NCBI GenBank assembly: GCA_017471185.1
Contig: JAFUVZ010000035.1
Span: 1 to 48,872 of the forward strand
DNA length: 48,872 nucleotides
Source of the DNA: Bacteroidaceae bacterium
Lineage (GTDB): Bacteria > Bacteroidota > Bacteroidia > Bacteroidales > Bacteroidaceae
Reading direction: 5' to 3'
The translations under genes and the position numbers were made by a program. Below the pieces are notes generated by a model. It saw only the letters and a program-made list of their open reading frames with translations. It did no database searches and was not told where the DNA came from. This document shows, one piece after another, positions 1 through 48,872 of the stretch. The first letter of the stretch is position 1. Every line of letters begins with the position of its first letter.

Positions 1-175
1 ACGTCCCGTCTATTCATTGTGTCTTACCTTTTATATATAAGGTAGACGGTCTGCATTCATTTACGCTTGCACTTTCACCTCAGCCTATAAATAAGGCTGC
101 CTGTCTCTGTCCGACATCCGTTCATAGAACTCTTTTCCGCTTGCCGAAGGAGCGTCACCCCCTCGAAAGCGGATG

Positions 176-207
176 CAAAGGTAGAGACTTTTTAGATAAC
201 CACCAAA
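176..207 (-). promoter_or_regulatory. Leftward Bacteroidetes-type promoter
   Basis: On the minus strand TTTG (204-207) is followed after 20 bp by TACCTTTG (176-183), matching the Bacteroidetes -33/-7 consensus. Transcription would start near 171 and leave the window on the left. The transcribed part (170-1) has no convincing reading frame but contains two small hairpins, one with stem CAGCCT/AGGCTG near 84-102 and one with stem TACCTT/AAGGTA near 27-46. It could be the leader of a gene, or a non-coding RNA, beyond the left edge; I cannot identify which. Confidence 0.6.
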
Positions 208-396
208 CAAATCCAAGAAAATTTTCAAAATATTTTCTACACCATATTTATAATAGAAAGCCGTTGCCTGCTCATCTGGACTAATCCACCTTCACACAGT
301 TTGTTCATCAAGATACACTACCATGAATGATTTATTGAATCTACGACTATGCTGACATTTTCCCCTATTCTCTTAGGAGAAATCATAAAAAAGCAA
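208..396. other. Intergenic DNA, nothing recognised
   Basis: AT-rich spacer between the leftward promoter and the rightward symporter gene. I see no reading frame, RNA gene or repeat that I can support here. Confidence 0.5.
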
Positions 397-404
397 TATA
401 TTTG
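397..404 (+). promoter_or_regulatory. -7 element of the symporter gene
   Basis: TATATTTG matches the Bacteroidetes -7 consensus TAnnTTTG, about 20 bp before the ATG at 425. No clear TTTG is seen at the -33 position. An AGGA purine run just before the ATG could serve as ribosome-binding site. Confidence 0.5.
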
Positions 405-424
405 CGGAAACAAATCTTAGGAAG

Positions 425-1762
425 ATGAACGAGTTTACCCCTTGGACATTATTTACAGATGTAGGCATCATTTCCCTGCTGTTGCTGATTGGAAAGCTCA
501 TCAGGGTAAAGGTTTCACTGGCTCAACGCTATTTCATACCACCCAGTTTGATAGCTGGTTTCTTAGGACTTACATTTGGTCCTGGCGGGTTAGATTGGTT
601 ACCTTTGTCAGGCAATATGGGTACATACGCCAGTATCTTGATAGCCTTCATTTTCGGCTGTTTGCCTTTCGCCTCTGACACCGAACGGAAACAAACGGGA
701 GACAGGGTAAAGAAAATGTGGATTTACTCTCAGACAGGTATGCTTTGGCAATGGGCATTCGGTTCTTTATTAGGCATAGGCCTGTTAAGCATTTTATGGC
801 CAGTACCCGAGTATTTCGGATTATCTTTGCCAAGCGGTTTCTGTGGAGGTCATGGCACTGCCGCTGCCATTGGCCAGGCATTCTCGAAGATGGGTGGTGA
901 TGACATGATGACACTTGCCATGACCTGTGCGACTGTCGGCATACTCTGTTCTGTATTTATCGGTCTGGCGCTAATTAAATGGGGAACTCGAAAAGGATAC
1001 ACATCCTTCCTCGTAACTTTTGAGGAATTGCCCCACGAGTTGCGAACTGGTCTTCTACCTGCAGAAAAGCGCAGAAGCATGGGTGAATCATCCACATCTG
1101 CCATTTCTATCGACAGTCTGGCCTTCAATCTCTCAATCATCGCTATGGTAGCATTAGGCGGATATGGTATCAGCAAGGGAGTATCTTATTTAGTGCCGGA
1201 ACTTGAGATGCCCGTTTTCAGTTGTGCCTTTGTATTCGGTATCCTCATGCGATACGGATTCAACAAGACTGGTGTGCTACATTATACTTCACCTCGCATC
1301 ATTTCTCACCTCAGCAGTGCTTTTACAGATTTCCTTGTTGCCTTTGGCATATCTGCCATCAAGTTATCAGTGGTATTAAATTACATCGTTCCGCTAAGTA
1401 TCCTTCTCATCAGCGGACTGATAGTGACTTTGCTTTACGTGGTTATAGTAGGAAGGAAGCTGATGAAAAATGACTTTTGGTTGGAAAAGGCGCTATTCAC
1501 ATGGGGATGGTTTACCGGAACCGTAGCTATGGGCATAGCGATGTTGCGGGTGGCTGATCCTGAACAGAAAAGCCACTGCATGGATGACTATGCCCTCGCC
1601 TACTTATTCATAGCTCCGGTAGAAATCTGCCTGATTACTTTTGCACCGGTAGCCTTTGCTTACGGATACGGTCTTCACTTTGGATTATCAGCATTAATCC
1701 TGGGGTGTTGCATCATGGGTTATGCCTGGAGAAGCAAATTGCTTACTTCTCAGCGAGACTAA
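425..1762 (+). CDS. gltS: Sodium/glutamate symporter (ESS family, GltS-like)
   Basis: Probable inner-membrane Na+-coupled glutamate (or related anion) importer of 445 residues, slightly longer than E. coli GltS (about 400). The protein is almost wholly hydrophobic, with about ten membrane spans. A glycine-rich GGHGTAAAIG segment near residue 140 matches the pore-loop motif of the ESS family, and a second glycine-rich half follows a polar loop around residues 200-225, consistent with the inverted two-repeat fold. It stands alone: the gene on the right converges and the two coding ends overlap by 4 bp (1759-1762), leaving no room for a separate terminator. The family is well supported; the substrate is inferred from the family and could differ. 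Confidence 0.8.
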   Translation: MNEFTPWTLFTDVGIISLLLLIGKLIRVKVSLAQRYFIPPSLIAGFLGLTFGPGGLDWLPLSGNMGTYASILIAFIFGCLPFASDTERKQTGDRVKKMWIYSQTGMLWQWAFGSLLGIGLLSILWPVPEYFGLSLPSGFCGGHGTAAAIGQAFSKMGGDDMMTLAMTCATVGILCSVFIGLALIKWGTRKGYTSFLVTFEELPHELRTGLLPAEKRRSMGESSTSAISIDSLAFNLSIIAMVALGGYGISKGVSYLVPELEMPVFSCAFVFGILMRYGFNKTGVLHYTSPRIISHLSSAFTDFLVAFGISAIKLSVVLNYIVPLSILLISGLIVTLLYVVIVGRKLMKNDFWLEKALFTWGWFTGTVAMGIAMLRVADPEQKSHCMDDYALAYLFIAPVEICLITFAPVAFAYGYGLHFGLSALILGCCIMGYAWRSKLLTSQRD

Positions 1763-2643
1763 TCACAGAATCGTTTCAGGATATCACCGTATGCTTCAAT
1801 CCTACGGTCACGAAGGAACGGCCACCAGCGTCTAACTTGCTCAGAGCGTTCCATATCTATATCCACAACCAGGTTCTCTGATTTGTCAGTGCTTCCGTCA
1901 ATGATGAATTCACCTTGAGGTCCTGCCACGAAACTATGTCCCCAGAACAAGATACCGTTAGTCTGCCGTGACGGGTCAGGCTCATGCCCTACCCTGTTTA
2001 CAGCGATTACCGGCAGTCCGTTAGCCACAGCATGCCCTCTCATTACCGTCTGCCAAGCACCTAACTGCCGTTGTTTCTCATCATCACTATCTGTACTTTC
2101 CCATCCTATCGCCGTGGGATAAATCAACATCTCTGCCCCATGCAACGCCATCAGCCGTGCACCTTCAGGATACCACTGGTCCCAACAAACCATCACACCT
2201 AATTTACCCAAGGAAGTCTGAATAGGCTTAAAGCCGATGTCACCTGGCGTAAAGTAAAACTTTTCATAATACGCAGGGTCATCTGGGATATGCATTTTCC
2301 GATACTTACCTGCCACAGTTCCATCTGTATCAAACACCACGGCAGTATTGTGATATAATCCTGCCGCACGGCGTTCAAACAAAGAGGTCACTAACACAAT
2401 GTGAAGCTCTCTCGCCAATGCGCCAAAGAATCCTGTGGAAGGTCCTGGTATTGTCTCAGCCAGATTGAAGTTGTTGACATCCTCCACCTGGCAGAAATAA
2501 GGGGTGTTGTGCAGCTCCTGGAGCACCACCAGTTGGGCACCCTGAGCCACACAATCCCGGATATTTAATGCCAGACGCTCCTTATTAGCTGAGCTGTCTG
2601 AAGTTACGGACTGTTGCACCAGTCCTACCTTTATTCTTCTCAT
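1759..2643 (-). CDS. aguB: N-carbamoylputrescine amidase
   Basis: Cytoplasmic nitrilase-superfamily enzyme that hydrolyses N-carbamoylputrescine to putrescine, CO2 and ammonia, the last step of the agmatine route to polyamines. The Glu-Lys-Cys triad is visible: E43 (LQELHN), K116 ([11 protein letters not shown]) and C153 ([10 protein letters not shown]). I chose ATG at 2643, giving 294 residues, because its ATGA overlaps the TGA stop of xylA, a typical translational-coupling junction; a TTG two codons upstream is the only alternative. Agmatine deiminase (aguA), its usual neighbour in this phylum as far as I know, is not in the window; instead aguB is the last gene of the xylB-xylA unit. The HIPDDP and YPEGAR segments fit AguB better than generic nitrilases. 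Confidence 0.87.
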
Positions 2644-3956
2644 TTGCAATACAGGCTGAGAATGGTTTCATAGAGTTCCTGCTTGCCACTCTTCTGCACA
2701 GGTTCCCCATGTTGCTTTGCGTATCCCACCAACTCTTCCAACGTCATCTTGCCTTCTTCAAATCGTTTGCCTTCGCCAGCATCAAAGCTTGCATAGCGAT
2801 CCTTCAGCATCTTTGGCAGCGGAGACTCTTCCACAATAGCAGCAGCGTTAAGCAGAGCGCGTGCCATAGCATCCATGCCACTGATGTGCGCAATGAAGAT
2901 ATCCTCAGGATCTGTTGAGTTACGGCGCAGCTTAGCATCGAAATTCATGCCGCCATTGCCAAGGCCACCGTTACGGATAATCTGGAGCATGGCTTGTGTC
3001 AGCTCAAAGTTGTCAATCGGGAACTGGTCAGTATCCCATCCGTTCTGAGCATCGCCACGGTTAGCGTCAACACTTCCCAGCAAACCATTGTCAACAGCTA
3101 CGGTCAGCTCATGTTCAAAAGTATGACCTGCCAAAGTAGCATGATTGACTTCAATATTCACCTTGAAATCCTTATCCAGACCATTAGCGCGGAGGAATCC
3201 CATAACGGTTTCCACATCCACGTCATACTGATGCTTCGTAGGTTCCATAGGCTTAGGTTCAATCAGGAAGGTTCCTGTGAATCCGTGTGCACGGGCATAG
3301 TCACGGGCTGCAGTCAGCATCTTTGCCAGATGGTCCTTTTCACGCTGCATCTGAGTATTGAGCAGAGAAGAATAACCTTCACGACCTCCCCAGAACACAT
3401 AGTTAGTGCCACCCAGTTTGATAGTGGCATCGATAGCGTTCTTAATCTGTACAGCAGCGCGGGCAACCACGTCAAACTCAGGGTTAGTAGCCGCGCCATT
3501 CATATATCGCTTATGTCCGAACACATTGGCGGTACCCCACAGCAGTTTGATACCTGTAGCAGCCATCTTTTCCTTAGCATAGTCGGTGATAGCCTGCATA
3601 CGTGCCTCGTAAACGGCGATATCATCAGAATCCTCCACCAGGTCAACATCATGGAAACAATAGTACTCAATGCCCAGCTTCTGCATGATTTCAAAACCTG
3701 CGTCCATCTTATCCTTGGCACGCTGCACTGGATCTGCAGCCTCATCCCATGCGTATGTACGAGTCTGTCCACCAAACTGGTCACCACTTGCCTGACCCAG
3801 TGTATGCCACCAAGCCATAGCGAATTTCAACCAATCCTTCATTTTCTTACCCAACACTACTTTTTCAGCATCATAGTAATGAAATGCCATCGGGTTCTTG
3901 CTTTCAGTTCCTTCAAACGGAATCTTGCCGATTCCAGGGAAATACTCTTTTGCCAT
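2640..3956 (-). CDS. xylA: Xylose isomerase (class II)
   Basis: Cytoplasmic metal-dependent TIM-barrel enzyme converting D-xylose to D-xylulose. Its 438 residues match the long class II form. Signature segments are intact: FHD with catalytic H102, [20 protein letters not shown] (metal-binding Glu), [17 protein letters not shown], and [18 protein letters not shown] near the C-terminus. It lies 30 bp downstream of xylB on the same strand, and its stop overlaps the aguB start. Together with xylB it forms the isomerase route of xylose use; no xylose transporter or regulator sits beside it. Confidence 0.97.
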
Positions 3957-3986
3957 ATTATTGTTAGTTTTTAAGTTTGTTAGTTT

Positions 3987-5471
3987 TCATGATAAGGAGC
4001 TGAGAATAGATTTCCATCTATCGTATGCTTCCAGATAAGCAGGCACATTGGCAGCATTAGGCTCTATGACCTGGAGTTTCTCTAACGTAGCGAAAGCGTC
4101 GTCATGATCTTTGTAAATACCAGCTCCGATACCAGCCCCCTTGGCTGCTCCAGCCGCACCGTCAGTATCATACAGCTCTATTACGGCACCGGTCACGCCC
4201 GCCAGGGTATCCCTGAACAACGGGCTGAGGAACATATTGGCCTTGCCGGCATGTATCTTATTAACCTGCATACCCATTTCCTGCATGATATCAATACCAT
4301 ATTTAAATGAGAATACAATACCTTCTTGAGCCGCCCTGAGCAAATGCCTACGGTCATGACGATTGAAATCAACGCCATGCATCACACATCCAATCTCTTT
4401 ATTCTGCAACATACGCTCGGCACCATTTCCAAATGGCAGGATGCTCACGCCCTCACTTCCGATTGGCACGCTATCAGCCAAATCATTCATCTCATTGTAG
4501 GAAATACCTTCCGGAGCCAGATTGCGCTTCATCCAGGAATTCAAGATACCAGTGCCGTTCACACAAAGCAATACGCCAAGACGTGTCTGCTCTGCCGTAT
4601 GATTCACATGTGCGAAAGTATTGACACGTGACAACGGATCATACTCAACTTTCCCATTCACTCCATACACAACGCCTGAAGTTCCAGCCGTTGAAGCTAT
4701 TTCACCAGGATTAAACACATTCAATGACAATGCGTTGTTCGGCTGGTCACCAGCTCTGTAGGTTATAGGCGTACCTTCCTTCAAGCCCAGTTCTTCAGCA
4801 GATGCTTTATTAACGAATCCTTGCTCACCGAAGGTAGGGACAATGTCTGCAATCAGAGATGAATCGAAGCCAAAATACTTCAACAAGAAACCAGCTATTT
4901 CATTCTGTTTGAAATCCCAGAACATGCCTTCTGACAGTCCTGATACTGTAGTAGAAGCCTGGCCGCTTAAACGCATCGCGATGTAGTCGCCCGGCAACAT
5001 CACCTTATCGATCTTATCGAACAACTCAGGTTCATTTCTTTTTATCCAAGCCAGTTTTGAAGCAGTGAAATTACCGGGAGAATTCAGCAGATGAGAAAGA
5101 CACTGAGATGATCCCAAATCTTGAAAAGCCTGTTCTCCGATACCTACTGCGCGAGAGTCGCACCAAATAATAGCAGGGCGTAAAACCTGTTGGTTCTTAT
5201 CCACACAGACCAATCCATGCATCTGATAAGAAATACCTATCGCTTTGATTTCCTGGCTGCTTACATTGGATGATGCCAGAACATCTGCAGTAGCCATTTT
5301 CAGATGCTTCCACCACATTTCAGGATGTTGTTCTGCCCATCCCGGATGCGGAGCCATAATTTCAGCTTCCTGCTTTGGATAGAAAGCAGAAGCCACACAT
5401 TTGCCCGTCAGGGCGTCAACCAAACTCGCCTTTACTGACGAGCTTCCAATATCATAACCTAAAAGATACAT
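3987..5471 (-). CDS. xylB: Xylulokinase
   Basis: FGGY-family kinase phosphorylating D-xylulose to xylulose 5-phosphate for the pentose phosphate pathway. The N-terminus has the actin-fold phosphate-1 motif (LLGYDIGSSSVKASL), followed by GISYQMHGLV and IIWCDSRA; the second domain holds the GTSG and GNGAERML segments. I place the start at ATG 5471 (494 residues). A longer in-frame reading to 5546 would pass through the upstream terminator and promoter, so it is unlikely. First gene of xylB-xylA-aguB. Confidence 0.93.
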   Translation of the reverse strand: MYLLGYDIGSSSVKASLVDALTGKCVASAFYPKQEAEIMAPHPGWAEQHPEMWWKHLKMATADVLASSNVSSQEIKAIGISYQMHGLVCVDKNQQVLRPAIIWCDSRAVGIGEQAFQDLGSSQCLSHLLNSPGNFTASKLAWIKRNEPELFDKIDKVMLPGDYIAMRLSGQASTTVSGLSEGMFWDFKQNEIAGFLLKYFGFDSSLIADIVPTFGEQGFVNKASAEELGLKEGTPITYRAGDQPNNALSLNVFNPGEIASTAGTSGVVYGVNGKVEYDPLSRVNTFAHVNHTAEQTRLGVLLCVNGTGILNSWMKRNLAPEGISYNEMNDLADSVPIGSEGVSILPFGNGAERMLQNKEIGCVMHGVDFNRHDRRHLLRAAQEGIVFSFKYGIDIMQEMGMQVNKIHAGKANMFLSPLFRDTLAGVTGAVIELYDTDGAAGAAKGAGIGAGIYKDHDDAFATLEKLQVIEPNAANVPAYLEAYDRWKSILSSLS

Positions 5472-5492
5472 ATCAAATAACGTTTTATCGTG

Positions 5493-5523
5493 TAAATATA
5501 AACAAGATTTCTGATAATACAAA
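5493..5523 (-). promoter_or_regulatory. Promoter of xylB-xylA-aguB
   Basis: On the minus strand TTTG (5520-5523) and TATATTTA (5493-5500) are separated by exactly 19 bp; the -7 box differs from the consensus only in its last base. The TTT of the -33 box is the end of the U-tract of the terminator at 5520-5557. The predicted leader before the ATG at 5471 is only about 15-20 nt. Confidence 0.6.
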
Positions 5524-5557
5524 AAAAAGTGTCGATAAAGAATCACTTTACCGACAC
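5520..5557 (-). terminator. Rho-independent terminator of the winged-helix gene
   Basis: Read on the minus strand, a 12-bp stem (GTGTCGGTAAAG paired with CTTTATCGACAC, one G-U pair) with a 5-nt loop is followed by eight U residues. It lies just downstream of the small gene ending at 5587 and separates it from xylB. Confidence 0.88.
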
Positions 5558-5586
5558 ATTTGATAGTTTTATGTATTAAGCTATAA

Positions 5587-5802
5587 TCAGATCAGCTTAA
5601 TGAACAGTTCTTTGCCGTCTTCTGTTACCTCAACCTTGTTCTCACGCATCAACCAGCCCAATGCCAGATATGCGTCTTTGTCGAGCAACTTCACTTCATT
5701 CTTTTTTGCTTCACTCTTAATGTCTTTCAGTGTCATACCGTCAGTGCCATTCAAAATGTTCCAAATAACACCTGCAGTTTCACCAACTTTTTCCTGTAAC
5801 AT
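5587..5802 (-). CDS. Small winged-helix protein (DUF2582-like)
   Basis: Protein of 71 residues from ATG 5802 (MLQEKVGETAGVIWNIL...). The pattern of a helix, a LKDIKSEAKK helix-turn-helix-like segment, a second helix (AYLALGWLMRENKV) and a beta hairpin (VEVTEDGKELFIKLI) matches the winged-helix DUF2582 family of Bacteroidetes, whose role is unknown to me. In-frame starts at 5829 and 5853 would add a lysine-rich extension. A -7 box (TAAATTTG) lies at 5881-5888 and a strong terminator follows, so it is a single-gene unit. A DNA-binding role is only an inference from the fold. Confidence 0.75.
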   Translation of the reverse strand: MLQEKVGETAGVIWNILNGTDGMTLKDIKSEAKKNEVKLLDKDAYLALGWLMRENKVEVTEDGKELFIKLI

Positions 5803-5880
5803 TTTCTTTTTACTTTTAAAATTAAACATAAACCTTTGATTTCTTCCATACAAAGAACTTGAATTTCAGAAATACGGGTG

Positions 5881-5888
5881 CAAATTTA
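5881..5888 (-). promoter_or_regulatory. -7 element of the winged-helix gene
   Basis: TAAATTTG on the minus strand is a perfect TAnnTTTG match in the spacer between the oxidoreductase gene and the winged-helix gene. No TTTG is evident at the -33 position. Confidence 0.5.
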
Positions 5889-5923
5889 CACAATAATTTA
5901 ATAAGGTGTTCTATTTCTATCAA

Positions 5924-6979
5924 TTATTTTTCATTTATTTGCATTTTCTCGCTATAAAATTCAAAATTATCAGCAGGAAAAACCACGCCAAGCTGTTTCC
6001 TTACCTCATCTATCACTTCGATGGTAGCCAGTGAAACAGCGTGAGAATTGGTCTCACTCTCAGTTTTTCCCTGTTCCACAAGATTAATGAATTCTTTTAT
6101 TTCATAATAATAATCATCATGTTCAGCATTTACACCCACATCCTGTGGTTCTGGTTTCGGTCCTCTGCCCGACATTGCAGCAGGACGAGGAATATACGTA
6201 ACTTTCCTGATGGTATGAATTTCATCCATCACGAGGTTACCATCTTCTCCTTCTATTTCTGATGGAAGATATGAGTTCGCTATTTTAGAATAAAGCACCG
6301 TAGCGTTCATATCTGCATAACGAAGGTTCACGGCACCCTGTCCATCGGCACCACTTGACAAAACAACACCTTGCGCATTAATTTCCAGAGGTTTCCCGAA
6401 CAAAGCGACTAACGGATAAATAGTATAGACACCAATATCCATCATAGCGCCGTTAGACAATTCCGGTTGGAAAGCATTCAGCACGATTCCTTCTTTAAAC
6501 ATGTCATAACGGGATGAATACTGGCAATATGAAGCGAAAAACCTTCTTATTTTCCCCAACTTAGGAAGCATATCCCTCACTACGTTGAAATTCGGATTCA
6601 TGGTAGCAATCATAGCTTCCATCAAAGTGACATGATTCCTTTGAGAGGCTTCAATCATCTGTTTCACTTCCTGTGCGTTCGAAGCCATTGGTTTCTCACA
6701 AAGCACATGCTTACCATGATCCATGCAGGTAACAGCTATCCTGGCATGCGTGGAATTTGGCGTTGCGATATAAACGGTGTCAATCAGATCACTCTTCGCC
6801 ATCTTTTCCACAGAAGTAAATGTATGTTTCACTCCATATTTCGCGGCAAACTCATCAGCACGTTCCTGAGTCCGTGAGCAAACGGCAGCCAGTTCAAAGC
6901 GTTCGTCTTCACGCGCGCCAGCCAGCACCCAGTCGGTAATCTTATTGGTGCCGACCACACCGAATCTAATTTTCCTCAT
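5924..6979 (-). CDS. Gfo/Idh/MocA family oxidoreductase
   Basis: Cytoplasmic NAD(P)-dependent sugar or polyol dehydrogenase of 351 residues. The N-terminal Rossmann fold starts at FGVVGTNKI; the family motif CEKP is at about 94-97, with the conserved lysine K96; a second domain carries MMDIGVYTIYPLVALFG. There is no signal peptide. It starts 3 nt after the stop of the LUD-domain gene, so the two are very probably cotranscribed. The substrate cannot be read from the sequence; glucose-fructose oxidoreductase-like and trans-dihydrodiol dehydrogenase-like members share this pattern. Confidence 0.87.
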   Translation of the reverse strand: MRKIRFGVVGTNKITDWVLAGAREDERFELAAVCSRTQERADEFAAKYGVKHTFTSVEKMAKSDLIDTVYIATPNSTHARIAVTCMDHGKHVLCEKPMASNAQEVKQMIEASQRNHVTLMEAMIATMNPNFNVVRDMLPKLGKIRRFFASYCQYSSRYDMFKEGIVLNAFQPELSNGAMMDIGVYTIYPLVALFGKPLEINAQGVVLSSGADGQGAVNLRYADMNATVLYSKIANSYLPSEIEGEDGNLVMDEIHTIRKVTYIPRPAAMSGRGPKPEPQDVGVNAEHDDYYYEIKEFINLVEQGKTESETNSHAVSLATIEVIDEVRKQLGVVFPADNFEFYSEKMQINEK

Positions 6980-6982
6980 CGT

Positions 6983-7627
6983 TCAATATCCTAATTCCTC
7001 TCCTACCAACACGACGCAAAACCTGCCGTTGTCATAGGAATTTCTGATTATATGTATCTGATTACAAATGCTGTTAGGCGAATGGCAGTCATGGCATACG
7101 CCATCCAGTGTACAAGGAGTATCACGGTTCAGTCGGGTGGTATTGATTGGAGCCGCAGTTCCCCTGGCACGTTTCACTGCAGCGTCCAGATCTTTGGCAA
7201 TCTTATTCACGCCCACTACGAAAATCACTTTCTTAGGTCCCCATGCGATAGCTGCCACACGGTTTCCATTACCATCAATATTCACGATATCACCTTGCTC
7301 GCTCATGGCATTGGCACTGCTCAGATAGACATCTGCGCCAAAGGCTTGCCGATAGATGGCCTGAGCCTCTTCCGGGGTTTTAGCCTGATCTCTGTCAAGC
7401 ACATGATAGTTACCGTCCTGATGCAAAGCTTCCGTGAGCCCCATATCCCTGATGGTCATAGATCCTCCCCAGGTCACGATGCTTCCTGAGGGTATCAATG
7501 ACAACACTTGTTTTACCGCCTCCTCGCATGAAGCGCAATAAAAGCCCTCAATATGACGGGCTTTCAGGCTCTTGATGACCTTGCCCGCCAACAGTTCGTT
7601 TCTTTTTTCGATTGGTGTCATATTCAT
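6983..7627 (-). CDS. LUD-domain protein (LutC/YkgG-like, DUF162)
   Basis: Protein of 214 residues with the LUD domain of lactate-utilisation proteins: a basic N-terminus, GSIVTWGGSMTIRDMGL, DVYLSSANAMSEQGDIVNIDG, and VAAIAWGPKKVIFVVGVNKI. It ends with a small cysteine cluster (CTLDGVCHDCHSPNSIC) seen in the stand-alone Bacteroides/Clostridium subtype. The partner genes lutA and lutB are absent, so this is probably a solo LUD protein rather than part of a lactate dehydrogenase complex. ATG at 7621 is an equally good start. First gene of a two-gene unit with the downstream oxidoreductase. Confidence 0.8.
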   Translation of the reverse strand: MNMTPIEKRNELLAGKVIKSLKARHIEGFYCASCEEAVKQVLSLIPSGSIVTWGGSMTIRDMGLTEALHQDGNYHVLDRDQAKTPEEAQAIYRQAFGADVYLSSANAMSEQGDIVNIDGNGNRVAAIAWGPKKVIFVVGVNKIAKDLDAAVKRARGTAAPINTTRLNRDTPCTLDGVCHDCHSPNSICNQIHIIRNSYDNGRFCVVLVGEELGY

Positions 7628-7665
7628 TCGTGATTATAATTATCAAAAACACATAGTAAATTATA

Positions 7666-7703
7666 CAAAGATAATGCAAATTGATGAAAAAACATTATTT
7701 TTG
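7666..7703. promoter_or_regulatory. Back-to-back -7 elements of divergent genes
   Basis: On the minus strand TATCTTTG (7666-7673) faces the LUD gene, and on the plus strand TATTTTTG (7696-7703) faces the EamA gene. Both match TAnnTTTG, and they are only 22 bp apart, so the two polymerases would compete for overlapping DNA. The -33 boxes are poor in both directions. Confidence 0.55.
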
Positions 7704-7726
7704 CAGTCAAAAATTTACGAAGTGAA

Positions 7727-8614
7727 ATGAAGAATAAGTTAGGCTACCACATTCTCGCCATCAGCATCATCGCTATTTGGGGAGTGACATTCATCAACAC
7801 CAAGGTACTGATACTAAACGGACTGAATCCGCAAGAGATATTTCTTTTGCGTTTCATCATCGCCTACCTGGGTGTCTGGACTTTCTCTCCCAAAAAGCTG
7901 ATGACAGACAACTGGAAAGACGAATTGACCATGATTCTCCTGGGCATAACGGGCGGTTCGCTGTATTTCTGGTCTGAAAACACAGCCATCCAGCTTTCCT
8001 TGGTAAACAACGTTGCGTTTATCGTGTGCAACGCTCCTTTGCTGACGCTTTTCTTAGGTATGGCGTTTTCCAAAGAGATAAAAGCGACTACCACTATTAT
8101 TACAGGTTCTGTAATATCCCTGATTGGTGTGGCTTTGGTGATATTCAACGGAAGTTTCATCTTGAAGCTCAATCCTTTAGGCGATTTCCTCGCCTTGGTG
8201 GCAGCAGGTTCATGGGCAGTCTATAGCCTCGTGATGAGAGGAATGACAAGCCGTTACAATGCCACCTTCCTTACCCGGAAAGTGTTCTTTTACGGCATAC
8301 TCACCATTCTCCCAGCTTTCATTATTACCCCTTGGCAGTTTCCGTTGGGAAAACTGGCAGAGCCTGTCATCTGGATGAACCTGTTGTTTTTAGGAGTGAT
8401 AGCAGCACTGATCTGCTTTGTCTTGTGGAGCATAGTCATCAGGGAGCTTGGCGCGCTGACCTCAGCCAACTACATTTACCTCTCTCCTGTCACCACCATG
8501 ATAGCATCAGCTATCTTCCTGCAGGAACCTGTCACCTGGATGTCTATCTTAGGTTCCGCCCTCATCCTTTCCGGTCTGTTTATTGCCAGTAAAAGGAAAA
8601 AGAATAGAGTGTAA
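7727..8614 (+). CDS. EamA/DMT-family transporter
   Basis: Inner-membrane protein of 295 residues with ten predicted hydrophobic spans arranged as two EamA repeats of five helices. The characteristic AAGSWAVYSLVMRG segment begins the second half, and LGALTSANYIYLSPVTTMIASAIFLQEPVTW near the end matches the conserved end of an EamA repeat. A short lysine/arginine tail is probably cytoplasmic. The substrate is unknown; family members export amino acids, metabolites or drugs. The stop codon lies inside the first copy of a 67-bp repeat. Confidence 0.88.
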   Translation: MKNKLGYHILAISIIAIWGVTFINTKVLILNGLNPQEIFLLRFIIAYLGVWTFSPKKLMTDNWKDELTMILLGITGGSLYFWSENTAIQLSLVNNVAFIVCNAPLLTLFLGMAFSKEIKATTTIITGSVISLIGVALVIFNGSFILKLNPLGDFLALVAAGSWAVYSLVMRGMTSRYNATFLTRKVFFYGILTILPAFIITPWQFPLGKLAEPVIWMNLLFLGVIAALICFVLWSIVIRELGALTSANYIYLSPVTTMIASAIFLQEPVTWMSILGSALILSGLFIASKRKKNRV

Positions 8615-8677
8615 TTATTCTATCTTTGCATCATAGAACACCCACAACATGCTGGATGCTGTGGGGGCTGATGTTTA
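8611..8677. repeat. 67-bp direct repeat, copy 1
   Basis: Matches 9003-9069 at 62 of 67 positions (constant offset 392 bp). It contains a plus-strand TATCTTTG promoter-like box (8621-8628) and a hairpin (8641-8665). In this copy the stem has an A/C mismatch on the plus strand that becomes a G-U pair if read on the minus strand. The repeat starts within the stop codon of the EamA gene. Confidence 0.85.
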
Positions 8678-8735
8678 GGCAATGATAGAGCAGTTGACAT
8701 AAAAAAGTCAGATCAGCACAATGAACTGAACAGTC

Positions 8736-8925
8736 GCCCCGTAGGGGCAGAAAGCCAACAGCCCAGGGTAACGCCCTGGGTATAAGGCATTCAGGAATAC
8801 ACGCCCTGAAAGGGCAAAAGCTTTTTGGATGTATATAAGTGCTTTTGCCCCTTCGGGGCGTAACTGGCATCCTATGCTTACCCAGGGCGTTGCCCTGGGC
8901 TAAGTGCAGATTGCCCCTTCGGGGC
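8736..8925. repeat. REP-like inverted pair (REPIN/BIME-like)
   Basis: A 190-bp inverted structure centred near 8831. Left arm: palindromes at 8736-8748, 8761-8781 and 8803-8815. Right arm, mirror order: 8847-8859, 8880-8900 and 8913-8925. The palindromes are of the types GCCCCnnnGGGGC and GCCCAGGGnAACGCCCTGGGT, and both arms have the inner flank GCAAAAGC/GCTTTTGC. This is the layout expected for two REP units in inverted orientation, mobilised in trans by a REP-associated tyrosine transposase; no such transposase lies in the window. The apparent reading frame through it (minus strand, 8631-8927) is a by-product of the repeat. Confidence 0.8.
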
Positions 8926-9002
8926 ATTTGGTTGCAAAAGTCTCAATACTTGCAGATGGAGTGACAACTGCTATATTATAGACAAAATGATAATCCTGAA
9001 CT

Positions 9003-9069
9003 GTAATTATTCCATCTTTGCATCATAGAACACCCACAACATGCCGGATGTTGTGGGTGCTAATGTTTA
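9003..9069. repeat. 67-bp direct repeat, copy 2
   Basis: Second copy of the repeat at 8611-8677. Its hairpin (9033-9057) has a perfect 10-bp stem around GCCGG. The promoter-like box is degraded to CATCTTTG. With copy 1 it brackets the REP-like pair. Confidence 0.85.
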
Positions 9070-9083
9070 CGGGTGATTAAAGA

Positions 9084-9103
9084 CAATGGGGCAAGCCCCA
9101 TTG
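9084..9103 (-). terminator. Possible terminator of the BspA-like gene
   Basis: A perfect 9-bp stem (CAATGGGGC/GCCCCATTG) with a 2-nt loop lies 13 bp past the stop of the gene ending at 9116. On the minus strand it is followed by TCTTT, a weak U-tract, so termination is plausible but not certain. Confidence 0.45.
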
Positions 9104-9115
9104 CTCTGTCAATTA

Positions 9116-11140
9116 TTATTCAGGGATTGCCTGGATTCGGGATGCATAGTCTTTCCAACCTTCTGCTGCCTTGTAGGCATCTACTGAGGTGGCTGGGACG
9201 TATATAGCGCCAGTATATCTGTCGGCACCATATATCATTTGACAAGCAGGAGGATTGACTGCCATGCAAGTTATACTGGTTAACTTGACACAGCCAGAAA
9301 AGACATAATCACCAATGCTCGTCACACTTCCAGGAATTACAATTTTGGTCAAATTACTGCAATCAGAGAAAGCAGATGCACCAATGCTTGTCACTTGATT
9401 TGGAATCTCTATCTCAGCCAAGCTACTGCAGCCAGCAAAGGCGGAAGATGCAATAGATGTTACACCATCAGGAATAGCAATGTCTGTCAGATTATTGCAA
9501 TACATAAAAGCAAAGCTTCCAATAGAGGTCAGGCGTTTGGGTAACGCAATGTTGGTCAAAGCATTGCAATTCTGAAAAGCCATATCACCGATGGACGTTA
9601 CGCTCTCAGGTATAGAAACGAAGTCCAGTTTTCTACATCCATTAAATGCGTTATTTCCAATTGATGTTACACCCTGAGGAATCTCAATGGAGGTCAGACT
9701 ACTGCAACCTTTGAAAGTAGCATATTCAATGGATGTAATACCCTCGGAAACTCTGACGCTTTTCATTCCACTGCAATTCTCAAAAGCTTCCTTCCCAATA
9801 GCAGTTACGCTATTAGGTATAATGACATTGTCCAGACTGACGCATCCTGTAAACGCATAATATCCAATATTCGTCACTGTTTCTGGAATAATAATACTCC
9901 TCAGATTTGGGCAGCCGCTAAAAGCGAGACCGCCAATTGAAACGATAGATTCCGGCAACGTCACTTCGCTTATGTTTTGTCCTCTGAACATACCGGAAGG
10001 TATATCAGTCAACGACTTAAAGTATTGTAATTCATTGAATGTGGAGATTTCTCTCGCAGAAAACTGTATATAGAAACTACTTGCAAAAACAGAATGACTC
10101 TCGCCGTATTGATTCTTAACAGTAGGTATCGAAGTTACGGCTTTAGCCTCAGCATAGCTCAACTCCCCGTCCCCGTTTGTATCAAAATACTGAATGCATA
10201 TTGCTTTTGCATTGGTATCAGCGAATACAATATTGCCCGACTCCAACGCCTTATTTATAGGATACTGCTTGCCCGCCTCAAGCTGATGTCCGGTTAAGGT
10301 GGTGATGAAGACTTCGTCTCCGTCAATCATTAGTTCCAAAGAGCCTTGCGAAAAATCCGTTGGTGCCACCATCATATATGCTGTCAAAACAGCATTGTCA
10401 GATGCCAGCTCCACATTATCAAGATTGAGTGAAAGGGAGTTGCTTGTCTTTACAGGTTTCAACAAAGGCTCTGAACCAGAAATATCCAGTTCGGCCTTGG
10501 TCACAAATATCTTTTCTGATGAAGTGAGTGTCAAAGATGTATAAGTACCTGCTTTTGGAACTGTAAGCTGGAACTTCAGCAAAGCGCCCAAGTGTTTGAA
10601 CTGGAAATTCAGATAGCCGTTGGCATTGGTGTTCACTGGAGCGGTAGCCTGGTAGTCATATTGGCTCAAATGTTCAGTATTGTTATTACCGGCCTGTGTC
10701 TGACCCGAATAATCTATTTGGATAGCCTGATTGTGATAGTAAGCGTTTTTAGCGTTATATGGATAATAAGCAGCATATGTATTGTTAGCTTTCAGTGCCC
10801 ATCCACCGCCATCAAACTGTGCCTGCTTGCTTTGAGTACCCTCTTCTATCGGAAATTCCACCTGTCCACCCTTGTTGGGAAAGATACCGATAGTGTCTCC
10901 CTTTGCCCATGTGACATTCATTCCAGGTTCAGAATCAGTGTATGCTGTTCGTGTATCGGTACTAACAACTTGAAAATCCGTTAATGTCACGCTGATGCCC
11001 TTCACCTCACCTTCTCCTGCAATCACGGCAATTGGCTCTTGCTCCGCAATTAACTTCTCTTCATTACTACAAGAAAGCATAAATAGCGGCATACAGAGAG
11101 CCATACACAAACAAGTTGATTTCAATATATTCTTTTTCAT
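9116..11140 (-). CDS. BspA-type LRR lipoprotein with fimbrillin-like N-domain
   Basis: Predicted surface lipoprotein of 674 residues. A lipobox (FMLSC, C24) follows a hydrophobic signal. Residues about 45-300 resemble the fimbrillin-like/Mfa-type beta domain of Bacteroidales (TRTAY, VTWAKGDTIGIF, AAYYPYN, FKHLGALLKF). Residues 320-332 (DTNGDGELSYAEA) form an EF-hand or dockerin-like calcium loop. From about 375 to 640 there are around eleven 23-residue BspA/LRR_5 repeats of the type 'SIPESVTSIGDMAFQNCNALT'. A short cap follows (AIYVPATSVDAYKAAEGWKDY). BspA proteins bind host matrix or other bacteria; adhesion here is an inference. The single gene has a long structured leader. Confidence 0.85.
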   Translation of the reverse strand: MKKNILKSTCLCMALCMPLFMLSCSNEEKLIAEQEPIAVIAGEGEVKGISVTLTDFQVVSTDTRTAYTDSEPGMNVTWAKGDTIGIFPNKGGQVEFPIEEGTQSKQAQFDGGGWALKANNTYAAYYPYNAKNAYYHNQAIQIDYSGQTQAGNNNTEHLSQYDYQATAPVNTNANGYLNFQFKHLGALLKFQLTVPKAGTYTSLTLTSSEKIFVTKAELDISGSEPLLKPVKTSNSLSLNLDNVELASDNAVLTAYMMVAPTDFSQGSLELMIDGDEVFITTLTGHQLEAGKQYPINKALESGNIVFADTNAKAICIQYFDTNGDGELSYAEAKAVTSIPTVKNQYGESHSVFASSFYIQFSAREISTFNELQYFKSLTDIPSGMFRGQNISEVTLPESIVSIGGLAFSGCPNLRSIIIPETVTNIGYYAFTGCVSLDNVIIPNSVTAIGKEAFENCSGMKSVRVSEGITSIEYATFKGCSSLTSIEIPQGVTSIGNNAFNGCRKLDFVSIPESVTSIGDMAFQNCNALTNIALPKRLTSIGSFAFMYCNNLTDIAIPDGVTSIASSAFAGCSSLAEIEIPNQVTSIGASAFSDCSNLTKIVIPGSVTSIGDYVFSGCVKLTSITCMAVNPPACQMIYGADRYTGAIYVPATSVDAYKAAEGWKDYASRIQAIPE

Positions 11141-11407
11141 GGTAAAACAATTCCTTCAGTACCTCAAGGACTAAATAAGTTATAATATAGAAGCGTGGCA
11201 CTGACTAAGCCACTTCTATAACTGGAGGTAGTGAGAATTACCTTGATATGTAGAATTGGTAATGCAGTCCACGCTATACACGTAGAGACATCACACTTTC
11301 TTGCATATCTACAAATTTCTCACATTTCCAGTTACAAGTAAAGCATAACGCTTCTTAAAATAATCCACAATGTCATGAGGGAATTGACTCCCTCGATTGC
11401 AAATGTA
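11141..11407 (-). promoter_or_regulatory. Structured 5' leader and -7 box of the BspA-like gene
   Basis: TACATTTG (11400-11407, minus strand) is a perfect -7 match; no good -33 box is seen. It would give a leader of about 250 nt. The leader holds a GAGGGA/TCCCTC hairpin near its 5' end (11377-11394), inverted arms TAACTGG..GTGAGAA at 11219-11239 and 11313-11334 that could close a long stem, and a strong hairpin (TATAGAA..GTGGC, 2-nt bulge) at 11186-11220. I do not recognise a known riboswitch. Confidence 0.45.
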
Positions 11408-11606
11408 GTGAATTATTTGACATGATGAGCAGAATCGGGAGACTTTTTATCCCAATCCTCGTTTATTTGTTGTTGACTGATAAAACTGCCAAGTATAAAA
11501 AACAAGACATACTTTGTGCAGAATCGTCCGCTTTGAAAAAAAAGTATTCACTCTTCACAAAAGACACTTAGCACATCGGTTTAACGCATATTAGTATGAA
11601 CTAAGC
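11408..11606. other. Intergenic DNA, nothing recognised
   Basis: AT-rich sequence between the BspA-like leader promoter and the tandem repeats. No reading frame, full promoter or RNA gene could be supported. Confidence 0.4.
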
Positions 11607-11672
11607 GGCTTGATAGTTGCAAACTATAGGCTTGATAGTTGCAAACTATAGGTTTGATACTTGCAAACCTAT
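11607..11672. repeat. Three 22-bp tandem palindromic repeats
   Basis: Three abutting 22-bp units: two identical copies of GGCTTGATAGTTGCAAACTA+TA and one diverged copy in GGTTTGATACTTGCAAACCT+AT. Each has internal dyad symmetry (ATAGTT-GCA-AACTAT or AGGTTTG..CAAACCT), and the period is close to two helical turns. A further dyad AACCC-ATA-GGGTT follows at 11687-11699. They sit about 90-160 bp upstream of the DUF1015 promoter, so tandem operators are possible. Without spacers they are not a CRISPR array. Confidence 0.85.
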
Positions 11673-11763
11673 GACTTACTACCCTTAACCCATAGGGTTA
11701 CTACCGCTAAGCCTACCATAAGGTTTTTTCTCTAATCCGCTTTCTTTTCCCAAAAGAAAAGGT

Positions 11764-11771
11764 TATATTTG
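11764..11771 (+). promoter_or_regulatory. -7 element of the DUF1015-umuDC unit
   Basis: TATATTTG, a perfect TAnnTTTG match 28 bp before the ATG at 11800. The -33 region reads TTTC at 11741-11744, one base off TTTG, with a 19-bp spacer. Confidence 0.55.
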
Positions 11772-11799
11772 CGGACGATTAACAATAACCTTAAGATTT

Positions 11800-13047
11800 A
11801 TGGCAACAGTAAAACCATTTAAAGGCATACGTCCGCCACAGGAACTTGTGGAGCAAGTGGCATCACGCCCTTACGACGTGTTGAACTCAGAGGAAGCACG
11901 TCAGGAGGCAGCAGGTAACGAAAAGTCTCTGTATCACATCATTAAGCCGGAAATTGACTTTGAGCCTGGCACTGATGAGCATGATCCCCGCGTGTATCCG
12001 AAAGCTGCTGAGAATTTCCAGATGTTCCAGGACAAGGGCTGGCTGGTGCAGGATGAGCAGGAGAATTACTATATCTATGCGCAGACCATGAACGGCAAGA
12101 CGCAATACGGACTGGTGGTCGGCGCTTACGTGCCCGACTACATGAACGGTATCATCAAGAAGCATGAGCTGACCCGTCGTGACAAGGAAGAAGACCGCAT
12201 GAAGCATGTGCGGGTGAACAATGCCAACATCGAGCCTGTGTTCTTCGCCTATCCTGATAATGCTCAGCTGGATGCCATCGTGGCACGCTATACGGCAGAA
12301 AAGCCTGTGTATGACTTCATTGCTCCTGGCGACGGCTTTGGTCACAAGTTCTGGATTATTGACCAGCAGGCAGACATCGACGCCATCACCGAAGCGTTCA
12401 GGCATATACCTTATTTATATATAGCTGACGGACATCATCGCAGTGCGGCAGCTGCCTTGGTAGGCGCAGAGAAAGCGAAGCAGAACCCCAACCATCGAGG
12501 CGATGAGGAGTACAACTACTTCATGGCTGTCTGCTTCCCTGCATCCCAGCTGACCATCATCGACTACAACCGTGTGGTGAAAGATCTTAACGGACTCACT
12601 CCTGCGGAGTTCCTGAACGCATTGGCTGAGAATTTCGAGGTTCAGGAAATGGGTAGCGAGATTTACAAACCTGTGAAACTGCACAATTTCTCACTCTACC
12701 TGGATGGCAAATGGTACAGCCTGACAGCCAAGCCTGGCACGTATGACGATAATGATCCAATAGGAGTGCTCGACGTAACGATTTCCTCAAACCTTATCCT
12801 GGACAAGATATTAGGAATCAAAGACCTGCGTTCAGACAAACGCATAGATTTCGTAGGAGGTATCAGAGGATTAGGCGAGCTGAAACACCGTGTGGATAGC
12901 GGGGAGATGAAGGTAGCCTTGGCACTCTATCCCGTGAGCATGAAGCAACTCATGGATATTGCCGACAGCGGTAACATCATGCCCCCGAAGACCACATGGT
13001 TTGAGCCTAAACTTCGTTCCGGACTGATTATCCACAAGCTTTCATAA
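11800..13047 (+). CDS. DUF1015 family protein
   Basis: Cytoplasmic protein of 415 residues with the family's landmarks: an N-terminal KPFKGIRPP segment, ASRPYDVLNSEEAR, the charged stretch KHELTRRDKEEDR (121-133), and ADGHHR (209-214). In Bacteroidales this family is often next to serA/serC, as I recall; here it is followed 5 bp later by umuD. The ADGHHR motif resembles the DGHHR motif of ParB/Srx-fold free serine kinases, so a serine-phosphorylating role is a reasonable guess but unproven. Operators may lie upstream in the 22-bp repeats. Confidence 0.85.
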   Translation: MATVKPFKGIRPPQELVEQVASRPYDVLNSEEARQEAAGNEKSLYHIIKPEIDFEPGTDEHDPRVYPKAAENFQMFQDKGWLVQDEQENYYIYAQTMNGKTQYGLVVGAYVPDYMNGIIKKHELTRRDKEEDRMKHVRVNNANIEPVFFAYPDNAQLDAIVARYTAEKPVYDFIAPGDGFGHKFWIIDQQADIDAITEAFRHIPYLYIADGHHRSAAAALVGAEKAKQNPNHRGDEEYNYFMAVCFPASQLTIIDYNRVVKDLNGLTPAEFLNALAENFEVQEMGSEIYKPVKLHNFSLYLDGKWYSLTAKPGTYDDNDPIGVLDVTISSNLILDKILGIKDLRSDKRIDFVGGIRGLGELKHRVDSGEMKVALALYPVSMKQLMDIADSGNIMPPKTTWFEPKLRSGLIIHKLS

Positions 13048-13052
13048 ACAAG

Positions 13053-13499
13053 ATGAAGGATCAGGTTCAGCTAATCATGTATTCCGCAGACCTAAGTAGC
13101 GAATTGGAGCTGCAATATTCGCCGCAAGGAGTCAGAGCGGGATTTCCAAGTCCCGCTCAAGACTATACTACCGAGGCTATCGACCTGAATAAGGAACTTG
13201 TCCGGCATCCGTCCACCACGTTTTATGCCCGTTGCGTGGGAGATTCCATGAAAGACAGCGGCATAGATGACGGCGACCTGCTGGTGATTGACAAGAGCCT
13301 GGAGCCTCAGGAAGGTGATGTGGTGGTGGCTTTCGTTGACGGAGAGTTCACGCTGAAACGTATTCACGTGGATCATGAAAGCGACTGTCTGCTGCTGATG
13401 CCATCCAATCCTAACTACCATCCTATCAAGATAACCGAGGATAATCATTTCATCATCTGGGGCGTCGTAACCTTCAACATCAAACGCCAAAGGTTTTAG
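13053..13499 (+). CDS. umuD: UmuD-like SOS mutagenesis protease subunit
   Basis: LexA/S24-family protein of 148 residues. After RecA-stimulated self-cleavage it should become the processivity partner of the UmuC polymerase. The cleavage site Ala29-Gly30 (VRAGFPSPAQDY), the catalytic Ser65 (GDSMKDSG) and Lys102 (EFTLKR) are all visible, and the protein lacks the DNA-binding domain of LexA. It starts 5 bp after the DUF1015 stop, so it is probably read from the same transcript. No SOS operator could be recognised. Confidence 0.93.
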   Translation: MKDQVQLIMYSADLSSELELQYSPQGVRAGFPSPAQDYTTEAIDLNKELVRHPSTTFYARCVGDSMKDSGIDDGDLLVIDKSLEPQEGDVVVAFVDGEFTLKRIHVDHESDCLLLMPSNPNYHPIKITEDNHFIIWGVVTFNIKRQRF

Positions 13500-13535
13500 C
13501 AATTGACAATTGACAATTGACAATTGACAATTAAC
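13500..13535. repeat. Heptamer tandem repeat between umuD and umuC
   Basis: Five near-perfect copies of CAATTGA directly after the umuD stop codon, filling most of the 46-bp gap before umuC. Change in copy number would alter the distance between the two genes but not a reading frame. Confidence 0.9.
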
Positions 13536-13545
13536 ATAGTGTTCA

Positions 13546-14925
13546 ATGTACGCCATAGTAGATTGCAATAACTTCTATGCATCTTGCGAAAGGGTATTCA
13601 ACCCAGCATTGCATCATACACCCATCGTTATTCTGAGCAACAACGACGGATGCATCATCGCGCGAAGCAATGAAGCCAAAGCTTTGGGCATTGACATGGG
13701 AGGGCCGTTCTATCAGGTAAAGGATCTGCTGGAACAACATGGAGTAGCTGTATTCAGCAGCAACTACAACCTATACGGTGACATGAGCCGCAGGGTGATG
13801 CGTATGCTGTACGACTTCTGTCCTGACGGTTTCACGCAATACAGCATTGACGAAGGTTTCCTGAACCTGGAAGGCATGGGGTCACCTGAAGAGCTGCATC
13901 AGCGTTGCCTGAAACTGGCCAAAGACATCGGGAAAGGCACAGGCATACCTGTCACCGTTGGACTCGCCTCCACCAAGACATTGGCCAAGGTAGCGAGTAA
14001 GTTTGGTAAGAAACATAAAGGCTACCAGGGATGCTGCATGATAGACACAGAAGAAAAAAGACAGAAAGCGCTGAAGCTGTTCCCTGTTGGAGATGTCTGG
14101 GGCGTAGGGTGGCGCAACAAAGACAAGCTGGCCTATCATGGTGTCAAGACCGCATGGGACTTCACGCAGAAAAGCGAGGCGTGGGTCAGGAAAATGATGC
14201 ATGTCACAGGTGTGCGGACCTGGAAAGAGCTACAAGGCATAGATTGCGTCAACATTGAGGAACTGCCTCATAAAGAGAGCATCTGCACAAGCAGAAGTTT
14301 TCAAGGCGAAGGGTTGTCTGAACTGGAGGATGTAGAGGAAGCCATTGCCAATTTCGCAGCGTCTTGTGTCAGGAAGCTCAAGGAACAGCATACCTGTTGC
14401 TCGGCTATGACAGTGTTCGCCCACACCAGTCGTTTCCGCACAGACCTGCCTGCCAGCTATCTCTACCGCACCCTCTCCTTTCAAGTCCCGACCAACGATT
14501 TGCAGGAAATCGTATCAACAGCCGTCAAGGCTTTACGCAGAGAATGGAAAGCCGGCAAATACTATTATAAGAAAGGCGGAGTCATCGTATGGGATATCTG
14601 CCGGGATGATGCCATACAAACGGCACTGTTTGACCCCATAGACAGAAGCAAACAGGCGGCTCTTTCAAAAGCCATTGACGAGATCAACCGCAAGAACGGA
14701 CATAATATGGTACGCGTAGCCGTGCAGGGATACAGTAAGTCCTGGCACCTCAAGAGCGAATACTTGTCCAAGCAATACACCACCAATCTGCGTGATATCA
14801 TCCAGGTCAACGCCAGTTCATCAGTTCCTGCAGATAAGGAATCAGCTCCCCAGCCATCTTCTCCTGTTGACGGAGCGAAGGATGCCAGTCGGCTCCATAA
14901 CCCAGACTGCCATCCTGAGGGGTAA
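13546..14925 (+). CDS. umuC: UmuC-like Y-family DNA polymerase
   Basis: Catalytic subunit of a polymerase V-type translesion polymerase, 459 residues. The palm has D6 (IVDCNNFYASCE) and D102-E103 (YSIDEGF); the finger motif NNDGCIIARS and the fingerprint VTVGLASTKTLAKVASKFGK are present. The C-terminal DUF4113-like part is also there (MVRVAVQGYSKSWHLKSEYLS). It is about 37 residues longer than E. coli UmuC: the last residues, from about 420, are encoded by DNA that is antisense to the end of the convergent esterase gene, a 119-bp overlap (14807-14925). Forms an operon with umuD. Confidence 0.93.
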   Translation: MYAIVDCNNFYASCERVFNPALHHTPIVILSNNDGCIIARSNEAKALGIDMGGPFYQVKDLLEQHGVAVFSSNYNLYGDMSRRVMRMLYDFCPDGFTQYSIDEGFLNLEGMGSPEELHQRCLKLAKDIGKGTGIPVTVGLASTKTLAKVASKFGKKHKGYQGCCMIDTEEKRQKALKLFPVGDVWGVGWRNKDKLAYHGVKTAWDFTQKSEAWVRKMMHVTGVRTWKELQGIDCVNIEELPHKESICTSRSFQGEGLSELEDVEEAIANFAASCVRKLKEQHTCCSAMTVFAHTSRFRTDLPASYLYRTLSFQVPTNDLQEIVSTAVKALRREWKAGKYYYKKGGVIVWDICRDDAIQTALFDPIDRSKQAALSKAIDEINRKNGHNMVRVAVQGYSKSWHLKSEYLSKQYTTNLRDIIQVNASSSVPADKESAPQPSSPVDGAKDASRLHNPDCHPEG

Positions 14926-15910
14926 AGTCAAAACGATAAACCTTCCTGTCACCTTTCCTATTGGCCTGAGAAACCACCGCATCCAAAGCATCCTGCACAG
15001 CCTTGAGCCTCTCGCCGCTCAGCATACATCCGCTCAGCATCACAACCTTAGCGTCAGGGTAATTCGACCTCACATGATTCAGGAACGAAGCGTATGCTTC
15101 ACGCAGCTTCACCTTGTCAAACCTGCCTACTGAAACATCATTGGTACCTAAATTCACACACACCACATCTGGCGTATAACGGGCGAAGTCCCACAATTCA
15201 GTCGTATCAGCGAAGTTGGTATAATCATAAACCGCAGGCATCGCCTTTTCAGGCGTACCATCATAAGGGCCATTATAATTACGGAAGATGCCAATGCCAC
15301 TTCTGGCTACCACATGATACTGGGCGTCTAATGCACGAGCCGTCAAAGCGGCAAAGCTATGATAATGGTTTTCTGTCTCATAACTGAAGTGAGCATTCTC
15401 ATCAGAAGCCTCAACACCGTAGCCGCAAGTGATAGAATTGCCAATGAACTCTATCTTCCGTTCAGGCAAAGACGGTCTGTCTGTCAGGTCTTTCCCCGGG
15501 TCAAGTATAAAGCCATAAAACTCAGGCCTCAATTCATAACCTTCTATCGCATACGTCAGTCTGACCACATGCCTGCTGTCGGCTAATCCTTCAGCCAGCG
15601 TCAGTATAGAATCTGTCTTCGTATAGAAATCCACCATGAAAGGCTCTGCATCATCAACCTGTGCCATATAGAAACCCGACTGTGGCTTGGCAACCATTTT
15701 GACAGACGTGCCCTCAAAACCAGCAATCACCTGAACGCCAGGATATGTAAACAAAGGAGCATCTTCATGCTGCCAGTTCACACGACCCACATAAACAATC
15801 CGGCTGTCGGAAGCCTTGATGCGGGTTTCTTCCAAAGACTGCTGTCCGCCAGCCGAGCAACTGACAGCAATGAGCAGCCACAAGCACAATAACAAACTGT
15901 ATTTTTTCAT
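14807..15910 (-). CDS. SGNH/GDSL esterase, CE2-like acetyl-xylan esterase
   Basis: Predicted lipoprotein (lipobox LIAVSC, C18) that removes acetyl groups from plant polysaccharides. An N-terminal beta-sandwich (about 30-150) precedes the SGNH domain: GNSITCGYG with nucleophile S159, LGTND, and DWHPS with the Asp-His pair D341/H343. This two-domain plan is typical of carbohydrate esterase family 2. I chose ATG 15910 (367 residues) because the promoter -7 box lies at 15931-15938, so the in-frame ATG at 15931 would precede the transcript start. It fits the xylose genes of this window functionally but is not adjacent to them. Confidence 0.82.
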   Translation of the reverse strand: MKKYSLLLCLWLLIAVSCSAGGQQSLEETRIKASDSRIVYVGRVNWQHEDAPLFTYPGVQVIAGFEGTSVKMVAKPQSGFYMAQVDDAEPFMVDFYTKTDSILTLAEGLADSRHVVRLTYAIEGYELRPEFYGFILDPGKDLTDRPSLPERKIEFIGNSITCGYGVEASDENAHFSYETENHYHSFAALTARALDAQYHVVARSGIGIFRNYNGPYDGTPEKAMPAVYDYTNFADTTELWDFARYTPDVVCVNLGTNDVSVGRFDKVKLREAYASFLNHVRSNYPDAKVVMLSGCMLSGERLKAVQDALDAVVSQANRKGDRKVYRFDFTPQDGSLGYGADWHPSLRQQEKMAGELIPYLQELMNWR

Positions 15911-15930
15911 GACTTGACGTAATTTTAGCA

Positions 15931-15961
15931 CAAAGTTAAGCCAATTCTTTCAAATAACAGA
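15931..15961 (-). promoter_or_regulatory. Promoter of the CE2-like esterase
   Basis: TAACTTTG (15931-15938) with TCTG at 15958-15961 and a 19-bp spacer, minus strand. The predicted transcript start near 15926 rules out the longer start codon of the esterase. Confidence 0.6.
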
Positions 15962-16012
15962 GTTTATATGTAATTTTAAAGCCGAAATCATCATAAAGTA
16001 CAGAAATTAGAA

Positions 16013-16525
16013 ATGAAAACAAAAGAGATTTATCTGGCAGGCGGTTGCTTCTGGGGCACCGAACATTTTATCAAGCAGATTGAGGGAGTGATTTCTACTG
16101 AGACAGGTTTTGCCAATGGTCATGTGGAGAATCCTTCATACAAATTAGTATATACGGACACAACCGGCCATGCAGAAACCGTAAAGGTGGTCTATGATGC
16201 GGACAGACTCAGTCTGGAATTCCTTATCCAATTGTACTTCAAGGCTATTGACCCCACCAGCCTGAACAAGCAAGGCGAAGATGAAGGAACCAGATACCGT
16301 ACGGGCATTTATTATGTTACTGATGAAGACCTGCCAGTCATCATGAAGGTTTTCAATGAGATAGCGTTACAATATGACCAGCCGCTGGCAGTTGAGGTAC
16401 TTCCGTTGAAAAACTACTATCCTGCAGAAGAATATCATCAGGATTATCTCGATAAGAATCCAAACGGCTATTGCCACCTGAGCCCAGCCTTATTTGAGAT
16501 GGCTCGCAAGGCTAACGCCAAATAA
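16013..16525 (+). CDS. msrA: Peptide methionine-S-sulfoxide reductase
   Basis: MsrA of 170 residues, which repairs the S-epimer of methionine sulfoxide in proteins using thioredoxin. The catalytic cysteine is C12 in GGCFWG, followed by ETGFANGHVENPSY and GHAETVKVVYD; a possible resolving cysteine is in NPNGYCHL. No signal peptide and no MsrB fusion, so it is cytoplasmic and single-domain. It converges with the MORN gene, with 24 bp between the coding ends. Confidence 0.96.
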   Translation: MKTKEIYLAGGCFWGTEHFIKQIEGVISTETGFANGHVENPSYKLVYTDTTGHAETVKVVYDADRLSLEFLIQLYFKAIDPTSLNKQGEDEGTRYRTGIYYVTDEDLPVIMKVFNEIALQYDQPLAVEVLPLKNYYPAEEYHQDYLDKNPNGYCHLSPALFEMARKANAK

Positions 16526-16549
16526 GAGCCGAAAGAGAGACGCGTGAGA

Positions 16550-17710
16550 TTAATTAGGCTGGATACGGCCATCGCGGTATTTCACGACCTTGACATTTCC
16601 CGAAGCGTCAGTTTCGGTAAACTCACCGTCTTTCTTACCTTGTTTGAAATTACCCTCCATACGGACACCGTCTTTATCAATGCGGATGCCATGCCCGTCT
16701 TCCAAGCCATTGAGGAAATGACCTTTGTAGCGGGTACCGTCGGTCTGTACCAGCACGCCTTCGCCATTAAACTCGTTGTTCGCCCATTCACCCTCATAGC
16801 TGTCGCCAACGTTCCATCTGTAGGTACCCTTACCATGACGCATGTTTTCATGCCATTCACCCTCATACACGGCACCGTTCTCCCAGGTAAAGGTACCTTG
16901 CCCTTCCTGCATGCCGTTCTTGAAGTTTCCTATGTATTTATTGCCGTTGGCATAATAATAAACGCCTGATCCGGTACGTTCTCCATCAACATAAGTACCT
17001 TCATAGCGGTCACCCGTCTTAAAGGTATAGACACCTTGTCCGTGTTCCATATCGTTGTGCCACTCACCCACGTATTTGTCACCGTTGGTAAACTCAAAGG
17101 TACCCTTGCCTTCACGGAGGTCGGCTTTCCACTGACCGTCATACTTACTGCCATCGTTCCAGGTGAACACGCCACTGCCTTCCTTCTTGTCATTATGCCA
17201 GTCACCCACGTATTTCGCTCCGTTTCGCCAGGTATAAGAGCCTTTGCCCTCACGCTTGTCCTTCTCCCAGCTGCCTACATACACATCGCCTGTGTAATAA
17301 TACATGGTGCCTTCACCATGCTGGTAATCCTGAAACCACATGCCGTCATAACGGTTGTTGTTCTGGAAATAATAGATACCATGTCCATGCTGCTGGTCCT
17401 GATACCATTCACCTTCATATTTCTCGCCGTCAGTAAACACATACACCCCATATCCTTCCCGCTTGCCTTTCACATACTCACCTTCGTAAGTATCGCCGGT
17501 AGGAAATGTGGTCTTACCTTTGCCATTAGGCTTACGGCCTTTCAATTCGCCTGTATAGACAGCTCCGTCGCGGAAAGTATAGGTACCGATCTTAACAGAT
17601 GCGGAAAAAACGCTCTTCACCTTATCAATGATACTGGTCTTTTCTTGGGCAAGAGCAGATGCCGGCAAGAAACACAACAGAGCCAATATGATAGAATAAT
17701 ACTGTTTCAT
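16550..17710 (-). CDS. Secreted MORN-repeat protein
   Basis: Protein of 386 residues with a signal peptide (MKQYYSIILALLCFLPASALA) and then about fourteen tandem 23-residue MORN repeats of the pattern 'GxGxYxxxNGxxYxGxWxxxxxxG' nearly to the C-terminus. MORN arrays form extended beta sheets that bind proteins or lipids; the specific role here is unknown. The start is ATG 17710: a promoter box (TACCTTTG) at 17718-17725 sits inside the longer possible reading frame. This makes the mRNA almost leaderless. The preceding M16 gene ends 64 bp upstream on the same strand. Confidence 0.87.
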   Translation of the reverse strand: MKQYYSIILALLCFLPASALAQEKTSIIDKVKSVFSASVKIGTYTFRDGAVYTGELKGRKPNGKGKTTFPTGDTYEGEYVKGKREGYGVYVFTDGEKYEGEWYQDQQHGHGIYYFQNNNRYDGMWFQDYQHGEGTMYYYTGDVYVGSWEKDKREGKGSYTWRNGAKYVGDWHNDKKEGSGVFTWNDGSKYDGQWKADLREGKGTFEFTNGDKYVGEWHNDMEHGQGVYTFKTGDRYEGTYVDGERTGSGVYYYANGNKYIGNFKNGMQEGQGTFTWENGAVYEGEWHENMRHGKGTYRWNVGDSYEGEWANNEFNGEGVLVQTDGTRYKGHFLNGLEDGHGIRIDKDGVRMEGNFKQGKKDGEFTETDASGNVKVVKYRDGRIQPN

Positions 17711-17717
17711 ACGAGTA

Positions 17718-17725
17718 CAAAGGTA
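17718..17725 (-). promoter_or_regulatory. -7 element of the MORN gene
   Basis: TACCTTTG on the minus strand, only 7 bp before the ATG at 17710, with a T-rich sequence at the -33 position. Predicted transcription would begin within a few bases of the start codon. Confidence 0.6.
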
Positions 17726-17774
17726 AGAATATATCGGTAAAAGAAAAAGAAAGTGGCTATTTTTATGACATTTT

Positions 17775-19049
17775 TTAACCAACTACCACTTCTGTTAAAC
17801 TCTCTTTACATAAAAAAACAGATGCAAGGCGCTGCAAATCCTCTATCGTAGTTTCTGAAACGCCCTGCCAATAGTCATGGAAATAAGAATCAGGAAGTCC
17901 CATAGTATGGACGAAAATCCAAGCGTCAGAAAGAGACAGACGCGATTCGTATGTCCTCAGGATCTCCCCCTTCATGCTGTTTTTCACCAATGACAGTTCC
18001 TCTTCTGACACAGCTTCTTCCTTCAGCCGTTCTATCTGCAAATAAACTTCCTCCAACAGAGGTTTCACAAACTTATGGTCGCAATCTGATATAATCATGA
18101 GCGTATTGTCGATGGGCGTGGGATTTAGGATAGCATAGATACCGTAGGTATAGCCTTTTTCCTCGCGGACAGTTGACATCAGACGGCTTCCAAAGTATCC
18201 GCCCAGCAAAGTAAGCAGTACGCGGAGCCTCACGATATCAGGATGATGCAGGCTGACGGTGGATTTGCCGATACATACGGAACTTTGCACGCTGTCTTTC
18301 ATCTCCATAAACTGGTGTACTACAGGCAATGGAGCGACAGGACGGTTTACGTCACTGCTTACCTCATTGACATTGCCGAAAGGATGACCAAAGAGTGCCT
18401 CCACTTTCTTCAGACAATCTTCTGTAATTCGTCCTGTCAGGTAAACCGACAAGTTGCCGGAATGATAGAATCTCTTGAAATAATCGAGCAGCATATCCCT
18501 ATCTACTCTTTGGAAATCAGAAACTTCAGCAATCTGGCCTAACGGATGCTCCAAGCCATATACCGTACGTTGGAATAGCCTTCTCGCTTGCACTGCCGTC
18601 TGTTGCAATGACACAAGGTGTTTCTGAAGATTGTTGCTTTTAACTACTTCAAGCGCCCCTTGGTCAAACACTGGCTCCTTAATCATTTCTTCCAGCAGAT
18701 CAAGCGTTTGTGGCAAGCTCTTGTTCAATGAATACAAGGTAATGAAAGAATGATTATATGACACACTCAGATCCATCCAAGCCCCGTAGAAATCCAGCTT
18801 CTCCGCAATATCAGCACGGCTGAACCTGCGTGTACCCTCCCGCAACATACGGTTTGTAAAGAGCGATTGCAACAAATAATCCTGATGGAACTTGCCAGCA
18901 TTAAAAACCATGTCAACACGGGTAACCTCCGTATCTCCGGCATCCAGCAGATAAAGCTTCACGCCATTGGGAAGCATACGGCAAACCGGATGCTGGATAG
19001 AATATTCTTCCAAGGTCTTTAACGGGGGTTGCTGGCTCCTGTCTAACAT
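17775..19049 (-). CDS. M16-family peptidase homologue, probably inactive
   Basis: Protein of 424 residues with the M16 (pitrilysin/insulinase) two-domain fold. The second half has the typical GGYFGSRLMSTVREEKGYTYGIYA segment that helps bind substrate. The zinc motif HxxEH expected in the first domain is absent: the aligned stretch reads LFTNRML in SLFTNRMLREGTRRFS. Such non-catalytic M16 proteins usually pair with an active subunit, which is not in the window. No signal peptide, so cytoplasmic. It starts 1 nt after the stop of the FolK-KdsB gene, showing tight coupling. Confidence 0.85.
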   Translation of the reverse strand: MLDRSQQPPLKTLEEYSIQHPVCRMLPNGVKLYLLDAGDTEVTRVDMVFNAGKFHQDYLLQSLFTNRMLREGTRRFSRADIAEKLDFYGAWMDLSVSYNHSFITLYSLNKSLPQTLDLLEEMIKEPVFDQGALEVVKSNNLQKHLVSLQQTAVQARRLFQRTVYGLEHPLGQIAEVSDFQRVDRDMLLDYFKRFYHSGNLSVYLTGRITEDCLKKVEALFGHPFGNVNEVSSDVNRPVAPLPVVHQFMEMKDSVQSSVCIGKSTVSLHHPDIVRLRVLLTLLGGYFGSRLMSTVREEKGYTYGIYAILNPTPIDNTLMIISDCDHKFVKPLLEEVYLQIERLKEEAVSEEELSLVKNSMKGEILRTYESRLSLSDAWIFVHTMGLPDSYFHDYWQGVSETTIEDLQRLASVFLCKESLTEVVVG

Positions 19050-19050
19050 A

Positions 19051-20166
19051 TCAGCTGTGGCTTTTCAAGAATTCTTCCGCACGTTGTAAATCTTGGGGAG
19101 TATCAATTCCAATAGTCTCCACATCAGTCACTCCAACCTTGATGGTATATCCGTTCTCTAACCAGCGTAGCTGTTCCAAGGATTCTGCCAGTTCTAAAGA
19201 AGACTGCGGCAGGGCCGTTATTTCCTTCAAGACATTTGAACGATAAGCATAAAGGCCAATGTGCTTATAATATGTATGGTGTGACAGCCAGTCCTGTTTT
19301 TCCTGATTACGCTGGAAAGGAATGATCGAACGGCTGAAATACAAGGCGTTCATATTCTTATTCACCACCACCTTAGGGGAGTTTACATTCTCTAATGCTT
19401 CAAAGCCATTCTCTACAGTGAACGGCTTCACCAATGTAGCGATTTGTGTACTGTCGTCAAGGAAGCAGGCACGAACGGCTTCAATCTGAGATGGCTGAAT
19501 AAAAGGCTCATCGCCCTGGATATTCACCACCACATCAAAGTGTCCTCCTATCTTAGTCAATGCCTCATAACAACGGTCTGTTCCACTCTTATGGTCAGGC
19601 GATGTCATAATCACCTTGCCTCCGAAAGCCTTGACAGCGTTTTCAATTCGTTCGTCATCAGTAGCCACATAGGCATCATCCAATACGCCAGCCACCTGCT
19701 CATATACCCGTTGAATCACAGGTTTTCCACCCAGCATCGCCAAAGGTTTCGCCGGGAAACGGGTAGAGGCGTAACGGGCTGGTATAATGCCCACAAATCT
19801 GAGTTCCAGCTGTTTCAACAAGCGCTGCACATAAGGCTGCTCCCAATCATGCAGTTTATACCGTTGGTCTCCAGCCTGCAGGATATCTACATCCAGCTTG
19901 ATGATTTCCTCGTATTTCTCCTCAGGAGTCCTGCCAGCCTGGCGCTCTATATCCTTTGTAATGGCTTTCACTTCCTCGAAAGAGAGGTCAGACTCAAACT
20001 TAGCCGCACGGTTCTGAAACCAGTCAGGTCTTTTCACCCCCATCGGTCCTGAAGTCTGCTGACTGCTGAAACGAATGTTTGGGAAATGGCGTATAAGTTC
20101 CTTCACCGCCAGTTCCATATTTTTCTCAGGCTCTGTATTACTGCCTATGCACAATATGTACTTCAT
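19051..20166 (-). CDS. kdsB: FolK-like / KdsB fusion (CMP-KDO synthetase)
   Basis: One reading frame of 371 residues from ATG 20166 that joins two normally separate enzymes. Residues 1-122 resemble the short Bacteroidales FolK (pyrophosphokinase of folate synthesis): CIGSNTEPEKN at the start and KLDVDIL with the probable magnesium aspartates D92 and D94. Residues 123-371 are a full-length KdsB, which activates KDO with CTP for lipopolysaccharide: VGIIPARYASTRFPAKPL, VVNIQGDEPFI, KHIGLYAYR, ELAESLEQLRWLENG. There is no stop or ATG at the junction. Whether the FolK part is active in folate synthesis is unclear because its conserved arginines look partly changed. Confidence 0.88.
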   Translation of the reverse strand: MKYILCIGSNTEPEKNMELAVKELIRHFPNIRFSSQQTSGPMGVKRPDWFQNRAAKFESDLSFEEVKAITKDIERQAGRTPEEKYEEIIKLDVDILQAGDQRYKLHDWEQPYVQRLLKQLELRFVGIIPARYASTRFPAKPLAMLGGKPVIQRVYEQVAGVLDDAYVATDDERIENAVKAFGGKVIMTSPDHKSGTDRCYEALTKIGGHFDVVVNIQGDEPFIQPSQIEAVRACFLDDSTQIATLVKPFTVENGFEALENVNSPKVVVNKNMNALYFSRSIIPFQRNQEKQDWLSHHTYYKHIGLYAYRSNVLKEITALPQSSLELAESLEQLRWLENGYTIKVGVTDVETIGIDTPQDLQRAEEFLKSHS

Positions 20167-20174
20167 TTTAATTG

Positions 20175-20290
20175 AACTTTGAACATTGAACATTGAACAT
20201 TGAATATTGAATATTGAACATTGAAATTATTCATTATTCCCTATTCATTATTCATTATTCATTATTCCCTTTTCATTATTCCCTACTCCC
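20175..20290. repeat. Composite heptamer repeat tract
   Basis: About seven copies of GAACATT (some GAATATT), then GAAATT, then many copies of CATTATT/CATTCCC-type units. It fills the 129-bp gap between the PBP1A and FolK-KdsB genes. The junction GAAATTATTCATTATT is the same as in the tract at 35688-35768. Confidence 0.9.
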
Positions 20291-20295
20291 TACTC

Positions 20296-22617
20296 TTAAT
20301 CAAAGATATCATCCAAGCCCTCAGCTACGGTGTTGTCTGTCATATCCACACCTTCCTCACTGCACGGGTCAAAGTCGGCAGGGAACATGAACTTTTCATT
20401 CGGGTCATAACCCAGCGTCTTGTCCTCCAACACCTGTTTCATGTAAGCTGCCCAGATAGGCAAAGCCATAGAAGCACCCTGTCCGTAAGCCATCGTATCA
20501 AAGTGTATGTCTCGGTTTTCACCACCTACCCAACAACCTGATACTAAAGAAGGCGTAAAGCCCATAAACCAGCCATCGGAATTGGAGTTAGTCGTACCGG
20601 TCTTGCCACCCATGTCGGCAGAAACGCCCAGACGACGGACACGTCCACCTGTACCTTCGTTAATCACAGCCCTCAGCATCACCAGCATCTTATAAGCGCT
20701 CGAAGCACTGATTACTTCCTGCATTTCGGGTGTGAAAGTAGCCAGGATATTACCCTCGTTGTCCTCTATCCGGGACACGAAAACTGGAGCTACACGGATG
20801 CCCCTGTTCGGGAAAGCCGTATAAGCGCTTACCATCTCTCCTACAGAGATCTCGCAAGGACCGAGGCAGAGAGAAACCACCGGATCTATTTCTTGGTTCC
20901 GCACGCCAAAGCTATGTATCAACCGTTTCAGACTGTAAGGGCTGAGTTTGCCCATCAGATAGGCTGTAATCCAGTTGTCGGAATTAGCCAGCCCCCACTT
21001 GATGGTCACGTTTTCACCAATCAGCTTGTTACTGGCGTTACGGGGTGTCCAAGGACGGTTGTTTTCGTCTAATAATGTATATGACACGTGTCTTACCAAA
21101 TCACAAGGCGAGAAACCGTTCTCCATGGCCAAGGTATAAACATAAGGTTTCACGGTAGAGCCTACCTGACGGCGTCCCTTCATGGCCATATCATACTGGA
21201 AATAATTGTAGTTAGGTCCTCCTACGTATGCCTTCACATGACCTGTGCGTGGATCCATAGACATGAATCCTGCCCTGAGGAAATACTTGTAGTAACGCAG
21301 GGAATCAAGCGGTGTCATCACGGTATCCTTTTCACCATTCCAACTCCATACAGACATTTCCATCGGTGTGTTGAAAGCCTTGTTGATTTCTGCATCAGTA
21401 GCGCCAGCCTTCTTCATGTTACGATAGCGGTCGCTTTGCTGCACAGCCCTATCCATGATATCTTTCACTTGTTCGGCTGTAAGGTTTCGTGTAAAAGGCG
21501 CAGTCTTTGACTTTGCTTTCTCCTTAAAGAACTGCTGCTGCAGATCCTTCAGATGACCTTCCACTGCATTCTCGGCATAACGCTGCATACGGCTGTCAAT
21601 GGTTGTATATATTTTCAGACCATCCGTATAAAGGTTATATCTGTTGCCGTCTTTCTTGATGTTCTTCTCACACCAGCCATACAACGGATTCGTTTCCCAA
21701 TCCAATGAGTCCTCGTACCACTGTTGCTGTTGCCAACCCCGGTAGTTTGCTTTGTCAGGCTTCTTGGCAGTCATCACGCCACGCAGATATTCACGGAAAT
21801 AGGTCGCGATACCTTCCTTATGGTCCACACGGTTGTAATGCAGTTCCAAAGGCAATGCCTTCAAGGAATCAAACTCTTGTTCAGTGATGAAACCCGCTTT
21901 CTTCATCTGTCCTAACACCACATTCCTTCGTTCACGAGACCGTTCGTTAAATCTTACGGGATTATACAGTGAAGGGTTCTTACACATACCCACAAGCGTG
22001 GCTGCCTCCTCAGTCTTCAGCTCAGAGGGGTTGCAATTAAAATAGGTATGTGCCGCTGTCTTGATACCCACGGCGTTATTGAGGAAATCAAACTTATTGA
22101 AATACATCGTTATAATCTCCTCCTTGGTATAATATCGTTCCAGATTCACAGCTATCACCCATTCGATGGGTTTCTGCATAGCACGTTCCATCACATTACC
22201 TGCGCTCGGAGAATAAAGCTGCTTTGAAAGCTGCTGTGTCAAGGTACTACCGCCACCGGCGTTTCGCTGCATGAGGATTCCTCGTTTGATAATGGCACGT
22301 ACCAGACCTATGAAGTCAATGCCCGAATGATTGTTGAAACGCACGTCTTCCGTAGCGATAAGTGCGTTCACCAGGTTCTTTGGCAGTTCGTTATAACCCA
22401 CATACACGCGGTTCTCCTTACTGTATGAGTAAGTGCCTAATACCTCACCGTCAGCGGAGATGACTTCAGTAGCGAACTTATAATTAGGATTTTCCAGATC
22501 TTCTACAGGAGGCATATAACCTATCCATCCTTTGGCAATGCCGGTAAAGACCAGCACGAGTGATGCCAGTCCTACCACCAGCAAAACCCATAAAGCTATG
22601 ATTATTTTCTTCAACAT
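20296..22617 (-). CDS. Class A penicillin-binding protein (PBP1A-like)
   Basis: Bifunctional peptidoglycan synthase of 773 residues. A single N-terminal membrane anchor (about 5-27) is followed by a GT51 glycosyltransferase with catalytic E90 (ATEDVRF) and GGSTLTQQLSKQL, then a transpeptidase with S487-K490 (GSTVKPYV), S546-D-N and KTGTT (672-676). It polymerises and cross-links glycan strands in the periplasm. All catalytic residues are present. A -7 box is at 22634-22641. The FolK-KdsB gene follows on the same strand after 129 bp of heptamer repeats. Confidence 0.95.
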   Translation of the reverse strand: MLKKIIIALWVLLVVGLASLVLVFTGIAKGWIGYMPPVEDLENPNYKFATEVISADGEVLGTYSYSKENRVYVGYNELPKNLVNALIATEDVRFNNHSGIDFIGLVRAIIKRGILMQRNAGGGSTLTQQLSKQLYSPSAGNVMERAMQKPIEWVIAVNLERYYTKEEIITMYFNKFDFLNNAVGIKTAAHTYFNCNPSELKTEEAATLVGMCKNPSLYNPVRFNERSRERRNVVLGQMKKAGFITEQEFDSLKALPLELHYNRVDHKEGIATYFREYLRGVMTAKKPDKANYRGWQQQQWYEDSLDWETNPLYGWCEKNIKKDGNRYNLYTDGLKIYTTIDSRMQRYAENAVEGHLKDLQQQFFKEKAKSKTAPFTRNLTAEQVKDIMDRAVQQSDRYRNMKKAGATDAEINKAFNTPMEMSVWSWNGEKDTVMTPLDSLRYYKYFLRAGFMSMDPRTGHVKAYVGGPNYNYFQYDMAMKGRRQVGSTVKPYVYTLAMENGFSPCDLVRHVSYTLLDENNRPWTPRNASNKLIGENVTIKWGLANSDNWITAYLMGKLSPYSLKRLIHSFGVRNQEIDPVVSLCLGPCEISVGEMVSAYTAFPNRGIRVAPVFVSRIEDNEGNILATFTPEMQEVISASSAYKMLVMLRAVINEGTGGRVRRLGVSADMGGKTGTTNSNSDGWFMGFTPSLVSGCWVGGENRDIHFDTMAYGQGASMALPIWAAYMKQVLEDKTLGYDPNEKFMFPADFDPCSEEGVDMTDNTVAEGLDDIFD

Positions 22618-22633
22618 ATTCTAAAAATTTAGG

Positions 22634-22692
22634 CAAAGTTACAGAATTAGTTGGAAAGAAGTAGCGTTTTTTAAATATTTTCGTTACCTTTG
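22634..22692. promoter_or_regulatory. Divergent -7 elements (PBP1A and GH109 genes)
   Basis: TAACTTTG on the minus strand (22634-22641), 16 bp before the PBP1A ATG, and TACCTTTG on the plus strand (22685-22692), 28 bp before the GH109-like ATG. Both match TAnnTTTG exactly; -33 boxes are not obvious. Confidence 0.55.
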
Positions 22693-22720
22693 GCTGTTTA
22701 TAAACTAAATTTAAGATTCG

Positions 22721-24133
22721 ATGACTATGTTTCGTCACATTTTAGGATTATTCCTGGCAGGTTTTCTCATGGCAGGCTGTACATCTTCTACAGAACAGAA
22801 GAGTCCCGTTTTTGAACCCATCAAGACAGTTGTTCCTCCTCGTCCGGCAGGACAGCAGGATGTATTGCAGCTCACTGCTCCCAAGTTAGAGACCGTACGC
22901 GTAGGTTTCGTTGGGCTGGGTATGCGTGGCCCTGATGCTGTTGAGAGGTTTACCCACATTCCTGGCACCCAGGTTGTGGCTTTGTGCGATGTATTGCCTG
23001 AAAATGTGGAGAAATCACAGGAAATACTGCGCAAGGCAGGACTGCCGGAGGCTGCAGCCTACAGCGGAGACACCGAGGTTTTTAAACAGCTTTGTGAGCG
23101 TGATGATATCGACCTGGTTTATATCGCCACAGACTGGATACACCATGTACCGGTAGCTCTTTATGCGATGGAACATGGCAAACATGCAGCGATTGAGGTT
23201 CCTTCAGCTACTTCTTTGGAAGACATCTGGAAGCTGATTGACACTTCCGAACGAACCCGCAGGCACTGCATCCAGCTGGAGAACTGCTGCTATGATTTCT
23301 TCGAGCTTACCACACTGAACATGGCTCAGCAAGGCGTGTTCGGAGAGGTGCTGCACGTGGAGGGAGCTTACCTGCACAACCTGGACCCTTACTGGGAGGA
23401 ATACTGGAACAACTGGCGTATGGATTTCAACCGCACGCATCGCGGTGACGTTTACCCTACCCATGGCTTCGGCCCTATCTGCCAGGTGCTGAACATTCAC
23501 CGCGGTGACCAGCTGCAGACGCTTGTAGCAATGGATACCAAGGCTGTGAACGGGCCTGCCCACATCAAGAAGACCACAGGAGAGACTGTTACAGATTTCA
23601 AGAACGGAGACCAAACGACTACGATGATAAAGACGAAGAACGGGGCCACCATCCTTTTGGAGCACGGTGTAATGACGCCACGCCCTTATAGCCGCATGTA
23701 CCAGGTGGTGGGTACCGAGGGCTATGCCGGCAAATATCCCGTTCAGCAATATTGTGTATTGCCCGGAAAGGTTGACCGCAAGCTATTGCCAGAGAAGTTC
23801 GATGAGCGTTATGAGGTTGTGCTCAGTGGTGAAGACAAAGACCGCCTGGCAGAGGCATACCGTAGTCCGATTCTCACCCAAGACCTTGAGGAAACAGCCA
23901 AAGAGGTGGGCGGACATGGTGGCATGGACTTCATCATGGACTACCGCTTAGTATATTGCCTACGCAACGGTCTGCCTCTCGACATGGATGTGTATGATTT
24001 GGCGGAATGGTGCTGTGTAAGCGAGCTGTCAGCTATTTCCATGGACAACGGTTGTGTGCCTGTAGAGATACCTGATTTCACACGAGGAGGACAAGATAAG
24101 GTTAAGGGCTTTAAATACGCATTTGCACAATGA
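22721..24133 (+). CDS. GH109-like NAD-dependent glycosidase lipoprotein
   Basis: Gfo/Idh-type protein of 470 residues with a lipobox (GFLMAGC, C20), so exported. The Rossmann motif VGLGMRG lies near residue 65, and IATDWIHHVPVALYAMEHGKHAAIEVPSA and PTHGFGPICQVLNI match family GH109, whose characterised members are alpha-N-acetylgalactosaminidases that use bound NAD+. An export signal is normal for this family. ATG 22727 is a possible start two codons later. The stop overlaps the kinase start (ATGA, 24130-24133). Coupling to a hexosamine kinase supports an N-acetylgalactosamine substrate, but this is inferred. Confidence 0.85.
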   Translation: MTMFRHILGLFLAGFLMAGCTSSTEQKSPVFEPIKTVVPPRPAGQQDVLQLTAPKLETVRVGFVGLGMRGPDAVERFTHIPGTQVVALCDVLPENVEKSQEILRKAGLPEAAAYSGDTEVFKQLCERDDIDLVYIATDWIHHVPVALYAMEHGKHAAIEVPSATSLEDIWKLIDTSERTRRHCIQLENCCYDFFELTTLNMAQQGVFGEVLHVEGAYLHNLDPYWEEYWNNWRMDFNRTHRGDVYPTHGFGPICQVLNIHRGDQLQTLVAMDTKAVNGPAHIKKTTGETVTDFKNGDQTTTMIKTKNGATILLEHGVMTPRPYSRMYQVVGTEGYAGKYPVQQYCVLPGKVDRKLLPEKFDERYEVVLSGEDKDRLAEAYRSPILTQDLEETAKEVGGHGGMDFIMDYRLVYCLRNGLPLDMDVYDLAEWCCVSELSAISMDNGCVPVEIPDFTRGGQDKVKGFKYAFAQ

Positions 24134-25215
24134 AAGACTTACTTCATATCGTATCAGAGTTTTGTATCTCTCATAAAGTACGCAGTATCATACCATTGGG
24201 AAACGGTCTGATCAATGATACTTTCTTAGTGAACATCATTGAGCCGGATTCTCCCGACTATGTCCTTCAGCGGATAAACCATCATGTTTTTCAAGACGTT
24301 GAACTGCTGCAAGACAATATAGAGAAGGTAACTCACCACATCCGCCTGAAGCTGACGGAACAGGGAGCGAACGACATCGACTGCAAAGTACTGACACTCA
24401 TTCCTACTCGTGAGGGCAAGACATACTACTTTGACGGAGAGTCATACTGGCGCATAACTGTATTTATCCCCCGTACCCAGACGCTGGATGTCGTGAATGC
24501 ACAGACCGCGGAATCAGCGGGCGAGGCATTCGGGCGTTTTGAATCCATGTTGGCAGATATTCCCTATCCCTTGGGTGAGCCTATTCCTCATTTCCACGAC
24601 TTAGAGTTCCGCTTGAAACAGCTGGATGATGCGATGCGTGAGAACAAGGCAGGCAGACGGGAACAGGTAAAGGATCTCTGCCAATATGTTGTCGAGACGG
24701 GTCCCTCGCTTGCAGCCGCAAATGAATGGCTTCGCAATGGCTTGTTGCCTACCCGTATCTGTCATTGTGACCCTAAAGTAAACAACGTGCTTTTTGATGA
24801 AGACGGCAAGGTGCTTTGCGTCATCGACCTTGATACGGTGATGCCAAGCTACATCTTTTCAGACTACGGTGATTTCTTGCGTACAGCAGCCAATTTCACC
24901 TCCGAAGATGATCCTGACGAGACGAAGGTGGGCTTTAACATGGAGGTGTTCAAGGCATTTACCAAAGGGTACCTTCGCGAAGCAAAGGTCTTCCTCACCG
25001 ATTTTGAGATATCAAAGCTGCCATTCGGTGCATCATTGTTCCCGTTCATGCAGTCTGTGAGGTTCCTCACAGACTATCTCAACGGCGACACCTACTATAA
25101 GACAGCTTATGAGAGCCACAACCTGGTACGCACGAAGAACCAGCTGGCCTTATATGAAAGCGTGTGCAGACACAAACAAGAAATGGAAAGTTTTATCAAA
25201 GGACTGCTCAAATGA
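24130..25215 (+). CDS. N-acetylhexosamine kinase-like phosphotransferase (NahK-like)
   Basis: Cytoplasmic APH/choline-kinase-fold protein of 361 residues. The nucleotide loop GNGLINDTFLV is near residue 25; the catalytic HCDPKVNNVLFD has D214 and N219, and the metal-binding IDLDTVMP has D233/D235. The sequence resembles bifidobacterial-type N-acetylhexosamine 1-kinase, which phosphorylates GalNAc or GlcNAc at C1. It is coupled by ATGA overlaps to the GH109-like gene before it and the AraC gene after it, consistent with phosphorylating the sugar released outside. A generic aminoglycoside phosphotransferase is less likely in this setting. Confidence 0.8.
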   Translation: MKDLLHIVSEFCISHKVRSIIPLGNGLINDTFLVNIIEPDSPDYVLQRINHHVFQDVELLQDNIEKVTHHIRLKLTEQGANDIDCKVLTLIPTREGKTYYFDGESYWRITVFIPRTQTLDVVNAQTAESAGEAFGRFESMLADIPYPLGEPIPHFHDLEFRLKQLDDAMRENKAGRREQVKDLCQYVVETGPSLAAANEWLRNGLLPTRICHCDPKVNNVLFDEDGKVLCVIDLDTVMPSYIFSDYGDFLRTAANFTSEDDPDETKVGFNMEVFKAFTKGYLREAKVFLTDFEISKLPFGASLFPFMQSVRFLTDYLNGDTYYKTAYESHNLVRTKNQLALYESVCRHKQEMESFIKGLLK

Positions 25216-26093
25216 AAAAGATCAGCATAGAATACTTGAAGAATGAGGATTTCGTAGATTATATTGACGGTGACCTGTTTCTCATCGAGGATGTAAACAA
25301 GCTTCCATCCATCCAAGACAATGCGATTGAAGTGGAATCCATCGTTGTGATATTCGGAATAAGTGGCGAAGGACAGGTGACGATGAACAACCAAGTATAT
25401 CGACTCAAACGCAGGCAGTTGCTGATGGGTATGCCTCGTTCCATCTATTCCCATTACAGTCCGTTGACGTCAGATTTCAAGGTAAAGATTATCGGCATCT
25501 CTACCCGGTCGTTCAACAGTTCCATCTTCATGACGAAGAATATCTGGAAGAACTTCTACTTCCTTATCAACAATCCTATTATCGAAATCGAGGAAAATGA
25601 CGTGGCCCTGCTGATGCACTATTATGAGATAGCTAACCTCAAGATGCACCAAGAGAAATCGCCTTTTCACCAGGCCATTATGACATCTCTGCTCCACAGC
25701 GTGATTTTCGAGTTGCTGGCCATCACCGACCGGGTGGAAAAGATTGAGTTTGAAGAAAAGAACAGCATCACGCAGAGTGAAGTGCTGTTCCGCCGTTTTG
25801 TGGAACTGCTTGCAGAGAACGAAGGGAAGGTACGTTCCGTTACTGATTACGCTGAAATGCTGTACGTCACCCCCAAATATCTCTCTTCTGTAGTAAAACA
25901 GGTATGTGGAAGAACAGCACTCGACCTCATCCATGAGACCACAACTCATGCCATAGTACGCCAGTTGAAATATACCGACAAGTCAATCAAGGAGATTGCC
26001 AACGAGATGTCATTCCCCAGCCTCTCTTTCTTCGGCAAGTTCGTCAAGACACAGTTAGGTGTTTCTCCTAAGAAATTCCGCAAGGGACAATGA
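25212..26093 (+). CDS. AraC-family transcriptional regulator
   Basis: Regulator of 293 residues. The N-terminal half is a cupin-like sensing domain (IFGISGEGQVTMNNQVYRLKRRQLLMG), and the C-terminal part (about 195-290) has two helix-turn-helix units (VTDYAEMLYVTPKYLSSVVK and SIKEIANEMSFPSLSFFGKF). The end GVSPKKFRKGQ is typical of AraC. I start it at ATG 25212, which overlaps the kinase stop as ATGA; an upstream in-frame ATG at 25164 lies inside the kinase gene. It probably controls its own operon, sensing a released or phosphorylated sugar, but no operator was recognised. Confidence 0.9.
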   Translation: MKKISIEYLKNEDFVDYIDGDLFLIEDVNKLPSIQDNAIEVESIVVIFGISGEGQVTMNNQVYRLKRRQLLMGMPRSIYSHYSPLTSDFKVKIIGISTRSFNSSIFMTKNIWKNFYFLINNPIIEIEENDVALLMHYYEIANLKMHQEKSPFHQAIMTSLLHSVIFELLAITDRVEKIEFEEKNSITQSEVLFRRFVELLAENEGKVRSVTDYAEMLYVTPKYLSSVVKQVCGRTALDLIHETTTHAIVRQLKYTDKSIKEIANEMSFPSLSFFGKFVKTQLGVSPKKFRKGQ

Positions 26094-26791
26094 ACAAAGA
26101 CCGCGATACTGCTTTAGGATATCGGAAAAAGGCTCTGGAAGGCGATCCTAAGGCCATGAACAACCTGGGAGTTTGTTACCGTCGAGGTACTGGTGTGCCC
26201 GAGAATCACGAGCTGGCTTTTGAGTGGTATCATCAGGCAGCTATGCATAACGATGTCTATGGCTGTTTTAACACGGCTGAGTGTTATTACCATGGAGATG
26301 GCGTAGAAGCAGATCACCAAGAGGCTTTCAAATGGTATCTTCGTGCGGCAGAGCAAGGAGATATGCAGTCACAGGTCAATGTGGCTAATGCTCTTTACTT
26401 AGGCGATGGAGTGGAGACTGACCATACAGCAGCTTTCCAATGGTACCATGAAGCAGCTTTCCAAGGTCATGTACAGTCGCAGAAGAATGTTGGTGCTGCC
26501 TATTGGAACGGTGATGGCGTAGAGCGAAACCTTGAAGAGTGTGCTTTCTGGTATGAACTTGCCGCTAATTCCGGAGATGCCATGGCACAGTTTGCCACAG
26601 GCTGGTTCCGAATGACGGGAAATGGTGTGCCTGTTGATGAACGCCTCGGACTGCAATGGATACAGAAAGCAGCTTCGCAAGGATATGAGCCGGCTATTGA
26701 GTATTGCCAGGAACATGGCTACCCCTTCAAGTACTTCGGGATTACCAGCAAGAAGCTATCAGAGAATGACATCCAGGTAAATGAAAATTGA
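26090..26791 (+). CDS. Sel1-repeat (TPR-like) protein
   Basis: Protein of 233 residues made of about five 36-residue Sel1 repeats (AxxLGxxYxxGxGVxxNxxxAxxWYxxAA), with a diverged final repeat. It has no signal peptide or membrane span, so it should act in the cytoplasm as a scaffold. It starts by ATGA overlap with the AraC gene and closes the four-gene operon. Why a Sel1 protein belongs to a glycan-use operon is unclear; a partner for the AraC regulator or kinase is one possibility. Confidence 0.85.
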   Translation: MNKDRDTALGYRKKALEGDPKAMNNLGVCYRRGTGVPENHELAFEWYHQAAMHNDVYGCFNTAECYYHGDGVEADHQEAFKWYLRAAEQGDMQSQVNVANALYLGDGVETDHTAAFQWYHEAAFQGHVQSQKNVGAAYWNGDGVERNLEECAFWYELAANSGDAMAQFATGWFRMTGNGVPVDERLGLQWIQKAASQGYEPAIEYCQEHGYPFKYFGITSKKLSENDIQVNEN

Positions 26792-26798
26792 TATAAAA

Positions 26799-26822
26799 AA
26801 GGCTCCCCTATCGGAGAGCCTT
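26799..26822. terminator. Bidirectional terminator between convergent operons
   Basis: Hairpin with arms AAGGCTCCCC/CGGAGAGCCTT (10 pairs, one mismatch) around a TATC loop. On the minus strand it is followed by a run of six U residues and ends the cyd operon; on the plus strand the tail is weaker (CAAGTTTATT) but serves the Sel1 operon. Confidence 0.85.
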
Positions 26823-26841
26823 CAAGTTTATTCAAATGATT

Positions 26842-27987
26842 TTAATAAGCATGCTCGTCATGTGCCAGTTCCTCTGCATCAATAGGCTTGCTGTCAATCT
26901 TACGCCAAGCGTAGAAGATATAAGCCAGCACGAATGGCACTAACAGGGACACATAGAACATGGTGGTGAGGGTAAACTCACTGCTACTGCTGTTAGACAG
27001 CGTCAAAGAACTTTGCAGATCTGCCACACTGGGGTAATAAGCGGTATTGTTATAGCCAGCCAGGAGCAACAGGGCGGTAACGGTAAGCACCGTACCGGTG
27101 CCTGTCAGCCAGATACCTTTCCTGAAACTTGGCTTCACCAACGTCATGAAGATACCACAAAGCACCAGTACTACACCTGCCAGCAGCACAATGGTTACCA
27201 GTGGCAAAGCCATCACGTTGTGCAGATACTTGAAAGTCTCCATATATATTACGCCAGTCTCTGGCTTCACGGCAAAGCCATCCATAATCAGGAGATGTAC
27301 CAGCCAAGTGAGGAAGAAAGCCAGGAAGAAGATGGTGTCAAAACCCAAGCTCTTGCGGGCACGGCGGTGTAAGTCAATATCATCAATGTTGTTGATAAAG
27401 TAAAGTTCACCTAAGATACGAGCCAAGAACAGCACTGCCAGACCTAAAATCACGTTGAAGATATTCAGACAAGCGTCAAGACCGCCGGAAGCGTTACCCC
27501 AATAACTGATTACAGGTGCTACTGTATCTGTGATATTCCCCTTATCCACAAAGAAATTAGATCCTGTGAAGAATGTAGAGACAGCTGCACCTAAAAGTAT
27601 AGGAGCCAGCACACCATTCACTATCAGGCACCAGCGATAGGTATTCTTGCCAAGCAGATTGCCTAATTTCGACTGGAACTCATAACTGACAGCCTGCACC
27701 ACGAAAGTAAAGAGCAGCAACATCCATACCCAATAGGCACCGCCGAAGCTGGTACTATAGAACAGAGGGAAGGACGCAAAGAACGCGCCACCAAAAGTGA
27801 CGAGCGTAGTGAAAGTAAACTCCCACTTACGTCCCGTGGAATTAATCATCATCTGTCGCTGTGTCTCATTCTCCGGGAGATTGAGAAGCAGCGAGTTGCC
27901 TCCTTGCACGAAGAGCAGGAAGACGAGCAGTCCGCCGAGCAATGACACAACGAACCACCAATATTGTTGTAAAAATTCGTAACTCAT
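26842..27987 (-). CDS. cydB: Cytochrome bd ubiquinol oxidase subunit II
   Basis: Integral membrane subunit of 381 residues with about eight or nine spans, close in length to E. coli CydB (379). Recognisable parts are the N-terminal WWFVVSLLGGLLVFLLFVQGG, the polar FTFTTLVTFGGAFFASFPLFYSTSF, and FFLTWLVHLLI. Together with CydA it forms a high-affinity terminal oxidase for micro-oxic respiration or oxygen removal. It follows cydA on the same strand, after 75 bp of heptamer repeats. Confidence 0.93.
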   Translation of the reverse strand: MSYEFLQQYWWFVVSLLGGLLVFLLFVQGGNSLLLNLPENETQRQMMINSTGRKWEFTFTTLVTFGGAFFASFPLFYSTSFGGAYWVWMLLLFTFVVQAVSYEFQSKLGNLLGKNTYRWCLIVNGVLAPILLGAAVSTFFTGSNFFVDKGNITDTVAPVISYWGNASGGLDACLNIFNVILGLAVLFLARILGELYFINNIDDIDLHRRARKSLGFDTIFFLAFFLTWLVHLLIMDGFAVKPETGVIYMETFKYLHNVMALPLVTIVLLAGVVLVLCGIFMTLVKPSFRKGIWLTGTGTVLTVTALLLLAGYNNTAYYPSVADLQSSLTLSNSSSSEFTLTTMFYVSLLVPFVLAYIFYAWRKIDSKPIDAEELAHDEHAY

Positions 27988-28009
27988 TGTTTATTATTTA
28001 TTAACTTCG

Positions 28010-28071
28010 CTCATTATTCATTCTCCATTATTCATTCTTCATTCTTCATTCTCCATTCTCCATTATTCATT
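28010..28071. repeat. Heptamer repeat tract between cydA and cydB
   Basis: Roughly eight copies of CATTATT, CATTCTT and CATTCTC in mixed order. The tract reaches into the end of cydA: the last codons and the stop of cydA are part of the repeat. Confidence 0.85.
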
Positions 28072-29616
28072 AACTAACGGTCCCTTCTTAATGGCTTTCA
28101 ACATAATGCCAATCTCAGCGATGAGCATAATGGTGAATAAGAAGAGGAAAATGAAGAATGTGAGCTGGACGCTACCAGTGGATACGTTAGAGATGGCCAC
28201 ATTGGTTGGCATCATATCCTGAATCACCCATGGTTGACGACCTACCTCAGCGACTGCCCAGCCAGCCTGGCCTGCCAGATAACCCAACGGTATGGTAAGG
28301 ATGGCAATCCAGTGCATCCACTTCATCTTTGTCAGATCTTTCTTATAAACCAAGTAGATAACCAGCATGAAGAAAACGATAAAATAGCCACCCAGCATCA
28401 CCATGATACGGAACATATAGAATGTAAGCGGCACATTGGGAACCACATCATTCACATTACGGATATGCCCATATCCGAAATACGGCATGTGCTCCCGCAT
28501 GATGCCGGCCTGCACTTTTGCCTCAGCGTCGTTTCCATCTGCCTGAGCCTTGCGATAAGCGGCAAAAGCTGCAATAGCCTTCTTGCCCCTCGTTATCTTT
28601 TCCTCTACAGACAAAGCTATCGTACCGTCCTTCAGTTCATAACCACCATTGAGTAAATCATTGATGCCAGGCACGAAAGAATTCATGTCACGGTCAGCGA
28701 GGATAGATAACATATAAGGGATCTTGATTTCAAAAAGATAAGGATCCACACCATCCTGCGGTGTTTTCTTGGCAGGATTCAGCAAGGCGATGGCGGTCAG
28801 TCCTGCCCCACTCTCACCCTGATAAAGGCCCTCCATAGCCGCCAGCTTCATAGGCTGGTGCTGTGCCACCTGATGACCAGACTCGTCACCGGTTACAGCC
28901 ACCATGACAGAAGAGAACAGGCCTACGATGGCTGCCACCTTGATACTCTGCAACGCGAACTTCTTTTCTCGTCCCTTGAGCAGATACCAGCAACTGACGC
29001 CCACTACAAAGATAGCTCCCAATACCCAGCCAGAGAGAACGGTATGGAAGAACTTGCTGACAGCAAACGGCGAGAATGCCACCTCTGCGAAACTAATCAT
29101 CTCATTGCGGGCTGTATCGGGATTGAACTCCATACCCACAGGATGCTGCATCCAAGAGTTAGCCACCAGAATCCACCAGGCAGAGATGGTAGCGCCCAGA
29201 CCGGTTAGCCAGGTAGATGCAAGGTGGAAACCCTTGCTCACCTTCTCCCAGCCAAAGAACATCACTGCCACGAAAGTACTCTCCATAAAGAAAGCCACAA
29301 TGCCCTCTATGGCAAGCGGAGCACCGAAGATGTCACCTACGAACCAACTGTAGTTACTCCAGTTCGTACCGAACTCGAATTCCAGGATCAAACCCGTAGC
29401 CACACCAACGGCAAAGTTGATGCCAAACAGTTTCATCCAGAACTTGGCGGTGTGTTGCCAGAACTCATCGCCAGAACGGTAGTAGAGGGTTTCCATAACG
29501 CCCATCACTACGGCAAGACCCAGCGTGAGCGGAACGAACACCCAGTGATAGATAGCCGTCAGCGCGAATTGCGCCCTCGACCAATCAATCAACGAAGAAT
29601 CAATGTTTTCAATCAT
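28063..29616 (-). CDS. cydA: Cytochrome bd ubiquinol oxidase subunit I
   Basis: Catalytic haem-bearing subunit of 517 residues. H24 (IYHWVFVPL) corresponds to the haem b595 ligand, the acidic pair is in LAIEGIVAFFMEST, and FGTNWSNYSWFVGDIFGAP and GRQPWVIQDMMPTNVA match the conserved fold. The quinol-binding Q loop is between about 255 and 375 and is of the short type. With CydB it reduces oxygen to water using menaquinol. Preceded on the same strand after 29 bp by the epimerase-hydrolase gene, which separates it from the DUF4492 gene. Confidence 0.95.
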   Translation of the reverse strand: MIENIDSSLIDWSRAQFALTAIYHWVFVPLTLGLAVVMGVMETLYYRSGDEFWQHTAKFWMKLFGINFAVGVATGLILEFEFGTNWSNYSWFVGDIFGAPLAIEGIVAFFMESTFVAVMFFGWEKVSKGFHLASTWLTGLGATISAWWILVANSWMQHPVGMEFNPDTARNEMISFAEVAFSPFAVSKFFHTVLSGWVLGAIFVVGVSCWYLLKGREKKFALQSIKVAAIVGLFSSVMVAVTGDESGHQVAQHQPMKLAAMEGLYQGESGAGLTAIALLNPAKKTPQDGVDPYLFEIKIPYMLSILADRDMNSFVPGINDLLNGGYELKDGTIALSVEEKITRGKKAIAAFAAYRKAQADGNDAEAKVQAGIMREHMPYFGYGHIRNVNDVVPNVPLTFYMFRIMVMLGGYFIVFFMLVIYLVYKKDLTKMKWMHWIAILTIPLGYLAGQAGWAVAEVGRQPWVIQDMMPTNVAISNVSTGSVQLTFFIFLFLFTIMLIAEIGIMLKAIKKGPLVNE

Positions 29617-29645
29617 AAGATTAGTTGTTTAAGGTTAATTCTATT

Positions 29646-32600
29646 TTATTTCACAATTACGGTCACAAAACTGTCAGCTGGCATATCCATCCATGCTTTA
29701 CCATCCTTCACTTTCAGGCATTGTGCATCACCATGCTGACGGTCATTAGTAACATAAACCCATGCCTGACCAGCTTCAGCAGGCAGACCCGTTATTTCCG
29801 CTTGGCAGGAAGCACCGTTATTCACAATCTGCAGGGCACATTCACCAGTAGCTTTCTTGCTGAACGCCGCCACATTCACCTGGTCTTTATCACAGGTCAC
29901 CGGCACGGCAAAGGAATCGGCGGGTGTCATAGCCAGCTGGCGCAAGTTGAAGAAACGTTGCGTAGGACGCAGAGGCCCATCAGAGCCATAGATACCATCT
30001 CCCCAAAGAATAGAATAGTCGGAAGTGAGCTGCCATTGCAGGATGCTCCACGGTTGGCTGATGGCACAGATGCGCACATACAGATTGATTTCATAAAGTG
30101 CGAAGGTCGTCTCATTAAAGATGGCAGGATACTGATGAGCCGCAGCGTCTGTGCTGCCCTCTCCCACTATCAGCGGCACGTTAATCTCCTTAGATGCAGC
30201 CGCCCACTTACGCAAGGTATCGTCATCACATCCTCTCCAGGAATGGAAAGAGACTGCGCCAATATAATTACGAGCTATCGGATCATGCAAGGCTGGCAGG
30301 ATAAAGTCGTAAGTGGTTGCATCAGAATTATCCCCCAACAGCATCAGCGTCTTTAGCCCTTTTCCTGCCAGAAATGCTCCGAACTCCTTGATAAAAGTAC
30401 AATGTTCCTCTGGTGTAAACACCACATCGATACCCAGGTCTGATTCATTAAATGAGAAGTAATCAGCCTCCACCCCATAATCTCTCTTTAAAAACTCCAG
30501 ATAGCTGGCCAACGATGTGTATATCCGTTCCTTTTCAGTGGTTTTAAGTGAATAAGCCCTGGCTGTACCGTCAGAACGGGTTGTCTGGTTTCCTGCCCAA
30601 GCTGGTGGAAACCAGCAACTCACGATGACAGGCATGCCAATTTGTTTAAGTTTCTTTGCCATCTCAGCACTACGACGGATATGCTCCCCCTCAGCACCCT
30701 GCTGGTCCCATTGCGCCCAAGGCATCTCAACACGACCGAAAGCCACTCTCATATTCTGCAGGCAATAATCAATCACCTCTGGATCTTTCTGTACATTCTG
30801 GATGCGGAAATTACCTCCAAAGCCGATGAACTGCCTGCCAGGTTGTTTTCTATCCATAACCAGGTGCACGGTTTCATGATGACGCACGCCATCTACATTC
30901 ATGACTGCCGACAAAGATGTCTGCGTCCCTTTCTTCAACGAAGGCATGAGGGTTACGTACAACACTTTGTCATCACCTTCATTTCTGACAACGGTGCGTA
31001 CTGACCTGCTGAACTGCAAGGTGATATGTCTTTCAGGAGCGGTAATGCTCACTTTATTTCCCGATGTCTTAATCTGTGCATCAGCGTAATATTTCGGTGA
31101 GAACGCCATACAGAAATACACCCCCTCTTTCAGTGATTCTAATGCATTAACCTTCCAAGAGAGGTTCACAGTTGACTGGTCCACATCGGTAACGGCCTGT
31201 GTAATCTCAGCCCCATGCATTGGCGTGATGGTAATCTGCTTGTTCTTCTCACGGTTGTATTTAATTTTCTGCTGCTTCTCCCTGCCGGTCACTTCCATAT
31301 TGTCCCCTATTACACCTATGCGTAAAGTAGATTCAAAGTCTATCAGTTCTCCAGCCAGGCGAACACCCGTGATATTGCTCCACGCCATGACCTCCGTATG
31401 TACCCTGACTGGTTCGAGACGTGCAATCAGTTCGTAAGCCATACGGCTGTTATGATAAGGGCAGTTCCACATACTCACCTTCGGTTCATCAGTAGGCTTT
31501 CCCTCTTCTGTCAGTCCCTTGTACCATCCTCCATGAACATTATCCACAAAATGTGTCTTCACATAATCCCAGTTGCGTCTGGCGATGCGCAGGTATTTCG
31601 CATCTCCAGTTATCTGCCAGGCGTTCACACAGCCTATTATGGTTTCGCACTGTGGCCACCACGACAAGTTCTTACGATACCCCTTTTCATTACGTTCATA
31701 CAGCATCACCCCATCAGGATGAAGGCCTTCTGCTATTGCCACATCCACCATCCTTACAGCCTGTGCATCCACCTTTTTCTTCAAGGCTTCCTCTCCAACT
31801 GCAGCGGCAGCCTCACTCATAAGCCAGGAGGTTTCAATGTCATGTCCGAAAGAATCCACTTCCTCCAATGAATGCCAGTCGTCATCTGCATATAATATAA
31901 GGTGTCCCCTCTGGGCATCATAAAGTCTGCTGCCCAAGATGCCCAACAGTTCCTTCAGGTTCTCCTTAAGTCCTTCTTCAGGCCATACCTGATACAAGGT
32001 GGTATATGCTTCCAGCAGATGAATGTGCGTGTTCATCGTCTTCGTAGCTCCCGCCATCCCGTCAACGCCCTTGGCTTGGGTACGGGTATAGTCACGTTCA
32101 AAAGTTTCGATATAACCTTGTTTCTGTTTATCATGTACCTTTGTCTCCAAAGTGCGGTATAGAGCCAAGGCCGTTTCCAAGCTTTTCTGCTGCCCCGTCA
32201 CCCTGAAGTGCTCAGCTAAGCCATAAATTGTAAAAGCAGTGGCATAAGTCTGCTTCGTTCCATCTTTCATTCCTCCCTCATTATCCAGTAGCCAAAATAC
32301 GCCTCCATACTTAGCATCGATGAAATGGTTGATGACATAATCAGCAGCCCTGTCCGCAGCAAGGCGATAGCTCTCATAACCATAAAGCCCGTATGCCTTC
32401 GAGAAAGTCCATAAGATGCGTGCATTCAGGATAGATCCTTTGTCGGCATCAGCTACTGCTGAACCATCGTTGCGCACTGTCCCGTAGAATCCGCCAGCCA
32501 GATCGATGGTATGTTCTATCCAGAATGGCAAAATGTTTCCGGTAAGATTAGCTTCCACTTCTGCCTTCAGCAGAGAGATGTCAACAGACACCTGAGCCTT

Positions 32601-32651
32601 TGTGAATGTAAAGGCAGACAGCATGATTAATATAAACAACCGTATCTTCAT
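29646..32651 (-). CDS. Secreted AGE/cellobiose-2-epimerase - GH30-like fusion
   Basis: Protein of 1001 residues with a signal peptide (MKIRLFILIMLSAFTFTKA). Residues about 22-415 form an AGE-family (alpha6/alpha6) epimerase with the complete catalytic set known from cellobiose 2-epimerase: H270, E273 and W276 (GHDIETSW), W332 and E336 (WWPQCE), and H400 (CPYHNS). About 420-605 is a beta-sandwich linker. About 605-905 is a clan GH-A barrel with E736 (YFSFNESD) and E831 (VGEGSTD) as likely acid/base and nucleophile. About 905-1001 is a beta domain as in GH30. It lies between DUF4492 (18-bp gap) and cydA (29-bp gap). The hydrolase could release a disaccharide that the epimerase converts; this is an inference. 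Confidence 0.83.
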   Translation of the reverse strand: MKIRLFILIMLSAFTFTKAQVSVDISLLKAEVEANLTGNILPFWIEHTIDLAGGFYGTVRNDGSAVADADKGSILNARILWTFSKAYGLYGYESYRLAADRAADYVINHFIDAKYGGVFWLLDNEGGMKDGTKQTYATAFTIYGLAEHFRVTGQQKSLETALALYRTLETKVHDKQKQGYIETFERDYTRTQAKGVDGMAGATKTMNTHIHLLEAYTTLYQVWPEEGLKENLKELLGILGSRLYDAQRGHLILYADDDWHSLEEVDSFGHDIETSWLMSEAAAAVGEEALKKKVDAQAVRMVDVAIAEGLHPDGVMLYERNEKGYRKNLSWWPQCETIIGCVNAWQITGDAKYLRIARRNWDYVKTHFVDNVHGGWYKGLTEEGKPTDEPKVSMWNCPYHNSRMAYELIARLEPVRVHTEVMAWSNITGVRLAGELIDFESTLRIGVIGDNMEVTGREKQQKIKYNREKNKQITITPMHGAEITQAVTDVDQSTVNLSWKVNALESLKEGVYFCMAFSPKYYADAQIKTSGNKVSITAPERHITLQFSRSVRTVVRNEGDDKVLYVTLMPSLKKGTQTSLSAVMNVDGVRHHETVHLVMDRKQPGRQFIGFGGNFRIQNVQKDPEVIDYCLQNMRVAFGRVEMPWAQWDQQGAEGEHIRRSAEMAKKLKQIGMPVIVSCWFPPAWAGNQTTRSDGTARAYSLKTTEKERIYTSLASYLEFLKRDYGVEADYFSFNESDLGIDVVFTPEEHCTFIKEFGAFLAGKGLKTLMLLGDNSDATTYDFILPALHDPIARNYIGAVSFHSWRGCDDDTLRKWAAASKEINVPLIVGEGSTDAAAHQYPAIFNETTFALYEINLYVRICAISQPWSILQWQLTSDYSILWGDGIYGSDGPLRPTQRFFNLRQLAMTPADSFAVPVTCDKDQVNVAAFSKKATGECALQIVNNGASCQAEITGLPAEAGQAWVYVTNDRQHGDAQCLKVKDGKAWMDMPADSFVTVIVK

Positions 32652-32669
32652 AACGACTAATTGTTTTGG

Positions 32670-32909
32670 TTATTCTGAATGTTCATCAACAGACCTTCCT
32701 ATAATCTGCGAGCTCACATAGTCATCCTTCTGCGAGTCATCATCTGTCACGGAATTCAGGAAATTGGGGAAGAAAAACACCCGCAGGATGCAGAACATGA
32801 TGAAGAGCTTGATGAAAATCAACAGCCAAAGCGTCTTGCCGATGGTCATGCTCTTAAAACCATCCACATAGAACCGCCATATTTTAGTGACGATGTTTTT
32901 CATACGCAT
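32670..32909 (-). CDS. DUF4492 small membrane protein
   Basis: Protein of 79 residues with a basic amphipathic start (RIWRFY-type: KIWRFYVDGFKSMTIGKTLWL), one membrane span (LIFIKLFIMFCILRVFFFPNFL) and a short acidic, serine-rich tail. This matches DUF4492, which in Bacteroidetes regularly precedes cydA and cydB and may be a small oxidase subunit. ATG 32903 is a plausible start two codons in. Here a 3-kb gene intervenes between it and cydA. Confidence 0.85.
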   Translation of the reverse strand: MRMKNIVTKIWRFYVDGFKSMTIGKTLWLLIFIKLFIMFCILRVFFFPNFLNSVTDDDSQKDDYVSSQIIGRSVDEHSE

Positions 32910-33026
32910 ATAAATATAAGGTGTAATGACCCCACTAAGATAAGGACATTTTTTGATATTTCAGCGGTTTTGTCGATAAAAAATAGGCGTTTGTCGATTT
33001 TTGTTGTACAAAATACACAAACCATC

Positions 33027-33034
33027 TACTTTTG
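33027..33034 (+). promoter_or_regulatory. -7 element of the efflux operon
   Basis: TACTTTTG, a perfect TAnnTTTG match about 30 bp before the tolC-like gene. T/G-rich sequence (TTTTTGTTG) occupies the -33 region but with imperfect spacing. Confidence 0.55.
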
Positions 33035-33066
33035 CATCAGGAAATAGAAAACAAAATTTATAAGAT

Positions 33067-34473
33067 ATGAATATGAAAAGATTATTAGGATTGACAATTC
33101 TCTGCATGGGCTGCACTGCCAGCCTATTCGCACAGAACGGGATTGCTCCCCGTCAGGAGGCATGGTCAACTGACACGACAAGGGTGGCTACTCCCCAGCC
33201 CGACCAGTGGACGTTGCAAGACTGTATCGACTACGCGTTACAGCAGAACATCACGATCCAGCAGAACAGACTGCAGGCTGTGAGTGCCGAAATTGATGTG
33301 AGAAATGCCAAGAATGACTTCCTTCCCAGCGTATCGGGTAGTGTAAGCCAGAACTTGAGCTACCGCCCCAACGCACAAACCAGTATGATGGTTATGGGAT
33401 CTGAGGTAAAGACCTCCAACAGTAAGACATCATACAACGGCAGCTATGGATTGAACGCCAACTGGACAGTTTTCAATGGGAAAAGAATAAACACGCTGAA
33501 GCAGCAGAAGCTGAACAGCGAAGCAGCAGACCTGGATGTGGCTCAGAGCGAGAACAACATCATTCAGCAGATCACTCAAATCTACATCCAGATTCTATAC
33601 GCTGCCGAGTCTATCAAAGTGAATGAAGCTAACCTGTCAGTCAGTGAAGCGAATGCCTTGCGAGGCAAGCAGCTGTTTGAGGCAGGCAGTTCTTCTAAAG
33701 CCGACTATGCACAGTTAGAGTCACAGGTAAGCCAGGACAAGTATCAGCTGGTGAACTCACAGGCTCAGCTCCAGAGTTACAAGCTTCAGCTCAAGCAGCT
33801 CCTGGAGATTGAGGGTGAAGAAGAGATGAATCTTTTCCTGCCACAGCTGAATGATGACGACGTTCTGATTCCCCTGCCCAGTAAAGCTGACATTTATAAT
33901 GCAGCGTTGGCTATGCGTCCTGAAATCCAATCAAGCAAACTGGATGTGGAGGCTGCCGACCTGAATATCAAGGTGGCAAAGGCCGGATACCTGCCAACCG
34001 TAAGTATGAGCGGCAACATCAGCAGTAGCAACATGAAAAACGGCGGCAACTTCGGCACACAGTTGAGTGACAACTGGAACAATTCCGTCAGTGTCAGCGT
34101 CAGCATTCCTATCTTTGACAAAGGTCAGACCAAAAGCCAGATTCAGAAAGCCCGCATTCAGAAGCAAAATTCCGAACTGAGCTTGCAGAGCCAGCAGAAG
34201 ACCCTGTACAGCAATATCGAAGGCTTGTGGCTCGATGCCAACACAGCACAACAGCAATATATAGCTGCCAAGGCCCAGCTGAGCAGTGCGCAGACCAGCT
34301 TCGACCTGGTGCAGGAACAGTTTAACCTGGGTATGAAGAATACCGTAGAGCTGCTGAGAGAACAGACCACCCTGCTGAACGCTCAGAACTCACTGCTTCA
34401 GGCTAAATACATGGCCATCATGAACCAGCAGCTGCTGAGGTTCTATGGCGGCGAGAGCATTGTGATTGGTTGA
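33067..34473 (+). CDS. TolC-family outer-membrane efflux channel
   Basis: Protein of 468 residues with a signal peptide (ending LFA, before QNGIAP). It has the two long helical repeats of the OEP family, beginning WTLQDCIDYALQQNITIQQNRL and AALAMRPEIQSSKLDVEAADLNIKVAKAGYLPTVSMSG, and ends with LREQTTLLNAQNSLLQAKY. It provides the trimeric exit duct across the outer membrane for the MacAB-like pump encoded next (51-bp gap). First gene of the operon. Confidence 0.92.
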   Translation: MNMKRLLGLTILCMGCTASLFAQNGIAPRQEAWSTDTTRVATPQPDQWTLQDCIDYALQQNITIQQNRLQAVSAEIDVRNAKNDFLPSVSGSVSQNLSYRPNAQTSMMVMGSEVKTSNSKTSYNGSYGLNANWTVFNGKRINTLKQQKLNSEAADLDVAQSENNIIQQITQIYIQILYAAESIKVNEANLSVSEANALRGKQLFEAGSSSKADYAQLESQVSQDKYQLVNSQAQLQSYKLQLKQLLEIEGEEEMNLFLPQLNDDDVLIPLPSKADIYNAALAMRPEIQSSKLDVEAADLNIKVAKAGYLPTVSMSGNISSSNMKNGGNFGTQLSDNWNNSVSVSVSIPIFDKGQTKSQIQKARIQKQNSELSLQSQQKTLYSNIEGLWLDANTAQQQYIAAKAQLSSAQTSFDLVQEQFNLGMKNTVELLREQTTLLNAQNSLLQAKYMAIMNQQLLRFYGGESIVIG

Positions 34474-34523
34474 TTGACAATTAAGGGAAACAGAACATTG
34501 ATAATAATAAAAAAGCTAAGAAT

Positions 34524-35687
34524 ATGAAAAAGAAGACGATTATTTGGATAGTTGTAGCAGTAATCCTTGCATGTGGGATTGGCTACTCTTTATTAAGCGG
34601 AGGTTCATCCGACCTAAAGGTGAATTTCGTAAAGGCTAAAGTGACCCGTGGTGACGTCTCTGCCACTATCACGGCTACAGGCAAGATTGAGCCTGTGACA
34701 GAAGTGGAAGTCGGTACTCAGGTGAGCGGTATCATCGACAAGATTTATGTAGATTACAACTCAGAGGTTGAGAAAGGCCAGCTGATAGCAGAGATGGATA
34801 AGGTTACCTTGATGAGCGACCTGAACTCATCTCAAGCCAATTACAACGGTCAGAAAGCCAATTATGAATACCAGGAGAAAACCTATAACCGCAACAAGGC
34901 ATTGCATGAGAAACAGCTCATCAGCGATACGGAGTTTGAACAAAGCGAATACAGTTACCTGAGCGCAAAGGCACAGTACGAGCAGAGCAAGGCAAATCTG
35001 GCGAAGGCTCAGCGCAACCTGTCTTATGCCACCATCTACTCACCTATCGACGGTGTGGTTATCAACAAGGCTGTAGAAGAAGGACAGACAGTAGCAGCTG
35101 GTTTCAACACCCCTACCTTGTTTAACATAGCTGCCGACCTGACTCAGATGAGGGTAGTGGCTGATGTGGATGAAGCCGACATAGGCGGTATCGTGGAAGG
35201 CTTACGCGCCACCTTCACCGTGGACGCTTATCCTGAGGATGTGTTCGAAGGAACGGTAGTACAGGTAAGACTTGGTGAGAAAAGCAGTTCTACCACCTCC
35301 AGTTCTGTCGTTACCTACGAGGTAGTGATTAACGCTCCCAACGACGACTTGAAGCTGAAGCCAAGACTGACTGCCAATGTAACGATATACAAGCAGGAGA
35401 AGAAGAATGTGGTGGTAGTGCCGAGCCGTGCACTGCGGTTCACCCCTAACCCGACCAATGCCAAAGGCTATATAGTGAACAACATTGATGCTCCTCAGAA
35501 AGTCTGGACGCTGCAAGGCAATGTGTTTACAGCTCATGCAGTGGATGCCGGTCTCAGTGGAAACCAGATGACAGAAGTGAGTGGTATCGATGAAGGCACC
35601 GAAGTAGTTGTAGAGGTTAATACTGTTCAGGCTCAGAATGGCTTCGGTCCTCGTGGTGGAGGCCCAGGCCCTGGAGGTCCGTTCTAA
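34524..35687 (+). CDS. MacA-like periplasmic adaptor
   Basis: Membrane-fusion protein of 387 residues with one N-terminal span (TIIWIVVAVILACGIGYSLL). A biotinyl/lipoyl half-motif follows (ATGKIEPVTEVEVGTQVSGII), then a long coiled-coil hairpin (about 90-165), the second lipoyl half (ATIYSPIDGVVINKAVEEGQTV) and beta-barrel domains. The tail is glycine/proline-rich (GPRGGGPGPGGPF). It links the inner-membrane ABC part to the TolC-like channel. A tract of heptamer repeats separates it from the ATPase gene. Confidence 0.9.
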   Translation: MKKKTIIWIVVAVILACGIGYSLLSGGSSDLKVNFVKAKVTRGDVSATITATGKIEPVTEVEVGTQVSGIIDKIYVDYNSEVEKGQLIAEMDKVTLMSDLNSSQANYNGQKANYEYQEKTYNRNKALHEKQLISDTEFEQSEYSYLSAKAQYEQSKANLAKAQRNLSYATIYSPIDGVVINKAVEEGQTVAAGFNTPTLFNIAADLTQMRVVADVDEADIGGIVEGLRATFTVDAYPEDVFEGTVVQVRLGEKSSSTTSSSVVTYEVVINAPNDDLKLKPRLTANVTIYKQEKKNVVVVPSRALRFTPNPTNAKGYIVNNIDAPQKVWTLQGNVFTAHAVDAGLSGNQMTEVSGIDEGTEVVVEVNTVQAQNGFGPRGGGPGPGGPF

Positions 35688-35768
35688 CATTGAACATTGA
35701 ACATTGAGCATTGAACATTGAACATTGAGCATTGAAATTATTCATTATTAATTATTCATTGTTCATTA
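35688..35768. repeat. Composite heptamer repeat tract
   Basis: Seven copies of GAACATT/GAGCATT, then GAAATTATTCATTATT and further ATTCATT-type units, in the 133-bp gap between the adaptor and ATPase genes of the efflux operon. The junction and unit order equal those of the tract at 20175-20290. Confidence 0.9.
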
Positions 35769-35820
35769 AAAAAATTGATGCGAAGCAAAACACTGAACAA
35801 AAACAGTAAAAGAATTTGTT

Positions 35821-36567
35821 ATGAGTAAACCAGTTATAGAACTTCAGAATGTAAAGCGCAAATTCATCGTGGGCGATGAGGTGGTGAGGGCTTTGAGAGG
35901 CGTCAGCTTCACCATCAACGAGGGTGAGTTTGTTACCATCATGGGTACTTCAGGTTCCGGAAAGTCAACCTTACTGAACACACTGGGTTGCCTCGACACT
36001 CCTACCAGCGGTGAATATATCCTCGACGGAGTACCCGTGAGGACCATGTCCAGAAACCAGCGCGCTATCCTGCGCAACCGCAAGATAGGGTTTGTATTCC
36101 AGAACTATAATCTGCTGGCTAAGACCACGGCTGTGGAAAACGTTGAGCTGCCGCTAATGTACAACTCTGAGGTGTCAGCCTCTGAACGCCGCCGCAGAGC
36201 TATCGAGGCATTGAAGGCGGTGGGCTTGGGCGACCGTCTGGAACACAAGTCCAACCAGATGTCAGGCGGACAGATGCAACGTGTGGCCATCGCACGGGCT
36301 TTGGTTAACAACCCTGCCGTAATTCTGGCAGATGAGGCGACAGGTAACTTGGACACACGGACCTCATTCGAGATTTTAGTGCTTTTCCAGAAGCTGCACG
36401 CCGAAGGACGTACCATTATCTTCGTGACGCACAACCCTGAGATTGCTCAATATAGCAGTCGCACGATCACCCTGCGTGACGGTTTAATTAAAGAGGATGT
36501 GATAAACAACAACATTTTAAGTGCTGCCGAGACATTGGCTACAATACCAATACCTGACGAACAATAA
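35821..36567 (+). CDS. MacB/LolD-type ABC transporter ATPase
   Basis: ATP-binding subunit of 248 residues: Walker [10 protein letters not shown] (43-51 region), Q-loop FVFQNYNLL, signature MSGGQMQR, Walker [13 protein letters not shown], and H-loop VTHNPEIA. The LolD/MacB-like spacing and neighbours indicate a mechanotransmission-type exporter rather than an importer. It powers the permease encoded 12 bp downstream; the two parts are one polypeptide in E. coli MacB but separate here. Confidence 0.93.
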
Positions 36568-36579
36568 AAAAGAAGCGAT

Positions 36580-37800
36580 ATGAACTATGTGAATCTTTTC
36601 AAGATAGCCCTGAAAGCCATCGCCAACAACAAGACCCGTTCATTACTCACCATGCTGGGTATCATTATCGGTATCGCATCAGTGATCGCGATGCTGGGAT
36701 TTGGTCAAGGCACTCAGGAGCAGATTACGAGCGAGATATCTTCAATGGGTTCCAACATGATCATGATTAACCCTGGAGGAGAGCGCAGAGCCGGACAACG
36801 TATGGACGCCAGCTCTATGCAGACCTTGAAGATGGAGGACTATGAAGCGATCCGCAACGAATGCGATCATGTGAGCTATGTCAGTCCGAGCGTATCCAGC
36901 TCAGGGCAACTGGTAGCTGGCAACAACAACTATCCGGCATCATTGACCGGCTGTGGTGAGGATTACCTGAAAATACGCCAGCTGGAAATGGCAGAAGGAG
37001 ACATGTTCTCGGAACAGGATGTGAAGACAGCGGCCAAGGTTGTGGTGTTAGGCAAGACCATTGTCGATAACCTCTTCCCCTATGAAGACCCGATAGGCAA
37101 GACGATCCGTGTGAACCAGATTCCTTTCCGTGTGATTGGCGTTCTGGAAAGCAAGGGTACCAACTCTATGGGTATGGACCAGGATGAAATCGTGCTGGCA
37201 CCGTTCACTACCGTGATGAAACGTATGCTTTCACAGTCTCACCTGCAAGGCATTCAAGCCAGTGCATTGACAGAGGCAGACACTGACGCTGCCATGGAAG
37301 AGATAGAGACTGTACTGCGACGCAACCACCGCCTGAAGGATGGCGACGAGAATAACTTCACCCTAAACTCCATGCAGGAAATCATGGAAACCATGAATAC
37401 CGTAACCGGCATGTTGACGCTTCTGTTAGCAGCTATAGCGGGTATCTCATTGGTAGTAGGCGGCATCGGTATCATGAACATCATGTACGTGTCTGTTACC
37501 GAGCGCACCAAGGAGATCGGTCTGCGAATGTCAGTCGGTGCACGAGGCATAGACATCCTGAGCCAGTTCTTAATTGAAGCAGTGCTTATTTGCCTCACAG
37601 GCGGTATCATAGGTATTATGTTGGGATATGGATTAGGCGCATTGGTCGGCATGTTGTCTGACCAGGTAGCAGTATCTATCTCCACCAGCTCTGTGGTACT
37701 GGCGTTTAGTGTCTGCGTACTCATCGGCATGTTCTTCGGCTGGTATCCGGCAAAGAAAGCCGCTAATCTTGACCCTATCGAGGCTTTGAGATACGAATAA
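36580..37800 (+). CDS. MacB-like ABC transporter permease (FtsX fold)
   Basis: Protein of 406 residues with four membrane spans: one at the N-terminus (SLLTMLGIIIGIASVIAMLGFG), a large periplasmic MacB_PCD domain (about 50-280), and three at the C-terminus containing MTLLLAAIAGISLVVGGIGIMNIM-like and EIGLRMSVGARGIDILSQFL segments. It drives export of macrolides, peptides or outer-membrane lipids through the TolC-like duct. The real cargo cannot be deduced. Confidence 0.92.
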   Translation: MNYVNLFKIALKAIANNKTRSLLTMLGIIIGIASVIAMLGFGQGTQEQITSEISSMGSNMIMINPGGERRAGQRMDASSMQTLKMEDYEAIRNECDHVSYVSPSVSSSGQLVAGNNNYPASLTGCGEDYLKIRQLEMAEGDMFSEQDVKTAAKVVVLGKTIVDNLFPYEDPIGKTIRVNQIPFRVIGVLESKGTNSMGMDQDEIVLAPFTTVMKRMLSQSHLQGIQASALTEADTDAAMEEIETVLRRNHRLKDGDENNFTLNSMQEIMETMNTVTGMLTLLLAAIAGISLVVGGIGIMNIMYVSVTERTKEIGLRMSVGARGIDILSQFLIEAVLICLTGGIIGIMLGYGLGALVGMLSDQVAVSISTSSVVLAFSVCVLIGMFFGWYPAKKAANLDPIEALRYE

Positions 37801-37822
37801 TATTTCGTAACTTCGCAGCATT

Positions 37823-38905
37823 ATGACAGAGATTAAGATGCCAAATAGAAAACTGCTCGCACACATCGTGGTATGGGGAATCATGTTAGCATTCCCCTAC
37901 CTCATGTTGTTACGTGGCGGTAGCAATCTCCAAATCAGCAGTTATCTGCTTTTCGGCAGTTTCTGGATGGGTGTCTGGATTTTGGTATTCTACATAAACT
38001 ATCTTTGGTTAGTACCACAGTATATCCTCAAGCAACGCATTCAGTGGTTTTTTCTGCTTAACATTGTCATTATTCTGTCTTTCTCGTTAGGTTTCCACTT
38101 CTGGGGTGAGCACATGTTCAGCTACTTCTTGGACCGTTTCCCGGAAGAAGCCGTAAGATATAGAGAGCAGTTCAACCCCGAATTCCGTCCCCCTATCTGG
38201 GTGGAGGTGATAAGGGATTCATTCCCTCTTTTCATCATTGCGATCATCGCTACCCTGATTAAGCTCAATGAAGAATGGCGCAGGTCAGAAACCTCACGTA
38301 AAGAGGCAGAGAAAGCATTGGCAGAAGCCGAACTGCAGAATCTGCGCAGCCAGTTGAATCCTCATTTCCTGCTGAACACACTGAACAATATCTATGCGCT
38401 CATCGCCTTTGATACAGACAAGGCGCAAGAGTCTGTGCAGGAACTCAGCAAGCTGTTGCGCCACGTGCTGTATGATAACCGCGAGCAGTTCACTACCCTG
38501 AGCAAGGAAATGGAGTTCATCCAAAGTTACATCGAACTGATGCGCATCCGTCTGAGTTCCAATGTCAAGGTGGAAACCGAATATGACCTCAGCCTGCAGA
38601 GCCAGACACAGATAGCTCCTCTTATCTTCATCTCTCTGGTGGAGAACGCTTTCAAGCATGGCATCTCACCGACTGAACCCAGCTATATCAGGATACGTTT
38701 CAGTGAAACGCAAGGCTGTGTACGCTGTCTCATCCAGAACAGCAACCACCGTAAGGTGGGCTACGACAAGAGTGGCAGCGGCATTGGCTTGGAGCAGGTG
38801 CGCAAGCGTCTTGACCTGACATACCCGGGCAAATATAAATGGAACTACGGGCTGAGTAATGATGGCAAGGAATACTCCTCGTCACTTGAGATTTATACGA
38901 ATTGA
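37823..38905 (+). CDS. LytS/YehU-type sensor histidine kinase
   Basis: Membrane kinase of 360 residues with four spans in the first 150 residues, a short coiled coil (about 150-175), and a His_kinase domain with H181 as phosphoacceptor (LRSQLNPHFLLNTLNNI). The ATP-binding part has LIFISLVENAFKHGI and GSGIGLEQVRKRL. The lack of an extracellular sensor domain suggests intramembrane sensing. Located 22 bp after the permease, with the LytTR regulator 3 bp downstream, so it likely senses the substrate or stress for this pump. Confidence 0.92.
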   Translation: MTEIKMPNRKLLAHIVVWGIMLAFPYLMLLRGGSNLQISSYLLFGSFWMGVWILVFYINYLWLVPQYILKQRIQWFFLLNIVIILSFSLGFHFWGEHMFSYFLDRFPEEAVRYREQFNPEFRPPIWVEVIRDSFPLFIIAIIATLIKLNEEWRRSETSRKEAEKALAEAELQNLRSQLNPHFLLNTLNNIYALIAFDTDKAQESVQELSKLLRHVLYDNREQFTTLSKEMEFIQSYIELMRIRLSSNVKVETEYDLSLQSQTQIAPLIFISLVENAFKHGISPTEPSYIRIRFSETQGCVRCLIQNSNHRKVGYDKSGSGIGLEQVRKRLDLTYPGKYKWNYGLSNDGKEYSSSLEIYTN

Positions 38906-38908
38906 AAT

Positions 38909-39634
38909 ATGGAAAAGTTACGTTGTGCGGTGGTAGATGACGAGCCGTTGGCTTTGGGACTGATGGCAAGTTATGTGAAGAAGACTCCCTTCCTGGAACT
39001 GGTGGGAGCCTATGGCAGTGCGGTACAGGCTATGCAGGAAATGCATGACCATCCCGTTGACCTGCTGTTTCTCGACATCCAGATGCCAGAGCTTAACGGA
39101 TTGGACTATTCCCGTATGCTTCCCCGACAGACCAGGGTGGTGTTCACCACCGCCTTCAACCAGTATGCCATCGACGGTTACCGCGTGAATGCGCTCGACT
39201 ATCTGCTCAAACCTATCTCCTACCCCGATTTCCTGCAGGCAGCCAACAAGGCGCAGGATTGGTTCAAACTCGTGGAACAAGGACAGAAAGAACATACAGA
39301 CTCTTCAGACAGTATCCGGAGCATATTCGTCAAGAGTGAGTATAAACTCATCCAGATAGAACTGAAAAACATTCTCTATATTGAAGGACTGAAGGATTAC
39401 GTGAAGATTTATGAAGAAAATTCCGCGAAACCCATCATGTCGCTGATGAGCATGAAATCTTTAGAAGAAATGCTTCCAGCCAGTCGGTTTATACGAGTAC
39501 ACCGTTCCTATATCGTTCAAAAAGAAAAGATTAGAATCATCGACCACAACCGCATTGTTTTCGGAAACACCTATATTCCCATCGGCGACAACTACAAACA
39601 AGCCTTTCAAGAGTTTCTTGATAAACGAAGTTGA
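38909..39634 (+). CDS. LytTR-family response regulator
   Basis: Regulator of 241 residues: a receiver domain with phosphoacceptor D56 (LLFLDIQMPELNG) and acidic pair D10-D11, then a LytTR DNA-binding domain (SIFVKSEYKLIQIELKNILYIEGLKDYV ... RVHRSYIV). It pairs with the kinase just upstream and should control the efflux operon and perhaps other targets. Its stop codon lies inside the hairpin at 39631-39650. Confidence 0.93.
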   Translation: MEKLRCAVVDDEPLALGLMASYVKKTPFLELVGAYGSAVQAMQEMHDHPVDLLFLDIQMPELNGLDYSRMLPRQTRVVFTTAFNQYAIDGYRVNALDYLLKPISYPDFLQAANKAQDWFKLVEQGQKEHTDSSDSIRSIFVKSEYKLIQIELKNILYIEGLKDYVKIYEENSAKPIMSLMSMKSLEEMLPASRFIRVHRSYIVQKEKIRIIDHNRIVFGNTYIPIGDNYKQAFQEFLDKRS

Positions 39635-39650
39635 GTATAAAAATACTCAA
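39631..39650 (+). terminator. Hairpin at the end of the efflux operon
   Basis: A perfect 8-bp stem (TTGAGTAT/ATACTCAA) around AAAA that includes the stop codon of the LytTR gene, followed by AATATTTT. It is AT-rich and so a weak terminator at best. Confidence 0.4.
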
Positions 39651-39655
39651 AATAT

Positions 39656-39708
39656 TTTGCCGTTTAACATAAAAGGCCTATATTTGCACAAAATTACTGA
39701 ATTTGTGC
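39656..39708 (+). promoter_or_regulatory. Promoter and 5' hairpin of the acyl-CoA ligase gene
   Basis: TTTG (39656-39659), a 19-bp spacer and TATATTTG (39679-39686): a perfect Bacteroidetes promoter. It is followed by an inverted repeat GCACAAA..TTTGTGC (39686-39708) that spans the predicted transcript start, so it may be a 5' stabilising hairpin or an operator. Confidence 0.75.
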
Positions 39709-39717
39709 AATTATAAC

Positions 39718-41376
39718 ATGGAACAAGGCTTTTTACAATTAATAGAAAACTCAATCAAGAAGAACTGGGACTTAGATGCCCTGACCGATTATAACGGTGC
39801 GACGCTACAGTATAAGGATGTGGCTCGCAAGATTGAGAAAGTTCATATTTTCTTAGAGGAAGCTGGCGTTAAGAAAGGCGATAAGATTGCCATCTGCGGA
39901 CGCAACTCATCCCATTGGGGAGTTACCTTTCTCGGTATTCTCACCTATGGTGCCATTGCGGTACCTATACTTCATGAATTCAAGGCAGACAACATCCATC
40001 ACATCGTGAATCATTCTGACGCACGTATGCTGTATGTGGGTGACCGTGTCTGGGAGGAGATCAATGAGCAGGCTATGCCACACTTAGAGGGCATCATGCT
40101 GATGACCGACTTCTCTGTGCTGGTAGCCCGTAACAAGAAACTGCTGCATGCGCGCGAGCACCTCAATGAGATTTTCGGTCATAAGTACCCCAAGAACTTC
40201 CGCCCTGAGCATGTACAGTACTATAAGGAGCAGAGTCCTGACGAGTTAGCTATGATTAACTACACTTCAGGTACCACCAGTTCATCCAAGGGTGTGATGA
40301 TTCCTTATCGTGCTTTGTGGTCGAATATGGCTTTTGCCCAAAGCGTACTTGACCTATATCCTGGAGATAAAGTCGTAAGTATCCTCCCGATGGCCCACAC
40401 CTTTGGCATGGCGTTCGAGTTCCTTTATGAATTTGTAGTAGGATGTCATGTGTATTTCCTCACACGTGTACCGTCTCCAAAGATCATCGCCCAGGCTTTC
40501 GCAGATGTGAAGCCTCGCATCATCATTGCCGTGCCACTGGTGGTAGAGAAGATTATCAAGAAGAAAGTGCTTCCGCAACTGGAGAAGAATATCTGGGCAC
40601 AGCTGATGCTGAACCTGCCTATCCTCAGCGATATTGTGAAGAAACGCATCTGCGAGCAGGTGACCGCAGGCTTCGGAGGCAACTTCATCGAGGTCATCAT
40701 CGGAGGCGCTCCGTTGAACAAAGAGGTGGAGTCTTTCCTCAAGTCCATCAACTTCCGCTATATGGTGGGCTATGGCATGACTGAATGTGCTCCAATCATC
40801 TCATACGAGGGATGGGAGAAGTTCAAGCCATACTCTTGCGGAAAAGCTGCTCCGCGTATGGAGATCAAGATTGAATCATCAGACCCACAGAACGTGCCGG
40901 GTGAAATCTTGGTAAAAGGTATGAACGTGATGTTGGGCTACTATAAGAATCCGGAGGCTACAAAGGCTGTAATGACCGATGACGGCTGGTTGCGTACAGG
41001 CGACTTGGGCGTGTTGGATTCAGAGGGCAACCTCACTATCCGTGGCCGATCTAAGAACATGATTTTGGGACCTGGCGGTCAGAACATCTATCCTGAAGAG
41101 ATAGAAGGACAGCTGAACAGCATGCCATACGTAGCTGAGAGCATCGTTATCCAGCAGGACGACAAGCTCGTCGGATTGGTTTATCCAGACTTCGACTTGG
41201 CTAACAAAGAAGGCATCCAGAACGGCAAGATGGCTACGGTCATGGAAGAAAACCGAGTATTGCTGAACCAGAAACTTCCTGGATATTGCCAAATCAGCAA
41301 GATTAAGATCTTCTACGAAGAATTTGAAAAGACTCCAAAGAAATCCATCAAGCGATATCTTTACCAGAACGCTTGA
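39718..41376 (+). CDS. AMP-binding long-chain acyl-CoA ligase
   Basis: Adenylate-forming enzyme of 552 residues. Motifs: INYTSGTTSSSKGVMIPY (AMP/ATP P-loop), YGMTECAPIISY, GWLRTGDLG (ATP-binding), and KNMILGPGGQNIYPEEIE in the C-terminal domain, with a late lysine in KTPKKSIKRYL. It activates fatty acids as acyl-CoA (or acyl-AMP) in the cytoplasm. The start is ATG 39718, downstream of the promoter and hairpin; a TTG five codons upstream lies within the leader. Single gene with its own terminator. Substrate chain length is not readable. Confidence 0.9.
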   Translation: MEQGFLQLIENSIKKNWDLDALTDYNGATLQYKDVARKIEKVHIFLEEAGVKKGDKIAICGRNSSHWGVTFLGILTYGAIAVPILHEFKADNIHHIVNHSDARMLYVGDRVWEEINEQAMPHLEGIMLMTDFSVLVARNKKLLHAREHLNEIFGHKYPKNFRPEHVQYYKEQSPDELAMINYTSGTTSSSKGVMIPYRALWSNMAFAQSVLDLYPGDKVVSILPMAHTFGMAFEFLYEFVVGCHVYFLTRVPSPKIIAQAFADVKPRIIIAVPLVVEKIIKKKVLPQLEKNIWAQLMLNLPILSDIVKKRICEQVTAGFGGNFIEVIIGGAPLNKEVESFLKSINFRYMVGYGMTECAPIISYEGWEKFKPYSCGKAAPRMEIKIESSDPQNVPGEILVKGMNVMLGYYKNPEATKAVMTDDGWLRTGDLGVLDSEGNLTIRGRSKNMILGPGGQNIYPEEIEGQLNSMPYVAESIVIQQDDKLVGLVYPDFDLANKEGIQNGKMATVMEENRVLLNQKLPGYCQISKIKIFYEEFEKTPKKSIKRYLYQNA

Positions 41377-41413
41377 TATTGACCTGTTTTATTTACAATC
41401 TACAAAGAAGGTC

Positions 41414-41443
41414 ATCCCCACCGGTTTGGTGGGGATTTTCTTT
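41414..41443 (+). terminator. Rho-independent terminator of the acyl-CoA ligase gene
   Basis: Nine-base-pair stem (ATCCCCACC/GGTGGGGAT) with a GGTTT loop followed by TTTTCTTTT. Confidence 0.9.
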
Positions 41444-41716
41444 TCATTGCAGGATAAACCCGACCTTACGGCGGTTATCATTAGGCCTGGCTGCGAAGTG
41501 CAGCCAATAGACATAGCCGGCAGGAGTGCCTCCCTCGCTCCGCATGGTTTTACGTTCTAAAAACAGCTCGTCAAACTCCTGCTTCTTCTGGTCGGCGATG
41601 TCGAGCAGGATGCACATATACCTGATGGCCTGCTCCAGTCCTGCACAGCGGATATCCACCGCACAGCCCCTCATGTGGTTGCTGGTCTTCGAGGGCTTCA
41701 GCCCTGCTTTCTCCAT
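41444..41716 (-). pseudogene. Peptidase M15-like fragment (C-terminal half)
   Basis: Reading frame of 90 residues matching the second half of an M15 D-Ala-D-Ala carboxypeptidase/endolysin: SNHMRGCAVDIRC with zinc-ligand candidates H14 and D21, a middle helix region, and YWLHFAARP with the last histidine. The first half, with the GYRCP-type start of the domain, is missing; the frame is closed by a TAA four codons before the first ATG. It overlaps the end of the ORF6N frame (41698-41716). Probably a remnant. Confidence 0.65.
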
Positions 41717-42228
41717 CGCCAGCCATTCTTAAGCAGTATGAATCCGATTGGCTTCCGCTCCTTCTTCGCAGGCTCTTTGGCTTGCAGCTCTGCCAATGCC
41801 ATACTGATGGCATCCAGTTGGGCACGGGTATCTTCGTTGATGTCGTTCTGGTCAGCAAGCGAAGCATTCATTTCTTCTTTGACTTCTCTAAGTTCTCTTT
41901 CTATAAGGTCAATCCTATTTGTTGTATCCGTTAATGATAATAGTTTCCTTAATGAAACGAAAGCTCGCATTATTTGCCTGTTAATTTCTATAGCTGTTTC
42001 TGACCGCAAAACACTGCTAAGCATGGCTACACCCATTTCTGTAAATGCATATACTCCGTATCTGTTACCACCCCAACTTGAGGTGCCAATTTGGCATCTC
42101 AAGATTTCTTCTTGAGAAAGCATCATCAAGAAATCATCTCCTTCAAAGCGTCTTATATTCCTTTTTACAGCACGTTTTAATTGAGACGTTTCCACCCCAT
42201 AGAGCTCTGCTAAATCACGATCTAGCAT
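41698..42228 (-). pseudogene. ORF6N-domain DNA-binding protein, N-terminally truncated
   Basis: Frame of 176 residues from ATG 42228 with an ORF6N domain (MLDRDLAELYGVETSQLKRAVKRN, SSWGGNRYGVYAFTEMGVAML), a coiled-coil stretch, and a basic tail. Full-length members begin about 15-20 residues earlier with an 'I..IRGQRVMLDRD' stretch. Here the upstream codons read L-S-Q-R-V directly after a TAA, so the original N-terminus is lost. ORF6N proteins come from phages and mobile elements. Translation from ATG 42228 or the GTG before it is conceivable, so it may still be expressed. Confidence 0.7.
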
Positions 42229-42323
42229 CACTCGCTGGGAGAGTTTTTGTTATGAGACACGTCCCTGGGCATCAAATTCTGAATCTTTACGCTTTCATGC
42301 ATACATCTTTAGAAATAATAGCT

Positions 42324-42331
42324 TATATTTG
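42324..42331 (+). promoter_or_regulatory. -7 element of the GH5 gene
   Basis: TATATTTG, a perfect TAnnTTTG match 28 bp before the ATG at 42359; no clear -33 TTTG. Confidence 0.55.
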
Positions 42332-42358
42332 CATCAGTATAATATAGAATTGAAAGCA

Positions 42359-43489
42359 ATGAAAAAGATTTTTACTTTACTGGTATTTGTCGTCATAGCA
42401 GTGCTTTCCCTGGGTTCTTGTGGAGGTCAACAGGGAAGCGGAGTGAATAACTTCAGCATCAAGCGAGGCACCAACTTGAGCCACTGGCTGTCGCAATCAA
42501 GGGTGACGGGTGAGGAACGCAGGAAGCACATCCAGGAAGACGACTTTGCCCGTCTGGAGCAACTGGGCTTCGACTTTGTCCGCATCCCCATTGACGAGGT
42601 ACAGTTCTGGGATGAGTATGGCAACAGGTTGCCTGAGGCTTGGGAATTGCTGACCAATGCCATCAACCTGGCTGAGAAGCATCATCTGCGTGTGGTGGTT
42701 GATTTGCACATCATCCGCTCTCATGCCTTCATTGACAACAACAATAACAACACCTTGTTTACCTCTGAGGAGTCACAGCAGAAACTTATTGATATGTGGT
42801 ATCAATTGTCTGATGTGCTGAAGGGCTATAGCAACGACTCTGTGGCATACGAGTTTATGAATGAACCTATTGCCCCAGAACACGAACAATGGAACGTGGT
42901 GGTGGAGAAGGTGCACAAGGCTTTGCGAGCTATTGAGCCACAACGTACTTTGGTGATTGGCTCTAACCGTTGGCAGGACTATGAAACCATCAAGTACCTG
43001 CGTGTGCCGGAGGGCGACAAGAACATCATCCTTTCCTTCCACTATTACCATCCTATGCTTATCACCCATCGAGGCGCTTTCTGGACTCCCCTCGGTAGAT
43101 TTAAAGGTGACATCAACTATCCAGGCGTGCTTATCACCCAGGAGGACTATGATGCTGCTCCTGAGGAGATTAAGGAAGAGCTGAAGCCTTTCCTCACCCA
43201 GGTTTGGAACAAGGACAAGATTCGTGCGGACTTCAAGGATGCCATCGAAGCTGCCAAGAAGTATGGCCTTCAGTTGTTCTGTGGCGAGTGGGGTGTGTAT
43301 GAACCTGTTGAGCGTGACTTGGCTTATAAGTGGTATAAGGATATGATTGAGGTGTTCGATGAGTTCGACATTGCTTGGACAACCTGGTGCTATGATGGCG
43401 ACTTCGGCTTCTATGACCAGCGCACGGAATCCTACAAAGACAAGCCTCTGGTGGATATCCTGATGTCTGGCAAAGGACTGGGCGAGTAA
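42359..43489 (+). CDS. GH5-family glycoside hydrolase lipoprotein
   Basis: Predicted lipoprotein of 376 residues (lipobox LGSC, C21) with a single GH5-type TIM barrel. It has RGTNLSHW and FVRIPI near the N-terminus, the acid/base E169 in YEFMNEP, HYYHP near 228-232 and the nucleophile E310 in FCGEWGVY. Members hydrolyse beta-1,4-glucans or mannans at the cell surface or in the periplasm. Starting at ATG 42359 gives an optimal signal; an upstream ATG at 42329 lies over the promoter -7 box. It forms a single-gene unit with promoter and terminator. Confidence 0.88.
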   Translation: MKKIFTLLVFVVIAVLSLGSCGGQQGSGVNNFSIKRGTNLSHWLSQSRVTGEERRKHIQEDDFARLEQLGFDFVRIPIDEVQFWDEYGNRLPEAWELLTNAINLAEKHHLRVVVDLHIIRSHAFIDNNNNNTLFTSEESQQKLIDMWYQLSDVLKGYSNDSVAYEFMNEPIAPEHEQWNVVVEKVHKALRAIEPQRTLVIGSNRWQDYETIKYLRVPEGDKNIILSFHYYHPMLITHRGAFWTPLGRFKGDINYPGVLITQEDYDAAPEEIKEELKPFLTQVWNKDKIRADFKDAIEAAKKYGLQLFCGEWGVYEPVERDLAYKWYKDMIEVFDEFDIAWTTWCYDGDFGFYDQRTESYKDKPLVDILMSGKGLGE

Positions 43490-43519
43490 ACTTCTTACCT
43501 GTATCCAATAATAAAAGAG

Positions 43520-43550
43520 CAGGCAGGGCTTTCACCCTGCCTGTTGTTTT
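43520..43550 (+). terminator. Rho-independent terminator of the GH5 gene
   Basis: Nine-base-pair stem (CAGGCAGGG/CCCTGCCTG) with a CTTTCA loop, followed by TTGTTTT. Confidence 0.9.
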
Positions 43551-43564
43551 AATACATAAGTTCT

Positions 43565-43657
43565 TTAACTATCTGAATGTAAATCATCATACTTCATCCA
43601 AGCTATTGCTAAGAGTCCAAGTATCCCTGTCACTATCATTACTACAATAAAAGCCAT
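43565..43657 (-). CDS. 30-residue single-span membrane microprotein
   Basis: Short gene from ATG 43657 to TAA 43565. The 30 residues begin MAFIVVMIVTGILGLL, form one membrane helix and end with a polar acidic tail (KYDDLHSDS). It starts 18 bp after the stop of the 69-residue membrane protein gene and has a purine-rich AAGAAG sequence before the ATG. Both genes fall under one strong promoter, so a real translated peptide is likely. I do not recognise the family. Confidence 0.55.
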   Translation of the reverse strand: MAFIVVMIVTGILGLLAIAWMKYDDLHSDS

Positions 43658-43675
43658 AATCAAATCTTCTTATTG

Positions 43676-43885
43676 TTAAATTTTACTCTTTATATATGCC
43701 TTGTAAGAACCATATAAAATTACAGCGCCTACCAAAAAGCCTAAACCTACAAGCCACCAAGTACCCGCATCTTCTTTCATAATAGAAGATAATACCACAC
43801 CTGCAAATATCAACTTAGAAATATCTTCCAAGTATTTGCTAACCCTGTCATAAAGATCCTGTTTGTTTTTTCTTGTTAATTTCAT
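43676..43885 (-). CDS. Small two-span membrane protein (DUF6722-like)
   Basis: Protein of 69 residues: a basic, charged start (MKLTRKNKQDLYDRVSKYL), then two membrane helices (DISKLIFAGVVLSSI and WWLVGLGFLVGAVILYGSYK) joined by a short loop, and a lysine-rich end. The pattern resembles small Bacteroidales proteins annotated as DUF6722. Function unknown. It has a textbook promoter (43913-43943) and a 30-residue membrane peptide gene directly downstream, forming a two-gene operon. Confidence 0.72.
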   Translation of the reverse strand: MKLTRKNKQDLYDRVSKYLEDISKLIFAGVVLSSIMKEDAGTWWLVGLGFLVGAVILYGSYKAYIKSKI

Positions 43886-43912
43886 AGCTTAGAATTGTTA
43901 TGAATATCGAGA

Positions 43913-43943
43913 CAAAGGTAAAACAATAAAATGAGTCCTCAAA
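43913..43943 (-). promoter_or_regulatory. Promoter of the small membrane protein operon
   Basis: TTTG (43940-43943), a 19-bp spacer and TACCTTTG (43913-43920) on the minus strand: a perfect match, with a predicted leader of about 20-25 nt before ATG 43885. Confidence 0.78.
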
Positions 43944-43975
43944 GAAAAAAACTGGATTTTATGAAAAGCTACCCA

Positions 43976-45268
43976 CTACTTCTTGATGAACTCCACACGA
44001 CGGTTCTTGGCACGGCCTTCGTCAGTGCTGTTATCAGCAACTGGTTCATGGCTGCCCTTGCCCACTGGACGCAGGTTGAATGGATCGACGCCCTGACCTT
44101 CGAGGGCCTTCACCACTGCCTCTGCACGTTCCTGGCTCAATGGGTCGTTAATCTTGTCAGAGCCTTGGTTATCGGTATGGCCTTGTACTTCAAAGCGAGC
44201 CGTTGGGTTCTTCTTCATATACTCTGCCACCTTTTGGATTTCCTCCATTGACTCTGACTTCAAGGTTGCCTTGCCTGTCTCAAACAAGATATTGTTGGTA
44301 ACAAACTTTCCTGTTTCGGCAATAGCTTTCTCAACGGCAGCTGCTGCAGCAGATAAGTCAGTAGTCTGACGCTCGTATAGCTCAACGGCACCAGCGGCGA
44401 GAACTACATTGGCAACACCTCGGTAGGGATTCTCATCTTGAATAATGAAAGTAAATCGTGCAGGTGCCGCTACATTCGGAAGATTGATAAAGCGGTTACC
44501 ATTGACGTAGATTTTGATGGCACGCTTATTGAACGAGATGGCAAAATGGTTCCACTGACCAATCTTGATATATTTCTTCATATGATCCCAGTCAAAACTG
44601 CCTGTAACATTTTCATCAGTGCCGCCACCTTTCTTAAAACTATAGTTGCCATAAAAATCTGGATTACCCGGGCGATACCTCTTATAGACTTTGCCAAGCA
44701 CACTTCCGTTTGCATCATAAAAATTGAAATCAGACGGGAAATCAGCTATATCTCCTGCCTTGCAGAAGAATTCATCCCATTCAAGCGTGAAGACATCGGG
44801 CAAATAAGACTTCATATTCTCCATCAAAGGTGAAAACCAAGAGTCGGGGGCATTGCTGTGTGCATACTTCTTGCCGTTGATGGCAGCAATCTCTAAGCTA
44901 CCTTCGCTGATATCCCACTTTGACGGGAACTCACCCATCTGCTCGTTAGCAAAGTCATCTTCGAAGAGAATCACACTACCACGAACGAAGTCGCTCTTTA
45001 CATTCTCACCAACTGCATCTGGTGTATCATCTTCAGCTTCCTCTACCTCAGCCTCATCCCGATTGTTCTTAGCGTTAGAGCCGGATTGTCCGTCGAGCAC
45101 AGCATCAACGGCTTTGTCCTCTTCTCTCAGGACTTTATCCTCAACCTTTTGCTTGGCCTTCTCAACCACTTTCTTACCCAGATTCTTTATGAATCCCTGT
45201 GCATCGACATCAGCTGAGTAGCTCAACGCCAATGCCAGCATAGCCATAAACATCAGTATCCTTTTCAT
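43976..45268 (-). CDS. OmpA-domain protein with LamG-like middle domain
   Basis: Exported protein of 430 residues with a signal peptide (MKRILMFMAMLALALSYSADVDA). It has a lysine-rich helical stretch and an acidic linker (about 30-90), then a central beta-rich domain (SVILFEDDFANEQMGEFPSKWDI ... WNHFAISFNKRAIKIYVNGNRF) resembling concanavalin/LamG folds. The C-terminal OmpA-like peptidoglycan-binding domain has FETGKATLKSESMEEI, VQGHTDNQGSDKIN, LSQERAEAVVKAL and RAKNRRVEF. It probably ties the outer membrane to the wall and binds a carbohydrate or protein. It diverges from the two-component genes at 45439. Confidence 0.88.
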   Translation of the reverse strand: MKRILMFMAMLALALSYSADVDAQGFIKNLGKKVVEKAKQKVEDKVLREEDKAVDAVLDGQSGSNAKNNRDEAEVEEAEDDTPDAVGENVKSDFVRGSVILFEDDFANEQMGEFPSKWDISEGSLEIAAINGKKYAHSNAPDSWFSPLMENMKSYLPDVFTLEWDEFFCKAGDIADFPSDFNFYDANGSVLGKVYKRYRPGNPDFYGNYSFKKGGGTDENVTGSFDWDHMKKYIKIGQWNHFAISFNKRAIKIYVNGNRFINLPNVAAPARFTFIIQDENPYRGVANVVLAAGAVELYERQTTDLSAAAAAVEKAIAETGKFVTNNILFETGKATLKSESMEEIQKVAEYMKKNPTARFEVQGHTDNQGSDKINDPLSQERAEAVVKALEGQGVDPFNLRPVGKGSHEPVADNSTDEGRAKNRRVEFIKK

Positions 45269-45319
45269 AGCTTATCTCCTTTCATTTAATATTCTAAAAA
45301 ATAATCCTCTACAATTTTA

Positions 45320-45327
45320 CAAAAGTA
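45320..45327 (-). promoter_or_regulatory. -7 element of the OmpA-domain gene
   Basis: TACTTTTG on the minus strand; a TTGT lies at 45347-45350 with a 19-bp spacer. The -33 position abuts the dyad at 45349-45367. Confidence 0.6.
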
Positions 45328-45348
45328 TCGGTTATGCCACGTATGCAC

Positions 45349-45367
45349 AACCCCCCATTTGGGGGTT
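45349..45367. promoter_or_regulatory. GC-rich dyad between divergent genes
   Basis: AACCCCC-CATTT-GGGGGTT, a perfect 7-bp inverted repeat in the 170-bp region between the OmpA-domain gene and the histidine kinase gene, overlapping the -33 region of the former. On the plus strand it is followed by TTT and resembles a terminator, but no gene ends nearby, so a regulator-binding site is more likely. Confidence 0.45.
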
Positions 45368-45438
45368 TTTAAACCAAATCAACGTGTATTTTGCGTAAAA
45401 ACAAAACAGATTCAAGTAAAAATGCCTATCTTAGCAGA

Positions 45439-47364
45439 GTGAAAAAGAGGTTTGTCTTTATGATAGTTACAGGCGCATGGCTACTAATGCTCTGTGCCTC
45501 TAAAACGATGGCACAATACAGCGACCATCGCAACCGTCGTATTGACTCTTTGGAAACGGTCCTTGCCAGCCAGACTCCTCCCCAAGGCAAGCAGTTGCTG
45601 AGTGCTTATCTCGATCTGATGTGGGGCTACTTGCAGACCGACGGAGCCAAATCTTCCCTTTATGCCCGTAAGGCAGTGGCATTGAGCTATGAGATAGACG
45701 GCTTGAATGCCCGTGCTGACGCTTTGCGAATCTTGGGTTTAATCTCATACGGAGACAATGACTATGACACTGCCCTCTCCTATTTCAACCATGCCCTTGC
45801 TGTCACTGACTCTATGAAACTGTACCGTCAATACAAGGAAAGCGACATTGACGACAATTATTCCGCCCTCTATGGATCCATAGCCAATGTCTATAACATG
45901 CAGGACAAGGCTCTGCTCGCTATTGAATATTACCAGAAGGCATTGCTTATATTCGAGAAATACGGTTGGCATGAGAGCATGTGCATCCTGTATTATAATG
46001 TGGGAGAACTGCACCTGAGTATGGGAAACAACAAAGAGGCTGAGAGGAACTACCTGCTGGCGGTAGAACAGGGAAAGATAGCAGACGACTCGCTTTTAGT
46101 GGCAATGCCCCATAACGGTCTGGCCAAGATATTCATCAGCCAAAACGATTATGCGAAAGCCTTAGCAGCTGTGAACGCTTTACGCACCTATTATTATTCA
46201 CACAAGGATGAAGAACCGGCCTCCTACCTGGAAACCATTGCCCACGAAGCAGAGCTTGACCTGATGGAAGGGCATGAGGATATCATACAGGCGCAACAAC
46301 TGATAGACCAGGCATTGGCTGGAATCAATGACGATTTAGGCTCAGAGACACGTTCTACCGTCTATAGCGCAGCCGCATCGGTAGCGATGAAGCGAGGTTT
46401 GTGGAAACAGGCGTTGGAGTATGCGACAATGGCAAAAGATACAGATCCTGACGAAACCTATAGCGATGTCGAAAACTATGAGCAGTTGGCTGTGATTTAT
46501 GCCCAATTAGGGAATCAAAAAGAGGCCAGCCACTATGTCAGCAAGCTACGTCAAAGCATGGAAAGGTTTGCTACTGAGCATTACCAGAGCAGCATTTCAC
46601 AGATGGAAGTGCAATACCAGACCTTGCAGAAGGAACAGGAGATAGAGCAACTGACACAGGAAAAACGATGGCTGACTTGGGGTACTATGCTGGCAGGCGT
46701 GATCTTAGTTTTGCTGCTGGCACTGCTGTTCTTTGTCATCCGATGGAACGCATTGAGACGCAAGCACCATGAGATATTGGCACGTATGGAAGGAGAGGCT
46801 GAAGAGCGTGTCCGCATCGGACGCGACCTGCACGACCGCATGGGTGCCTTGCTGACAGGCATCAAGCTCAATCTCGAGCTGTTTGTCAAAAATAACCAGG
46901 ACACTCAGTCAAAAGAGAATGCGCTACAGTTGACTGATGAAGCCATGACGGAAATGCGGAACCTCGCCCATCACCTGATGCCCGACTCCTTGAAACGTTA
47001 TGGTCTGAAGACAGCCATCAGCAACTTCTGCCAGACCATACCCAGTGTCAGCTTCAGCTTTATCGGAACGGAAAAGAGGATAGAGAAAAGAAAGGAAGAA
47101 GCGTTATACTACCTTGTGCACGAGCTGGTGAACAACGCTGCGAAGAACGCACAAGCCAGACACATTGCTGTGCAGCTTATCATGCAGCCCGACTATACGG
47201 CCTTGAATGTGAGTGATGACGGGAAAGGAATGCCAGCAGAGGAAGAATCACTGCGATTCGGCATGGAGAGCATTGGGCATCGGGTGAAGGCCATTGGGGG
47301 GCAGCTTGACATCGACTCGAAGCCAGGGGAAGGGACGGAGGTGAATATAGAGATAAAAGAATGA
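45439..47364 (+). CDS. TPR-containing histidine kinase (HisKA_3 type)
   Basis: Hybrid of sensor and kinase, 641 residues. A signal peptide (MKKRFVFMIVTGAWLLMLC...) begins at GTG 45439, my preferred start; a TTG at 45391 would add an unlikely extension. Residues about 30-390 carry several TPR repeats facing the periplasm, a membrane span is at about 411-438, and the HisKA_3 dimerisation domain has H465 (GRDLHDRMGALLTGIKLNLEL). The HATPase part has LVHELVNNAAKNAQA and SDDGKGMP. This layout is common in Bacteroidetes. The partner response regulator starts 3 bp downstream. Confidence 0.88.
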   Translation: MKKRFVFMIVTGAWLLMLCASKTMAQYSDHRNRRIDSLETVLASQTPPQGKQLLSAYLDLMWGYLQTDGAKSSLYARKAVALSYEIDGLNARADALRILGLISYGDNDYDTALSYFNHALAVTDSMKLYRQYKESDIDDNYSALYGSIANVYNMQDKALLAIEYYQKALLIFEKYGWHESMCILYYNVGELHLSMGNNKEAERNYLLAVEQGKIADDSLLVAMPHNGLAKIFISQNDYAKALAAVNALRTYYYSHKDEEPASYLETIAHEAELDLMEGHEDIIQAQQLIDQALAGINDDLGSETRSTVYSAAASVAMKRGLWKQALEYATMAKDTDPDETYSDVENYEQLAVIYAQLGNQKEASHYVSKLRQSMERFATEHYQSSISQMEVQYQTLQKEQEIEQLTQEKRWLTWGTMLAGVILVLLLALLFFVIRWNALRRKHHEILARMEGEAEERVRIGRDLHDRMGALLTGIKLNLELFVKNNQDTQSKENALQLTDEAMTEMRNLAHHLMPDSLKRYGLKTAISNFCQTIPSVSFSFIGTEKRIEKRKEEALYYLVHELVNNAAKNAQARHIAVQLIMQPDYTALNVSDDGKGMPAEEESLRFGMESIGHRVKAIGGQLDIDSKPGEGTEVNIEIKE

Positions 47365-47367
47365 GCT

Positions 47368-48009
47368 ATGTACAAGATTATCATCGCAGACGACCACTTG
47401 ATAGTGACCGAAGGTGTCACCCGAATCATCCAAGAGATACGTACTTTGGAAGGTGAGCCATTCGGCGACGTTATCGCCACAGTGAACTCATTGGATGAGT
47501 GTCAGCTGAAGTGTCAGGAACTACAGCCCGACCTGTTGCTGCTCGATGTAGCCATGGGAGACGGTGACGGAATAGACTGTATGAAAGAATTGCGCCATGC
47601 AGCTCCCGCCATGAAGATCCTCATTCTTACCATCTACTCAGAGCCGGCAGTTGTGAGCCGAGCCATAGCAGCAGGAGCAGATGGCTATGTCGTGAAGACC
47701 GCAGGCATTGAAGAGTTTACCCTTGCCCTGCGTAAGGTGATGGACGGAGACATCTATATCAGTAAAGATGCCAGAAATCAAGTGAAAGACCATCCTTACG
47801 GACTGGGTAACGACAGTATCTCACTTACCAGAAGGGAAAAAGATGTATTAGGTTTGTTGGCGAAAGGCTATACGATGAAGGAAATCGCTTCAGAGCTCTG
47901 TCTCAGTTTTGAGACCGTCCATAGCTATACCAAGTACCTGCGTGAGAAGCTTCATGCCAGCAATACGGCCTCAATGGTACGTATAGCTATTGAAAATCAT
48001 TTGATTTAG
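47368..48009 (+). CDS. NarL/LuxR-type response regulator
   Basis: Regulator of 213 residues: a receiver with acidic pair D8-D9 and phosphoacceptor D60 (LLLLDVAMGDGDG), and a C-terminal LuxR helix-turn-helix (SLTRREKDVLGLLAKGYTMKEIASELCLSFETVHSYTKYL). It follows the kinase in the same transcript. Its stop overlaps by 4 bp the end of a convergent gene fragment. Confidence 0.93.
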   Translation: MYKIIIADDHLIVTEGVTRIIQEIRTLEGEPFGDVIATVNSLDECQLKCQELQPDLLLLDVAMGDGDGIDCMKELRHAAPAMKILILTIYSEPAVVSRAIAAGADGYVVKTAGIEEFTLALRKVMDGDIYISKDARNQVKDHPYGLGNDSISLTRREKDVLGLLAKGYTMKEIASELCLSFETVHSYTKYLREKLHASNTASMVRIAIENHLI

Positions 48010-48260
48010 CTGCCGGCACGTTTCAGCCCCAGCAGCTTGAAATCCAGCACGCGTGTCATGCCCTGCGGGGCATGTGTGAAGAAATCACCGGCCTTGCCGT
48101 CCGCATAAAACTGCTGGAATCCGTATGTGCCCTCACCCTGCACCAGCACGCTGTCACCCAGATAACCGTAGATGAGGTAAGCGTGGTTATGGTCCCTCTT
48201 CACTGTTATACTTGTTATATTTATTTGCCAATGCACCAACGCACCAGCGCACCATTTCAT
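48006..48260 (-). pseudogene. C-terminal gene fragment fused to a microsatellite
   Basis: Frame of 84 residues. The last 65 (from about TVKRDHNHAYLIYGYLGDSVLVQ to FKLLGLKRAGS) look like the well-conserved C-terminus of a larger protein. The first 12 residues (MKWCAGALVHWQ) are simply the translation of the microsatellite at 48228-48257. The body of the gene has been lost at the repeat, so I regard it as a remnant. I do not recognise the parent family. Confidence 0.55.
48228..48257. repeat. Octamer microsatellite, left inverted arm
   Basis: Thirty bases built of 8-bp units (GGTGCGTT-type, read on the minus strand). It is inverted relative to 48400-48429, with 27 of 30 positions matching. Confidence 0.8.
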
Positions 48261-48317
48261 ATTTCAATTTCGCTTTTTCAGCAGCAGGTTGGGGAACCAA
48301 AGACTTAATATTATAAT

Positions 48318-48359
48318 TTTATTATTAATAATATTATATATAATATTATTAATAATAAA
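48318..48359. repeat. 42-bp perfect AT palindrome
   Basis: A and T only; every base pairs with its mirror position and the centre is TATATA. It could extrude as a cruciform or form a perfect RNA hairpin. It is bracketed by the inverted octamer microsatellites. Confidence 0.9.
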
Positions 48360-48399
48360 GCATCCCTGGCAGGTGAAGGGTGCGCATATTTCAAATCAC

Positions 48400-48429
48400 A
48401 AATGGTGCGTTGGTGCGTTGGTGCGCTGG
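48400..48429. repeat. Octamer microsatellite, right inverted arm
   Basis: Units of GGTGCGTT on the plus strand, mirror image of 48228-48257. The two arms lie at roughly equal distance from the palindrome. Confidence 0.8.
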
Positions 48430-48711
48430 CAGCAAATCACCCGCTTAGGGCATGAATTGACGGGAACGCTTTCCGATGGCCTTGAGAATCGAACCTGGAG
48501 CTGTCAGGAACGTTTTTCGCCTGAAAAGTGCCCTCCAGGGCTGATAATCCCCCTCAGTGCATATATGAGGCTGTAGGAGCGTATGTCATGTTTTTCATGC
48601 GTGTTTACAAAGCATGGAAATAATGCGGTGATTTTAAATTAAAATGTTGTTTATCAACGCATTAACATTCAAATTATTTTTATGTTTTTCCAATAATAAT
48701 CACGAAAACGT
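48430..48711. other. Intergenic DNA before the HU gene, nothing recognised
   Basis: A moderately GC-rich stretch (about 48430-48590) followed by AT-rich DNA. One plus-strand reading frame that crosses the microsatellite has no coding character. No RNA gene was recognised. Confidence 0.4.
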
Positions 48712-48742
48712 TTTGACACGCAGACGGAAAACAGTACCTTTG
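48712..48742 (+). promoter_or_regulatory. Promoter of the HU-like gene
   Basis: TTTG (48712-48715), a 19-bp spacer and TACCTTTG (48735-48742): a perfect match to the Bacteroidetes consensus, with a leader of about 50 nt. Confidence 0.8.
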
Positions 48743-48800
48743 TCTTGCAATCGATTGACAAGACTACCTGATTTATTAACCTTTAAACTAAACTTTAACT

Positions 48801-48872
48801 ATGGCAAAGATTTTTTACGAGTTGAGGAAGAACACCAACGACAAGACTAAGGCCAACGGCAAGTATTACGCC
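48801..48872 (+). CDS. HU-family DNA-binding protein (partial)
   Basis: The first 24 codons only; the gene runs off the right edge. The start MAKIFYELRKN followed by a basic stretch and GKYYA matches the N-terminus of the Bacteroidetes-specific HU-like family (compare the usual 'GKWYAR'). Nucleoid-associated DNA binding is inferred from the family. The strong promoter suits an abundant protein. Confidence 0.7.
   Translation, partial: MAKIFYELRKNTNDKTKANGKYYA

Follow-up and report, generated by a model that had tools for sequence, protein, structure and literature searches.

The gene at 29646..32651 (minus strand) of the window, by which we mean the whole analysed stretch of 48,872 nucleotides from a Bacteroidaceae contig, encodes a cellobiose 2-epimerase (CE) and a GH30-like hydrolase in a single unbroken open reading frame of 1001 amino acid residues. 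This combination, noticed in an initial annotation made from the sequence alone, recurs, judging from record titles, across rumen and gut Bacteroidales. On balance, we favor the view that the product is an exported, single-chain bifunctional enzyme of β-mannan/glucomannan breakdown. The frame, its domains, the conservation of catalytic residues, the recurrence, and the mannan-locus setting of relatives are observed; from these we infer the export, the compartment, both activities, the substrate, and the coupling. The initial annotation had the anatomy right (export signal, complete CE domain, and GH30-type clan GH-A barrel), and its interpretation is partly supported.

Export signal and epimerase half

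The protein begins with MKIRLFILIMLSAFTFTKAQ (32592..32651, minus strand; read directly), which by eye is the claimed signal peptide, without a lipobox. A crude signal rule, which misses some evident signals (L112) and passes doubtful ones (L032), picks out 28 of the 29 fused homologues whose N-terminus is complete (26 as signal-like, two as lipoprotein-like) and 14 of the 15 unfused CEs in the loci of relatives, at least one of these calls (L032) being doubtful. The CE of L019 (399 residues), which lies within the main clade of fusions, shows no signal by eye. From its N-terminus, the fusion protein is probably exported, most likely to the periplasm. The statement that CEs are normally single-domain cytoplasmic enzymes holds in part: a cytoplasmic EpiA is described in S. 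copri (PMC12704710), but a separate Bacteroidales CE clade, which includes unfused CEs beside unfused GH30-like genes, is mostly signal-like at the N-terminus.

The domain comprising residues 26–413 (31413..32576, minus strand) is a full CE of the AGE type, as had been proposed. Pfam PF07221 matches fusion residues 54–390 (E 1.5e-44; 153.1 bits against a curated cut-off of 23.4), whereas the NCBIfam EpiA model (NF041848) matches residues 19–413 with 303.4 bits, which is below the equivalog cut-off of 800, as are the scores of three other fusions (282.6, 328.1, and 324.5 bits). A phmmer search against solved CEs matched residues 26–418, with the chain of Rhodothermus marinus CE (RmCE) at the top (best E 6.1e-93), and Foldseek superimposed the CE half on RmCE with an rmsd of 1.4 Å at 39% identity. 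The six catalytic-site residues listed in the initial annotation are all present and align with RmCE (H270=H259, E273=E262, W276=W265, W332=W322, E336=E326, and H400=H390, window protein first); R78=R66, H211=H200, and W395=W385 bring the identical active-site positions to nine, while a tenth position inspected is A325 in RmCE and C335 in the window protein. We take R66, H200, H259, E262, W322, W385, and H390 of RmCE to be catalytic. None of the nine identical positions varies in any of the 29 aligned fusions (the window plus 28 of 30 fused loci, with the broken L039 and the truncated L049 omitted and L042 trimmed of an extra C-terminal domain). The CE half is predicted to catalyze C2 epimerization of β-1,4 disaccharides.

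The GH30-like half

The remainder consists of a β-rich domain (residues 417–593; 30873..31403, minus strand) and a GH30-like (β/α)8 barrel with side β-structure (residues 594–1001; 29649..30872, minus strand), seen in the predicted structure. The β-rich domain also starts unfused GH30-like proteins; the results of the fold searches were taken up by matches to the barrel or the CE. The domain check by HMM and structure prediction that the initial annotation had called for identified the CE half by Pfam and the second half by its model, this half having no Pfam match above the curated cut-off. The model (pLDDT 92, pTM 0.90) has both elements of the GH30 fold, the barrel and the side β-structure. 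The two glutamates previously singled out are placed as in clan GH-A: E736 (E320 of the half; 30444..30446, minus strand), the presumed acid/base according to model and alignments, belongs to an NE motif and follows strand E315–317, and E831 (E415; 30159..30161, minus strand), the presumed nucleophile according to the model and the fusion alignment, follows strand E411–414, these being taken as strands 4 and 7 by counting in the model. The NE motif aligns with the NEP of GH30 in alignments covering the region of E320. Neither glutamate varies across the 29 aligned fusions or across the 50 aligned hydrolase halves (the window plus 49 of 80 loci).

The closest structures are GH30 xylanases of the endo type, at 10–17% identity among the structural matches listed. 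PF02055 (GH30; gathering cut-off 23 bits) does not match the window copy at E ≤ 0.1; at this threshold it matches 19 of the 50 aligned members, and among other fusions G075 scores above the cut-off (25.3 bits) and G527 and G001 below it (20.7 and 19.4 bits). Because the window copy misses the cut-off, we call this half GH30-like and do not file it under GH30. Assignment to GH59 was rejected, PF02057 giving 16.6 bits (E 0.0051) for the window copy against a cut-off of 27 bits. If it works as GH30 enzymes do, this half would be a retaining β-glycosidase.

Recurrence of the fusion

The search for other proteins with both domains, likewise proposed at the outset, revealed full-length fusions in further genomes. 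Besides the window's own, five occur among 399 genomes of its family (60–65% identity), and one more, L187, belongs to another family of the same order, in which four of 295 genomes, its own included, matched at E ≤ 1e-150. Five CE matches with long open frames (G005, G115, G129, G083, and G232) were rejected as fusions; from the first Met they are CEs of 390–429 residues, the remainder being frame upstream of the start. Scanning 84,980 species genomes with two short peptide patterns of the hydrolase half yielded 240 relatives, and the analysis continued with the best 80. Thirty of these 80 are fused, counting L039 and L049, a share that is no census, since the relatives were reached by the two patterns; L062 and L069, truncated by a contig end within the hydrolase half, can be assigned to neither class. 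Going by the record titles, Parabacteroides sp. PH5-46 and Prevotella aff. ruminicola Tc2-24 are among the bearers of an uninterrupted fusion.

Fifteen of the 80 relatives have a CE gene at another place in the retrieved stretch, always on the same strand as the hydrolase gene. Ten of these CEs lie within 163 nt, nine of them ahead of the hydrolase gene. Two of the ten direct neighbors, L104 and the very distant L100, have CEs placed outside the clade that holds the CEs of the fusions, which counts against the mannan reading; the CE of L080 is too short for the tree. A single-sequence search of viral contigs gave no relative of the hydrolase half. Among plasmids, 66 records match the fusion protein, none covering 80% of the query; of the 20 matches listed, two (Hymenobacter) hold the hydrolase half, unfused.

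Several variants were encountered. In a Prevotella sp. ne3005 record (L039:8744-10804) the reading frame of the fusion is interrupted partway through the hydrolase half, and L042:4081-8100 encodes a 1340-residue fusion that continues at its C-terminus into a further domain, with a match to the Pfam Beta-lactamase family. Two unfused GH30-like proteins, each of 888 residues, are encoded at L108:9929-12592 and L110:6061-8724; the C-terminal part of the former, the only one of the two scanned, matches WD40-like PD40 repeats.

Origin of the fusion

Fusions fall into three lineages. In the hydrolase tree (82 rows, quick method; L039 left out, its frame being broken) they are found in a main clade, in L079 (Parabacteroides PH5-46), which groups with the neighboring pairs L094 and L097 (support 100), and in L072 (a Mediterranea genome), which belongs to a group of six with L063, L066, L067, L070, and L076 (support 85). 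The CE tree recovers the same three lineages as a main clade of 28 fused rows plus L019 (support 99), L079+L094+L097 (100), and L072+L063+L070 (96); together, the CEs concerned make up a 49-row clade (97) that is separate from seven cytoplasmic-type CEs of ~400 residues. The join is short, with few residues between the CE end and the start of the mature hydrolase, the signal peptide of which is lost: many unfused hydrolases read signal-AQTEVMAWSN, and fused ones continue from the CE end with VHTEVMAWSN. The simplest reading would be that neighboring genes fused three times and that some members of the main clade later lost the fusion. A single fusion that was split again several times is a less simple alternative, as change counts do not distinguish gain from loss; the eight changes in the hydrolase tree are moreover an overcount, L062 and L069 being scored as unfused though their contigs start inside the half.

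Gene neighborhood of relatives

The neighborhood was surveyed in 82 stretches, namely the best 80 relatives and the two Hymenobacter plasmids, many of them cut by contig ends. GH26 genes occur in 21, GH9-type genes in 20, SusD in 18, SusC in 16, CE1-type esterases in 16, HTCS in 15, GH27 in 13, GH2 in 12, and GH130 in one. These names come from scanning one or two representatives of each cluster with Pfam (SusD and GH9 also from the Hymenobacter annotation, HTCS by eye), and the scanned member of the GH9-type cluster matched the CelD_N domain only. In the fused set alone, GH26 is present in seven of 29 stretches and GH9-type genes in 10 of 29. There are 55 GH26 matches in 24 genomes, or ~2.3 per genome of about 3 Mb; as a rough yardstick of our own, a random 20-kb stretch would hold GH26 in about 1.5% of cases. 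Against a mannan role, 61 of the 82 stretches, many of which are truncated, lack GH26 and 36 lack a CE, though L062 and L069, which begin inside the hydrolase half, are among the 36.

Of 24 hand-chosen genomes, 22 carry the fusion, and 20 of these 22 hold GH130 and 20 GH26; both fusion-free genomes also hold GH130 and GH26. Three fusion-bearing genomes (G075, G001, and G031) possess a second, separate CE beside GH130 and GH26, which is the documented gene set. The fusion there therefore comes in addition, and an exported CE is not needed for the known pathway, another point against the mannan reading.

Two neighbors deserve mention in their own right. The gene at L084:8218-9930 (571 residues; no Pfam match at E ≤ 0.001 and no NCBIfam match at E ≤ 0.01) and its relatives recur in 12 loci (median 627 residues), in five of which this gene stands between the CE and the GH30-like gene. 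The gene at L103:6573-8795, whose cluster is found in seven loci, shows a strong match to GH59 (galactocerebrosidase family) in a GH26/GH27 operon.

The window copy in the cytochrome bd operon

The window copy is located in the cyd operon, away from any polysaccharide locus with SusC/D, GH26, and GH130. It begins 18 bases after the stop codon of the DUF4492 gene of that operon (32670..32903), and cydA (28063..29616) starts 29 bases past its own stop codon, with cydB (26842..27987) following, all on the minus strand. DUF4492 and cydA are thus separated by 3,056 bases (window 28063-32903, minus strand, split by the fusion), whereas they are adjacent, with approximate gaps of −14 to 61, in 21 of 21 relatives in which both were located (from 24 cydA loci examined besides the window), including two genomes of the same genus without the insert whose CydA is 89–90% identical. 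In both trees the nearest rows to the window copy are fusions from Prevotella and uncultured Bacteroidales records, and copies in 11 of 157 further genomes of the same genus share 44–67% identity with the hydrolase half over the matched segments. The fusion was probably acquired by horizontal transfer into this operon; base composition speaks neither for nor against such a gain.

GH26, GH130, and another CE were not found in this genome assembly (a MAG, 80% complete, in 85 contigs), which together with the cyd location speaks against the mannan reading; the genome does have GH5, GH9, another GH30, and 12 SusD matches. Within the window, a GH5 protein with a lipoprotein-like start by eye (42329-43489, plus strand; nearest solved relative endoglucanase CelC) and a CE2-type acetyl esterase (14807-15931, minus strand; nearest solved chain named endoglucanase E, 2wao) are each >9 kb from the fusion. 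A row of genes near cydB (22721-26093, plus strand) encodes a Gfo/Idh-type oxidoreductase, an APH-type kinase (PF01636), and an AraC-type regulator, the first and last identified by eye.

Proposed function

Surface enzymes such as GH26, GH9, and GH5 would produce β-1,4-linked (gluco)manno-oligosaccharides, which the GH30-like half may hydrolyze outside the cytoplasm, most likely in the periplasm, while the CE half would interconvert mannose and glucose at the reducing end by flipping C2. Most simply, since the exported CE and the hydrolase to which it is joined come from the same loci, one step would follow the other, in whichever order, on a shared pool of (gluco)manno-oligosaccharides, turning mixed Man/Glc disaccharides into a form that the cell can hydrolyze or import for a cytoplasmic GH130. 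A hydrolase that consumes the epimerized disaccharide would explain why the fusion is kept beside a separate CE. To the objections already raised must be added that the nearest structures are those of xylanases and that we know of no mannan-active GH30 enzyme.

In a narrower form, which we advance tentatively, epimerization comes first: the GH30-like half would be an exo-β-glycosidase on disaccharides, and the CE would reset the reducing end for its +1 site, converting, for example, Glc-Man to cellobiose and hence to two glucoses, and draining an equilibrium-bound mixture outside the cytoplasm. That the closest folds are endo-xylanases argues against this form. It is rather unlikely, in our estimation, that both halves are active but uncoupled, the fusion serving to fix the stoichiometry of two enzymes of one locus and to share one export signal. 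The short join, which removes the second signal peptide, and the stretches in which the hydrolase stands without a CE (36 of 82) are consistent with this explanation, but the three separate fused lineages suggest a benefit of proximity, even though operon adjacency alone makes fusions likely.

Still less probable is a GH30-like half acting on another, xylan-like polymer, its mannan neighbors then marking mixed hemicellulose loci. The best structural matches are GH30 xylanases, and NCBIfam XynC matches L064 and L079, if weakly (21.9 and 24.3 bits; cut-off 650); against this stand the repeated company of GH26, GH27, GH9-type genes, and a CE, the GH130 gene in H. volaticus, and the action of known CEs on gluco/manno disaccharides. 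The last is exemplified by S. copri EpiA (PMC12704710). An assembly or binning artefact joining two genes, for which one might cite the fragmented, incomplete MAG and the unusual place of the gene, is rejected as scarcely credible by the recurrence of the same fusion in 30 of the best 80 relatives, the two strain-titled records included.

The preferred reading, of an exported bifunctional enzyme of mannan breakdown, can be carried further, though here we can only speculate. The protein may be a periplasmic, epimerization-driven hydrolase, in which the CE rewrites the reducing end and a new mannan-directed GH30-like group hydrolyzes, in one chain, the Glc/Man disaccharides that glucomannan yields; this would be a further route, outside the cytoplasm, in addition to the cytoplasmic one through EpiA and GH130, and one that was reached about three times by fusion of neighboring genes. 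If real, an exported epimerase-hydrolase would shift epimerization of mannan disaccharides outside the cytoplasm and would add an uncharacterized mannan-locus hydrolase group to the gut/rumen toolbox; such a single-chain enzyme could serve to make or clear Man-Glc sugars.

Comparison with known systems

Both halves fall within or next to a known family, the CEs and a divergent GH30-like group, respectively. In the open literature searched we found no description of the combination, of its recurrence, or of its probable compartment, and no paper on a CE-hydrolase fusion, an absence that carries little weight, as subscription papers and preprints lay largely outside the search. The fusion is no one-off, recurring as it does in Bacteroidales.

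The hydrolase half shares with GH30 (GH30_8/GH30_10 xylanases, glucosylceramidase-type) the barrel and side β-structure, the NE acid/base after strand 4, and the glutamate after strand 7, and differs in its extra N-terminal β-rich domain and in that its relatives sit in mannan loci. The CE half has the domain fold and active-site residues of RmCE, other solved CEs, S. copri EpiA, and the AGE superfamily; unlike RmCE and EpiA, it starts with an export signal, is joined to a hydrolase, and belongs to a clade separate from the seven cytoplasmic-type CEs. According to PMC12704710, the EpiA of S. copri converts mannobiose, Man-Glc, and Glc-Man into one another and, like GH130, is predicted to be cytoplasmic; epimerization of mannan disaccharides is modeled there as a cytoplasmic step ahead of phosphorolysis by GH130. 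The bimodular GH26|GH5_4 enzyme of S. copri (same source) resembles the fusion as a bimodular exported mannan enzyme, but consists of two hydrolases, without an epimerase. In X. ruminicola KHP1, glucomannan and galactomannan induce a PUL that is still uncharacterized (PMC11107044). With the GH26/epimerase/GH130 mannobiose pathway, as presented for S. copri PUL 7 (PMC12704710) and a Muricauda mannan PUL (PMC9860051), the family has in common the kinds of genes around it and the expected disaccharides; the epimerase of that pathway is a separate protein, predicted to be cytoplasmic in S. copri, whereas that of the fusion is probably exported and is joined to a GH30-like hydrolase.
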